From contig RDEW01000019.1 of assembly GCA_011109175.1 (NCBI GenBank), forward strand, positions 681,482 to 745,481: 64,000 nt of DNA, given 5' to 3'. Made by a program: the position numbers and the translations under genes. The notes under the pieces are model-generated. The model searched no databases and was not told where the DNA came from. It worked only from the letters and a program-made list of their open reading frames with translations. Of this stretch, positions 1 to 64,000 are shown in pieces (position 1 is the first letter of the stretch; every line of letters starts with the position of its first letter). The DNA comes from Dicyema japonicum. Its lineage: Eukaryota; Dicyemida; Rhombozoa; Dicyemidae.

Positions 1-640
1 TCCATTTTTAGATAAACTCATTCTGTGATTAATTGACATTTATTAATGATAATTCTTTAATCTTATCTCTTTGATGATAATTATATTATCTATTTTGAGC
101 CTTTTGACTTTTTATGAAAAAAATTTTCAATAATATTTTCCCGAAACCGCCGAAACAACTGAAGTGAAGTCCTTAACTTGGTTCATTCTTAAGCGAATTT
201 CCCAGTAGATAGTTCGAAGAAGGTTTCTTTCGGCACCTTTTGAAGCAACTGAAATAAAGCCCTTACTTTGTTCACTCTTAAGGTCATCCGCTTCACTAAT
301 CTGGCCGACTGTACTTCTTCCGTGATGACCAAATTTACAACTGTTGATAGGGCGGGTGGCGACAGGTTGTTCTGAAAATATGGCGCTTCGTTTTTAGCAA
401 ATCGAGCGTGACGGGGCCGGGGATAGCGGTAGTGTTGACAGAAATGAAGAGACGAAGAGCGCCCTTTTTATCACATTCAAGAAGTTTAAGGCCTAACGCT
501 TCCAAAAACTCATATCATCATTGTCACTAAAATGGAAAGTTGAACGGTGACTTCACAAGGAGAAAACAACCTTGATGACGAAGGGGTGAGTTTAATTCGA
601 CCGATCTGCCTGGAATAGTCAGAGAACAAAGGGAGAGGAG
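1..640. repeat. Old repeat-derived sequence, no gene seen
   Basis: No coding exon was recognised. A degenerate direct repeat is visible: a segment of about 41 bp starting near 152 (GAAACAACTGAAGTGAAGTC) returns about 90 bp downstream near 241 in diverged form. The rest looks like decayed mobile-element sequence, with a locally higher GC block around 340-470. Confidence 0.3.
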
Positions 641-1460
641 CATAAGCGTCATCCACGATTCAATCGCTGACACAAATCAATGAACAGGGCAAGGATCAAA
701 GAACAATAGAATTGAACTTGTTTTAGGACTTGGACTAGAATTATTCTCTTCCTCCTGATTTTGGAAGCAAAAGGCAAGCTGTTCCTCTCAGCATGTATCG
801 TGGGAAATGTTTCCTCTCCTAAATGGCAAACAAAATGGGGGATGTTGCATTTCAGCATTAAATAAGACACCAATTCTGGCAGTTATTATTATCTAACCCC
901 GAAAAAGGGAACATCAAGAAAGAAAGAGTTAAACCATCTAATAAAGTGATCCTGGTAGACTTCAACAGGATTGAGAGCTTTTTGCTGTGCTCACGAAAGC
1001 GCAATGGCAGCTTTGGATAAATAACCCAATTGAAATGAAAATAGCCAGATTAAAGTAGCAGTTACTTTTTAATTCTGAAAGGTGGTCTTTTGCACATGTA
1101 ATCTGATCATGTAGAGATGTGTGATAGAGTTGATATATGTTATGTTATCCAGTTAAGTCGTGTTCGATCCTAGGAGATCCATGAACAAGTTTCCTCCACT
1201 CTCCCTGATCCAACGTGTTGTTGTGGTGTATACATTCTCTGAAACTTATTCCAATATAAGAGCTGTTTATGGGGAAAGACCTGGCAACCTACCCTGTATT
1301 TAAATGCCAAGAAAATCTTATGAGCAAACTCTCCTACGATAGAGTTGTTAGTCAGCCTAACAAATAAAAGGTTCATGTGGGTCATCCATCTTATTTCTCT
1401 CTTATAATTATGTATCATAGTCCGTCATTTTGTTTATAAGATCAATCATGTAGCATGAAA
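640..1460. repeat. Repeat-rich stretch with SINE-like heads
   Basis: Around 893-955 a motif of the type AACCCCG..AAGAAAGAGTTAAA..AGTGATCC appears. It recurs in this window near 1,790, 7,553, 8,155, 23,610, 51,620 and 52,200, so it marks a dispersed repeat family. A minus-strand open frame at 1170-1418 (82 residues) has no family I recognise and no flanking exon that I could join to it. Confidence 0.35.
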
Positions 1461-1784
1461 CGATGACACGTCAGAAAATAGAAAATCATCTCAAACTTCC
1501 AGTCAATTAGGTATTTAACAAAATTATTCTAAAAGTACAAAATGTTAGAACCAGTTAAATCAGGCGTACCAAACTGCGGTCTATAACACACTGTCTATTT
1601 TCTTAGAAAATCAATGTTTTTAAAAACTCCTGAACAGGCTATTGTTGTTGAAATAAAAAATCGCTTTTCTCAAGAGAATCGGATGTCTGGTTACACTTAG
1701 AAGTAATATCCGTAAAATCCAGTGCCCCCAGTTGATCTCCAATGCTATTGTGCGAAACAACACTGTGGCATTTTATTTAAGAAC

Positions 1785-2215
1785 GTCAAAATCACCAAGA
1801 AAAAGTGGTACAACCATCTAATTAAGTGATCCTAGGTTCTAAGAATTTCACAATCTCCTTGAGTGGTACCCCAGCGATTTAACCGTCTCCTCGAAATTCT
1901 GCAGAGGAACTCGACATGTGTTATTTTTTTCAAAAATTGACCGTGATTCGTCATAAGTAACCTCTCCTACTCAGTCATTTTTTCAGTCGATTTATTTAAG
2001 AGGAGATTAGCAACCGATGCTCTCACGCGACGGGAGAAAAGGCATGATGAGTTCAATTTCGTGGAGAAATACTTTGTGTAAAACTCACTAAAATTTCATA
2101 TTTCTGGAAATTAAAAAAAAAATTATCTTCAATTCTAAAAAAACAAAACAAATGACAAAAACTAAGTAAAATAAAGGCTAATTAACGATAGGAAGTGTAA
2201 GGCTCCTTTCTCTTA
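1785..2215. repeat. Repeat head and intergenic sequence downstream of the tetraspanin
   Basis: The first 50 bases carry the same dispersed repeat head as at 895 (AAGAAAAAGTGGTACAACC followed by AATTAAGTGATCC). The remainder is AT-rich sequence 3' of the tetraspanin gene in which I see no gene. Confidence 0.35.
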
Positions 2216-2974
2216 TTAGTGTAACAAACACTTATGGTCCCAATAAGCTAAAATTAGAAGACAATGAACCATCATCGAGACAATCGTGGCAGTCACACCA
2301 ATCAATATTTGGAAATTCTTCGAAAGAAAGGCCGACATAACTGCGGGACATCCCTACAAACAAACCAAACCCATACCTCACTAAAACAAAACAAAGCGGT
2401 GCAATTCTGTCTCTGGTCAGATGGACAACAAGATCTGGGTAAATGACTCAGATAGGCATAATTATCCTTGCCATTATCACCCCCGCAGCATTTAAGCTAA
2501 AATTAACTATTGACTCGAACTATTTGCTGCATAGAGTCGAGAACGACTACAAACTCATTGTAGAAATCGACCATTTTGTTAATTCCAGTAGAGATGCTAA
2601 GAATGATACTTTCCTTTTTCGCCGCCAAAAATATCAAAAATACGAGAGAACCGGAAAACGTGATGACCAAAAAGAAAAGGAACTAAAATTAGAAATTGTA
2701 TTACAAAATATTTATGATATTTGGAATTACTACACAGAATCGAAAGTCCTGAAATGGCAGATAGCGCATAAATAATCCCAAGTAGAAAGACAATAGAGAT
2801 ACCAATGTAAAAATGCGTAGGGTCACTTAGACCGTTGATAACCTGTCTGAAATTTACTAAAACAATGGAGCCGAAGTAAAAAGCGAAGCCTGAAACGGCC
2901 TAGAAATAAAAAACTAAAGTCACCAGGAAAATCAATGCATTTAAGGAAACAAGGCAACCAACAACAACTGACAT
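2216..2974 (-). CDS. Tetraspanin, five exons with 22-24 nt introns
   Basis: Four-pass membrane protein of the tetraspanin family, which organises membrane microdomains by binding partner proteins. I join five minus-strand exons: 2974-2924, 2899-2705, 2682-2521, 2496-2377 and 2353-2216. The introns are 24, 22, 24 and 23 nt, all phase 0 with GT..AG ends. The exons total exactly 222 codons, giving 221 residues, the normal tetraspanin size. A first hydrophobic helix follows the start, two more lie in exons 2 and 3, and the fourth spans exon 5. The large loop has the family hallmarks in order: LKCCGG at the start of exon 4, a later RSCC, and GCP at the start of exon 5 just before the last helix. 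The ATG at 2974 is the only upstream candidate in frame, but it leaves a very short cytoplasmic N-terminus, so a further 5' exon is possible. Family identity is secure; orthology within the family cannot be told. Confidence 0.9.
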
Positions 2975-3149
2975 TATGATATGAAAAATTCGATATTTTA
3001 TAGTGCTTCAGTGGTTACCCAGTTTAAAAATAATTTTTTATTAAATATTTTATTTTGAACAAAATCATATTTTTGTTTAATTACTTAATTATTATTTGAC
3101 AAAATATATTTTAACAATAATTTAACATTGAATGACTAACTTGATAACA

Positions 3150-3545
3150 TAACGTTAATGACATCGGATTTGAAGGTCGAGGGTTCGTATCCGAAAAAGG
3201 AGTTTTCAGCGAAGGTCAATTTAAGTAGATCCCACCAATGAGGCAACGGTAGTTGAAAGGGATCTTCCTATCTTCTCTACCCAAATCCTCAAGTGAAGAT
3301 TACCATTATGAAAACTCTCGCGCTGAAGAATGAAGTGATGTCCGCGACGGTAGGACTTGTGATAAAAATGGAATAGGGCGAACATACTTATCACCTCTCT
3401 TCTGATGCGGAATCCTGCAATGTGCTATTGGACGATGGATTTGGTCGGAACAAGCAGATGTTCTCCCTTGGGTTCCTTGGATTAATTATTTATGACTGTT
3501 TGTGCTGACTTTCTAGAGACTGTAAGGTTGGGGTTAATAAATAAA
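3150..3545 (+). repeat. SINE-like repeat, copy 1 of a pair
   Basis: The segment starts with a sequence resembling an RNA polymerase III B box (GGGTTCGTATCC near 3180). It continues with text that recurs in reverse orientation at about 15,150-15,400: the AGATCCCACCAATGAGGC and GTGATGTCCGCGACGG motifs have matching counterparts there. A tRNA-derived SINE is the simplest reading; the A box is not clear. Confidence 0.5.
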
Positions 3546-3959
3546 TAATTGGACTGGCACTCATGTAATTTTAAATTATTTATTTGTTACGTTAGTGTAA
3601 ACAATATCATAAAATCATTGCAGATATCATTGCACAATTTCATTTAAACATGAATCACTTATACTTATTGAGACGATTGATTTTTAAATTTAGACAGCTT
3701 AAAAGCATTAATTTAACATTTGAATGGACCTCATCGGCCATTATAAAATGAACAATCACATTAAACAATAAGTACTTTGCATATTAAGAATTGATTGGTT
3801 CAATCAACTGTCTATCTGTCATGACTATTCTTCACAGTTGTAATTAAACCAGGTCAAATTTGACAGATGTTGACAGTTAGGAAAAATACCGATTGATAAT
3901 TATCATTATAAGCAACATTCGTAAAATCATAATAGTTATAATTTACACGTGCAGCATTC

Positions 3960-4175
3960 AAAACAATCCTCCGAACCAACTTCTTCCAACCTCCTCGATC
4001 AAAGAGAGTTTCCTCAACTCGTCCAGGTCGTCCACACTTCTAAGACGTTCGTTCACGAGCTCTAGATCATCGTCAAGTGTTTCAGGTAGTGTAATACGCC
4101 GGCGTCCACGAAAGCACGGTCCCTGTCTCATAAGTAGTCCTCCATTGCTATGTTCGCTGGAGTGCCAAAGTCCGA
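3960..4175 (-). mobile_element. LINE fragment, C-terminal region (LINE family 1)
   Basis: In minus orientation the translation contains TPANIAMEDYL, then a short shift, then RGRRRITLPETLDDDLE and a DDLDELRKLSLIEE segment. This matches the order seen in the longest LINE copy here at 18.5-19.4 kb (PPNISMETYY, RGRPRTTLP, DDLDSMRALARNRGAWK). The copy is frame-broken and lacks the reverse transcriptase core. Confidence 0.6.
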
Positions 4176-4429
4176 TTGATAATGGATTTCAGTAATAGTA
4201 CCAAGCAATTTAATTTTCATGCACCTTAAAGTTAAAAGGTTGAAAGTTGCTTGAAATCTTGCTTTATAGAAAATAAGCGTCATAGTAACAAAAAAATCGT
4301 TAGGTAACAAAAAAGTCTTGCCCACGTGAAAATCTTAGGACAATATTAATTGCCCGCGCTATACAATGTGGTGCCATGTGGCTACCTGATTTAAGATTTC
4401 TCTTCCTTCACTTTGATAACACTATTGGA

Positions 4430-4655
4430 TCAGCATCACACGAGAAGCTCAATGCCTGGCCAGCATTTAAAAGGATCCATCTATTCAATCCATCGCGAGA
4501 ATAGTTCGGACCCTGACGAAGAGTTCTGGAATCGACCTCAGCTCCCTGGAGAACACATTCCCGATCACTGTGCTTGGGCGAACGTTCTGTTGGAACGCGT
4601 CAGGATAGAGGAATTAGTTAGCTTGGTTTTATCCTTGGTCTTTGAAATAATTTAA
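4430..4655 (+). repeat. SINE-like repeat family S1
   Basis: The 3' part reads TGGAACGCGTCAGGATAGAG followed by TTAGTTAGCTTGG and a CTTGGTCTTTGAAATAATTT end. Related copies occur at about 9,915-10,140 (+), 11,195-11,450 (-), 52,755-53,000 (-) and 57,930-58,152 (+), with a short piece near 17,955 (-). The open frames crossing these copies share residues only because the repeats share sequence, so I do not call them genes. Confidence 0.6.
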
Positions 4656-4787
4656 AACAACAAGTCAGAAATATATGGAAATCGATATTTCAAACAGAAT
4701 TTTCATTGATATCATTTTAGCATTATTTAATTGCGTAGATTAAAGACTCATGTTCGACACTAAAATGAATAAATCAATTTTCGAACT

Positions 4788-5120
4788 TTATAAAAGAGAT
4801 CTAGAATATTTAACCTTAGGACGAGAAAATAACGATCTTTTAGAAAATTTTCTTATGGAACCATAATGATTGACTACAAAGAACGCTCCTACATGTTCAA
4901 AGACTTCGGGACACATGCATCGACTGTCCTTGACACTCAACTGTTTCAAATACGATGCAATTTGTCTGAAGACAGTATCCACGTGGCGATAATATTCTTG
5001 CAATTTAAACAGCCAGTCGGAGCCGTCAGTAAAGTTCCACGAAGCACTCATTGAATGAAACTCAAGTCCCTCAAAAGACCAACGGACTCCCATGCTCTGG
5101 ACAACCAGCTACCCTAATTG
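4788..5120 (-). CDS. Possible coding exon, unrecognised protein
   Basis: A minus-strand frame of about 101 residues from an ATG at 5093 has balanced composition, with tryptophans and charged helical stretches such as WLFKLQEYYRHVDTVFRQ. It stays in frame upstream for a few codons to a GGTAG that could be a splice acceptor. No family is recognised. It may be an exon of a micro-intron gene or part of a transposon; upstream text on the same strand (5120-5265) is also open but in another frame, and I could not join the two convincingly. Confidence 0.3.
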
Positions 5121-5279
5121 TCTCTGAAAAAGGAAGGAGGGATAAAAAATTGATATTAAAAGCAGCTTTAACTACATTCGTTGTGGTATTATTTTGGAAG
5201 ACTGATTCGCACTCTCCACCACAATATACAACAATATACATACAGCTCCTACGGAAAAACGTCAAACCTGATCCATGAC

Positions 5280-6150
5280 CAATATTTTATTTTTTCGTCC
5301 ATGGGAGTCTAACAGAGGATTTATCCAGTCCAACTTTGTTTAGTCTTAGCTACTCCCCAGATTTAGTACATCTTTCCATGGTGAATCCTAATGACTTAGG
5401 CAGGGGAGACGAAAAACTGCCAACTAGAATTGCAATCTTTTTGCTTGAATTGGAGAAACTACTAGTATAGAACCTGTATCGACTCCCTATCTACTACCAG
5501 CATTATCATGAGCGCTGTAAAAGCATTATTCCCAGCAGAGAAAAACGGAGATGAAAAAGGAAAATATCAAAGGCTCCTCGATCGATTTTTGTTCCGTGCG
5601 ACTGCTGTCGAGTGAACTGAAATGATAAACAGAAAGAATTCGTCTCCTCAATAGGCTGAAAACATCTGACCAGACTCAGAATCTATCCACGCAGTTCTTT
5701 CTTTAGGAAAATTAACAGAGACGTAGATGTATTCAGTACATACGGGACTAACCAGTTTCTATGACTTACCAATGGAAACGATCAAACTCTTAGTTGAAAA
5801 GGCGAAGAAAGCAAGCTCCGTTTTTTTGAGCGCATTTGAAAGAAGAGGTCTCAAGGTGCCCAGTTATGCGAATCGAGTTTTGTTCCATTAGTAGTGGATG
5901 TGTTAAAGGCCCTGGATATGCAAGTGTACTCGACAGTAAGTTTTAAGAACTGGTTATGGAGTATAACATAATATTCCTGAGACGGACGAAACAGGTCATT
6001 ATGTTTACGCGGATAAATAATTTAAAAAAAACACATCCCTTCCAGTAAGGATAGGTAATGTTTCCATTAATTATACCCACCTTAGACAGAACACACAAGA
6101 ACAAAACATTAATGTTACTTAATCCAAGGCATGCCCAAGACTTTGAAATT
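5280..6150. other. No gene recognised
   Basis: A plus-strand frame near 5,760-5,890 (LPMETIKLLVEKAKKASS) looks coding over about 40 residues but ends in stops, and I cannot assign it. It could be transposon-derived. Otherwise no feature is seen. Confidence 0.25.
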
Positions 6151-6159
6151 GTTCTTTAC

Positions 6160-6362
6160 TTCTCATTCTTTTTATTTGTTTGTGTGTGAGTCCTAAAGAC
6201 AACACAGTTCCGCAGTGATGAGACTCTGCTGATAACGTCACTCGTCAACTCCAAAGCATTGTAGATGCGTTGAACCTTCAGCCGAATGGACAACAGTGGG
6301 ATTTGAACCGTGAGCTCATCATTTTTGGCCAGGATCTTATTAAGCTGAGCCACCCGGATAAA
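6160..6362 (-). repeat. tRNA-derived SINE
   Basis: On the minus strand the element begins GGGTGGCTCAGCTTAATAAG, resembling a polymerase III A box. About 40 nt later it has GGTTCAAATCC, a good B box at normal tRNA spacing. The tRNA-like head is followed by an unrelated body of about 130 bp. It is not a functional tRNA because no paired acceptor stem is seen. Confidence 0.6.
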
Positions 6363-6649
6363 TAATTTGGATTTAATAAATGTTTTTATTGTTATAGAAT
6401 TACGGCTTAATAAAAAATTAAAAAATTATAATTAAACCAGTTTTGTTCTTGTGGACTAATTTTTGTTTCAGGAACTAAATTTCCAAAGCGGTAATTAAAC
6501 GTAGTGGTGAAAACTGAATAAAAAATTTCGGAAAGGATTATCGCAACTTTTTTGAAAACTATGTGATAGACTTTTGTAATACATACGATTTATTGTGTAA
6601 ATACTATTTTTCAGAATTCTTCAGACAAAAAATCGCATTGGTTAGCTAC

Positions 6650-7345
6650 AGAAAGATAAAAGGAGAGGAAAAATTTGCAACCAATCGACTAAAATAACAG
6701 ATAACCAACGACGAAGTATATAGAATTACTCAAACAATAAAGATTGGGAATAAAGCTATTTCTGCGAAGTGTCAGCTCTTTGGACATATCCTAAGAGCCT
6801 CGGAAATGACACCGACCAATCAGGCCATGGAAGCATACTTTTCTTTATTAAACAAAACAACGTATCGAGGTCGACGAAGAACTCACTTTGATAGGAAGAA
6901 AACTGAAAACAGGAAAGGATCTAGATGATCTGAGGGCGGGTGCGAGAAACAGGGGAGGATGGAAACGACTCACAGCGCGTATCCAGAGATGCATGGCAAA
7001 AGTGGAATCTCAAATTAGTTAACTTTTTTGTTCCGCGGACATTGCTAATAATAATAACATCAATTGAACGGAAACTCACGCGTTTAGATGAAAAATGGAG
7101 ATTCACAAAAATCTCGTCTCTCTTCTTGAAATGGTAAAAAATGCAGATGCAATGAGGAAGATGTGGAGCATTTGAACGCGTAGAAAACACGTGTCTTGGA
7201 TTTTTTATGCAATGCTTTCACACAACCAATCCTACTCTATAACCCAGGAACGAGGAGAACGTCGAAAACAGATCTTAAGAGTTTCTACGGATATCATAGG
7301 AATCAGCTGAGGAAAGTCGTAGGCATCTAATAGCCAAAAAACTAA
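6650..7345 (+). mobile_element. LINE fragments, LINE family 1 C-terminal pieces
   Basis: Two adjoining pieces. The first (about 6,700-6,990) encodes CQLFGHILRASEMTPTNQA, then YRGRRRTH, the RNA-binding or late C-terminal part. The second (about 7,190-7,330) encodes ILLYNPGTRRTSKTDLKS followed by HRNQLRKVVGI, which belongs upstream of the first piece in an intact element. The order is therefore inverted, so these are separate or rearranged insertions. Confidence 0.6.
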
Positions 7346-7549
7346 GAAACGACTACTTACAAGCAATGCAAAGAAATAAACTACATGGATGAGGTGACAA
7401 CATGAAACACTATTATGTATGACTTTTTTTAAACTAAGATGGATTTGGGAACTTTCGTGGACAGCTGAAAATTATACTTAGGAGACAACTGAAAACGGCG
7501 GATGACCTTGATGTATTACGGAAACGTGTAAGGACGAATGTTGCATTAT

Positions 7550-7930
7550 TATTAACCCCGGATACATCGAGAAAGAAGTTAACAACTAATTAAGTGTCTC
7601 CAATTCCCACTGCAAGAAATAGAGTTTTTCCAATATCACACAAGTCCATCCAGCATCGCATAAAAGGTAGAAGACGTCCATTCCTTCAGTTTTGAGAATA
7701 CATTCAATGGAGTGGGGGAAAGCAAATGATCTATTTTCGTGCCAGTATGGCGTTTGGCGCTACCTGATTTGATCGATCCCATGACACCACTCTATTGGAA
7801 AAGGGGAGAGTGGAACAGAAGAAGCAAACAGAACTCTTCAATCCAGTAGCCACATGGCACCACGTAACCCAAAGTTGGATGAAAGAAACTGATAGAAATG
7901 ATAATACTGAGCACGTCAAAAATCAAGTTT
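7550..7930 (+). repeat. Dispersed repeat family S2, long copy
   Basis: The copy starts with the TTAACCCCGGATACATCGAG head. It is similar along about 330 bp to 52,190-52,510: both contain AGAAGACGTCCATT, a GGCGCTACCTG / GGCGCCACCTA block, a CACTCTA block, and end near TAGCC..ATG.CACCAC. It carries no coding frame of its own. Confidence 0.6.
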
Positions 7931-8149
7931 TTTTCAAATCATCTTGAGATCCTTGTTGAGGGCCACAGATAGTGACTCTTGACCTTCTTCTAAAGAGGGT
8001 CTGTTCTCATTGTTGAAGTATTGTTTCATTACTATATTTGCAGGGGCATAATGTCCATACAAAGTACAAGCCCAAAGAGTCTCCATCTCGATTCAATGGG
8101 TGATTTGGTTGAAGGAAACTTAAACAGAAATGACAAAGACCAAATTTTT

Positions 8150-8340
8150 TATTTTATCGCCCCTGGATCACTGGGTTAAAAAACCCTTAGCTAACCAAGC
8201 ATCTCATTGGATGGACTGAGAGGATTTTGTAGAGAGGGCAGTTTGGAAGGTTGATCTTCTTTAGGAGCTCTCACTCGAGAACCTAATCTGACTAGACTAT
8301 AGTCGATCATAAGACACACCCACAAGTCACACCCAATAGA
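8150..8340 (+). repeat. Repeat S2 head and intergenic sequence
   Basis: The CCCCTGGATCACTGGGTTAA block matches the S2 head. It lies just downstream (3') of the Angel-like gene. No gene is seen. Confidence 0.35.
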
Positions 8341-8359
8341 ATAGACACGAAATATATAA

Positions 8360-9497
8360 TTAATTATTATCGAATTCAAACACGCACATTAACGGGAAAT
8401 GATCTGAAGGATGATTCGAGGATGGGATTCCTCCATTAACTTCCACGTGGTTTCTTTTGGGTAATTGTAAATAGCAAGAAAGATTTAATCTCCATTTATC
8501 ACATTTTTCCGTATACCAAATATAATCTACCATTTTCCCACTCACGTGTGTGTAACATGAAATCCGTGATTCACTTGGATTATAGGCTGAGTTTAGAGAA
8601 AAGCTGTGGTGAACTTCTCCAGTTTGTTCGCATGACACGTTGTATAGAGGATCACTTAGTTCTTGACTTCCCTGCAAGTTTAGACTGGCATGTCCATCAC
8701 GAATAAATTTATAAAGCGGAGAGTGTGGATATAAATTCATGTCTCCACAGAGAATCACTGGAATTGAAGAATTATTGGTAACATGGTCAATTTTATCCAG
8801 CAAATGCATAATTTGAGCCAATTTGATGTCTCCACGTTTCATGTTGAAGTGAATGTGAGTGTTTGCGAAACATAAACGCTTAGAAGCATTTGCAGCTGTT
8901 AAAGAAAATACACCAATTTGACCGACATTCTGTCCAAAATACTGAAATCGGTCAATTTTGGAATATTCTACATCCAGGTAATCCTCAAGTTTCAATTTCT
9001 TCTTTTTCCAGGCCAAAAGACAACCAAATTCCGCGTTTCCCGTATTCTTCTTATAGCGTAGTTCATAACCTATGAATAATGATGATGCAATAAATTGAAG
9101 CATAAAATGTAATACAAACCAAGTTTACTAAGATTTGGTGTAAAATAGTCCTGGAGATACAAATCGTCGACTTCTTGCAGAGCCATGATCTACTTGGTAA
9201 TAAGCAATCTTACATCAGGATATGCGGATTTTATTTCAGCAAAAAGTAACTTGCATCTTTTATTCCACTCAAAATACTTCCGGTCGGTATATGAATAAAT
9301 GTGGGGCATTTTTTCACACAAGCGTCAGACAGGATGTTGTAACTCATCGCAGTAAGGCTGTTCTCTTTCAGTTCTGGACTATCACAATATTCTCCATTGG
9401 AATTCTTCCATTTTCTGCAACACATACCATCAAAGGAAATCTGATTCCTAATATTTGAGATGTGCACCTTAGGATGAGTAGTTATAATTTTTAGCAT
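8360..9497 (-). CDS. Angel-type endonuclease/exonuclease/phosphatase (CCR4-like) protein
   Basis: Member of the Mg-dependent EEP nuclease superfamily, closest to Angel proteins, which act on RNA 3' ends. Exons on the minus strand: 9497-9214, 9189-9120 and 9069-8360, with introns of 24 nt (9190-9213) and 50 nt (9070-9119). Splicing yields the family motif PDIMALQEVD across the first junction. Other motifs are AMSYNILSD near the start, FANTHIHFNMKRGDIKL, VILCGDMNLYPHSPLYKFI, VDYIWY and SDHFPLMCVF at the C-terminus, in the usual order with catalytic E, D, N, D and H in place. One problem: after NILSDACVKK the frame must shift by one base at an A run near 9,318 to reach HIYSYTDRKYFEW. One added A makes the total exactly 355 codons. 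I take this as a consensus error. Length (about 354 aa) covers the catalytic domain only, shorter than vertebrate Angel proteins. Confidence 0.88.
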
Positions 9498-9914
9498 TAA
9501 GTAATTAATATTAATATATTAATAAAATTTTTGATAAATTTAATATTATTATGCGTTAATTTCAAACATTTTATAATAATTGTTTTGTGCGTTGTCGTAT
9601 TGTTTTGTATTTTCAATTAATCGATTAACTTTTAATGTGACGTCATCTTTATAATCTTAAAACCAACCGCTTAAGCGAATATTACAAACACTGATGGCTA
9701 TTTGAGCGGATTTCTCTCGCAGTCCAGAGGGGGACACAGTTAGGACTGCGCCTTTAACTTAAAAAATTATACTCTTTCAAACGAATTGGGGATAATCTGA
9801 CAAAGCTCATACTATCTCTTAAGTGGCATCATAGACACGTGAATATTAGTGGCTATTCATATTTAAGTTTAAAAATTTTTTAAAGAATTGATGAAAAAAT
9901 GAATCACAGCGTAC

Positions 9915-10140
9915 GGATCCACTTAACTCAGAAGATGCCCATCGCCTGGCAGGTATTCAAAATGATCCATTTCTTTATTCTAGCGTGAGACTACTTTGCT
10001 TGCTGAAAACGAGTTCTGGCATCGACCTTTCAGACAATCCCCTCTGGATCAATGTGCCTGGAGGAGGGTTCTACTGGAACACGGCAGGATTTCGAGGTTA
10101 GTTAGTTTAGCTTTACCCTTGGTCTTTGGAATAATTTCAT
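9915..10140 (+). repeat. SINE-like repeat family S1
   Basis: Same family as the copy at 4,430: AGATGCCCATCGCCTGGCAG, a TGGAACACGGCAGGAT block and the terminal TTTACCCTTGGTCTTTGGAA. Confidence 0.6.
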
Positions 10141-10480
10141 TCCAATGCTATTAATTAAGAATGCTTGAGATTCAGGATAAATTCAGAATCTCGCCATGTC
10201 CATTTCAGATAAAGGTATACATCTAATGCCTCCTGGTTTGATGAGTGTCTTAGTCATCAGTGATACCTCATTTCAGAACTGGATTGTCTACTGAAATTTG
10301 CGCGAAACCAAAAGAAAATAATAAGTTAACAATTCTCGATGCTTTGACCTCATTCCTACGCTTAATTGGCATAACTGTTCTTTTCCTCTTGAAATTAAGT
10401 GCGCTACCTTCCCAAGTGGAAGTTAAGTAGCATCATTATTAGCTTATTAAATAGATAAGTATTGACTTAACTTTATAGTG
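10140..10480. other. No gene recognised
   Basis: AT-rich intergenic sequence between two SINE-like repeats; no exon, RNA gene or clear repeat was seen. Confidence 0.3.
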
Positions 10481-10780
10481 GCCTCAGCGGGTGGCGCAGT
10501 GTAACGAGTACTGGGAAAGACGTCTGATGGCCCTTACGAATCTCGCTGCTGTACATTCCGGTTGACAGTCATGGGCACTGTCCGCGACAATGACCACTGT
10601 CTCCTAGCAGATGATCTATCAAGTTTGTTCAATTTCGGACAAACGATCTTTCGTGCATTCGACACTTCCATTGTTCAGAATTTCGAATTTCTGATGTCTC
10701 CAAGTCCACCACCGGCCACTTAGAGATTCTCGTCTCCATTTGGATTAATTAGCTCATTTGGATAACTTGTTCTCTCTCTT
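10480..10780 (+). repeat. tRNA-derived SINE, degenerate
   Basis: The GGGTGGCGCAGTGTAACGAG block resembles a polymerase III A box, with a poor B-box-like TTACGAATCTC about 45 nt on. The body of about 240 bp has no coding potential. Confidence 0.5.
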
Positions 10781-11190
10781 GTTCTTAAAAATAAAGTTAA
10801 GCCAAAATGTGTGGCTGGTCCAAGTGAGATGTCGACATGTCGTCTTCATCTCGCAAACGAACGGAAAAAAGTCCACCACCTCGTCGATGGTCACGAGAAG
10901 GAAGACATTAGCTTCTATCCGTCATAAAGCAAATTAGACATTTAGTGCAATAGAGGTATGCCACCATCTCAACCTTCCGACCAATTAACCGCATGGCTAA
11001 ATGGATCACTTAACAGAGAACTACAGATACTGCATTGGACACGTGAATATATTATTCAGAATGTCCATAAAATACAACGAATTGGGATTAATGGTTATTT
11101 TTAAGACAAATTATTTCTGAAAAATTAAATTGATTAATTTTCATGCTTTTGCGGTTGATTTTTGTAATTGACTTTTATTCAATGAAAAAT
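10780..11190. other. No gene recognised
   Basis: No exon or mobile-element domain could be supported; the last 150 bases are very AT-rich. Confidence 0.3.
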
Positions 11191-11194
11191 AAAT

Positions 11195-11450
11195 AAAATT
11201 ATTCCAAAGACCAATGGTAAAACTAAACTAACTATTCCTTGATCCTGACGCGTTCCAGCAGAACCTTCACCCAATAACAATGACCCAGAGGAGGTTGTCC
11301 TGGAGTTGACGTCGATTCCAGAACTCGTCCCAAGAAACGGAGTTGTATCACTGTGAAAAGAATAGTTGGATCCTTTTGAATGCCGGCCAGGCAATGGGCG
11401 TTTCCTGAGTAAGGTGGATCCAATGACGCCAACAGGGGGTAAGAAGATGA
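11195..11450 (-). repeat. SINE-like repeat family S1
   Basis: Minus-oriented copy sharing the TGGAACGCGTCAGGATCAAG block and the terminal TTTACCATTGGTCTTTGGAA with the other S1 copies. Confidence 0.6.
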
Positions 11451-11574
11451 TTTTTAAAAATAAAATTAAAAGTCACTTTTAAGGACAAAGGCTCCATTAT
11501 GGCTTGCGAGCAGGGAGTCACCCCTCATGACCTATACTCTGGAAGCTACACGATCAACCTGATTTACATTGTTG

Positions 11575-11760
11575 TACTGGGGTCAACCTCGCCAAGCATA
11601 TTCGACCAACAGCCTTCAAGAAATAGATTTCGTAATTATGACGGTCAATTATCGTTAGTACTTTATTGACCCGAGTAATGATGTCCATGGAAAGCATATA
11701 GAAAGGTTCTAATTCTTATTAAAATTTGAGGGCAGTGCTAAATGGCAAAATAAAAGGAAA
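11575..11760 (+). mobile_element. Merlin/ISXO2-like transposase remnant
   Basis: The frame MTVNYR, a stop, then YFIDPSNDVHGKHIERF matches the C-terminal block of ISXO2/IS1016-type DDE transposases (HxTVNHSxxFVDPxTGxHTQxIE). The same block is better preserved at 19.8-19.95 kb. Stops make it a pseudogene. Confidence 0.55.
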
Positions 11761-11899
11761 CGGGACCCACACGACACCATCTAACAAAACATGTCAACTC
11801 AAAAAGCTCCAGGAGCCGCCTAAGATAATTGATTATAAAAGCGGGCCACACTAACAAGTCTGAAAAACACTGTAATCTTATTGAAGTGTTTTTAATAAT

Positions 11900-12700
11900 T
11901 TGTGAGCCTACTACAACGACTATATTAAGCTATCGCTCCACCTGAACGCTGCCAAATTCCTCGTTGAAAACTCTGAAGTTTGTAAACCTTTCAGAAAGTT
12001 ATGAATAAAAGCCAGAAAAGGCGCCGAGAACTGATTATCCATGTCTTCTAGCAGCTGACTGAATTTCCGATGGTTGAGAGCATTGCCTTTGATAAAGTTC
12101 ATTGTTTTTGTAACCAAAGTAAGCAAGTGATTCAATTTTAAAGCCTTTGAACACAAATTCTGCTGATGAATAATGCAATCAAAATGTGCAAATGATTAAT
12201 CTGGATAAGAGTTCCCAATTTTTGCTGGCAATTTACCAATTGTGTCTACCAACCATATTCGCCGCATCAGTAGATAAAAACTGCAAGTTTAGTCAAATCA
12301 AAATCATAGTCATGCAGAATCTGTTCGACTTTTTCACAGATGTCTTCGCTCGTTGTAGTGACACTGGAATCAGTTCTTCATAAATGTTAAATTCTCTGTA
12401 ACAGGCAGATAAAAACTGCAAGCTGTGCTATTCTAGTGATGTCAATGATATCATCAATTGCAATAGAAAAGTGCTCAAATTTATGATCAGCTTTCAACTG
12501 CGAGATACACCAAGTCAATGGGAAACTATTTGAATTTTCATGATTTCAAATAGCATCGATGAAGGCTCAAATATCAATAATGGCTGCGTAAAAATATCAG
12601 GTGCAACTTTTGACAAATGATCCTATAAGTTCATTCAATTTATTAAACCGAATCCTACGTGCACGCGACTTTTGTTTAAAACTTTGGCTTTACAATGTCT
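11900..12700 (-). pseudogene. hAT transposase relic (GTF2IRD2/ZBED-like)
   Basis: The minus-strand frame contains CSKALKLNHLLTLVTKTMNF then GNALNHRKFSQLLEDMDNQF. This is closely parallel to HHCILHQENLAENSMKMDHV and SRALNHRNFKKFLEDVDAEY in the hAT element at 37.2-39.3 kb. Flanking sequence is frame-broken and I found no terminal repeats, so it is a decayed copy of a related element. Confidence 0.65.
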
Positions 12701-12944
12701 CCTGAGTCTGTCACCTTGTCCCTACACATGGGAAAAATTCTGACGTACATTTATGTGAGCTTCATAGAATTCTAAGATGACTAGGAATTCATAAGACCGA
12801 AACGGTTTCTGAAGATGATCGAAAATATAGAATAATCTCAAATTTCAATATTAGCTAATAATCAGCTATAATGATAAACATTAAAGAAGCATATGTCAGT
12901 TTATATTAAAATCTTTAAACAATAAATTCGAAGACCATTTGGCA

Positions 12945-13470
12945 CTGCCCTGACTGCGTGGATACTCCCTCTCAGGATTGCGAACTGTATTCGCTGCCAG
13001 CAGCAGCGCTCGCGAAATCCGATTTCCTAGTTGATCCAGGAAAGCAAATGTATTTCAGCAAATAATATAAGCAAGTATATTTTAAAGAAAAAAGACTTTG
13101 GCCTTTTCTGGGAATGTAATTATGTGGTTTTTGAAATTTCATATTTAATTACACTAATTGCGACTTTCTGGATTATTTAAGCGTAGAACGCGTCAGCTAA
13201 CAAATGCAACTTCTACTTCTCGTGCTGATTATGTTTTCACCAATAAGTTAATATTTATTTTTTCAAATATTAGTCAAAAATGAAGAAAATTGCGTTGACA
13301 TGGAATCACTTGATGACCCTTACTGCTACCTTACGGACGTTTATGTTGAAGAATGCGGGAGGAACGTAAAGAAATTAGCCTGCGAATAACATCAATTTCT
13401 TCTCTCTCACTAATACTTTCGATTATTAAAATCTTTAATTTATTTATTTTTTTTAAAAATCGCAATCAAA
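12945..13470 (+). repeat. Duplicated unit carrying a secreted-peptide gene, copy 1
   Basis: About 520 bp here is nearly identical to 60,095-60,620. The similarity starts at CCCTGACTGCGTGGATA, includes the two-exon peptide gene, and continues into the AT-rich 3' flank. The first 90 bp also resembles 63,310-63,400, so it contains a dispersed repeat head. Confidence 0.8.
13204..13389 (+). CDS. Small secreted cysteine-containing peptide, two exons
   Basis: Exon 1 (13204-13246) encodes a start followed by a run of leucines, LLLLVLIMF, a clear signal-peptide core. A 27-nt GT..AG intron (13247-13273) follows. Exon 2 (13274-13389) encodes a short acidic mature peptide with four cysteines (NEENC, PYC, VEEC, KLAC) ending in TAA. 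The spliced frame is 53 codons (52 aa). I recognise no family. Size, signal peptide and an even number of cysteines suggest a secreted disulphide-bonded peptide. A second copy lies at 60,352. An alternative reading in another frame of exon 2 (starting MKKIAL) has no signal peptide and I consider it less likely. Confidence 0.65.
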
Positions 13471-14190
13471 AAAGAAACTACTCATACAATTAGATAAGTC
13501 TCAGGAATTATCATTGACCTGTCCGCCATACTGTCTGTTAATGAATTTTTAATTTTCTAAGATTTCATACAAAAACATAATTATGCGACTTTATCTTACT
13601 TAATTACATTTGATATTCGATTGATGGTAACCCTAACCCAGACCCTGTTAACATGTAGGATGCTGACGACAATTAAGAAAGTATCGCTTATTCAGGTTTC
13701 CACATAATGATTTTTTGACTTTTTTGCTAAAATGAATTTTTTTAAACAAAATAAAATAAAGAAACAGTAATACAGCGACCCCTGACTGACTATTAAAAAT
13801 GACTGACAAACTGATTTAATAGATAATCTATTTCTTTTAAAAGCGCTTAGTTATTTGAAAGTAATTTTCCTGATTTATCTTCATTTCTTTCACACTGACA
13901 GGCAATTTAACTATTTTCTGTTAGAATTTCGATTTTTTCATACAATTTTAGATTACTTTTCTTCGAGAATTTATTAGTCGCTGATATCGACGGGGGTTAT
14001 GTAGTTGGAAATTCATACTTGTAATAACAAATGATGTATTAATGTCGATTTAGCTAGAGACAATTAGAAAAAGTTTTGACTGTGCAAATACCGAGTAACT
14101 AATTTACCAATCAATTAATTTATTAAGAATGAAATCAGAATTAAGTCAATAATACACCAATCATAAAAAATAACGTATATCCCTTTTAGA
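13470..14190. other. AT-rich intergenic sequence
   Basis: No gene seen. A segment near 13,510-13,560 (CCGCCATACTGTCTGTTAAT) resembles 61,270-61,300, hinting that the duplicated block may once have extended further. Confidence 0.3.
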
Positions 14191-14420
14191 TTGGAGGAAA
14201 TTTTGGTTATTTTTAGTTCAATCGTAGAATTCCATGGTAAAGTAATTTTAAACTTTTTCTGCTTTATCGTCTTTAAAAATATCTCTTTTGAGGCGTCTGA
14301 CTTGCTTGGGCCCAGCACAGCAAAGTGTATCAGACTGATCGGGCGGCTTCCAGGACTGAGGAAGGGAAAGACTAGAATGGCTCTTCTAGAACATTGGGCT
14401 CGCGATCATAAAGGAAACTC
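14190..14420 (+). mobile_element. LINE family 2 (REL-type) C-terminal fragment
   Basis: The frame reads FEASDLLGPSTAKCIRLIGR, comparable with VETSGIFGPQADELVRKIGS in the better copy at 61.85 kb. This is the conserved tail that follows the nuclease domain in non-LTR retrotransposons with a restriction-like endonuclease. Confidence 0.5.
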
Positions 14421-14459
14421 CCACTGCGTGCTCAATTCCTGCAGGTCATGATGGAGTCC

Positions 14460-15110
14460 TGATTAGATATTTAAATAGAAAAAAATTAATTCCAACTACA
14501 AAAAATATCGTTAAAAGTTTGATTAGGCACACAAGTTGAATTACCAATTATCTAATTTATCAGAAAAATGAATGGGTTATCCATCTGGGAAGCTGAAGAC
14601 TTCAATCAGTCTCACTGACGAGAACTCCTGAAATAAATTTTTATAAAATCACGAACTTTGCAACTTTTTGGAAAACAAAAGCCTTTGATTTTCTTTGCTC
14701 CTGAGAATGGCTATTTTCTGCAATTACAAATGTCCCCGACAGCAGGAGCTTGATAATTTTCCATTTTCTAATTGAAAAATAATGATATAAATTTTCGCCT
14801 CCATATTCTTTTTTATTTTAAGACATTTATTGCTTCGGTCATTTTCAGCTAATTCCAATGAAGAAAGCTTAATGTTTTTTAATTCATAAGAATTGTTTTT
14901 TAAGCGTCAATCTGGTATTTTGTTATACAGAGAGACGCACAACTTTTCTGTCAGACAGACACACAAAAACTTAGTATTTGATTATATTGACAGAAACCAA
15001 CATTTGAAACTTAATTCAATTAACAAATTTTGACTTAATGACAAAAATCGACTACTAAATATTATCTGTCTTTTCACAAGAGACATAATACTTATAACTC
15101 CACATAGGCA
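14460..15110. other. No gene recognised
   Basis: AT-rich, with no conserved frame and no obvious repeat family. Confidence 0.3.
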
Positions 15111-15149
15111 GGGCGCACACTTTATTGGCGTAAAACAGTTATGCTAACT

Positions 15150-15400
15150 AATGATCGAAGGGGAACCTTGGAATGCACATGATACCGTCGCGGACATCGC
15201 TTCATTCTTAGATGTAAAGATTTAATAATGGTAATCTTGAAATTGGTCAGGCGGAAGTTAGGATGATCACTTTCAGTAGCTGTGTCGTGACAGAAGGACT
15301 CATCGCCTTTCTGGTGGGATCCGGTTGACGAGAATTAACCTTCGCAGAAAAGTCCATCGTTCGAATTATTTATTTTTTTAAAACAAGAATCACCGTCAAA
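15150..15400 (-). repeat. SINE-like repeat, copy 2 of the 3,150 family
   Basis: Reverse-oriented relative to 3,150-3,545, sharing the GTCGCGGACATCGCTTCATT block and the GTGGGATCC block. Confidence 0.5.
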
Positions 15401-15599
15401 TTAAAAGGAACACGTGGCTGTCAAGTTATCCCTGCCTCTAAGCAGCCGTCTCATCTTTGCTCGGTGCTTGTTCCGAGAACCTAGGCACTGTTTGTATTCA
15501 CGAGCCATTTTTGAAGAATTTCGAAGGTGCCAATAAGGATTAGACGACAGTCAATCCGATGTAATCAGACGTTGGATTCACTCAATAATGACATTAAAA

Positions 15600-15800
15600 A
15601 CATTATATTGCTCAATGCACTCGGCGTTACCTATAAGAATATGAATACTTATGATTCCGCTTGTACGTGATCTTCACTATCCGTCCTATCATTTCTCAAT
15701 GTAACTTTCTGCCTCCCACGTCTCCGCAGTTCATCGAAAACTGTATCGTTCCAAATCCATGCATAAGGACTCCTGTTTAGCGAGTCCTCTGACGTTGAAA
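15600..15800. repeat. Dispersed repeat, pair with 56,040-56,260
   Basis: Shares the order GCGTTACC..TAAG..ATGAATACTTA, TTCACTATCCGT and a GTTCATCGA block with 56,040-56,260. Related shorter pieces are near 36,890-37,020 and 40,920-41,010. A CA/AATCA-rich simple stretch follows at 15,870-15,910. Confidence 0.45.
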
Positions 15801-16007
15801 GGTGTACTTGTAAGCTGGGTAGAATGTATAGACTGGGAGTACGATAAAGACATAGACATTAAAACCATCAAGCACTCAAGCACTCAATCAACACAATCAA
15901 CACATACCCATAGAACTGAATCAGGAAATGCTTATTTATTTTTTATGCAAAAATTCAAATAAAAACTTAATTAATTAGATAATTAATTTTTAATTAATTT
16001 TTTTATA

Positions 16008-16369
16008 TCAACGAACACGTGCTTGCTTTCTTTGTTGGTACTTCGTTATTATTAGATTTTTCAGATCCTTGAAATCATTAGCAAATCCCGAACCTCGATT
16101 GAATCTTGACTTAAATGACTAGCAATGTCTTTAGGCATTTCTTTGATTTGAGGAATGAATTGTTGAGTTTTTATTGGAATGTTTATCTCCAAAAACATTT
16201 TCGCCTTTGATAGGGCACTTTAAATATTCATATGATTTAATGGATCTTAAGGAATCTTCAGAACCTTCGATCGAATTATTCAAAATATTCGACTTGAAAC
16301 TACTTTTTGTTTTCTACATTCAAAATTTTATAGTCACTTTTTGCTGTTGTCCCAAATATTTGCTGGCAT
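16008..16369 (-). pseudogene. Divergent member or fragment of the 37-residue repeat-protein family
   Basis: One minus-strand exon encodes EDSLRSIKSYEYLKCPIKGE followed by NVFGDKHSNKNS. This parallels the repeat unit at 31 and 49 kb (SSDSVQSYEYLKGPMSTGNV then FENSKSHLS). A start at 16369 and a 24-nt GT..AG intron can be drawn upstream if an A run is one base longer. Downstream the open frame changes (MPKDIASHLSQDSIE, then a possible 26-nt intron, then DLKNLIITKYQQRKQARVR and stop). With only one recognisable unit and frame conflicts, it may be a broken paralogue or a gene with sequencing errors. Confidence 0.45.
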
Positions 16370-16589
16370 TTTGACAACTATCGGTAGTTTCTATACTCCT
16401 CTACTCGTTTTTCAGTTTTCATGAGTACCAACGACTTAAATACTTAATATTATCTTATATCGATATTTGATAACATCACTGATGATAAATACTCACTATG
16501 TAATATTTTTTACTTTGGACACTAATTTTAGAGATATTTTAGAGTTAAATGACATTACCCTATTGGTAGGTGTGTTTAGTGTTAAGGCT

Positions 16590-16770
16590 GTTTGCTCGAA
16601 ACCACGCATCGAACTTTTATGGCCTTTATAGATTAACGAGACCCATAATACTTGTAGTCCTGTACGTGCAACAAAAGACACAATTTTAGATGTCAATCTT
16701 TTCCACGCTCCCTGATTATTAGGTAGAGATCTTGATACTTCTAGGTCATCTGAGGATTTAATTTCCTTTT
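16590..16770 (-). mobile_element. LINE family 1 3' end
   Basis: The minus frame reads NNQGAWKRLTSKIVSFVART, then nucleotide sequence ending in the family 3' motif (…TATTATGGGTCTCG). It matches the 3' end of the copy at 18.5-19.4 kb. Confidence 0.55.
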
Positions 16771-17039
16771 CAGTTTTTTAAGGTCATTTTCCTAGGAAGA
16801 CTTACAGAGTTTTAGATTGCAGATTTCCTTTTGGTTTATAATATTTTTATGGATTTTTTAGGTTTTTTGATTATAATTTTGTGTGGCAACAAAATTTTAA
16901 TGAGTAATTAATAAGGCGATTTTTTATTAACCGTAAAAGTTCCAGTTTTGATCCAAAAATAAACATTAATTTAAGATTTTAAAATTTCTACAGTTTTAGG
17001 CTCAAGCCAAATTTATCTGTCAAATACAAAAAAATATTA

Positions 17040-17464
17040 AAATCTACGGGCCCTCAGAGCCGGGGGGTTTCCAACTCAACTGGAACCCTTAGGCTGGAGA
17101 TAGTCGGTGGGAAGAGGCAAGATGGGATGTCGTTCTTTCCATATTTTCACTATAAATCACTCGTTTGAAACATCACATGTGTGGAAACTTTTTCTGGGGC
17201 CAGATGGCGACACACTCACTTGGAGACGAAGACAAGGTGGAGTTTTAAAAAATCGAAATTACTAATCATTCAGTGAAAGCTACTATTTTATTCCTATTGC
17301 CATTGAGACTTCCGATCATGGTGGAGATGAAGGGCGCCTTTCTTTCCAGTATTGGACAAAGACTTGCTTCGAAGAAATTCGAACCCAGTCAAGGACTTTG
17401 GTTGAGACAGAAGCTCAAAATGGCGGTGATAAGAGGGAACGCCTTCGCAATCTTAGCCTCCTAA
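17040..17464 (+). mobile_element. LINE family 2 (REL-type) nuclease and tail fragment
   Basis: Translation gives EPLGLEIVGGKRQDGMSFF, then LVWNITCVETFS, then FIPIAIETSD and, after a shift, RGNAFAILAS. This is the order of the restriction-like endonuclease region of non-LTR elements (EPxGLxxxDGKRPDG, WDxTCxDT, FxPxAxETxG). Several frame breaks show it is dead. Confidence 0.65.
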
Positions 17465-17469
17465 TTAAA

Positions 17470-18225
17470 AGACTTTCAAGTTTATTGAAAAAAGTTAAAA
17501 TAATTCGAACTATTACTCCACACAACAAATTGATGCTGCGTTACCTCCTACGATACCAACACAGATGAATCGGGTTTCACGAATATAGCTTTGAGTGTAG
17601 CCAAACGCATGTCTCTTGAGAAAAAAAGTGACTTCTTGTTTATACTTTCAATTGTCTCAAAAAACGTGAATTGTTATAAGATTCCTTCGTACTTTTTCCT
17701 TTTAGAATTCAGCCTTTTTCTGCGTCGTATAATATGTTTACCGCACTTTTGACGATGTGTGTAAGAGAACGTGAGTCAATGCAGGATGTTAATTAAAATA
17801 GAAAATGATAAAAGTTCGCTGCTGTTCAATCGATTGAAGGTTCCACTCATCTACGATGCTTCGAAACTAAGAAAAACAAGGTTAGATAAAATGGTGGATA
17901 TAGTGAATATATAAAAATGAATGAAATGAAAAAAATGCCAAAGACACAGTGAAACCAAACTAACTAATCACGTGATTCCAGCTACTTTAAAATAATTTGA
18001 CCCAATGCTCCTCCTTCAAGTCTACAAAAGGATACTATATATCTGGATACTTGTAGTCGCAACGGCACATTCATTGATTCTTATGTATTGAAGATTCTTG
18101 AGACGCTGAAGACTGGAACTTTCCAGTAAGAGTAGAAATCAAGAATAAAAAGAAAAATCAAGAAGAATTTGTTATATTAAGGATATATTAAAAAGTGATT
18201 AAAAAAGTAGAATTATTATTATTAG
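17470..18225. other. No gene recognised
   Basis: Mixed AT-rich sequence; a short S1 fragment in minus orientation is present near 17,955-17,990. No exon was found. Confidence 0.3.
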
Positions 18226-18330
18226 CACTTTCACGAGAGCCATAATATTTATAGTCCTCATGTGCAGCAAAAAATATAAGAGAAAGAGTTAGCTTGCTCC
18301 AAGCTCTTCTGTAGAAAGGGTACTTATTAG
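18225..18330 (-). mobile_element. LINE family 1 3'-terminal fragment
   Basis: Contains the recurrent 3' end CACGAGAGCCATAATATTTA plus GCAGCAAAAAATATAAGAGA, also seen at 33,610 and 56,430 in the same orientation and at 19,350 and 40,690 in the other. Confidence 0.6.
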
Positions 18331-18479
18331 AAAGGGCACCGCCACTTTCCTGCAGTAAAATCAATATATGGTATTTTTTAGTTAAAAAATAAATATTTAA
18401 TTAATAATTTCTTACGATTAATTTTTATTTTTTATTTATTACTTTTTGAATTTTTTATCTACAAATATTCCATTTGAAA

Positions 18480-19400
18480 CAAATACGGGCACTCCACAAG
18501 GAGACTCTCTTTCTCCTCTACTATTCACAATTTATTTGGAAGCCGCTATGAGGAACTTAGACCGTCATACCAAGGAAAGACGGAAGAAGTAATCTACGCG
18601 GACGATGTAGACCTAATTTCTGAAGACAAAGAGGTCCTGGAAAACCTATTAGAAAAAGCACCAGATGTACTAGGGAAATGGTTTCTTACTGTGAACAGAG
18701 AAAAAACAGAACTCACAGAGATAAGAAGGATGAGTAACGTCCTAGAAGAGAAGTGGCGACAAGTAAAGAAACTCGGTTCACTTATGGGAGATAGCGAAGA
18801 TATTTTACGTAGGAAAACTCTAGCCAATGCTGCGTTATATAAACTGAAGAATTTATGGCTCAATCAAAAAGGCATCGACACAAAATGAGAATCCTACTAT
18901 ACGACTCATTCATAAAACCCGTACTTTTATATAACGCTGGAACTTGGGCGACCTCATCAGCGGATATGAAAAAACTAGACTCGTTCCACAGAGGTCAACT
19001 GAGAAAAATAACAAACTACTTGGCCTACGAGAATATCTAGGAATGCTTATATATAAGAGTGCAGCACTAGACCTATCAGCTTAGAAGTACTGGAATCCCG
19101 ATGGAGGCTCTTCGGACACGTGCTGAGGATGGAATTAACTTCCCCACCGAACATATCTATGGAAACATACTATGTTAGTGAAGAAGGCCGCTATCGGGGA
19201 AGACCAAGAACAACACTGCCAATAGTCTTACAAAAAGACCTGGTCAGTATAAAAAAAAAAACCTAACAAATGCCGACGACCTGGACAGCATGAGAGCCTT
19301 GGCTAGGAACAGGGGAGCATGGAAAAGGATGACATCTAACCTTGTTTCTTTTGCTGCACATGCGGGGCTATAATTAGTATGGCTCTTGTGAAGTGCTTAA
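18480..19400 (+). mobile_element. LINE family 1, longest copy: reverse transcriptase to 3' end
   Basis: Non-LTR retrotransposon fragment. Reading frames with a few breaks give, in order: TGTPQGDSLSPLLFTIYLEA and IYADDVDLISED (reverse transcriptase motifs, including the YADD active site), KKLGSLMGDSEDILRRKTLA, ILLYDSFIKPVLLYNAGTWA, DSFHRGQLRKI, RLFGHVLRM, RGRPRTTLP and DDLDSMRALARNRGAWKRMT. The 3' untranslated end carries GGGGCTATAATTAGTATGGC. The layout resembles R4/Dong-like elements, but the clade cannot be fixed from this. At least a dozen fragments of the family are in this window. Confidence 0.8.
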
Positions 19401-19618
19401 ATAAAAAAATAATTCCACGTTGTGTTTTATCTACAAATATTCCACGTTGTGTTTTATCTACAAACATTCCACGCTTTTCATGTAGAAACAACTTAATCTT
19501 TTTAATCTACCTCAAAATAATGAAGAATCTAATAATTTTTGCAAGAAATGGGATTTCTCTCGATAAAAGATGCTGTAAAGCGGTATTATCTGTTTAATTA
19601 ACGATAGGCGGTGAAGGA

Positions 19619-19985
19619 ATGATCGTAGAAATAGACGAAAGTATATTTTCTGAACAAAAAAATAATTGTCGACGATTATTCACCCAGAAATGGACTTTTG
19701 ATGGAATTTGCAGGGAAACTAAAGAATGTTTCCTCATTGAAATTCAAAATCGCACTATGAAAACACTTCAAAGGAGATAATGGACAGTTGGATCGACACT
19801 TATATCAGACTATTGGCGATGATATTCGACCACCAATGTGACAGCTGTCTCAACACAGGTTTTGTACATATGACGGTCACTCATCGTTCTAGCTTTATCG
19901 ACGAGAATACTGGTAACCATATACAGCATATAGAAAGGTTCTAATCTCAGTGAATTATTGCAGAATATGGGGTAGTGCTAATTGG
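19619..19985 (+). pseudogene. Merlin/ISXO2-like transposase relic
   Basis: From an ATG the frame reads MIVEIDESIFSEQKNNCRRL, then WTFDGICRETKECFLIEIQN. This matches the IDExxF…W.FGGIxRxTxECF pattern of ISXO2/IS1016-family DDE transposases. After stops it resumes with LISDYWR and THRSSFIDENTGNHIQHIER, the HxxxNHSxxFVDxxTGxHTQxIE block. The three blocks are in the right order and spacing, but two or more stops interrupt them. Merlin elements are the eukaryotic relatives of IS1016. Confidence 0.7.
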
Positions 19986-20265
19986 CGGAACGAAAGTGGG
20001 AACAGCATGACTTCATATAAACGGCTATTTCGACCATAACATTACCAATCTTAATCCCTAGCCACGAATTTGACGCAATATTAGTTGGAATACGGACCCC
20101 TCCTACAAGAAACGAAACTAAAAAAATACCGTGATCTTTGATATTATTATTTCCGTATATTGATTATGCTGCAAGAAAGTGGTGGTCGTCATCTAGACAG
20201 GATTTGTAGAATAAATAAACATTAGAATGATAGGATGGATGGTGACGTGACGTGCCTCTCTTGCT

Positions 20266-20475
20266 ATGTCTCAAACATGTTTTATTCGATCGCCTTTTAC
20301 TGTCGCTTCATTTAATGTTAGAGGACTACAAGCAATCTCGAAACGGAACACCCTGTGCGAGTACCTAGATGTATTCTGTCCGTTACGGTGTGTTGATGTA
20401 TTCCGTCTTCAAAAGACAAAAGTTGCAGGAGTAACGATGAAGTTTATGGAAAATACTACTACCATCTGAATACTG
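20266..20475 (+). mobile_element. LINE apurinic-type endonuclease N-terminal fragment
   Basis: The frame contains FTVASFNVRGLQAISKRNTL and CVDVFRLQKTKVAG. This fits the N-terminal pattern of APE-like LINE endonucleases (NVRGL…KR…DVxxLQETK), with the catalytic E replaced by K. The fragment ends after about 68 codons. Confidence 0.5.
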
Positions 20476-20689
20476 ACACTATGGACTGGGATTTGCCGTC
20501 TGAGTTTCGTTGAGAAAATGAGGGTTCAAAGTGAGGAGCGTTAGTCTTCTACATCCTTTTCGCTGTCGTGTTCTTTTCCTGATTTCGTCCAGATCGTTCA
20601 CATCTATCAGTCGGCCCCTGATCACTGCGATCGTATTGTGATTCTTCAAATAAATGTCTGACTAATATTTTTATTTACAGAGGTCTCCA

Positions 20690-21165
20690 CCAGTCCTCAT
20701 GTACAACGCAAGTACTTGGGAAACATCAAAGAAAGACATGGCACAAATCGACTCGTTTCACAGAGGCCAACTAAGAAATCTCCTTGGATACTTGGCCAAA
20801 GAAAATCTCATACAATAAATTATACAGACTGATCGTGGACCAATAAACCTGAACGTATTTTAAGCCTGCTGGCGCCTTTTCGACATATTCTACGGATGGG
20901 GTGAACATACACCATGCAATGCCGTCATGGGAGAATTTTTCGGCCATACTGTATCTCCTGCATTCAGAGGACGTTTAAGAAGTTGTCTTCCAAAGACACT
21001 TGTGGAGGATTACGCAGTGATCAGGGGCCGACTAATCGACTAATGGAAACGAGCACGACAGCGAAAAGGATGGAGAAGTCTAACGGAAAGGATAATCGAA
21101 AAACATGCCACAAGCGAATCCATAAACAGTGTTTACTGGTAACACGAATGTGCTTTGACTAACTA
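20690..21165 (+). mobile_element. LINE family 1 fragment
   Basis: VLMYNASTWETSKKDMAQID then SFHRGQLRNLLGYLAKENL matches the segment at 18.9-19.05 kb. Downstream sequence is related but frame-broken, and a short minus-oriented piece lies at 20,520-20,640. Confidence 0.6.
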
Positions 21166-21177
21166 ACTGATAGGATA

Positions 21178-22370
21178 GAAATGGCTAGATTAAAGGATAA
21201 ATAGAAGTAGAAAATTATTATTATCGACAAGCATAGAATCAGATATTTTAAGTCATATAAATGATTCTAAGGACTATCCTGTTCACTAATTGCTTCCTCT
21301 TTTTCTTCCCCCTTTTCCGTTTAAGGCCAGTTTTTTCAAATTACCAAGGTTTTAGCTACACATGCTCCATATCAAAGGACTAGCTGAACTAGTGTGGTTT
21401 ACATCCCCAGATGAGGATAGTTAGGTTCTAGGTCGTAAGACTAAAAAGCTGTTTTTGGTGAGATTTATCCATGCTACCAGTACCAAGTATTCGGCCAAAA
21501 TCAGGACTGTTAAGTTCGTCAAGCCATAGAGTAAGAGACAGCGGAGATCTACGAGAAAGTCCTCTATACAAAATGCGGTGGTCTCTTCACTTTGTACTGG
21601 AAAGACTTTAAATGCATGGATCCACTCAGATTTAATGAACATTTTGAGAGATTATCTGTTCAAGAAATCATTGCGATACCACTTGGAACAACAAATGGAA
21701 ACTTTCTTAATGAACATCTATGTACCCCCACCTGACTTGTCTATTTTGCTTACCTCAAATGTCGTGATCATTGGCCGATATATACATGCTAAACATCATC
21801 TATGGCTATAAGCAAACCCTCCAACAAAGGAGGAAAGTTATTGTTATCACAAACCGGAACCCTAGTTGTTTCCAATGCCCGTCGAATAACTCCATACATA
21901 GAATCTGAATAGCCAATCTCGCCGAACATTACACTTGTTTGCTTCTCTTCTCTCTATCTGCAATAATTGACAGAATATGCTTAATAATAAATTCTACAAA
22001 GGCAAGTACAACTCTCAGCAATCGAATGAGGATTAATAATGTAAATTAAAATAAAGAAAAACAGTATTGGCGATAATTTCCGTTGTTATGTCTTAGACCT
22101 ATAAAATTCAATATCTTTTCCTTGTGAATGAGGTTTCGTTTTGCGCATTCTAATAACCGAGATGGCTGCATCGCTTAGTAAGAAAAATCCATCCCACATT
22201 GCAAACATAAAAGTTTAAGTGGATCTTTTGGATTTTAAATAAAACCATAAGAAAAATAGTTCTCTTTATATTCTCGTTATTAACAGGGCCCATCACAAAG
22301 TTACACGTTTTGTTATTTAAATTATTATACACATTCGCAATAAAAAGTTGTACCACCCCATATGATCCTG
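21178..22370. other. Unassigned sequence with a possible decayed coding stretch
   Basis: Between 21,540 and 21,790 a plus frame reads GGLFTLYWKDFKCMDPLRFN, then EHFERLSVQEIIAIPLGTTN, coding-like over about 80 residues with stops after it. I recognise no family. It may belong to a retroelement. The remainder shows nothing I can support. Confidence 0.3.
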
Positions 22371-22374
22371 TCTG

Positions 22375-22560
22375 TTAGGCTTCTCCACAATATTCTTGAA
22401 GTTGCGATTTTCGGAGGCTGTCTAGATCGTCTGCGTCTTCTATTGCCATTTTAGCATGTTTTAGATCGATATTCACCATTGACGGCAGAGTTGTTCGTGA
22501 CGTCTTTCTAAAAGCCCCTGAGCAGAGGAAGTATGATTCCATAATATCTTAAGCAGGATT
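22375..22560 (-). mobile_element. LINE family 1 C-terminal fragment
   Basis: The minus frame reads MESYFLCSGAFRKTSRTTLP, then EDADDLDSLRKS, equivalent to METYY…RGRPRTTLP…ADDLDSMRAL in the long copy. Confidence 0.6.
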
Positions 22561-22979
22561 CACCCATAATATGTGCCAAATAATCCCCATGAGGTCTTGG
22601 TAATAATTTGTATCCACGTGCTTCGATTTACAAAATGTGTATAGGTCTAAGTTTTGATAGGTACGATTTATCCAAGATGTGTTTTAGACATAAGTAAAAT
22701 TGAGGGAATCACCACTTCAGCCAATATTCTTTGTTATTTAAATTATTTAAAATAAATTTATTTGTAAATATATCATAATTAAAAAATCCTTATGAAAAAA
22801 AATCTGCTGACTAATAAAACCTCCATTTGAGAAAAACTGGCCCATATCAACCGCACTATCTTGGAGGCAAAATTGATTTTCGTATAGAAACAATACTCTA
22901 ACTTAGCAAGTAGTCAGAAATATATATCAAAATAAAGCTAAAAAAACTTAAAGCCTAGAAAATAAATTGGATTTGCTAA

Positions 22980-23370
22980 TCTCTCCTCGAACAAGAATCG
23001 AACAATACGGAAATTGGAAGACTATTCGCAATGTCTCAAAAAACCGGACCTTGTTGTCGCCCAAAGTTTTTTTCAGAAAACATTTCATTGGAAGAAATTA
23101 TTAATAATAAAAAATAAAACTTATTATATAGTTTTTTTGAAAATATCAATTATAAAAAATATGTTCTAGTGGAATTGACACCAGAAGCAATTGAAAAATT
23201 AAGATTTTCAGTGAGTCGGGACAGCTCGACGAATTCATTGACTGGAGAGAAAGGGCAAGAATCAAACGATGTGCTAAAGTTTCATTTTCAAGGAATCGGC
23301 GCCCTACATTACTAAAAATGATCGAGAGTTGTGATTCTTTTGTATTGAAGAAGCTGAATTATAAATAAAT
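22980..23370 (+). CDS. Possible small gene, unrecognised
   Basis: From ATG 23033 a plus frame runs MSQKTGPCCRPKFFSENISL, then one in-frame TAA after INNKK, then continues in the same frame with YKKYVLVELTPEAIEKL. If the A run near 23,195 is one base longer, the next open part follows directly: IFSESGQLDEFIDWRERARI, ending LKKLNYK and stop at about 23,368. Composition is convincingly coding across the second half. The internal TAA is unexplained, with no suitable GT donor nearby, so this is either a pseudogene or a gene with more than one sequence error. No family is recognised. Confidence 0.4.
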
Positions 23371-23599
23371 ACATTGAAGTTGTATATTTGTTAATTTAAA
23401 TTAGGCTCAACATAATCTAAATCACTTTGCACGTGATAAATTATATAGTTTATTGTCACTTACCATTCATGGTGCAAGACCTAGGAAGTGGTTACTGTGG
23501 TATCTAAATGTGTTTATTGTCAGGTAAATTATTAATTCTAACAATTTTAGTCTAAACGAATGCTTGCGACTAAACCAGTAATTACGCCTAGACCGATTT

Positions 23600-23665
23600 A
23601 TTTATTAACCTCGGGATCACCGAGAAAGAAAGACAAAGAAAGGCAACTAGTTAGGTGATCTTAGT
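23600..23665 (+). repeat. Repeat S2 head
   Basis: TTATTAACCTCGGGATCACC followed by GAGAAAGAAAGAC and TAGTTAGGTGATCTT, the common head of the S2 family. Confidence 0.5.
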
Positions 23666-23720
23666 TCGCGCAACCAAACGTGCCATCCTAAGCCTGTGCG
23701 TCTCCATTGTTCACCTAGAG

Positions 23721-24006
23721 CAGTGGTTCTCAACCTTTTTTGGTCGCGGATCCCTTGTGAGTGAATTAAAAACTTCGCGGACCCCCAACATAGTTTTGTA
23801 AGTTTTTTGTCAAAAAATTATTACTTTTCTGAAAATACAATTTGTTATTAAAAAAATAAAATTAATGAGAAAGTTGATGTTGTTTTTTGAGGCAATTTTT
23901 TCAATTTGAGGCTCGGTTGTCGACAAACATGCTCTGATAAATAAAGGTTCAGAAGTATCTCGTGGACCCCCTGGAATCTTACGCGGACCCAGGTTGAGAA
24001 CCACTG
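23721..24006. mobile_element. hAT-type MITE with intact target duplication
   Basis: A 286-bp non-autonomous element. It begins CAGTGGTTCTCAACC and ends with the inverted GGTTGAGAACCACTG, and is flanked on both sides by the perfect 8-bp direct repeat ACCTAGAG (23713-23720 and 24007-24014). Eight-base duplications and CAGTGGTTCTCAACC ends are diagnostic of hAT elements. The interior is AT-rich with no transposase. Confidence 0.92.
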
Positions 24007-24521
24007 ACCTAGAGATATGGCTAACGTGGTGTCTTGTGGCTCACCCGAGAAGGTGTCACACATTCCGGAAAGGAACGAAAGAGCCAACAACTTCTCCCCA
24101 CTTCTTGGGGGTTCCCGTAAGCCTAGACCGATACATTGTAGATATTGTCGATTTAAGACGATATCCCACACAAAATGAAAATTATTTTTGGGTAATTATT
24201 TTGCAGTATAATTAACAGATTCTTAGTTTAATTGATCCTTTTTTGAAATTTGGTGTGGTAGAAAGTGCCGTTACCAAATCTGCAAATGGGATTTCCCGAA
24301 TCCTGAGTGGAATTTTTTGAATAATTGGAACCGTAGAAGATGGAAATACGATGAAATTGAAGACGGTGTGAAATTTTAATATTCCGCGACGGGGACGCAA
24401 AAGTAGCTCATAGAAAATACCCTTTATACGACCAAATTTCAACGAAAAAATATACAGTATAAGCCAATTACTAAATTAAAAAAATTTTTTTATAAAATAA
24501 TTTTTTTAAACAATTAAACAA

Positions 24522-24600
24522 ATGTCAGTTGAGGAAGCCTGCTGCGTGGATTGCGAACGAGTTCCTTCGGAGTATGGCTATTCCAATCTTTCGTCTTAGC
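24522..24600 (+). pseudogene. 5' part of an unrecognised gene or mobile sequence, also inserted at 50 kb
   Basis: An ATG opens a frame MSVEEACCVDCERVPSEYGY followed by SNLSS and a stop. A 24-nt GT..AG intron could remove that stop, but the following frame soon stops again. The same leader and first 20 codons are present in reverse orientation at 50,016-50,123, where they are bounded by a target duplication. A downstream frame (LHSINDFDGMLVRRKPRSPK, about 24,660-24,730) may be a later exon. The function is unknown. Confidence 0.4.
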
Positions 24601-24949
24601 ATTTTAATAAATTTAGTTTGGTCAACAATTTTCCGTGAATTTTTAAATAAAATGAAAAAACGCTACATTCAATCAATGATTTTGATGGGATGTTGGTTCG
24701 GAGGAAACCACGATCTCCAAAATAATAAAGAAAAAATTAATAATTTCAGATATTAAATGAAGAGATCAAGAAAAAAATTTCATAAATGTAATTTTTATTA
24801 ACAATTATTAATTTTTTAAACCTCGCAGCTCTGGCGTCTCTCAGATCTGGACTGTGACATTTTTTTAAACAAATTTAACAAAATTTCTGTTCTCTAGATA
24901 CTAAATTATTACAACAGCTTTCGCAAACGTGGCTATGTATGATTAATTT

Positions 24950-25110
24950 GTTCCGGATGCTCCAGGTTTTCGTGGTCGACCGAAAACGATTCGACCGAAC
25001 GGACTTGATGAACATCTTAAGGAAATCAGGAGACGCCTCGAGGACGGGGAAGACTTCGACAGGATGCAGGATATTTCAGAGTCGTCAGTGATAAAAGAAG
25101 TTAACTAGTA
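24950..25110 (+). mobile_element. LINE family 1 C-terminal fragment
   Basis: APGFRGRPKTIRPNGLDEHL then RRRLEDGEDFDRMQDISE parallels RGRPRTTLP…ADDLDSMRAL of the family. Confidence 0.55.
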
Positions 25111-25149
25111 GTTTGATTTCACGTCCTGATATAATGTAAGTTTGTATTA

Positions 25150-25760
25150 TAATAAATTCTAGTTTGTGGGAGATCGGATGGGAGTGAGGATCAGTAGTAT
25201 TTGGAGTATAGAGACCCACCTCAACGATGATATAGTCTGCATGGGAATTTCCATTCTACAAGAATTGAAATTTACTACGCACATTATTGATGATGCGGTG
25301 AAACTGTCGATACTTGTGGACTCCCTGTTCTTATCTGCGATGAAACAGAAAGTTTCCCGATACATAATTTAATAAACGATGTCGTAAAACGTAGATTGTA
25401 GTCTGCCGGATACCAACCCACGCCGGATCCCGCTGATTTGGGCCTTGGAGAGAAAAACAGTCCGATTGAATTACAATCTCTTCCTTCGAGGAGGTGAAGC
25501 ATGTGCCAATCCTTACTAAAAAATGAAATAAAATGGGTTCTCGACCGGTTAACTTCCACCCCATTAATATTAAAACAACTGGAGCGATAAGTAGAAAGTC
25601 TATCTTTCTCAAGAAATTAGGGGGTTTCAGCATACTCAGGAGCCATGACGTGGTTCCTCCAGTTGACATCGTTAGGTATCTGAGAAGAAACAACAAATTT
25701 GGTTTAAAACATTTATTAGTAACAGTTAAGCAAGTTTGGAGGCTTTTTCTTTAATTTGTT
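25150..25760 (-). mobile_element. Probable reverse-transcriptase fragment
   Basis: The minus frame contains KLCIGKLSVSSQIRTGSPQV then STVSPHHQ, resembling the G-x-PQG-S-x-x-SP block of LINE reverse transcriptases with substitutions. Overlapping upstream frames continue to 25,760 with shifts. The family assignment is uncertain. Confidence 0.45.
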
Positions 25761-26024
25761 CTAATTTAGATAATGTAGTTGATTTTAATTGCATTATTTT
25801 AGGTTTACAAAAAATATATTTTGAATGTAAATGATGGACTGCCTAATATATTACCACACCTAACCTCCCCATTTTTAGGTAAAATAAAGTTACAAGCAGA
25901 TTCTTCCATCAATGCTATAGAAATAATTATTTTAATTAAAAAATAAATGAAAAAAATTATTAATGTTTAATAGATTGAATATTAAAATATTGACTAATTT
26001 CGACACGAAACGCTCTAAATATGA
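25760..26024. other. Intergenic, 3' flank of VPS54
   Basis: AT-rich sequence with no gene seen. Confidence 0.3.
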
Positions 26025-28429
26025 TTAAATAACAAACTGCAAAAATACAATGGAAACATCATAATCGATAATTTCCTTGTTGACGGACTCAAACAAACGA
26101 ATAAAATAATCCTAAATATGACATAATATAAACCGATAATATACTAGTACTGATAAACGGAGAGAGAATTGAGTGAGACTTTCTCAAATGTACTGATATA
26201 TTGCGTATAATATAGTTCATAGTATGCCCCTCCTTTTTGTCCCACTAACAAATATTATTTGTATTTACCTTTCTAATGTATTGAATAATAGGATCAGTAA
26301 TAAAATTATATATAATATCATCAATTTGTAATTGTTGATTATATATTTCCCAATATTATTATAAAAAATACTTTTTTTGTGTTACCAAAAAGTGATATTA
26401 TTTGCTGTGAATCATTAACTGATAAAGTGACAAACATGCCTTGTATTGGAGTGATAATCCTTCCAATAAATTGAATGGTAGAATAACAAATCCCAATATT
26501 ACTAATGGATGATTTACAACACTGTAGGACATATTTCTATAATAAACAAAACTTAAACTTTCAACAGATCATTACAGTGAGTAACCATAATATTTGAGAG
26601 AGAAGGTATTTGTCTCACCATATTTATATACAATATTATATTATCAATGACAGACAATGATGAACTATAATAATAATAAATAATACAAAGTAATATTCTC
26701 GTCATTAATAATACAATTATACAATTCTGTATAACATTGTAGGTGGTTAAGTGGCTGATGAGAGTCAATACACGTCCAATTGATGCTATGGTTTAATAGG
26801 TAAACAACCTCATATTTGATATTACTTGTTGATGAACCAAATTAGCACATTTTGTAATCTATGTTAATATGAATATTACAAAGTCTAATGCTTTGAAACC
26901 AAGACTTATTTTAATGAATGATTGGTTGATATCACAATCATTGATAACATTGTAAATAGTAGTAATATCGTTAATATTTACAATCTAAGAATAATAATAT
27001 AACAACCTCAATATCACAATTCAAAAAATCATTAACCAGTTTTAATGAATAATTACAATATTCATGATTTATTATAATCAGTTCATCCATAGCCTTATCT
27101 TTCAAACCATTATCAATTAAAGTGATGATATGATCAGTAAAGGACTACCAAATATAATATAATATTTAAATAAATATAATATTTAAAAATTATAATTTTT
27201 AAATAAATAAATATAAATAATACTTTAAATTTATTAGATATATTCACCAAATTTCGTAGTAGTGACTGTAGTGACGCTATCCAGTTTGGAGTATCACTAG
27301 TATTAAATAACAATCACCTCAGTGGTGGATTATTGATGTAATCAAAAGACCCCTTTACTTGATCAATTATTATTCTCATAAATAAAAGTCTTCGTTTGTA
27401 CAAATAAGCACGAATATAACTATCAACATTTCCAATAGCAAATCCCTTAAAGTAAGCATTGCACACATTCGAGAATTTATCATCCAAAAGCCTCTCGACA
27501 TTCCACGACAGTGATGCTATTTCTTTACTATAATTTCTATATTTAATATTAATAATTACTCTAATGCTCTTATTCCGGTCAAATCATTTGTTAATAATTC
27601 TTTCATATTGTCAATTTGAACGAACACTCCTTCAAAGTCATATTTTACTAGTAATTTATTAATCATAGAATGAGCAGACTCAACGTTCAACATTTTAGTC
27701 AACTGCAATAATTATCACAAATACAATCTTTAGTAGCTTTTTGCTGTTTGTTTTAATATGACACAACTTTGATAGCCTTAACGGAAGCGTCTCCTCTGAT
27801 AATCTCACTTCATGTCTCCTTTATTGACAAATGTTACCTAATTTTGCTAATAAATGACTTAATCTCCAATATAGAGTCCTCCAATTCATCATGTGTTAGT
27901 ACTGCCTTAAAGAAATTATTTGACGACTTTCCCACACTGTCTAATATGCGTTCTTCTATAATATCAGCATGACGTGATAACTAATATTTACCATATATTA
28001 CTTTATCGTGCAATTCCATTGATTTATTTAATATATTCGGGAATATTTCATTAAATGTCATTTCATTCTTTAAATCAAAATCATTACTAAGGAAAATCTA
28101 TTTAGTAACAATATTATTACATCTGGGACATCACTCAGGTAATCTAAAAATAATATTACCACAAACTTATATCTTTACTCTTTCTATTATCAATAAACAT
28201 GTGTTTCTATTTATTAGCATATTATATACTTCATTCAGCTCTGCAATAGTACTGTTGGCTGAACTAACACTAAATGATGCAGAAAAACGACTATCAACAA
28301 ATTGATGTCCCCAATCATTATATAAATATAAATTATTAGGAGATAGTGACAATAACGTGGACAAACATGACTAATATTATATAATAACAATACATTTGAC
28401 ATTCTATCACTTAACTTACTACGCATCAT
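26025..28429 (-). CDS. VPS54: VPS54, GARP complex subunit, 18 exons with micro-introns
   Basis: VPS54 is the GARP tethering-complex subunit for endosome-to-trans-Golgi traffic. I join 18 minus-strand exons: 28429-28394, 28370-28230, 28206-28167, 28143-28121, 28097-28002, 27980-27838, 27815-27725, 27702-27560, 27536-27318, 27296-27224, 27144-27007, 26984-26880, 26858-26809, 26785-26687, 26664-26559, 26536-26269, 26244-26134 and 26111-26025. Sixteen of the 17 introns are 21-24 nt, one is 79; all are GT..AG and each restores the frame. The product (about 655 aa) matches the VPS54 order: NDWGHQFV (KTWGDTF), IFLSNDFDLKNEMTFNEIFP, DKLSRHADIIEE, FFKAVLTHDELEDSILEI, KYDFEGVFVQIDNMKELL, YLYKRRLLFMRIIIDQ, IPSLSNIMVTHCNDLLK, and GRIITPIQGMFVTLSVNDSQ in the C-terminal domain. 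Exon 16 has one base too many near 26,372. The N-terminus lacks roughly 200-300 residues of other VPS54 proteins, so 5' exons may be missed. The splice acceptor of intron 6 may lie three bases further on. Confidence 0.88.
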
Positions 28430-28439
28430 TATTATTCAA

Positions 28440-29090
28440 ATAATTAAATTAATTATTTAATATTTTATTCGACAATTCATGAAAGGTTATTTTATAATAA
28501 TTAATAATAAATATTATCTTTGTCAGCTTGTCCATCTCATCCTTCTGTCCGGGTCCACCTACTAGTTCTTTACTGAACCGAATATACCTGTCGGATCTCT
28601 AGGAGCGTCCGCTCTTGGTTGTAACGCTTTTTGTTAGCCACCAGTTTCTTTCACTGAAGGACCGGGGTAAATAAATAAAATAAATTCTGTCAATTTACTA
28701 CAAAATAATATAAAAAACATTCACAGCTATTTAAAATATGAATGACTGGGATATGTGCATACCTTTATCCTAAAATCCACTTAATGTTTTAATTTAGCTT
28801 CTGTAATTGGCGGAATAATAATTCATAAATTAGAGCCAACTCACATATTCTAACAAAATAGACGGATAAACCTAATCTGGCAGATGTTCAATATCAATAA
28901 AAATATTTTGTCGAGATTCGTTTTTTGAAGTAGCATTTTTCAAGGCTCCGATTAGTTAGTGATCGAAATTTCAGTAAACAATTTTAAATTAAATGCGAAC
29001 AAGTAACTCGGAATAACTTTTTCTAGAACATTACTAAAGTTATTCCGGCATAAAATAAACTAATAAAATCGATGCCAGATGTCGTATATG
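28440..29090. other. No gene recognised
   Basis: It lies on the 5' side of VPS54. A GC-richer patch at 28,530-28,670 (GTCCGGGTCCACC) looks repeat-derived. The missing 5' end of VPS54 could lie here, but no exon could be supported. Confidence 0.3.
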
Positions 29091-29095
29091 CCAGG

Positions 29096-30145
29096 GGTCG
29101 GCAACCGTGGCTCTGAGTTTTTTTACGTGGCTCTTTCAATTATCGCAAATGATTACTTACATCTCCAATAAAAATATTTTCAAACTCGTGTTTTTCTTAA
29201 AAACATAATTTTTTTTAGACTTTTAAATTCATTGAACCAGAAAATACCGTCATAGCCAGAATAAAAAAAATTCAGGTGATCTCGGCCTCCCTCAGCAGTC
29301 TTCGCATCCTCGGACTTGAAGGAAGTTCCGTCCAGGAGAACTCCTCTGGATGGTTGTTGACTAATGGTTCCTTTTAGATATAATTTAGGATTATTTCTGG
29401 CGCCACCAGAGATTGTGAACCACATTACGCACGCTAACAATTGAAGTTCCCTGGAGCCAAAAGGTAAGAGGAGGAACAGAAAAATCAAACAAATAATCTT
29501 CAATTCATTTATCCGCATAGCACCACACATCTTTTGCTTCACCTGGCATAAATGCCAAAATTGCGATTTTATATTAAATTTTTATTTTTGTTTAAATTAT
29601 TACACATTTTTGCATATTTTAATTTTAAATCATACTCGCTTAGGAATAATTCTGTTTGTGTCTCATCAATTATGTTTACATATACGTAAATAAGTAAAAA
29701 AAGATAGAAAACGTTTTTTAACCTCAATGGACTGAGACTTTTGCCATCATATCAAGCTCAGATCACTTTCCAAAATGTCTCCTTTTCACGAAAAAATTCA
29801 ACCGGAACAAAAAGTCAAATCTGTAGAAACACTTTATTTTAAAGCATGGTAATTTTTTAAGAAAATATCCAATTGGCGATGCAAGAAAACTAGCTGTGGA
29901 AAACTCAAAAAATATTAAAATGAAATTATTGGAAGAAGTCTGCCAGGACTACTAATATGGGAGCTTCATCGTCAGTCATGAGATTTCAAAAATGGAAAAC
30001 CATTCACAGATGGTGAATACAAATCCTGTTTTCTAAAATTGTCACAATAACTATTTCAAAGTTTTACAAATAAAACAGAGATTTTAAATCAAATTAAAAA
30101 TACACCGTTATCCGCAATTGTGAATAGAACAAAGATGTCTTTAGT
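29096..30145 (+). mobile_element. hAT-like element remnant (left end and transposase N-terminal scraps)
   Basis: The left end CAGGGGTCGGCAACC followed by GTGGCTCTGAG is typical of hAT terminal repeats. Downstream, KKYPIGDARKLAVENSKNIK (about 29,860) and, in another frame, KNGKPFTDGEYKSCFLKLSQ (about 29,990) resemble the N-terminal part of ZBED/GTF2IRD2-like hAT transposases. An S2 repeat (about 29,280-29,540) is inserted within it. The part from 29,860 recurs at 41,085. Confidence 0.55.
29280..29545 (+). repeat. Repeat S2, partial copy
   Basis: Shares the GGTAAGAGGAGGAACAG..AAACAAAT..CTTCAATTCATTTA.CC..TAGCACCACA end with 7,550-7,930 and 52,190-52,510. Confidence 0.5.
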
Positions 30146-30311
30146 TAAACTTAATTTCTAACGAACAAGTAATCTAATAAATAATTATTGTCAATTATGA
30201 ATTTCGATGTATTAATCTAGAAATTGCTCCACTAAAATTAAAAATAAAAATTACCATATAAAATTTACAATTCGATGTGGTACAATAAAAGAAGAAATCA
30301 AAGATGCAAAA

Positions 30312-32071
30312 CTAAACGGTATGTCGTTTTTTCGCTGTGTTGTTCATTATCAATAACTTCTTATTTTCTTCGTCAATAGTGGAAGGTAAATTTGAACATT
30401 CATTTTGTGAAGGATTGTCCGTTTGATTTTCTTCATTGTGTGATGAAGTTTTTATTGAATTTTCAAAATATACTTCGACATTCTCCATATAAGCGGACGT
30501 TTTAAAATCATTTTTATCTTTTGTAATCCCAGATGTTTCTTCAATTTGATTTCATTCATATCATATCAGAAATAACTTTATCTCCAGACTTATTTGTATC
30601 ATTTGAATCACTGATATGGTATTCATAAAATTCATACCTTATTTTTATAGCATTTTCGCTTGTTGTGCTGTATTGCAGATTAATTTCATCATTAGATTTT
30701 TCAATTACCGAACGTAAGTTTGGACAATTATTTTTTGAAGCAATGTCAATGTCTGAAGTATTTTCTTTATGTGTAAATGAATTGATTATTGTATTTTCTA
30801 CTTTTTCTTGGATATTCTCATTGTATATATTGGTTATAATTTCTTTTTCATTTTCAGTTTGTCGTGATGTTTCTTCATTTTTATTATCAATCGACATATT
30901 TTTCATTACATATTTATCTGATTTGACGGAATCTGAGAAATTTTCTGGATAAGAACTTTCTTTTAAAAAATGACTCTGAATTTTCAAATAAAGTTACTTT
31001 ACTTATTGGACCTTTCAAATATTCATATGATTGTACGGAATCTGAGGAATTTCCTGGAAATGAAAATTCGTTTGAGAAATGACTCTTTGAATTTTCAAAT
31101 ACATTCCCTGTACTCATAGGACCTTTCATATTTTCAAATGATTGGACTGAATCTGAGGAATTTCCTGAGGTAAACTTACGCTTGATAAATGACTCTTTGA
31201 ATTTTCAAATACATTCTCTGTACTCATAGGACCTTTCATATTTTCAAATGATTGGACGGAATCAGAGGAATTTCTGGAGGTAAACTTACGATTGATAAAT
31301 GACTCTTTGAATTTTCAAATAAATTCCCTGTACTCATAGGACCTTTCATATTTTCAAATGATTGTACGAATCTGAGGAATTTCCTGGATAAAACTTACGT
31401 TGATAAATGACTCTTTGAATTTTTTAATACATTCCCTGTACTCATTGGACCTTTCAAATATTCATATGATTGGACGGAATCTGAGGAATTTCCTGGAGGC
31501 AAGCTTACGCTTGATAAATGACTCTTTGAATTTTCAAATACATTCCCTGTACTCATAGGACCTTTCAAATATTCAATTGATTGGACGGAATCTGAGGAAT
31601 TTCTTGGATGCAAACTTACGCTTGATAAATGACTCTGAATTTTCAAATACATTCCCTGTACTTCATTGAACCTTTCAAATATTCATTTGATTGGACGGAA
31701 TCTGAGGAATTTCCTGGATAAAACTTTCGTTTAAAATGACTCTTTGAATTTTCAAATAATTTCTGTTACTAGGACCTTTCAAATTTTCAAATGATTGGAC
31801 GGAATCTGAGGAATTTCCTGGAGGCAAACTTACGTTTGATAAATGACTCTTTGAATTTTCAAATACATTCCCTGTACTCATTGGACCTTTCAAATTTTCA
31901 TATGATTGGACGGAATCTAAGGAATTTCCTGGATGCGAGCTTTCGTTTGATAAATGACTCTTGAATTTTCAAATGCATTCCTGTACTCATTCGACCTTTC
32001 AAATTTTCATATGATTGGACGGAATCTAAGGAATTTCCTGGAGGCGAGCTTTCGTTTGATAAATGACTCAT
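30312..32071 (-). CDS. Repeat protein, short paralogue (37-residue units plus one 98-residue-type exon)
   Basis: The function is unknown. From ATG 32071 the minus strand encodes about ten copies of a 111-bp, 37-residue unit with consensus KGPMSTGNVFENSKSHLS…PPGNSSDSVQSYEYL. A region related to one 98-residue unit of the long paralogue follows (ending NLQYSTTSENAIKIR), and then a 27-nt GT..AG intron. The intron is positionally identical to those in the long paralogue but contains no stop and stays in frame, so it could be retained without harm. A final exon encodes SDSNDTNKSGDKVISDM and, after a frame break, TSGITKDKN…LPSTIDEE to a stop at 30312. Several units carry one- or two-base indels, so the continuous frame needs about five corrections. 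No signal peptide or membrane segment is seen; composition is rich in S, N, E and P. Confidence 0.6.
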
Positions 32072-32449
32072 TGAATTTTGCTTCAGTTATTTAAGCGATA
32101 TTTTAAATTTTCTACAATTTATATTTGTAAAATTATTTGTAATATTATCTTTCAGTAAAATACTTAACGGGCTCTTGGTCTGAAAATAATAAAGTTGTAT
32201 CTATTCGACCAGTCATCGAGGTGACCTAGTCCATACTTTGGTATTCGTTGAGAAATATGTTATTCATGACTTGATGTTTCTACATTTTCTTTAATAGATT
32301 AAATTTTAATTATTTGATTGTTTTACCTCATATATTTCTTACTTATTGACATTTGATAACCAGCTTCATAATGTTTTCCTGACAATTAACGTCACTTCAC
32401 GACCAATAAGGTCACTATATTTTTAAAGGTAAAAAAACATAAATTATTA

Positions 32450-32880
32450 ACAACAAAAAATTAAGAAACTATTCCGTGATAAAATTGAGAAGCATTTTCC
32501 TATAGTTTTTCCATGTGCTGAATGCATTCTTAATCGGAATGGAAAATGTTGGGTAAAGCAGTACACTTGGAACATGGTGGTTTGCTTTTTCAATTAAATC
32601 GTTAATACTTGTATAATACGGGCATTATCAAAAATAAATATCCGAATTTCCTCTTTATAACAATTTTTATGGATTCCAGAAAAATTAGTCATTGATGCAA
32701 TGACTGATGATTTCTAAAGGAATATAGGTAGAAGATACTTTTCCACGTCTTGTTCTTGAGCATACCGAAAATCCGACAATGTTCTCTTCTCAATAAATAT
32801 ATTTACCTTATCCCAATGTTAATGATTAGAAAGCGACGCTATTGTCCGGGTAAGTGCTCTCTCAAGACAAACTCTAGAAA
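32450..32880 (-). pseudogene. DDE transposase relic (Tc1/IS630-like), copy 1
   Basis: Same relic as at 50,400-50,830, better read there: IFDNARIIQ (the D-N-A box) and, after stops, YPQFSNPIENAFST equivalent to LPPYSPxLNPIExxFS. Stops and shifts make it inactive. It lies directly 5' of the repeat-protein gene in both duplicates. Confidence 0.5.
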
Positions 32881-32899
32881 TGATCCCTAGAAGTATAGT

Positions 32900-33600
32900 T
32901 TTAAAATTTTTTCATTTACGCAATTTATTAAATTTTAACAATTTCTAACATGGAAGAAATAATATTACATGCTTTAAACATAGTTTACATATATCTGTTG
33001 ATATTATAATTATTTAATTAACATTATATTTTCATTAAATATTTTTAAATAAAATTTATTTATTATTCTTTTTATAAAAATGAATTCCTTGATACTAAGC
33101 TTCATAATTTCTTATTTTGTCTTATATCCTACACTGTCATTTTTAGGAATATACGTAATATATCAGTATCCTCCATAAAATCATTAGATGACATAACTGT
33201 CATGCACGCATGAATCTACAATCAAAGGAATTTGAGATAGATTTTGAGATCCCCTAAAAGATTACAAGATACATTCAAAGTGGAAATTCGCTTGGATTTG
33301 GGATGTTATCTTTACTATAGTTTAAAGTGAAGCGGAGTGGTTGATCTACAACTCAGATAAACTTGTTATTGCAAACTCGGTTTTATAAAAAGAAGCAACC
33401 AAATATGATGAAAAAGTGAACAATGCTCTGAAGTTTTTATTCTCATGTTGTTTATTGAATTTTCTTGCCAATGCATTTAATCTTTATAGTTAAGAAGACA
33501 ATTAATTTTAACCCCGAAGCAAGTCGTTATAGTTGCAGCTACTTATTTAGAAAAATACTGTTTTTCTCATGAAAAATTATATTTAGCTTACTTGCAATGA
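32900..33600 (+). other. AT-rich stretch with possible scattered exons
   Basis: Coding-looking pieces on the plus strand are a hydrophobic start MNSLILSFIISYFVLYP (33,081), AEWLIYNSDKLVIAN (about 33,330) and LILTPKQVVIVAATYLEKYC (about 33,510). I could not join them with good splice sites and recognise no family. The LINE 3' end at 33,608 interrupts whatever this was. Low confidence. Confidence 0.25.
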
Positions 33601-33607
33601 AAATCCT

Positions 33608-33960
33608 TATTATTATTAGCACTTTCACGAGAGCCATAATATTTATAGCCAGCAAAAATATAAGAGATTAGTTAGGTTGCTCCAAGCTCTTCTGTTCTTT
33701 GCTAGGTCCTCAGTGAGTCCAGATCGTTACCAGATGCCAATGTTTTCTTCACGGCTTTCAGATCGTTTTGTAGAACGACCGGAGGGTAGTTCTCGGTCTT
33801 CCACGAAAGCGTTTTACATTGGAGTAGTAATCTTCCATTGCGATATTCGGAGGGGATATCGGGTCCAACCTCACGAAAATCCTTATTCTTATTTAAAATT
33901 TAGGTCTTCTCGTTCACGTTTAAACAATGTTTTTGTAATTTGTTTCATTCAGTGAATTAA
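33608..33960 (-). mobile_element. LINE family 1 3' end
   Basis: It starts with CACGAGAGCCATAATATTTA and shares more than 250 bp with 56,430-56,700, including GATCGTTACCAGATGCCAAT and the block coding for the C-terminal DDLD region in minus orientation. Confidence 0.65.
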
Positions 33961-34129
33961 GAACTTTTGTATAACTTCTTCCAAAAAAATTGGTCTCATC
34001 AAAACTTTTGCGCATTTTTAATTTCTCATTTCATAGCCTTCGTTCCGTTTTTCCAAACAAGAGTGAGGTAGACAAAGAAGATAGATAAATTTTAGGCCTT
34101 CATCTCGCCTTAAAAATCAAAGGGACGTC

Positions 34130-34390
34130 TTCCGAAAACAGAGTTCAGCTCAACGCCATTTCTAATAAAGTTTTATGTACTTTTCTTAATCGTGAATGTG
34201 TCAGGATTGGGGTCTCATTACGAATTGGATTAAAAGTCTGAGTGCCAGGTCCATGTTAATGCGGAGATCAGATTTACTATTTTGACCTTCACCTTCTTTC
34301 CTCCAGGAAGATTGCAGACAGATCTTCCTGACAAATAGCCTTAAACTAAGTCGTTAGGCGAGCTTTGAACGCTGCTGGACACCACTCTAT
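34130..34390 (+). mobile_element. LINE family 2 (REL-type) fragment
   Basis: Translation in broken frames: RECVRIGVSLRIGLKV, VPGPC, CGDQ, then QIALN and VVRRALNAAG. This is the CCHC/REL region order known from such elements (RIxVxLRLGxxVC…CxCG…LNxVVRRALxxAG). Confidence 0.6.
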
Positions 34391-34575
34391 GCTCAATCTA
34401 GTCAAGTGGTTCTTAACTTTTTTTAAGTTAGCGCCCCATTTGATACAATTTTGAAGCTTCAAAATTTCAGCGCCCCGTGAAATGCCAACTGACCAAATTT
34501 TAATATTATCAAATATTACTAATTATTTTTTAAAATTAAAAAATTATTCACAGACAAAACTTTTTTTGTTATATA

Positions 34576-35911
34576 CAGGGTTTTCCTATTTATTTTATGA
34601 CTTGTCATAAAATTTGATAACTGTCAGAAAATTTAATAACTTTGTCAAAATGTTTAATAACTTTGTCAAATATTTATTGATCATTATTTATATTTATTGG
34701 ATCATTAAGTCCCTATAAAAACAAATTTTAGCAAAAAATGAATTAAATGAATAGTTACAAAAACTACTGTATCGAGGATAACCGAAAACTTATTATAAAT
34801 AAATATGAAGCAGGGTTGGCTTATTCAAAAATAAGCGAAGACATCTGTATTAACTACCAGACAGTTGTTTCTATCGTCAAAAAATACAAATATAAAGGAA
34901 GTTTTGCTTTTATAATAAATAATTGTGGACGAAAAAAAACTTAATTCATCGGACATCTAATTTTTGACTAAAAGACTTGAAGAAGATGCTTCATTTATGC
35001 TAAAGAATTTACAAAATTCTTTATTTGATGTGCAAAGAAAAAATGTCTCGACAATGAATAGACTCTATAGACATTTGGATATAGTTTAAGAAGATTCAAT
35101 TTGTACCTATGGCGAGAAATTCTACAATAAATATGGAAGAAAGATATAGATATGCCAGAAACATAATTGAAATTAATAATCAACGGCTTATTTTTATAAA
35201 CGAAATGGGAGTCAATTGTTCGATGAGATCAAATTTGGAAGATCTATAAAAGGAGTTACTCCGAAAAAATGTATTAGAAATATAAAAGAAAAAAATTTCT
35301 CTATTTGTGCTGCTATTTCAGTGGACAGCCTTTTACATTACGAAATCAATTCCTCCCCTTATCGCGCAGAGACGTTCGTTGATTTTGTAATATAGCTTGA
35401 TTATAAGCTTGAACGTGCAGGGAAAAAAGTATGGTTATATGTTATATTTAAGAAATGGTATTGATATGTGACAATGCATCAATTCACATGGGCGATCAAT
35501 TAAAAAATATTGTATTCGGAACTGGTATCCAATTAATTTTTAACGTGTATGAATTGTATTTTTTGCCTCTTATACTCCTCAACTTAATCCAATTGAAGAG
35601 TTTTTTTTCTGTTTGGAAAAATAACATTAAAAAGAAAAATTGTAGGAACTCTGAGGAATTAATAAACGCAATCCGAAACATCGGAGAAATTCCATCAGAT
35701 GTGTGCAATAATTTGTATAACCACATGCGGAGCTATTTAGTTAAAGCATTGGCTAATTTGAAGAATTTTAATTTACAGTTGTTTTTTTCGTGACCTTGAC
35801 AAAGTTATTAAACATTTTGACAAAGTTATTAAAATTGGCTTTTTTTAATTTGACCCTTGACATAGTTATTAAATTTTATGACAAAGTTATTAAATAAATA
35901 GGAAAACCCTG
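34576..35911 (+). mobile_element. Tc1/mariner-type transposon nested in a hAT element
   Basis: 1,336 bp flanked by TA (34574-34575 and 35912-35913), with inverted ends CAGGGTTTTCCTATTTATTT. The terminal regions repeat the motif AATAACTTTGTCAAAAT two or more times on each side, probably transposase binding sites. It carries a disrupted transposase between the ends. Confidence 0.9.
34747..35793 (+). pseudogene. Tc1/mariner transposase, disrupted
   Basis: The N-terminal helix-turn-helix part is open for 65 codons (NRKLIINKYEAGLAYSKISE, INYQTVVSIVKKY). The catalytic part follows in changing frames: RLIFINEMGVN (first acidic position, normally D, is N here), then LICDNASIHMGDQL (second D present), then YTPQLNPIEEFF in a +1 frame flanked by two compensating indels near 35,570 and 35,605. 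Stops occur around 35,090 and 35,395. The N substitution at a catalytic aspartate and the stops argue that it is inactive. Confidence 0.85.
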
Positions 35912-36259
35912 TAAAAACATTTTAGTGACTGCCTTGTGCTTGATAAGAATTTGTCCCTTTATGTCAGCTTCCACAGTTGACAGACTTCGTCTCAAATCTC
36001 CTCTATTCACAATTTGTAATTTATTTCTTTTTTTGTCAAAATACACCCAAAAAATAGAATTAATTAGAAAAGCCCGTGTTAAAAGTACACACAAAAAAAG
36101 TAGAATTAATTTGAAAAGCACGTGATAAATGATTTATAGAACCCAATAAAAATATTTATAATAATTAAAAAATAAAATTTCAGTGCCCCCTAATATGTTC
36201 CAACCCCCCGTTAAGAACCAGTGAACTAGTCTGTCTTTGCAGATGTGGCGGGAAACTAC

Positions 36260-36640
36260 CCGATTGCGCGACCATCTTTCGTTTTTAAGCCGGAAAACCT
36301 CGTGTCTGGGGTGTCCTTAGCCCCAACACATTCGCTCTTACAGCCAACACCAGAGTGCCTTTGGAGTCTGTTCTGGCGCTGAGAAGGCCGAGAGGTCAAA
36401 ACGGGCAAAGTAAGCTGTCTTATCAGTAGATTTTTGTTTGCTCCGCTCGCAGTTGAAACCTCTGGCTTTTTTGCGCCTGAAACTGGAATTCTTGAGTGGC
36501 CTGAGGAATCGATTTTTGCACGAACAGAAGATACCTGTAAGCGCTGCTGACTATTTGTGCTAATCTCGCTTGCCATCCTGAGATGGAATAGCCACGGGTT
36601 AAGGTGGCCGCTGTATACCTTTTTGTTCATGTTCATTTTG
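36260..36640 (+). mobile_element. LINE family 2 (REL-type) tail fragment
   Basis: AVETSGFFAPETGILEWPEE (36,450-36,510) matches FAVETSGIFGPQADELVRK at 61.95 kb. AEKAERSKRAK upstream matches AEERKKRKYQ there. The apparent long minus-strand frame here is a shadow. Confidence 0.55.
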
Positions 36641-37185
36641 GGAAACGGGATTCGAGTCTGGATAATTTCTGGACTCTACATTTCCTTTTTTGTCCAGAAC
36701 TTTGATGAAGTATCTTAAGCTTATCATTTCATCCAGGCATACAAAAAAGAAGACAAGTGTTTTTATACATCATGAAATGAAGTGACATTTTGCGATAAAA
36801 TCACCAACTCAACCTTCAGACCAACTAATCATTAGGTTAATACTATCCTTCATGGTATATACTATCCTTTTTACTTGTTTTACCATCAAAGTGTCCTTCT
36901 TGTTCGCTTTCATAATTGACAAAGATCATCCACCGTTTTTATTTTTACTCCCAATTTTGGCATAATCTTGATCCTGAGAAAGGAAATCTAATTTACGTCT
37001 AGAATAGATAACAATTTACCGAAAAACTAGTTATTATTTAGAAAATGACTAAAACTCTGAAAGTAATTATTATCAACGGAAGCTAAATGCAGCATGAGAA
37101 ACTATCCGGATGCTTTTTCTTTTCTATTTCACCCTTTCGTTGCCAATTCCTCTCTGAGACGCCCCCAAATCTTTTAAAAATTACC
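36640..37185. other. No gene recognised
   Basis: A patch at 36,890-37,020 resembles the repeat at 56,200-56,260 (GGCATAATCTTG). Otherwise nothing was seen. Confidence 0.3.
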
Positions 37186-37193
37186 GTCCAAAC

Positions 37194-39323
37194 CAGGGAT
37201 TCTCAACGGCGGCCCCCAGGATTTTGATTTTGGTGCGGCCCGCTTAAAATTATAAAAAATTACATATTTTACATAATGCAGCCGGATTTAACAGTGCTTT
37301 TTCTCTTTTGTTTCTTACATTAAACTTTTTTATGGTTAAAAAATTTTTTACATATTTTTAACTATTGTTTTTAAATTAAATATTTTTTGTATTAAATTTT
37401 AATTAATATCGCTTGTGATGTCTGGAAAACGTGTTAAAAGTAATAGAAAAATTATTCAAGAAAATCGTGCACTTAACCCTGAATGGAAGGAACAATTTTT
37501 CGTTTTTGAAGAAAATGGCAAAGAACATTGCCTGATTTGTCATTTTGTTATACGATGTCTTAAGTTATATAATGTCGAGAGGCATTATATGAAACATTCT
37601 TTAGAATATAATTCATTTCAAGTGAATCAAGAAAAATCAAATTTCTATCTATGAAATCAAATCGCAAACTACACACCACTTTGTTTAAACAGCCCATGTC
37701 ATCAAGATCGCTACAATAGCTTTTTTCAAAATATGTCATCTACTTGCAAAAAATATGAATCCGTATTCAGATGGAGAATTTATTAAGCAAGCTATCCTTA
37801 TATTTACTGAAAAATGTTGTCCTTCAGAAATTAAAAAAAATGTTATAAACTTACAGCTAAGCAATGATACAGTTACTAGGAGAATTGAGAGAATATCTGA
37901 CGATATTCAATGCCAATGCCAGCTACTCACTGAATCCAACTTTTTCGTACACTATTCTATTGCTCTTGACATCACTAAAGATATTAGTGATACAGAACAA
38001 ATGGCTGTGTTTATTCGAGGTGTCATGCCTGATTTCAAAATTTATGAAAAATTTCCCACACTACGTAACTTTTATGGTTCTACTAAAGGAGCTGATATAT
38101 TCTGTGAATTTCGTGATTGCCTTGAAAAGGCACATTTGGATCTTTCAAAAATGTTTTCAATTGTCACAGATGGATTTCTTTCTATGGTTGATAGAAAACT
38201 GGGTTTCAAGGTCTCTTAGCTGGATGGCGAGTAGATGATGAGTTGAGTCCTGTGATTTGGCATCACTGCATACTACATCAAGAAAATTTAGCTGAAAATT
38301 CTATGAAAATGGACCATGTAACAGAAACGGTCATTTCAATCGTAAATTTTATTCGCTCTCGTGCTTTAAATCACCGCAATTTTAAGAAATTTCTCGAGGA
38401 TGTTGATGCTGAGTATGGAGATTTGCTCATGCATAAACCGTACGATGGTTGAGTCGGGCAGTATGTCTAAAGAGGTTGTATAAATTTTAAATAAATAGCG
38501 TTTAGATTTTATGATCTTCTCCCGGAGATTATAAATTTTATTGACAATAAGATATTCTATCTTCAGCTTACTGATAAGGAGTGGATTACGGATTTAGCAT
38601 TTACGGTTGATATTTCTACACATTTGTCGATTTTGAATACTTCTCTGCAGGGTAAGAACAAACTATGTCATAAATTATACGGACTGGTTTCTGCATTTAT
38701 CGAAAAATTACACCTTTTCAAAATACAAATTGCAAGTAGAGTTACCATTCATTTTCCAATACTTTCAAACCACAGGGAAGATGGATCATATGAAAAATAT
38801 ACCTCTGTTGTTAGTGACTTAATCGATGAATTCGAAACGTTTTAATGATTTTAAAGAAGCCCTACCTAACAGCTCCATATGTATATCAGCTAAAGCTAAT
38901 TGAAATGCAGGCAGATTTACAACTTAGCGCGCTATTTAAGTCAAGTGAACTATTGTATTTTTAGAGTCGAATTCCAAAATGGAAATATCCGAACTTGGTC
39001 GATAATGCTAAAAAATGCATTAGTCTTCGGATCAAACGTATGCATGTGAAGCTCTTTTCAGTAAACTTACGCGAATAAAAAGTAAGTATCGAAATTGATT
39101 GACTGATGAACACCTAATTCAACTTTTACGTACATCGTCTTCGAACTTTACTCCTCGTTCGCTAAAATAGTAGACGCCAAGCAAAATCAAGTCCACATTG
39201 ATTCTCTTTAGTACGTAATAAAGCCTTTTTTCTCTAATCAAATAAAATATTTTTTTGTGCGGCCCGCAAAGATACTCTTAATTATCGATTTTGCCCTTGA
39301 GCTAAAAAGGTTGAGAACCCCTG
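37194..39323 (+). mobile_element. hAT transposon with target duplication and broken transposase
   Basis: 2,130 bp. It starts CAGGGATTCTCAACGG and ends with the inverted GGTTGAGAACCCCTG, flanked on both sides by the perfect 8-bp repeat GTCCAAAC (37186-37193, 39324-39331). CGGCCCGC motifs lie near both ends. It carries a GTF2IRD2/ZBED-like transposase in several frames. The perfect duplication implies a relatively recent insertion. Confidence 0.92.
37415..39170 (+). pseudogene. hAT transposase (GTF2IRD2/ZBED-like), frame-broken
   Basis: The N-terminal BED-type finger is recognisable: NPEWKEQFFVFEENGKEHCL with CLIC and, 17 residues on, HYMKH. The second segment reads DISDTEQMAVFIRGVMPDF then SIVTDGFLSMVDRKLGF. 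Further segments are HHCILHQENLAENS, SRALNHRNFKKFLEDVDAEY and a C-terminal dimerisation region near 39,000-39,130 in broken frames. At least four frame breaks separate the segments. Some could be consensus errors, but the stop after KSNFYL and several others make an active enzyme unlikely. Confidence 0.75.
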
Positions 39324-39339
39324 GTCCAAACCATTGATA

Positions 39340-39510
39340 AGCTGATCCTTGGTTGTCTACAGAATCGGGGAGCGTCTGAAGTGAAGAAATCTATCAGACC
39401 ACGCTTGTTTAGATTCTTGGTCCATTCGCAATACATGTCCAAAGAGCTTCCATTATATTTCGAGCAGCTCATCCCCTCGTATATTCTTCTATTTGATATT
39501 CTCAGGGTCC
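39340..39510 (-). mobile_element. LINE family 1 fragment
   Basis: The minus frame WKLFGHVLRMDQESKQAW matches RLFGHVLRMELTSPPN in the long copy. Confidence 0.5.
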
Positions 39511-39794
39511 ATGGTAGGATAATGTTTGTTTCAAATGGACGATTATGGATGTGAATGTTTAATACAACAAACTCTAACTACGAAAGTGGACATGTTAGTC
39601 AGTTAGTTAAGTTACCTCGTCTCACCAACTTGTAGGAGACTAGCAGCTATTATATATGAGTAGTCTTTGAGCTTGGAAAAGATTAATTTTTTGGGAAGAT
39701 TTGTTCCCTGTAAAAGGACGATATCAATATTGGAAATAAAAAAATACAAAAAGTTCAGTGGATTCGTGTAAGGTCCGTTTATGTCGAATTAAAT

Positions 39795-40250
39795 GATGCT
39801 CAGGAATTTATCTTTTTGTTGGATCCGGCAAATGAAAACATTAAAACTAGCCACAATATCCTGAAAAGTAGCCTCAGAGTAGACAGCGGCTGTAATTTTA
39901 TGCCAAATTGATAAGTGAAATTGGCAAAAGCTTGCAGTTTTGAGGTTACCACTTCATTGACATTATCAACCTCGTTTAAGTAAGAATTACCAGTCGCTTC
40001 ATTTAGCAGCTTCACTTTTTCATAAAATTTTAACAAACCTGCTTTTTCAATTTTTGAGCGCAGTTTCCGCCGTGGCGTTTTGACGAATTTGATTTTGCGT
40101 GATTTTCCAAAGAGATGTGTCAGTTAAAGAAATCTCACAGGAGATATTAAGCTGAGAAAAGCATCGGAAATTCCAACAATGCAATAACTACATAAAACAC
40201 ATAAAATTACTGCAATTTTACGTGAAAAGAATTAGCATAGGGAAATATCC
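39795..40250 (-). CDS. Candidate gene, unrecognised
   Basis: On the minus strand several consecutive stretches look coding. LLHCWNFRCFSQLNISCEIS follows a 23-nt GT..AG intron (about 40,185-40,207). TSLWKITQNQIRQNATAETA comes next, then EKVKLLNEATGNSYLNEVDN and KLQAFANFTYQFGIK. If one A is added to the A4 run near 39,898, AAVYSEATFQDIVASFNVFI follows and ends with KDKFLSII and stop. The joins between the second and third stretches need another small correction at an A run near 40,055. No family is recognised; it may be a host gene or a transposon gene. Confidence 0.4.
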
Positions 40251-40259
40251 TTATTAATG

Positions 40260-40440
40260 CACGTGCTGTTGATTGAATATATTTTCCTGCTTTCTGAGTT
40301 TTCTAAAATGATTTATTCTTCAGTTATATCGATGTCAATTGTTGCGAGTTTGAACTTTGTGAGGACCGCGATGTAGCCTTTAGAGGGGGTCTCAGACCAC
40401 GTAAAAATAGAATTGACTAGAATAAGGCAAAAACAATTTA
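40260..40440. other. No gene recognised
   Basis: Intergenic sequence without supported features. Confidence 0.25.
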
Positions 40441-40740
40441 CAGGTAACCCTATTAAGAAGAGATAACCGAGAACTAAAATCGAAGATATATAAGAGCTTC
40501 ATAAAAACGTCATAACAACTCATTGGCAGAATACAGTCCACGAGACATGTTGGAAGGTGGTTTTGCATATCGCATTCATAGGGATATTCTAAAATATCAA
40601 AATAAAATAGTAAAGTTAATAAATTAGCAAAAAATATTATTCGCGTAAAAATTATTATTTAAGCAAAATTATTTAAAAATTGGCTGCACATGCGTGGGCT
40701 ATAAATATTATGGCTCTCGTGAAAGCGCTAATAATAATAT
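40440..40740 (+). mobile_element. LINE family 1 fragment with 3' end
   Basis: RELKSKIYKSFIKTS resembles the LLYDSFIKPVLLYN block, and the segment ends with GGGCTATAAATATTATGGCT CTCGTGAAAGCG, the family's 3' terminus. Confidence 0.55.
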
Positions 40741-41084
40741 TTGAAAAATAACTACAAAATTACCAGTAATTTGCCAAAATAATAATAAATTTTTATAGAA
40801 AGAGGATAGATCATGGAAAGATGGGCCCAAAATAAAGCAATGCTTTCCAAAATATTACCTACCAGAAGTATCTCTGAATTCGTTCTGAGAGCTTATCAAG
40901 CCTTTTAATAAATAAGTTAGATAAAAGCACTTTCGCGTTCTCCCATAAATATGTGATTACTCAAGGTTTCGCTTGTGGTAAACTCGCTACTATCCATTCT
41001 ACTAGTTCCTCAATGTAGAATGGACAGAGTGAGAATACAACTAGAGAAGTGTCAGCCACTCAAAAGCATAGTTATTTTTCATAA

Positions 41085-41560
41085 AATAATTAATTGGCGA
41101 TGCAAGAAAACGAGCTGTGGAAGAACTCAAAATATTAAAATGAATTTATTGGTAGCAGTCTGCCAGGACTATTAAAATCGGAAGCTTCATCGTCAGTCAT
41201 GAGATTCCAAAAATAGGAATAGCCATTCACAGATGTTGAATACAAATCCTGTTTTCTAAAATTGTCACAATAACTATTCCAAAGTTTTACAAATAAAACA
41301 GAGATTTTAAATCAAATTAAAAATACACCGTTATCCGCAATTGTGAATAAAACGGATAAGATGTCTTGCAATGTGAAGATAAAACAAGTTGAAGACCTTA
41401 AATAGCTTCTGCAATTTCACTATTGGCGGAAGAAATGCATGGTCAATTATCTCATTAATTAGATTAAATATAATTTGTTATATTTTATTATTTAAAAAAA
41501 GCTCTCCAATTTTTTAATTGCCAAAAAACCAAAAATTGGCTCTTTAGCTTAAAAGGTTAC
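41085..41560 (+). mobile_element. hAT-like remnant, second copy
   Basis: It matches 29,860-30,145 (TTGGCGATGCAAGAAAAC, ACAGATGTTGAATACAAATC). It continues to a terminal block GGCTCTTTAGCTTAAAAGG that may be the decayed right end of the same hAT type whose left end is at 29,096. Confidence 0.5.
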
Positions 41561-42080
41561 AGCAGAATAATACTACAGTTTACGAAGAGCCATATTATCA
41601 ATAGCTATTGCCAGACAGGAGACACAGAATTTATTTAAGGAAAGAACAGTAATGATAACTAATCTATAAGGGAGAATAAGGAATTCACTTCACTTATGTC
41701 TTCTTTTTGTTGTGTAAGTCTTTTTGTAGAAGATTCAGTTCCAAAATAAGATGTTCACTGATAACGGCGGATTCGTCAACCGAAAAGATAGTTAACGAAA
41801 CAAAAATTGTGCAATTTTATCATTTTTAAGTGAATACAAGATAAATGCGAAAAGTAAAAGTTTAGAAAAGTAGAACAGAATTACAGTAGAAAACAGACGA
41901 TGTAATGAACGTAAATTATAATAATTAAGGAAACATAAAATTAGAGAAATATAGACAAAGAAAGACATCAATGAATGTTTTTTTAAAAAAAGATCGATAA
42001 AGAAAAATATACTGATGTATTAATTTTGAAAAATTAAGTTTAGTTAAACTTATATTCTAACGAAAAGAAACTAATTAATT
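41560..42080. other. 3' flank of the long repeat-protein gene
   Basis: AT-rich, no gene seen. Confidence 0.3.
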
Positions 42081-42084
42081 ATTG

Positions 42085-45000
42085 TTAATTATGAATTTCG
42101 ATGTCGATTGTATCGCTTTGCTGATCATTATCAATAGCTTCTATAGATTCTTCATCGATGGTTGAAGGTAAATTTGAACATACATTTATTGAATGAACGA
42201 CATGGTCCGATTGATTTTCTTCATCGGAGGAAAAAAGGTTTAATTGAAATTTCAAAATTTACTTCGACATTCTCATTATAAGAAGACGTATTAAAATCAT
42301 TTTCATCTATTGTAATCCCAGATGTTTGTTCAATTTGATTTTCAATTAATGTAGTCATGTTCATATCAGAAATAAATTTATCTCCAGAGTTATTATATTG
42401 ATTTGAATCACTGATATCGTCATCATAACATTTTTACCTTGTTTTTAGTGCATTATCGTTTGTTGTACTGTATTGTTGATTAAATCGCTCATTTGATTCT
42501 TGGCTGATGATGAAGGGTATAATTGATGGACAGTTAATATAAGAGTGATTTTTTTCAAATGTTGATGTTTCGATAAATTGTTCTTCACCAGTTTCTTCTA
42601 AATTTTCATAATAGCCTGATATTTTATGTGCATTAATTTCGTCAGTTTCATTATTTTGAAAATCATTTAGTGTAGTCATTTTCAGATCAGAAATAACTTT
42701 ATCTCCAGAGTTATTAAATTCATTTGAATCACTGATATCGTCATCATAACATTTTTACCTTGTTTTTAGTGCATTATCGTTTGTTGTACTGTATTGTTTA
42801 ATAAATCGCTCATTAGATTCTTGGCTGATGATGAAGGGTATAATTGATGGACAGTTAATATAAGAGTGATTTTTTTCAAATGTTGATGTTTCGATAAATT
42901 GTTCTTCACCAGTTTCTTCTAAATTTTCATAATTGCCTGATATTTTATGTGCATTAATTTCGTCAGTTTCATTATTTTGAAAATCATTTAGTGTAGTCAA
43001 TTTTCAGATCAGAAATAACTTTATCTCCAGAGTTATTATTTGATTTGAATCACTGATATCGTCATCATAACATTTTTACCTTGTTTTAGTGCATTATCGT
43101 TTGTTGTACTGTATTGTTTAATAAATCGCTCATTAGATTCTTGGCTGATGATGAAGGGTATAATTGATGGACAGTTAATATAAGAGTGATTTTTTTCAAA
43201 TGTTGATGTTTCGATAAATTGTTCTTCACCAGTTTCTTCTAAATTCTCATAATTGCCTGATATTTTATGTGCATTAATTTCGTCAGTTTCATTATTTTGA
43301 AAATCATTTAATGTAGTCATTTTCAGATCAGAAATAACTTTATCTCCAGAGTTATTAGTTTGATTTGAATCACTGATATCGTCATCATAACATTTTTACC
43401 TTGTTTTTAGTGCATTATCGTTTGTTGTACTGTATTGTTTAATAAATCGCTCATTAGATTCTTGGCTGATGATGAAGGGTATAATTGATGGACAGTTAAT
43501 ATAAGAGTGATTTTTTTCAAATGTTGATGTTTCGATAAATTGTTCTTCACCAGTTTCTTCTAAATTCTCATAATTGCCTGATATTTTATGTGCATTAATT
43601 TCGTCAGTTTCATTATTTTGAAAATCATTTATGTAGTCATTTTCAGATCAGAAATAACTTTATCTCCAGAGTTATTAGTTTGATTTGAATCACTGATATC
43701 GTCATCATAACATTTTTACCTTGTTTTTAGTGCATTATCGTTTGTTGTACTGTATTGTTTAATAAATCGCTCATTAGATTCTTGGCTGATGATGAAGGGT
43801 ATAATTGATGGACAGTTAATATAAGAGTGATTTTTTTCAAATGTTGATGTTTCGATAAATTGTTCTTCACCAGTTTCTTCTAAATTCTCATAATTGCCTG
43901 ATATTTTATGTGCATTAATTTCGTCAGTTTCATTATTTTGAAAATCATTTAATGTAGTCATTTTCAGATCAGAAATAACTTTATCTCCAGAGTTATTAGT
44001 TTGATTTGAATCACTGATATCGTCATCATAACATTTTTACCTTGTTTTTAGTGCATTATCGTTTGTTGTACTGTATTGTTTAATAAATCGCTCATTAGAT
44101 TCTTGGCTGATGATGAAGGGTATAATTGATGGACAGTTAATATAAGAGTGATTTTTTTTCAAATGTTGATGTTTCGATAAATTGTTCTTCACCAGTTTCT
44201 TCTAAATTCTCATAATTGCCTGATATTTTATGTGCATTAATTTCGTCAGTTTCATTATTTTGAAAATCATTTATGTAGTCATTTTCAGATCAGAAATAAC
44301 TTTATCTCCAGAGTTATTAGTTTGATTTGAATCACTGATATCGTCATCATAACATTTTTACCTTGTTTTTAGTGCATTATCGTTTGTTGTACTGTATTGT
44401 TTAATAAATCGCTCATTAGATTCTTGGCTGATGATGAAGGGTATAATTGATGGACAGTTAATATAAGAGTGATTTTTTTCAAATGTTGATGTTTCGATAA
44501 ATTGTTCTTCACCAGTTTCTTCTAAATTCTCATAATTGCCTGATATTTTATGTGCATTAATTTCGTCAGTTTCATTATTTGAAAATCATTTAATGTAGTC
44601 ATTTTCAGATCAGAAATAACTTTATCTCCAGAGTTATTAGTTTGATTTGAATCACTGATATCGTCATCATAACATTTTTACCTTGTTTTTAGTGCATTAT
44701 CGTTTGTTGTACTGTATTGTTTAATAAATCGCTCATTAGATTCTTGGCTGATGATGAAGGGTATAATTGATGGACAGTTAATATAAGAGTGATTTTTTTC
44801 AAATGTTGATGTTTCGATAAATTGTTCTTCACCAGTTTCTTCTAAATTCTCATAATTGCCTGATATTTTATGTGCATTAATTTCGTCAGTTTCATTATTT
44901 GAAAATCATTTAGTGTAGTCATTTTCAGATCAGAAATAACTTTATCTCCAGAGTTATTAGTTTGATTTGAATCACTGATATCGTCATCATAACATTTTTA

Positions 45001-48000
45001 CCTTGTTTTTAGTGCATTATCGTTTGTTGTACTGTATTGTTTAATAAATCGCTCATTAGATTCTTGGCTGATGATGAAGGGTATAATTGATGGACAGTTA
45101 ATATAAGAGTGATTTTTTTCAAATGTTGATGTTTCGATAAATTGTTCTTCACCAGTTTCTTCTAAATTCTCATAATTGCCTGATATTTTATGTGCATTAA
45201 TTTCGTCAGTTTCATTATTTGAAAATCATTTAGTGTAGTCATTTTCAGATCAGAAATAACTTTATCTCCAGAGTTATTAGTTTGATTTGAATCACTGATA
45301 TCGTCATCATAACATTTTTACCTTGTTTTTAGTGCATTATCGTTTGTTGTACTGTATTGTTTAATAAATCGCTCATTAGATTCTTGGCTGATGATGAAGG
45401 GTATAATTGATGGACAGTTAATATAAGAGTGATTTTTTTCAAATGTTGATGTTTCGATAAATTGTTCTTCAACAGTTTCTTCTAAATTCTCATAATTGCC
45501 TGATATTTTATGTGCGTTATTTTCTTCAGTTTCTTTATTTTGAACTTCATTTAATGTAGTCATGTTCATATCAGAAATAACTTTATCTCCAGATTTAATA
45601 GTTTCATTTGAATCACTGATATCGTCATCATAAAATTTTTACCTTGTTTTTATTTCATTTTCGCTTGTTCTACTGTATTGTTGATTAATTTGCTCATTTG
45701 ATTCTTCGCTGATGTTAGAAGGTAGATTTGATGTAGAGCAAATATCTGAGGAATTTTTGACAAATGTTGATGTTTCGATTGATAGTTCTTCAACTGTTTC
45801 TTCTACATTCTCAAAACAGACAGATGTTATATGTGCGTTATTTTCTTCAGTTTCTTTATTTTGAACTTCATTTAATGTAGTCATGTTCATATCAGAAATA
45901 ACTTTATCTCCAGATTTATTAGTTTCATTTGAATCACTGATATCGTCATCATAAAATTTTTACCTTGTTTTTATTTCATTTTCGCTTGTTGTACTGTATT
46001 GTTGATTAATTTGCTCATTTGATTCTTCGCTGATGTTGAAGGGTAGATTTGATGTAGAGCTAATATCTGAGGAATTTTTGTCAAATGTTGATGTTTTCGA
46101 TAAATTGTTCTTCACCAGTTTCTTCTAAATTCTCATAATGCCTGATATTTTATGACTGCGTTATTTTCTTCAGTTTCTTTATTTTGAACTTCATTTAATG
46201 TAGTCATGTTCATATCAGAAATAACTTTATCTCCAGATTTATTAGTTTCATTTGAATCACTGATATCGTCATCATAAAATTTTTACCTTGTTTTTATTTC
46301 ATTTTCGCTTGTTGTACTGTATTGTTGATTAATTTGCTCATTTGATTCTTCGCTGATGTTAGAAGGTAGATTTGATGTAGAGCAAATATCTGAGGAATTT
46401 TTGTCAAATGTTGATGTTTCGATTGATAGTTCTTCAACTGTTTCTTCTACATTCTCATAATTGCCTGATATTTTATGTGCATTAATTTCGTCAGTTTCAT
46501 TATTTTGAAAATCATTTAGTGTAGTCATTTTCAGATCAGAAATAACTTTATCTCCAGAGTTATTAGTTTGATTTGAATCACTGATATCGTCATCATAAAA
46601 TTTTTACCTTGTTTTTATTTCATTTTCGCTTGTTGTACTGTATTGTTGATTAATTTGCTCATTTGATTCTTCGCTGATGATGAAGGGTATAATTGATGGA
46701 CAGTTAATATAAGAGTGATTTTTTTCAAATGTTGATGTTTCGATAAATTGTTCTTCACCAGTTTCTTCTAAATTCTCATAATTGCCTGATATTTTATGTG
46801 CATTAATTTCGTCAGTTTCATTATTTTTGAAAATCATTTAGTGTAGTCATTTTCAGATCAGAAATAACTTTATTATAGTAAGTATTAGTATTGATTTGAA
46901 TCACTGATATCGTCATCATAACATTTTTACCTTGTTTTTAGTGCATTATCGTTTGTTGTACTGTATTGTTTAATAAATCGCTCATTAGATTCTTGGCTGA
47001 TGATGAAGGGTATAATTGATGGACAGTTAATATAGAGTGATTTTTTTCAAATGTTGATGTTTCGATAAATTGTTCTTCACCAGTTTCTTTCTAAATTCTC
47101 ATAATTGCCTGATATTTTATGTGCATTAATTTCGTCAGTTTCATTATTTTTGAAAATCATTTAGTTGTAGTCATTTTCAGATCAGAAATAACTTTATCTC
47201 CAGAGTTATTAGTTTGATTTGAATCACTGATATCGTCATCATAACATTTTTACCTTGTTTTTAGTGCATTATCGTTTGTTGTACTGTATTGTTTAATAAA
47301 TCGCTCATTAGATTCTTGGCTGATGATGAAGGGTATAATTGATGGACAGTTAATATAAGAGTGATTTTTTTCAAATGTTGATGTTTCGATAAATTGTTCT
47401 TCACCAGTTTCTTCTAAATTCTCATAATTGCCTGATATTTTATGTGCATTAATTTCGTCAGTTTCATTATTTTGAAAATCATTTAGTGTAGTCATTTTCA
47501 GATCAGAAATAACTTTATCTCCAGAGTTATTAAATTCATTTGAATCACTGATATCGTCATCATAACATTTTTACCTTGTTTTTAGTGCATTATCGTTTGT
47601 TGTACTGTATTGTTTAATAAATCGCTCATTAGATTCTTGGCTGATGATGAAGGGTATAATTGATGGACAGTTAATATAAGAGTGATTTTTTTCAAATGTT
47701 GATGTTTCGATAAATTGTTCTTCACCAGTTTCTTCTAAATTCTCATAATTGCCTGATATTTTATGTGCATTAATTTCGTCAGTTTCATTATTTTGAAAAT
47801 CATTTAGTGTAGTCATTTTCAGATCAGAAAATAACTTTATCTCCAGAGTTATTAAATTCATTTGAATCACTGATATCGTCATCATAACATTTTTACCTTG
47901 TTTTTTAGTGCATTATCGTTTGTTGTACTGTATTGTTTAATAAATCGCTCATTAGATTCTTGGCTGATGATGAAGGGTATAATTGATGGACAGTTAATAT

Positions 48001-49885
48001 AAGAGTGATTTTTTTCAAATGTTGATGTTTCGATAAATTGTTCTTCACCAGTTTCTTCTAAATTTTCATAATAACCTGATATTTTATGTGCATTAATTTC
48101 GTCAGTTTCATTATTTTGAAAATCATTTAATGTAGTCATTTTCAGATCAGAAATAACTTTATCTCCAGAGTTATTAAATTCATTTGAATCACTGATATCG
48201 TCATCATAACATTTTTACTTGTTTTTAGTGCATTATCGTTGTGTTGTACTGTATTGTTTAATAAATCGCTCATTAGATTCTTGGCTGATGATGAAGGGTA
48301 TAATTGATGGACAGTTAATATAAGAGTGATTTTTTTCAAATGTTGATGTTTCGATAAATTGTTCTTCACCAGTTTTCTTCTAAATTCTCATAATTGCCTG
48401 ATATTTTTATGTGCATTAATTTCGTCAGTTTCATTATTTTGAAAATCATTTATGTAGTCATTTTCAGATCAGAAATAACTTTATCTCCAGAGTTATTAGT
48501 TTCATTTGAATCACTGATATCGTCATCATAACATTTTACCTTGTTTTTAGTGCATTATCGTTTGTTGTACTGTATTGTTTAATAAATCGCTCATTAGATT
48601 CTTGGCTGATGATGAAGGGTATAATTGATGGACAGTTAATATAAGAGTGATTTTTTTCAAATGTTGATGTTTCGATAAATTGTTCTTCACCAGTTTCTTC
48701 TAAATTCTCATAATTGCCTGATATTTTATGTGCATTAATTCGTCAGTTTCATTATTTTGAAAATCATTTAGTGTAGTCATTTTCAGATCAGAAATAACTT
48801 TATCTCCAGAGTTATTAGTTTTTATTCGAATCACTCAAATATTCATATGATTGGACGGAATCCGAGGAATTTCCTGGAGCCATACTTTCGTTTGAGAAAT
48901 AACTCTTTGAATTTTCAAATACATTTCCTGTACTTATTGTATTTTTCAAATATTCATTTGATTGTTCGAAATCTGAATAATTTTCTGGAAGCGAACTTAT
49001 GCTTGATAATTGACTCTTCGAATTTTCAAATACATTTCCTTTACTCATAGCACCTTTCAAATATTCACATGATTGGACTGAATCCGAGGAATTTCCTGAG
49101 GCAAACTTTCGTTTGAAAAAGAACTCTTTGATTTTTCAATTACATTTCCTGTACTCATTGGACCTTTCAAATATTCATTTGATTGGGAAGAATTTCCTGG
49201 AGGCGAACTTATGCTTGATAAATGACTTTTTGAATTTTCAAATAAATTTCCTGTACTCATAGGACCTTTCAAATATTCATATGATTGGACGGAATCCGAA
49301 GAATTTCCTGGAGGTAAACTTTCGTTTGAGAAATAACTCATTGAATTTTCAAATACATTTCCTGTACTCATAGGACCTTTCAAATATTCATATGATTGGA
49401 CGGAATCCGAGGAATTTCCTGGAGGCAAACTTTCGTTTGAGAAATAACTCTTTGAATTTTCAGATCATTTCCTGTATTCATTGGACCTTTCAAATATTCA
49501 TTTGATTGGGCGAAATCTGAAGAATTTTCTGGAGGCGAACTTATGCTTGATAAATGACTCTTTGAATTTCCACATACATTTCCTGTAATCATAGCACCTT
49601 TCAAATATTCACATGATTGGACGGAATCCGAGGAATTTCCTGGAGGCAAACTTTCGTTTGAGAAAGAATTCTTTGAATTTTCAAATACATTTCCTGTATT
49701 CATTGGACCTTTCAAATATTCATTTGATTGGAAGAATTTCCTGGAGGCGAACTTATGCTTGATAAATGACTTTTTGAATTTTCAAATACATTTCCTGTAC
49801 TCATTGGACCTTTCAAATATTCATATGATTGAACGGAATCTGAAGAATTTCCTGGAGGCGAGCTTACGTTTGATAAATGACTCAT
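42085..49885 (-). CDS. Giant repeat protein: ten 37-residue units plus about twenty tandem 98-residue exons
   Basis: The function is unknown. From ATG 49885 the minus strand encodes ten 111-bp units (consensus KGPMSTGNVFENSKSHLS…PPGNSSDSVQSYEYL), down to 48,836. A series of 294-bp exons follows (T GAT TCA … ACA AG), each encoding 98 residues with the core MTTLNDFQNNETDEINAHKI, then ETSTFEKNHSYINCPSIIPF and RFIKQYSTTNDNALKT. Each is separated from the next by a 27-nt intron (GTAAAAATGTTATG…ATATCAG) with an immediate in-frame TAA. I count 20 introns from 48,514 to 42,411 at a 321-bp period. All exons are symmetric (phase 2/2), so any number can be spliced in frame. A unique last exon ends …DTIDIEIHN at 42085. 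The predicted protein is roughly 2,400 residues, acidic and N/S/T/E-rich, without visible membrane segments. Scattered one-base indels break individual units. There is no homology I know of; a surface or secreted role is only a guess. Confidence 0.65.
42411..48835 (-). repeat. 321-bp tandem exon-intron array (about 20 units)
   Basis: The period is 321 bp: 294-bp exon plus 27-nt intron. Intron starts (plus coordinates) include 42,411, 42,732, 43,053 and onward to 48,514. Most units are nearly identical. Units at about 45,640-46,530 belong to a second subtype (core ETSTFVKNSSDICSTSNLPS), and several units are chimeras of the two. Confidence 0.95.
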
Positions 49886-49895
49886 TAAATATTGC
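48836..49895 (-). repeat. 111-bp coding tandem repeat, ten units
   Basis: Units start about every 111 bp (TTCAAATATTCATATGATTGG on the plus strand at 48,836, 48,946, 49,056 and so on). The homologous array at 30,990-32,080 has about ten units as well. Confidence 0.9.
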
Positions 49896-50015
49896 TTCAG
49901 TTATTGAAACTATATTTTAAATTTTCTACAATTTATATTTGTAAAATTATTTTGTAATATTATCTTTCAGTAATTTACTTAACGGGCTTTTGGTCTAGAA
50001 ATAATAAAGTTATAT

Positions 50016-50123
50016 TGTCATACTCCGAGATTGGAATTTGAATATCCATACTCCGAGGGAACTCGTTCGCAATCCACGCAGCAGGCTTCCTCAACTGACA
50101 TTTTTTTAATTGTTAAAAAAAGA
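50016..50123 (-). mobile_element. 108-bp insertion with 7-bp target duplication carrying a gene's 5' end
   Basis: The paralogous locus at about 32,190 is an empty site, and here 108 bp is flanked by GTTATAT on both sides (50009-50015 and 50124-50130). In minus orientation the insert holds a T/A-rich leader, then ATG and a frame MSVEEACCVDCERVPSEYGY, the same as at 24,522, ending in a partly duplicated CTCGGAGTATG segment. Confidence 0.75.
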
Positions 50124-50399
50124 GTTATATCTATTCGATTAGTCATCGAGGTGTTCTAGTCCATCCTTTGTTATCTTTGAAAAATATGTTTTTCATGACT
50201 TGATGTTTCTACATTTTCTTTAATAGATTAAATTTTAATTCTTTGTTTGTTTTACCTCATATATTATCTTACTTATTGACATTTTATAACCACCTTCATA
50301 ATTATAGCGTTTCCTGACAATTAACGTCACTTTCACGACCAATAAGGTCACTATATTTTTAATGGTAAAAAACTTAAAAACAAAAAATAATTAACAAAC

Positions 50400-50830
50400 A
50401 AAAATTAAGAAATTATTCCATGATAAAATTAAGAAGCATTTTCCTATAGTTTTTCATGTGCTGAATGCATTCTCAATCGGATTGGAAAATTGTGGGTAAA
50501 GCAGTAAATTTGGAACATGGTGGTTTTATTTCAATTAAATCGTTTATACCTGTATAATACGGGCATTATCAAAAATAAAGAGCCGGATTTCAATTTCCTC
50601 TTTATATCAATTTTTATGGATTCCAGAAAAATTAGTCATTGATGCAATGACTTATGACCTCTAAAGGAATGTGGTTTTGAGGTAGAAGATCCTTCTCCAC
50701 GTCTTGGTTTTGAGCATACTGCAAATCCAACGTAAATTATTATGTTCTTTTGTCCAATAAATTTATTTACCTTTATCTCAATGTTAATGATTAGAAAGCG
50801 ACGCTATTAGCCAGAAAAATTACGTTAAAT
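50400..50830 (-). pseudogene. DDE transposase relic (Tc1/IS630-like), copy 2
   Basis: The minus frame reads IFDNARIIQV, then stops, then NLLLYPQFSNPIENAFST: the second catalytic block and the PxNPIE block of Tc1/IS630-type transposases. It belongs to the same duplicated segment as 32,450-32,880. Confidence 0.55.
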
Positions 50831-51059
50831 AAATACCTATCAAATTTAAAATTTCGGGAAACCCTATAAATAATTAAAAAAATTAAAATAGTATATTTTT
50901 TCTTTCCGTTTAATGTGGCAAAGATATTTGTATAATATACCATTGCCTCACTTTTTTTTGCCAATATTATCGGGAGTTGGTTAATATATTATTTGCATCA
51001 AAAAAAACGGTGAAGTCTAAAGAAAAGAAATACGATAGGTTTACTTTACCTGTTCGAAT

Positions 51060-51330
51060 TTTGTTATTGTATTCGAGAGAATTGGAGATACAGAGAGTAT
51101 ATCTTAATAATTTTTAAAGAGATTATATGGTCAAAGGAGAGTTCAGGAACATCAACCTGATTTCGAAAGCATTTCGGTAAGAAGATCCGATATATAGTTA
51201 AAACTGTCTCTTTTCTAGGCTCGCTTGGTTCCATGATAAAAAAGCAAGTAACTAACGTCAAGAAACTGACTGGGTGTCCCAAAGGATTTCTCTGGCAGTT
51301 GTCACTGGAAACATCCACTCAATTACTAGA
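51060..51330 (-). other. Coding-like stretch, unassigned
   Basis: An 84-codon minus frame from 51,318 overlaps other open frames (YISDLLTEMLSKS in the next frame). No splice model or family could be supported. Confidence 0.25.
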
Positions 51331-51614
51331 TTACTTTGATTGTTTTTTTACGTTTAACCTAACCCTACTTTTTTCATAATTCTAAGCTTAATACTGATCC
51401 TTAGTTTTTAGGTTGTTTTTCGGAATATAAAAATTATTCTGAATTTTCGAATTTTACAAAAAATATATGCTCTTTATTCGTTATTGAATGATTTTATGTA
51501 AAAATAGAATAAGGAAAATCAATATCTTAGCAATTTTATTTTTGCCAAACAATAATATTTCTTGGTAATTAAATAGGCAGGAAATAAATTTCTTGCCTGG
51601 TCGTGGTTCCTTTT

Positions 51615-51680
51615 TTTTTCACCCCAAGATCACCGGATTAGAAAAAGTTAAAAATTAACTACTAACTAAGTGATTCCGGT
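51615..51680 (+). repeat. Repeat S2 head
   Basis: CACCCCAAGATCACCGGATT followed by the GTTAAAAATTAACTACTAAC block. Confidence 0.45.
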
Positions 51681-52130
51681 TTTCCGGGTTCTGGCTCTCG
51701 TTCGGGGTCCTCGAAGATCCAACAGAATTGGTAGAAACGGGGACGGTCTCATTCTCCATAGATTTCCCGCATTTTCTAGATAGTCAGATATAGAGAGTGA
51801 AAGCGGACAGCCGGTTTTTATTGCCCACTGAAGAAATGACTTCACTCTCCACCTTAGGTGTTCTTTAACATTCAATACGTTATCCACAGTTTTCTTATTT
51901 ATTATTTTCAAGGCAGCAAGTTGTGCGGCTTTTAATTTTTGAGACGACGATTCAGAAATCATCGAGCTCCAGGAGGGACATGCATATTCGATTACTGGCA
52001 GTATGTATTGTCTGTAAATTTTCTGTAGTAAGAAGGTGTTGTGCCCGATTGGTGATCGGACAAAATTTTCAATATGTTGGTCCTCCTCCTGACTTTGGTA
52101 ATAACGTCATTGACGTGTTTTTTGTTATCA
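51666..52130 (-). mobile_element. Jockey/CR1-like LINE reverse transcriptase C-terminus
   Basis: The minus frame: HVNDVITKVRRRTNILKILS, then after one missing A (run near 52,014) IYRQYILPVIEYACPSWSSM and SSQKLKAAQLAALKIIN. This matches the R..ILk.l…LYkxxirPvieYa…W…L..vQnxaLR.I pattern of jockey-type elements, distinct from LINE families 1 and 2. Confidence 0.7.
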
Positions 52131-52189
52131 TTAGGAAGGAAATTTACCGGTAGGCCACCCATTGCAATGCAGGTAGTTTATCAGCATTA

Positions 52190-52510
52190 ATTAATTAATC
52201 CCGGGTATACCGAGAAAGGAGTTAAAGTAAAAAACTAGTTAACTGGATCCAGTTTCCACTTCTATAGAAACAAAGTTCATCCAGAATCAGCATAAAGGGG
52301 AAAAGACGTCCATTACTTGCAGTTGTGAAAACCCCTCCAGTAAAGTGAAGGAAAGCAAATAATCCTTTTTTGGGCCAGTTTGACACTGGGCGCCACCTAG
52401 ACAGGTAGATCACATGACGCCACTCTAATAGGTAGGAAAAGAGGAGGAACAGACAAAACAAACAGAAAACTTCAACCATTTAGCCATGTAGCACCACAAG
52501 CCGCCACGCG
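52190..52510 (+). repeat. Dispersed repeat family S2, long copy
   Basis: It starts CCCGGGTATACCGAGAAAGG and matches 7,550-7,930 over its length. Confidence 0.6.
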
Positions 52511-52754
52511 GTTAATAATAATAGTTGTTTGCTTTTTTTCAAGTTGCTTCAAAATTAATTTTTCAAAAACGCATTCTCTTATGTTTATAATATAGATAAG
52601 CTATGACATAATTTAACATTTTTCTATTTAACCTCAAGTTGTTTCATTTGCAGAAATCGTCCAAGGAACAGAGTGATGAAGAGCAAATGATCCATTTTGA
52701 TACAACACTGTTACTTGGTGCCTGATGAGCCAGGTGGACGCTAAGATAATTTAT

Positions 52755-53000
52755 TTTTATTTATTTAACAACCAAGACAACGGTAAAACCAAACTAACTA
52801 TCACGTGATCCCGATGCGTTCCACCAAAATCCTCATCCTTTCCCGGTGCTCCTCTCTCGTGCCCACACAAGCTCGTACTGGGCGGCTGACTGCATTTGCA
52901 AGGCCACCTTCCGCATCCCAGCGTTAGTTTTATAAGGCCTCCAGAGTAGTCGGTCCGGTTCTGTGTCTCCCACAAGTCCACCGCTCCGTGACTCTGAACG
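52755..53000 (-). repeat. SINE-like repeat family S1
   Basis: Minus-oriented copy with the GGTAAAACCAAACTAACTAT end and the CACGTGATCCCGATGCGTTC block; most similar to the copy at 57,930-58,152. Confidence 0.6.
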
Positions 53001-53158
53001 CCTTACAAACTTAACGAACTAAGAGAACGTTAAAAATTAATTTTTCATAATAAGCCACAGAATTATTTTAATAAACTTTAATTTTTAAATTATTTTTGTC
53101 AAATTTTTAAAAATTAAAATATTTTTAATAATTGATTACAATTCAAATTTTTAATTTT

Positions 53159-53401
53159 ATGGGCTCTGTGAGTGATGAAAAATATCACGCGGCTTTACGT
53201 AGGGATTGGGTTGGGAGAGAACAGTTGAGCGTCATTGTGAGCTCAATATCGAGATTAGTTGACATCATGAATAAATTTGGTATAATTTAAACCCTTAAAA
53301 ATATAGAGGCTTCCTCAATGTGCAGAATATCAGCACTTAAAGAAAAACTCTGCCAAATCGAAGCTAAACTTAGTTACATTGAAAATATTTTTTATAATTA
53401 A
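53159..53401 (+). CDS. BRK1: BRK1 (HSPC300), SCAR/WAVE complex subunit
   Basis: BRK1 is the small helical subunit of the SCAR/WAVE regulatory complex, which activates Arp2/3 for actin branching. Exon 1 (53159-53279) and exon 2 (53307-53401) are separated by a 27-nt GT..AG intron with an in-frame stop. They join to 72 codons (71 aa), against about 75 in other animals. Recognised pattern: YHAALRRDWVGREQLSVIVS corresponds to the conserved I-H-x-D-W-x-x-R-E-x-I-x-x-I segment, then SISRLVDIMNKF at the junction, then CRISALKEKLCQIEAKLSYI corresponding to the C-terminal coiled coil (CRxRLxxLxEKLxxLExxIxYIE). The gene has no stops or shifts. It lies convergent to the acidic gene that ends at 53503. 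Confidence 0.92.
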
Positions 53402-53502
53402 ATGTTAGTTAAACAGGTTTTACTCCGTATTCTAGTAGAATAGTGTTTATAAAAGAGTAGTAAAGTAACCCAATCGCTAGTAGCCTAAAATAAAAAGTTG
53501 AA

Positions 53503-55130
53503 TTACCACAAGAAAACTGTTTTCACGTAATTCGACTTTTTGCTTCCCTTTTTAGAAACTTTTTTCAAGTTTTGGTCAAACAAATCATTTTCGGTCAAAA
53601 TCTTTCGAGTCAAAGATTTTTTCTCGTTCAACAGATTAGTCTGTAGTTTATTTCTCCATTCAAGTTCGAAGATATTTTAGCGGTTTTAAGCTTGTATTCT
53701 GTTTTTTCTGGTATTTCATCATCCGAAATGATATCTTGGCAATAATTGTTTAAATTCCGATTTTCATTTCCCGTCCAATCGAAAATAATTTCTTGTAAAT
53801 CATCATTCTGCTTAGTATTATAAGCGGATTTGTTAGAGTAATTAGCAGGTAATCCATTTGCCATTGGATTTGTGTCAATTTTGACGTCACTTAGCATTTC
53901 TTTGCTTATAAAGTCATTTTCATTGCCCAGAATTCCATTTTTGGATTCTGAATATTTTTCTTTAGTGTTTTCCTCATCTTGAATATTAATTAAGTTGGTT
54001 TCCAAGGGAATGTCCTTTAATTGGTCATTATTTCCGGAATAATAGGAGGGGACCGAATCAATACCATAATTATCAGTGGGTTCAGAGGAACTATTGAAGG
54101 CATCTACTTTTTCTGAGTAATTTTCTTCGTCGGTGCTATATTTTTCTGACCCTTGGAAATCTTTGAATGATTCCCAAATAGGTAAACTATCCGTCGAGTC
54201 CTGAATCAAAAAATCCTTAGTGTCTGGAAGTGTTCTTTCCAAAGCTGAGTCAGGAGTTATAGAGTTTTTGTGAAATTCTTGGGCTCTCTTATCAAATATA
54301 GACAGTTCAGAAACATTCACTCCTGATTCTTGGATGGATTCGCATAAATATTCAAAATATTCAACGGAATTAGAAGAATATTTAACAGATCCACCTCTTT
54401 TAGGGTTTGGAGACGAGTTCTTGTTGCAAAATAGCGTATCGTCGTCGGAAAACAAATCCATTGACGCATATTTCATGTCTGTTTTCAACGAAGCTGAGTT
54501 AAATCCAAATTTCTTGGGTTTGTATGAGGAATATATATCGTCAGGTTCTATCTGATCCAATTCATCGAAATCTATTTTTCCTTTCATGTCTTTTATTTTC
54601 TCATTTTTCTCGGCAAACGGCTTTAAATCAGTTTTTTGATCGTTCTGAATCGATTTGTCAAAAATGTTCAAATCCAAATTAACTTTCCATGTTTTCTAGG
54701 TCATCAAGTTTCTAAATAAACCCCGAGATTGGAAAGAAATATTATATTGTTCCATGAAGTGCTCAGTCCTTCTATAAGTCGCAATATTGACTCCCAAGTG
54801 TCGCTGTCCTCTGGTAAATTAATCTTTTTGGCTTGAAAATAGAGTTGGTTAAGTTTATTAGGATAATCCGCTGTAAGCAATTTAATATCCTGAGATTAAG
54901 TATTTCTGAATACTGTGAGTGAAAGCGACTGCCTTTTCTCAGCCAGAACCTCCATTTTTGCTAGTCTTTTTCGAAGCTGTTCGTATGCAATCAGAAATTG
55001 GTTCAACGATCGTCTGCACGAGGCGTCTGATATTTCTTTGAACTATGGAATTTGAAATAAAAAAATAGCTGTTACAGAGCTTATTAGATCGCTTAGTTGA
55101 TTGTGCTTGACTTGAATGCTGCATTGGACT
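53503..55130 (-). CDS. Acidic multi-exon protein, unrecognised
   Basis: Four exons are supported: one ending at 55076 (…NQLSDLISS), then 55042-54914, 54889-54722 and 54695-53503. Introns are 33, 24 and 26 nt (GT..AG, each with a stop or frame change). The N-terminal part is helical (KEISDASCRRSLNQFLIAYE, EQLRKRLAKMEVLAEKRQ, DTWESILRLIEGLSTSWNNI). The long middle is acidic and disordered, with repeated D/E/S/N blocks and short aromatic motifs such as MDLFSDDDTLF, reminiscent of trafficking adaptor-binding segments. Near 53,680 the frame must shift by one base at an A4 run. The C-terminus then reads FELEWRNKLQTNLLNEKKSL, KKVSKKGSKKSNYVKTVFLW and stop at 53503. The 5' end is not defined. I recognise no family; it may be an endosomal or cytoskeletal adaptor, but that is a guess from composition. 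Confidence 0.72.
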
Positions 55131-55139
55131 TTAAATTAA

Positions 55140-56040
55140 CTACATTTAACCTCATAATTATTTATACAAGTTTGTCCGATTTTTTAAGTATTTTATTTTT
55201 ATTTATTTAAAAATTAAAATTATAAAAATAATAATAAAATAAAGTTACTTTTTTGTTTTTGTTGCAAATAGTTCGCATTTTTTCAAATTTAGGTGAGTTT
55301 TCTTTTATAAAAGTTCGAGGACGATGATTAATGATTTAATTACGGATACTATTATATCCAATTTGGTTTCGATTTAAATTCTCGTAGGCTAATCAATACA
55401 ATATGTGGTTCTATCATTCTTCCAGAAATATAATTATATCTTATCACTTTTTAGGTTTTAAATCCGATATGTGAAGATTTTTCTTGTCAAATCACCACCA
55501 ACAATAAGTTTTGACCAGACGCAGGAGAATTAAACTTCACAGTGCGCCATAAGTTTGTCCTGCACTGTTAGCCTGCTAACTCTAATTTGTTGTCAAAATT
55601 AAGTTTATACAAATACTTCCAGTTAGCGTAGAAGTTAATAGGTCATGTCGGTGAGTCTGTGATGTAGCTTTGCTGCACCATGGGACAGATCTCGTACACA
55701 GAATGTTTTATTCTTCTCGAAATGTGTGTAACCTCGTGTTTCCCCTTCTTGGATTCAGAAGACGAGAACTTCCAAATACAAGCAAATATCGGATGCACCA
55801 AAATTCAAGTTTAGATCTTGTCTGAGACAAACTGGAGTAGTTCGGATTCGTCTTGAAAAAAAGAGGAACTATTAGTCAGTTATTGACGTACATCATCGGG
55901 TCCGGATAATCTATCGCGTCCGGGTGAATAATTAATATAGTCATCCAAAATTACTGTGAGGTAGAAAGTTTAATGAAAAAACAATATTGGAAAATTTTAA
56001 TTATGTGAAAGTCCTTGACGTTGCAAGGGACAACGATGTT
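55140..56040. other. No gene recognised
   Basis: AT-rich, then a mixed stretch. Minus-strand pieces near 55,700-55,830 (SSSFFQDESELLQFVSDK; FGSSRLLNPRRGNTRLHTF) look coding but could not be joined or assigned. Confidence 0.3.
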
Positions 56041-56260
56041 AGATCTTAACATTGGTTTCCGCGTTACCCATAAGCAGATGAATACTTAGGGTTTCGCATG
56101 TGTTGTGATATTCACTATCCGTTCTACATGTTTTCTTCATACAACTCTCCTCCTCAATGGCTTCCGAAGTTCATCGAGTTGTCCACTGTTCTCAATTTCC
56201 CACCAATATGGGCATAATCTTGGCCCAGACGGATAGGAAACGTAGTTAGTTCTTTGCCGT
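56040..56260. repeat. Dispersed repeat, pair with 15,600-15,800
   Basis: Shared blocks: GTTACCCATAAGCAGATGAA, TTCACTATCCGTTCTAC, GTTCATCGAGTTG. Confidence 0.45.
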
Positions 56261-56414
56261 CCACGAAAACCCAAAGTTACATTTTGATTGAAAAATATTC
56301 CATAATGAGTTACACAACACCAATACGGAGAATATGCCCAAAAAGGCGTCCGCAAGATTTTATCACTTCATCGCTTATCGGTCACATTTGCATAGTTAGT
56401 AAAGAGTCCTAGCC

Positions 56415-57480
56415 AGTAGATTATTATTAGAACTTTCACGAGAGCCATTATATTTATAGCCCCCATGTGCAGCAAAAAATATAAAAGAAAGAGTTAGCTT
56501 GCTCCAAGCTCTTCTGTACCTCAGTGTATCCAGATCGTCACCAGATGCCAATGTTTTCCTCACGGCTTTCAGATCGTTTGTAAAACGACCAGGAGATTCG
56601 TTCTCGGTCTTTTACGAAAGCGTTTTACATTGAGGAGTAGTAATCTTCCATTCCGATATTCGGGGGGGGGGGATATCGGGTTCAACCTCAGGACGTGTCC
56701 AAAAAGTTTCAAACGAAAGCTAATGATCTCGAGACTTAATGGTGTACAGTCCTTTCCGCGAGATCTTGGATGGCCAGGACATTCCAGTTATGTTTCTTAG
56801 ATGATTCCTGTGAAACGAGTCTAGCCTCTCCAATTCTTCTTTTGAGGTGCCCCAGGTCCAGAGTTGTATAGGAAAATTGGTTTGATAAAGGTGTCGTATA
56901 ACATTATCCTTTGTTTTATGTTATAGATGACTACTATTATTATTATAGGCACGTACGCGATGCCAAGATCATGACAAAGCATATGCAACACGAACAGTTA
57001 ACAATCTAATTAACATCGCCCATCTTTTTCGATCCGTTGCCATGTTCCGTAGCATATCTAGATCATCGTCATCTTTAAGGCACTTTACAATCCTCCTGAG
57101 ATCTTCATCTAGGATTACCGGCAGCGGAAACGCGAAGCCTCTAAGACAAAATACTTCTCCATTGCTATGTTGGCAGAGGTCCCATATCGTGGCAGAGTAT
57201 GTTTTCAAACAGCCTTCATCTTGAATCAGTAATATCACATGATATTGGCTCAGTTCTTGTTCTCTTTTATAAGATTTCGGACGGCATTTTGGGAAGAAAG
57301 GAGTGATCGGAGATGATTTCTGCGAAAAGAATTCAACTTTTCGAGTTCCTGTCCTGTACATGCCCATGTACCGGCATTATATAATAGGATTGGCATCACT
57401 AGGGCATTGTATAGTCTCATTCGAGCTTTATGCCTACTATTTTTATTAAATTTATTCATAAAGGTGAACAAAATTAAGTA
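56415..57480 (-). mobile_element. LINE family 1, 3' half
   Basis: On the minus strand: RMRLYNALVMPILLYNAGTW, ELEKLNSFRRNHLRSLL (57,300-57,450), then further 3' DDDDLDMLRNMATDRKRWAM and the 3' terminal CACGAGAGCCAT block (56,435). This may be two partly overlapping insertions. A G9 run lies at 56,664-56,673. Confidence 0.65.
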
Positions 57481-57930
57481 TTTTATTTTGCAAATTTAAA
57501 AATTGTAATTTTAAAATTTAATTAAAATTTTATTTATTTACTTCAAAACCGGCTCGTGGTGAATGCAGTGGAGTCGTCTACGTCACTATTTACCTCTGAC
57601 AAAAGATTGGGACGGAGGACAGTCATCTTGAAGTTAAACAAGGTTGGCATCCTTTTCAACAGATGTCAAAGGATCTTGGGTGTGAAAATTGATATGTATC
57701 TCTGTGAACACCACACGTAGAAAACATTCTATTCAAATGCGAGAAGAAACTGAACGTATTGAAAAGTTTATCGGGAATATGGAAGAGTGGTACTCACCCA
57801 ATCTTGATGAACGTGTACAAACAGTACATCGAGCCATGTTTCTCATATACATGCGCTTCTTGGAGACTGTCCATATTTTGGACAAATATGAGGAAATGCA
57901 AAAGAAAGATTACAGAGTAACGGAGCGTTG
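57480..57930 (+). other. Short open frame of unknown origin
   Basis: A plus frame from 57,689 (RRKHSIQMREETERIEKFIG then NMEEWYSPNLDERVQTVHRA) is coding-like for about 90 residues and then runs into an S1 repeat. No family is recognised and no flanking exon was found. Confidence 0.3.
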
Positions 57931-58152
57931 GATTTGTGAAGATCACCCGAACCGGACCTACGCATCTGGAGGTCCTTATGAGACTAAACTCAGATCACGG
58001 GCAGTGGCCCTGGGAATTCAGGCAGCCGTTCTGTACGTTCATGCGCGGGCATGAAGGAAAAACACCGGGCAAAGATGAGGTCTCTGTTAGAATGCATCGG
58101 GATCACGTGATAATTAGTTCGGTTTTACCTTTGTCTTGGGTTGTTAAATAAA
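57930..58152 (+). repeat. SINE-like repeat family S1
   Basis: Similar to 52,755-53,000 in opposite orientation; it ends GGTTTTACCTTTGTCTTGGG. Confidence 0.6.
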
Positions 58153-58159
58153 TAATGCC

Positions 58160-58560
58160 GTGCTTCCTTCTCTTTCAATAAATTCGCATGACGAACTAGA
58201 TATTATTCAGAACTATCTTCGATTTTAAGAATGTCCTCATGCAACAGAGCAGATAATTTCTATTATCTATCAAACTCAAAATGCTAATAAAAGTAAAATA
58301 GAAAACCAAAGGCAAAAACTAGTTTTGAGTTCGAAGCACAGCTACACGGTCAGCTGATACGAGACACCGCATGTTATCTCTTCGCTGATGACCATTTATT
58401 AAACCCCCTGTGGATTGTGTATCCAAAATGTGTAATATTTTCGTATTGAAACGGCAATTTCAATTTTAAATCGTTCGTTAAGCCAATTTGATATCTTTCA
58501 GATTTATCTAATAACTAAACAAGTTTTTTCCTCGTTATGATACCATCCTTGAAAACCAAG
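58160..58560. other. No gene recognised
   Basis: Intergenic, no supported feature. Confidence 0.25.
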
Positions 58561-59090
58561 AATGGTTCGATACTCGCTACATATATATACAGAAAAGTCT
58601 TCGGACTAAATAAAAACGCAAAAGCGACTTCAACACGCAGTTGCTTTTTTCCTTACGCATTTGACGTAATCTTTGTAAGATCCCTTTGATCAGCACATAC
58701 TCCGAGGTACTTGAGACAACCCAGGGTCTTGGTTTGACCCATATTAACATAGTCATTAATTCTCTCCCTATTCTTCCCAATCCAAGAAATCGTAAATTTT
58801 TCCTGAGACAGAGGTAAACGTCTACACCGGCACTATTTTTCAATTTTTTTAATCTGTGCCGAAACCTTCTTCCAAGATAAATATTACTTTCGTTCAGTTC
58901 TAACATCGATGTACATAAATGATCATTTTCTAATTAGTGTTCCGCTTTAGCTACTTCACTCATCAAACAATTAAAAAGAAGTGGACTAGCACCGATCTCT
59001 GTGAAATCTTTCCTCTTAACAATTTTTTGAAATTTGATTTTCCAACACGATTCTCCACAGAAAGAAATTCACTTAATCATAGAAAAGCCG
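58560..59090 (-). mobile_element. Jockey-like LINE reverse transcriptase fragment
   Basis: Minus frames give EIGASPLLFNCLMSEVAKAE (after the expected QG-x-x-LGP…LF position), then MGQTKTLGCLKYLGVCADQR, the YLGVxxD block typical of jockey/CR1 elements. The frames are broken. Confidence 0.55.
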
Positions 59091-60090
59091 TACTCCAATA
59101 CTAAAATTCTCTAGTCTTCGTAATGACCAACATGCCAAGCACTATCAAAGCTTTGATATATCTCGATATGCTGCCGTATGGAATTCTTTATCGCTTGGAG
59201 CAATAGTAATAGCTATTCTTAACTCTAAAACAATCTCCAGTGCCTATATTTCGACGAAACGTCTACTTACCACACGTCGGAACATTCTAAGCGTACGTTT
59301 ATAAATTATTCGAATTTTCAATGATGATTTTTTTTTAAAAAATGGATCACTCGGAATTGTTGTCTGTTTCTTTCAATTCGACAAAATTCTATTGGTATTG
59401 TCTGAAGAACACCTTATTGGCCATCATGTAATCACAAAATGATCAAACTTGTCTCTGACAAATACGATAAATACATCTTCGATCGCAGAGACATGTGGAA
59501 TCATGTGGAACCGAAGGATAAAAAATCGGTTAGCCATAAAGATATTCGAATTAAAATTTGCAAAATGTATCGATTTTAAAGGCATAGTCATCATGAGACG
59601 GGAAATTTGCAAAATGCATCGATTTTGGAAGACACGGTTATCATGTACGGTTTTTAGTTATTTATGGTGAATCGAGTTCCGAAGAATTTGATTCAAATAA
59701 GGAGACTTAGACTTATTTCGAGAATATAAGAACAAAATGTAAGAAAACACCAATATAAACTTTGAAAGCAAATCGGGGACTTTATAACTGTCAAAAAGGA
59801 TTTTGACGACAATCCTCATTCAAAAAAGTGTCCAGTAAACAGTTTTCTTGCGAGAGGGAGTAAAGAGTAATTAACAAAACTCGCATTCGGTTGTGGTTAA
59901 AGATATTACAGGTAACAAACAAAAATATACAAAAAAAATAAATTAAAAATCAGTACATGCTAAAAATTTTCTTTTTAAGCTTCATCAGAATAGAATTGTT
60001 AAATCAGGACTTCTAAATCCTCTCAGGCTCTCCAGAGAATATTCAACGCTAACCTAAGATTACCTACAGGATTGGAAGCTATCCATCTCT
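59090..60090. other. No gene recognised; short direct repeat
   Basis: A 23-bp direct repeat (AAATTTGCAAAATG then C/T ATCGATTTT) occurs at about 59,556 and 59,608, followed each time by a TCATCATG / TATCATG motif. Nothing else could be supported. Confidence 0.4.
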
Positions 60091-60094
60091 TTAG

Positions 60095-60620
60095 CCCTGA
60101 CTGCGTGGATAGTCCCTCTCAGGATTGTAAACTGTATTCGCTGCCAGCAGCAGCGCTCGCTAAATCGAATTCCTAGTTGATCCAGAAAAGCATCTTATTT
60201 CAGTAAATAATGATAAGCAAGTATATTTTATAAAGAAAAAAAACTTTGGCCTTTTCTGGGAATGTAATTATGTGGTTTTTGAAATTTCATATTTAATTAC
60301 ACTAATTGCGACTTTCTTGATTATTTAAGCGTTCAACGCGTCAGCTAACAAATGCACTTCTACTTCTTGTTCTGATTATGTTTTCACCAATAAGTTAATA
60401 TTTATTTTTTTCAACTATTAGTCAAAATGAAGAAAATTGCGTTGACATGGAATCACTTGATGACCCTTACTGCTACCTTACGGACGTTTATGTTGAAGAA
60501 TGCGGAAGGAACGTTAAGAAATTAGCCTGCGCTTAACATTAATTTATTCTCTCTCACTAATAATTTCGATTAATAACAATCTTTAATTTATTTTATTTAA
60601 AATTCACAATCAAAAAAGAT
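60095..60620 (+). repeat. Duplicated unit carrying a secreted-peptide gene, copy 2
   Basis: Nearly identical to 12,945-13,470 from CCCTGACTGCGTGGATAG through the peptide gene and into the 3' flank. Confidence 0.8.
60352..60536 (+). pseudogene. Second copy of the small secreted peptide gene, frame-broken as given
   Basis: Same two-exon structure as at 13204. Compared with it, exon 1 lacks one A (ATGCAC instead of ATGCAAC) and exon 2 lacks one A in the AAAAA run before TGAAG; the intron has one extra T. Both deletions fall in A runs, so they may be consensus errors. If corrected, the copy keeps the signal peptide and all four cysteines, and its C-terminus ends CA instead of CE. As written it is not translatable. 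Confidence 0.6.
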
Positions 60621-61280
60621 AATTAAATATGCTAGTTCTGCCTGGAGATTTCCTTTCCCTCTCTGAGGATCGAAGTTATAAACTCTCTCAGGCGTAAAAC
60701 GACGTGGCTCATGGAAACTGACAATTCATCTATCACCAGGTTCACTTTCCGAGAAGACGAAACTGAGAATTCACAGGGTTTGCCACGTTTCTGCAAGGAG
60801 CTAGGAAACCAATCCTGAGAAAGACTGACTCATGCAGAGGAATTCCGATCGGCCATAAGAGAATTCCTCTGCAGACACAAAAACACAAAGTTTCCAGAGA
60901 GAAGTTGAGTCTCTGGCGGAACATTTTAGGAGAGTTCGAGAGATATTGGAGGCTGGGATAATTTAATTAGTAGATTTGACCTTTCTTCTTGATCTTGGGG
61001 TCTAAATAAAATAAAAATCAAAAAGTGAGCACTACACATAAAATTAGATCAGTCTTCTAAAATTTCTATTATTCGAGGTGTCAAAATCGCACTAAAGTAT
61101 CTGTCACTTATTTTCAGAGATGACCCTGTATTTACGGATTTTTTGGAGAGACTGTCAGGGTAGAAGTCGGTTTACATTCTATATCGTTTTATATTACTTC
61201 CCCATCACTCAATTTACAGTGTTTTTTCTTTATAATAACTTACTTAACTTAAAATTTCTATTGACATTATTCGCCATACT
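60620..61280. other. No gene recognised; contains a hairpin
   Basis: A perfect 12-bp inverted repeat GCAGAGGAATTC…GAATTCCTCTGC with a 15-nt spacer lies at 60,834-60,872. The rest is intergenic or decayed repeat sequence. Confidence 0.4.
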
Positions 61281-61839
61281 GTTAGTTAATGAAAGTTTTA
61301 GAATTTAAACTTTTTGGCCGTCGCGTTGCTACGGCAAGTGAAATAAATGTTGAAGTGCAATTATACGCCACAAAAAGACAGAGAAGCCTAAAGGGAAGAA
61401 GCACGGAAGGTTCCTGGACCGGTTCACGTTTTACGCTATTGTTGCCGAGACAACTGGAGCCTTTATGGAAATCGCCAAAGCGTCTAATTATCGGATTCCC
61501 TAGTCGACCAAGAAATTCTAGTGTCTAAGGTCCAATGGCATTGGGGACTCTATAGTAAGAGGAGTATAAAATTTTAATTACAATTTAGAAAAAAATATAA
61601 TTATAAAAGTCTTAATTAAACACACACAGTCGAATTATTAATTACCTAATTTATTAGATAATTGAAATCTGAGTGCGGGTCGTTTCCCCAGGCACTCCTG
61701 TCTTAACATGACATTAAAGAATTCCCTTGCCTCTGCTGGACACCATTGCCTGTTAGAACCTGCTGGTCTTTCCCGAAACGATAAAAAACGCCTGATGGGA
61801 TGACGACTTTTCCATTCGCCAACTGACGAAACCTGATTT

Positions 61840-62140
61840 GGGACGCGACGTGTGTCGATACTTATTCCCCGTCTAATTTGGTTTGCTTCTGCTTCAGACC
61901 CAGGACATGCTTCAAAGCAGGCCGAGGAACGAAAGAAGAGGAAGTACCAGAGAATTTCGGAGGAGTATCTTTTTGTTCCATTCGCGGTGGAAACGTCAGG
62001 AATCTTTGGCCCCCAAGCAGATGAGTTGGTTCGTAAGATCGGCTCCATGATTCAAGCTGTGACCGAGACTGGTTGGTTCCGAGAACGTATCTCGTTGGCT
62101 ATTGTTAGGGGAAATAGCCTGGCCATTCAGATGCCTTAAT
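61840..62140 (+). mobile_element. LINE family 2 (REL-type) C-terminus, best copy
   Basis: An open frame reads GHASKQAEERKKRKYQRISE, then YLFVPFAVETSGIFGPQADE, then RERISLAIVRGNSLAIQ and stop. This is the region after the nuclease core in non-LTR elements with a restriction-like endonuclease (AExxKxxKYxxLxxxYxFVPxAxETxG…QRxSxAxxRGNA). Confidence 0.65.
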
Positions 62141-62379
62141 TTAATTTTTATTCATTTGATAATAAAATTTCTTTCACTAAAAAAAATTGAAATCTGAAAA
62201 AAAGTCTTAATGCGGCAAGTCTGTTTGTAATTACAAGAAGCAACCTACTAGACGAAAATAATTAATTGCAAAATAATTTTCCTATATAATTTACAATTTT
62301 GTCCCATTATTATCCTAAAATTTAGGGTTATTTTATGGATAATATAGACCTTGCCCCGGATTGAGTTTGGACCCTGTGC

Positions 62380-62810
62380 TTGACACGTCTATGTAGCAGT
62401 GAACTTAGAAAGTCCGCAGATACTCATCATCTCACATGTCTAAATGCTGCGTCTGCTAAGAATTTGAGGTCCTGGTTGAATACCTTCCCAGTGCGTGCAG
62501 TTGGTACTCTGCTTGATGAGAATACAATCCGCGTTGGAGTTGCTCTTCGGGTAGACTTTGACGTCTGCTTGGAATGCTGACGATGTGGTGGGATGGTTTA
62601 CAGGAGAGAACTACATTTGTAGTCATGAAGACGGAGCGCCGGGAGATTCCCTTGTCACGCCATGCTAAACTAGACGTGCCTTCTGGAACCCGTCGATTTT
62701 GACATAGGTTAAGACAAGAGGCCGAGTGGCGCAACGACCATGATTGGAGCTAAGGAAGGTGTCTTGCTTGGGGTTCAATTGTGTTTTTCTAATGCAAATT
62801 TGCTCAAGTC
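62380..62810 (+). mobile_element. LINE family 2 (REL-type) zinc-finger/REL fragment
   Basis: SAKNLRSWLNTFPVRAVGTL, LDENTIRVGVALRVDFDVC, then RCGGMVYRREHY and CSHEDGAPGD. This is the block W-L-x-A-x-P…RIxVALRLGxxVC…CxCGxxVDxxGxH found just upstream of the REL nuclease domain. Several stops are present. Confidence 0.65.
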
Positions 62811-63290
62811 CTCGTTCAAGATTTGAAAAAGGAGGAACTGGGGGACAGGTTCCCTTTCCAGCCAATCTCTGTTGAGATGTATAGCGTGATGGCCTGAGCG
62901 CGTCTGAGTATATAATGTTAATCGGGCGGCATGCTGGAATGTAGAAGGGTGAACCTAGGATGCGATGGTTCCAGAACATAAGCTCAGGATCATGAGAGGT
63001 AACTCCCATTACTTTTTTAATGCCTGCAAGCCATAATGGAAACCTTTTCACAACAACTAACTTTAGTTAATTAATAATTCCGACTATGCTACTTTGTAGG
63101 AAGCCAGCTGTCTTTAGCCATCCAGTAGCCAGTGCTGAGAACACGATTTGTCTCTTAAAAGGAAGTGTCCAGAACATAATTTTGCTAACTTCCTCCAAGT
63201 CTCTCTGTCTAACATGGGACCTTCTCCTCAACTAACTTTTTTTATTTTAATAAATTATTAATAAAAAGAAATTTATGGAATTAATCAACC
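62810..63290. other. No gene recognised
   Basis: Decayed, probably repeat-derived sequence without a supported domain. Confidence 0.3.
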
Positions 63291-63480
63291 TGATGGTCAT
63301 AAGGTAGCCGCCCTACTGCATGGGTATTCCCACTTAGGGTGGTGAGCGAGATTCGCTCAAATAACTAGCAAAGCTCACGGATATCTCCAGTGCATGTAGA
63401 AACCCGATTCCCTTGATAACCCAGGAATTCGAGAATCGAAGTTGCAAGGGAACCTGATTATTATCCTTCAACTAAAAAAT
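63290..63480 (+). repeat. Dispersed repeat head shared with the peptide-gene units
   Basis: CTACTGCATGGGTATTCCCA, then GGTGAGCGAGATTCGCT, resembles the first 90 bp of the duplicated units at 12,945 and 60,095. Confidence 0.45.
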
Positions 63481-63639
63481 TAAATGGACACAAAAATAAT
63501 TCTAATTAATAATAGAAATTCAAATGTGACAATAAATCGATTAGTAGCATCGCACAGTTGAATTGTCAATAACTATAATTTATTATAAAAAATCAGAGAA
63601 TAACTAAGACCTCTCCGGGAAAAGAATTGTTTCTCTAAC

Positions 63640-64000
63640 GTGATGGAAGTAATCTACGCCGATGATATTGATTTCGTCTGCCGGGATAGGGATACGCTGA
63701 AAACTATACTAAAAGTGATCCCTCATGGCTTGGAGGACTAATCCCTGGTAGTAAACCTAGAGAAAACGGAAAGAACTAGCATATCCCGTTGCACGACGAG
63801 AAACGAGGAAAAGTGGAAAACATGCAAGAAGGTGGATCTCTCCTCGGGCACTCAGAGGACGTTATTCACAGGAAGTTCTGGCGGTTGCTTCTTTCAAAAA
63901 ATTCTGGGCGATCTGATGCGACGAATGTACATAGGCACTCGTCTTCGAATTCGGTTGTACAACTCCTTTATCGAACCAATTCTACTTTATAACGCGGGGA
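63640..64000 (+). mobile_element. LINE family 1 fragment, cut by the window end
   Basis: MEVIYADDIDFVCRDRDTLK (the YADD motif), then EEKWKTCKKVGSLLGHSEDV, then, in another frame, LYNSFIEPILLYNAG at the edge. It contains a stop and shifts. Confidence 0.65.

Follow-up and report, generated by a model that had tools for sequence, protein, structure and literature searches.

A candidate gene of Dicyema japonicum with one exon and its predicted 27-nt intron repeated about 20 times

Structure of the locus and its paralogue

The window, the stretch of 64,000 nt analysed here, was taken from contig RDEW01000019.1 of the Dicyema japonicum assembly and has a GC content of 33.9%. On its minus strand lies an array in which a unit of 321 nt, composed of a 294-nt exon and a 27-nt GT...AG segment (26 nt in one copy), follows itself head to tail in 20 copies at 42411-48833 (-). 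Tandem Repeats Finder reported the repeat at 42342-48835 with a period of 321, 20.2 copies, 96% matches and a score of 11487. The preliminary description had claimed about twenty tandem copies of an exon together with its short intron, and this was borne out by the 20 minus-strand units, followed by a diverged 21st exon. However, the bounds given there (42411 to 48835) had to be changed at both ends: on the 5' side the repeat proper stops at 48833 and is fused to an array of 110-bp repeats at 48835-49885, and beyond the 3' limit at 42411 the diverged 21st copy (42410-42085) was added as terminal exon. The flanking 110-bp repeats, the paralogue and the breaks in the frame were absent from that description. 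The features are as follows, with the GT...AG segments written from high to low coordinates.

49893..50808 (-), dispersed-repeat flank that forms the right-hand border of the A/B segmental duplication, outside the gene
48835..49885 (-), array of 110-bp (about 37-codon) repeats, fused without an intron to unit 1; in the assembly its frame is interrupted at some points
42438..48833 (-), tandem series of 20 exons, each about 294 nt long (98 codons, phase 2/2), interleaved with predicted 27-nt introns, period 321
within 42438..48833 (-), protein of the array unit by translation, ...SDSNQTNNSGDKVISDLKMTTLNDFQNNETDEIN...NALKTS
42411..48539 (-), span of the 20 GT...AG segments found by motif scan
GT...AG segments 1-5 (-), 48539-48514 (26 nt), 48218-48192, 47896-47870, 47574-47548, 47253-47227
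GT...AG segments 6-10 (-), 46930-46904, 46607-46581, 46286-46260, 45963-45937, 45642-45616
GT...AG segments 11-15 (-), 45321-45295, 45001-44975, 44681-44655, 44361-44335, 44040-44014
GT...AG segments 16-20 (-), 43719-43693, 43399-43373, 43079-43053, 42758-42732, 42437-42411
42085..42410 (-), terminal exon: 21st unit copy, diverged, that closes with TAA (42085-42087); in the assembly its frame is broken once, at a T run
41063..41367 (-), dispersed-repeat flank that forms the left-hand border of the A/B segmental duplication, outside the gene
30312..32080 (-), gene A, with a 110-bp repeat array followed by exon alpha, a single 27-nt segment and the terminal exon beta; several frame breaks
30611..30637 (-), homologous 27-nt GT...AG segment of gene A, without an in-frame stop

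A possible start ATG of the array gene lies at 49885-49883. The motif scan of the minus strand found the 20 GT...AG segments from 48539 down to 42411, and both GT and AG were undamaged in all 20 copies. The sequence GTAAAAAT(G/T)TTATGATGACGATATCAG was present 20 times, once per unit, with a length of 27 nt in 19 copies and 26 nt in one. It is preceded by AACAAG in 19 copies and by AAACAA in the other, and followed by TGATTC in all 20. The exons measure 293-296 nt, most commonly 294. The codon AG/T straddles every exon junction, which gives phase 2/2 and 98 codons per exon, and the phase symmetry claimed earlier is thereby upheld. Since the exons are symmetric, skipping of units or a change in their number preserves the frame. 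Without splicing, the unit frame has 107 codons with a single interrupting TAA that is part of the donor GTAA; as had been anticipated, any retained 27-nt intron therefore brings a stop. Where tandem exon duplication is defined by at least two homologous adjacent exons, this locus has 20 predicted ones plus the diverged terminal copy.

The units are not all nearly identical, contrary to what had been stated. Exons 12-18 differ by 0-1 substitutions, whereas exons 7-11 form a diverged, partly chimeric group (exon 11 being a chimeric example) with 12-47 substitutions relative to exon 16. When the window was compared with itself by blastn, a segmental duplication was found to link 29.8-32.8 kb, where gene A is located, with 41.1-50.8 kb. 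Gene A lies about 12 kb from the array, and the order of its parts matches that of the array gene, but it has only two diverged exon copies, alpha and beta, which can be aligned with each other. The 27-nt segment of gene A is free of in-frame stops and reads YEFYEYHI.

Searches in protein and DNA, in which only the best candidates were scored, revealed no second array in the 64.67-Mb genome; a single diverged relative of the unit turned up, likewise on this contig. All matches to the array and to the 110-bp repeats were confined to one contig. We also weighed and rejected an origin of the array from a transposon, for although its flanks are dispersed repeats, the repeats themselves match one contig only. 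No relatives or homologues of the unit were found in the protein collection searched, no Pfam family matched the unit at E 0.01, and Rfam gave no match in the window. Elsewhere in the window, the open reading frame at 8363-9124 had four distant hits in a protein search. A sub-threshold Pfam match ('TNT') to the open reading frame of the 110-bp repeat (E 0.0047, 17.8 bits against a cut-off of 27) was judged to be an artefact of composition.

Ultrashort introns in the genome and the 27-nt segment

The assembly comprises 64.67 Mb in 191 contigs. Reported values for D. japonicum are a genome of 67.5 Mb, 16 homeobox genes, a mean intron length of 38.2 bp and a GC content of 36.7% (PMC6736024), and dicyemid introns are reported at 26.2 +/- 1.9 nt (n=16) (PMC2222250) and at a median of 27 bp (PMC6543705). 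Homeodomain matches were obtained at 67 places, fragments included, and 14 control genomes searched in the same way gave none; PAX matches were obtained at 8 places. The assembly size and the introns of 22-27 nt described below fit a dicyemid genome, but the 67 homeodomain matches (fragments included) do not fit the 16 genes reported, and the reported mean intron length and GC content likewise count against the match.

Seven introns in kinase and homeodomain genes could be anchored by homology, with lengths of 22, 22, 22, 23, 24, 25 and 27 nt, which are not a random sample because the loci were picked for a spacing that hinted at short introns. They came from 12 short gaps displayed, of which seven were resolved and tested and five were unresolved; locus L066 was left out. 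Median introns of 72-83 bp are reported for Trichinella (PMC11242134), longer than the 22-27 nt resolved here. Removing the seven introns resulted in Pfam matches that span the joint, in five kinases and two complete homeodomains. When 148 kb were scanned without anchoring for GT...AG segments that connect open frames, no length stood out clearly against five control dinucleotide pairs, apart from a slight excess at 24-25 nt, and the homology-anchored introns were used instead. Homology gives introns of 22-27 nt good support in this genome, and the 27-nt segment of the array accordingly looks like an ordinary intron of the host; the 20 GT...AG segments, as predicted introns, match the dicyemid ultrashort class in length and signals.

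How often such an arrangement would occur by chance was estimated with nonsense codons placed at inner positions of four local frames from the array neighbourhood, 12 codons being omitted at each frame end. A frame-keeping GT...AG span of 18-36 nt was found for 75 of 598 positions (12.5%), which is not negligible once the splice context is ignored. In the context AG/GT...YAG the count dropped to 7 of 598, all seven in the paralogue frame that holds the homologous segment. A well-formed GT...AG placed exactly over the sole stop, in a genome that has such introns, is thus good, though not decisive, evidence for an intron. The unit is best read, from its sequence, as an exon plus a 27-nt intron, and on this point the preliminary description stands as an interpretation, given that introns of this size are, by homology, in use in the genome.

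If TAA were reassigned to an amino acid, there would be no need for an intron, and TAA is in fact the only in-frame stop of the intact unit. This explanation was already disfavoured and we give it hardly any credence. Five of the seven anchored introns hold an in-frame stop within the segment to be removed, one of them a TAA; furthermore, the terminal exon ends in TAA and the intact units have no other TAA codon. Kinase matches contain many stops, and those resolved individually are the ones in the anchored introns.

Coding character, frame breaks and the rival readings

The frame of the array has the appearance of coding sequence. Its codon positions differ strongly in composition: the fractions of G at positions 1/2/3 were 0.24/0.07/0.04 in exon 16, an asymmetry of the same direction as in a nearby 355-aa open reading frame (53628-54695), with 0.28/0.08/0.14. 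In the frame-path count, the 20 exons joined together (5,884 nt) needed 9 frame switches and 12 stops, compared with 7 and 92 on the opposite strand; the stops rose to 28 when the 27-nt segments were kept, and with unchanged settings 8-17 stops each were counted in three flanking control stretches of 659-998 nt. The two intact exons that have diverged most, 16 and 10, show 50 differences and no stop, while in 20,000 simulations with 50 differences placed at random the frame stayed free of stops in 3.3%.

The last result bears on the reading of the 27 nt as coding sequence, in which a Tyr codon of a gene A-type sequence became TAA before the amplification, so that the protein would end in unit 1 and the rest would be untranslated. 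The segment is open in gene A, is a multiple of three that leaves the flanking frame unchanged, and has a constant length apart from the one 26-nt copy, all of which would suit this explanation. However, nothing would then keep stops from accumulating in units past the first, yet none arose from the 50 differences between the two most diverged intact types (P 0.033), and a splice-competent AG/GTAA...CAG of a length typical of the genome lies exactly over the stop. We therefore regard this explanation as improbable.

The amino acids themselves are another matter. Seven exon pairs gave dN/dS values of 1.38, 1.01, 1.49, 0.50, 0.76, 2.82 and 1.21, about 1 overall, indicating that no conservation of the amino acids is seen. 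A coding-like frame with unconserved amino acids is in keeping with a repeat protein under loose constraint, acidic and rich in Asn, Ser and Glu, as judged from the unit sequence. By the charge-hydropathy rule, the array units fall on the disordered side, and an AlphaFold model of one unit from the single sequence (pLDDT 58, pTM 0.17) was uninformative though compatible with disorder.

As assembled, only six of the 20 exons (nos. 5, 8, 10, 11, 16 and 20) are open at 294 nt. The remaining 14 are out of frame through indels of 1 nt, or of 2 nt in the case of exon 9, and the neighbouring exons 12-14 have one indel in common, which could be a genuine inherited frameshift. Breaks also occur outside the exon array, in the 110-bp arrays and in the terminal exon. 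The main rival to a functional gene is drawn from such observations: a decaying pseudogene or coding-derived satellite, gene-derived but with its protein lost, would carry real frameshifts and spread by unequal exchange only. The 14 exons out of frame, the indel common to exons 12-14, the breaks in the 110-bp arrays and in gene A, the dN/dS near 1 and the dispersed repeats on the array flanks would all be in line with it.

The kind of changes between units points in another direction. Among the close adjacent exon pairs (13 of 19, those with six or fewer substitutions), 23 substitutions and 33 indels were counted, whereas five other duplicate pairs of the window showed 126 and 38 (Fisher p 2e-6, a value that is too small because the pairs overlap, though the direction is clear). 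Three A/B gene pairs were left out of this background (substitutions to indels 30:8, 18:0 and 142:18), and their inclusion would sharpen the contrast of the array. Real decay is expected to yield more substitutions than indels, so errors of an unpolished assembly are the better reading of the breaks, and the sequence suggests that most frame breaks of the array are assembly indels in a nearly identical repeat. In the 110-bp arrays, where a simulation expected 8.5 stops from 130 A/B substitutions, stops from frame breaks and from substitutions are not cleanly separable. Since the excess of indels over substitutions among close units, the reverse of the other duplicates, fits assembly error better, and since the frame is otherwise coding-like with few stops and no GT or AG of the 20 segments is damaged, we consider pseudogene decay unlikely, though it stays the strongest of the competing explanations.

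Origin of the array, known systems and significance

Taken together, the locus is probably a lineage-specific coding gene in which a symmetric 98-codon exon was amplified about 20 times, each copy with the same phase-2 intron of 27 nt; both the splicing and the protein are what we infer from the array. The paralogue gives an idea of how this may have come about. Four of the 20 units (exons 8, 10, 16 and 20) were aligned with alpha and beta. In these four the 5' part of the unit was closest to beta (exon 16 and the terminal exon of the array gene, 34 of 37 and 34 of 40 bases) and the 3' tail closest to alpha (29 of 38 bases in exon 16 and 32 of 38 in exon 10), while the middle blocks were about 40-75% identical to both with no consistent preference. 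Two diverged exons around a homologous 27-nt segment, as in gene A, suggest an origin by unequal crossing-over. The ancestral gene, approximated by gene A, would have had the homologous exons alpha and beta around one 27-nt intron, and unequal crossing-over between them on misaligned chromatids could have produced a beta-alpha hybrid exon bordered by the intron at either end, and this would be the repeat unit. Further unequal exchange would then have raised the number of exon-plus-intron units and given rise to chimeric ones; diverged and chimeric exons 7-11 next to nearly identical exons 12-18 are as expected from it. Intron definition would govern the removal of each intron, the nearest donor pairing with the nearest acceptor, and the product would be a long, acidic, Asn/Ser/Glu-rich repeat protein, probably disordered. 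Perhaps it is a fast-changing surface or matrix repeat protein, which is a guess, and the copy number of the repeat may be variable.

The 27 nt of gene A may be an intron whose open frame and length divisible by three are coincidental; otherwise they were coding sequence, which became an intron in the amplified gene. Duplicated coding sequence is reported to be able to turn into intron (PMC2891723). Along these lines, a coding segment of the gene A type may have become an obligatory intron through a Tyr-to-stop change (TAT to TAA) at the donor, then copied 20-fold by unequal crossing-over between the flanking homologous exons; we hold such an intronization to be rather doubtful. It would differ from the intron gain by tandem duplication and intronization reported there (PMC2891723) in that here one intron would arise once and then be copied with its exon.

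The earlier statement that no described family has such an arrangement was too strong. In the human LPA gene, the exons of kringle IV-2 are likewise amplified in tandem with their introns within the gene, with two short exons per kringle and up to 40 KIV-2 repeats of 98-100% exon identity (PMC7613587). However, that unit is reported as about 5.5 kb with two exons and kilobase introns, encodes a folded kringle, and has proven expression and copy-number variation (PMC7613587), whereas the array has a 321-nt unit of one exon and a predicted 27-nt intron and is known here from the sequence of one assembly alone. The micro-exon genes of schistosomes, which are also parasitic spiralians, have symmetric exons thought to give protein variants by alternative splicing (PMC5825161). 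They are described as having many exons of 6-36 bp (PMC5825161), while the array consists of 20 copies of one exon of about 294 nt, and it lies outside a class in which most coding sequence is in symmetric exons of 6-36 bp. The ultrashort dicyemid introns are similar in length to the segments described here, but they are reported in ordinary genes, and no amplified exon-intron array is described in the parts of those reports consulted (PMC2222250, PMC6543705). Among the matches listed in a limited literature search on tandem exon duplication and dicyemid tandem repeats, no comparable array appeared by title and start of abstract. Tandem exon duplication is thus already known; what is new is its extreme form, a one-exon unit of 321 nt with a 27-nt intron, repeated 20 times.

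If the array is spliced as read, a single transcript would hold 20 nearly identical introns of 27 nt and 20 copies of one exon. Any donor could then in principle pair with any downstream acceptor, skipping would stay in frame and retention would stop translation, which would make the array a natural tandem reporter of how strictly the spliceosome of ultrashort introns pairs neighbouring sites. The pair of paralogues offers a case for intron number rising by exon amplification, possibly with intronization; if the latter were true, about 20 introns would have been gained by segmental amplification of one new intron.

The right flank of the array and paralogue A

The dispersed-repeat sequence to the right of the array carries an insertion:

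50036-50121, interspersed repeat of 86 bp, in the right flank

Among the best 40 of 832 candidates scored, this repeat was found in at least 35 further places in the genome, with identities of 97-98% in 33 of those 35. The duplicate of the flank near gene A is without it. Frame breaks were observed in both the 110-bp array and the terminal exon of this paralogue (30312-32080), which is possibly a pseudogene.

Other ORFs and the homeodomain count

Three further ORFs were recorded in the window:

8363-9124, minus strand, ORF with an Exo_endo_phos match (Pfam, E 2.4e-8)
18478-18885, reverse-transcriptase-like ORF, transposon relic (Pfam match under the cut-off)
35452-35790, DDE_3-like ORF, transposon relic (Pfam match under the cut-off)

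Judged by eye, the product of the first looks like a neutral sphingomyelinase. In the whole assembly, 67 homeodomain matches were counted, fragments included, far exceeding the 16 homeobox genes published for D. japonicum (PMC6736024); an incomplete published gene set may be one explanation of this discrepancy, the others being a dicyemid with a larger homeobox complement or another animal with short introns.

The acidic ORF and its relative

53628-54695, acidic ORF of 355 aa (whole region 53027-54695)

A protein search with this ORF returned no match besides the ORF itself. The 580 bp directly 3' of its stop (53605-53027) shared 89% identity with positions 2023-2598 of L075, a locus on contig C94 (at about 755 kb), and that stretch adjoins fragments of the 110-bp repeat. 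Perhaps the ORF region and L075 represent, in this neighbourhood, a family of acidic proteins that change rapidly.
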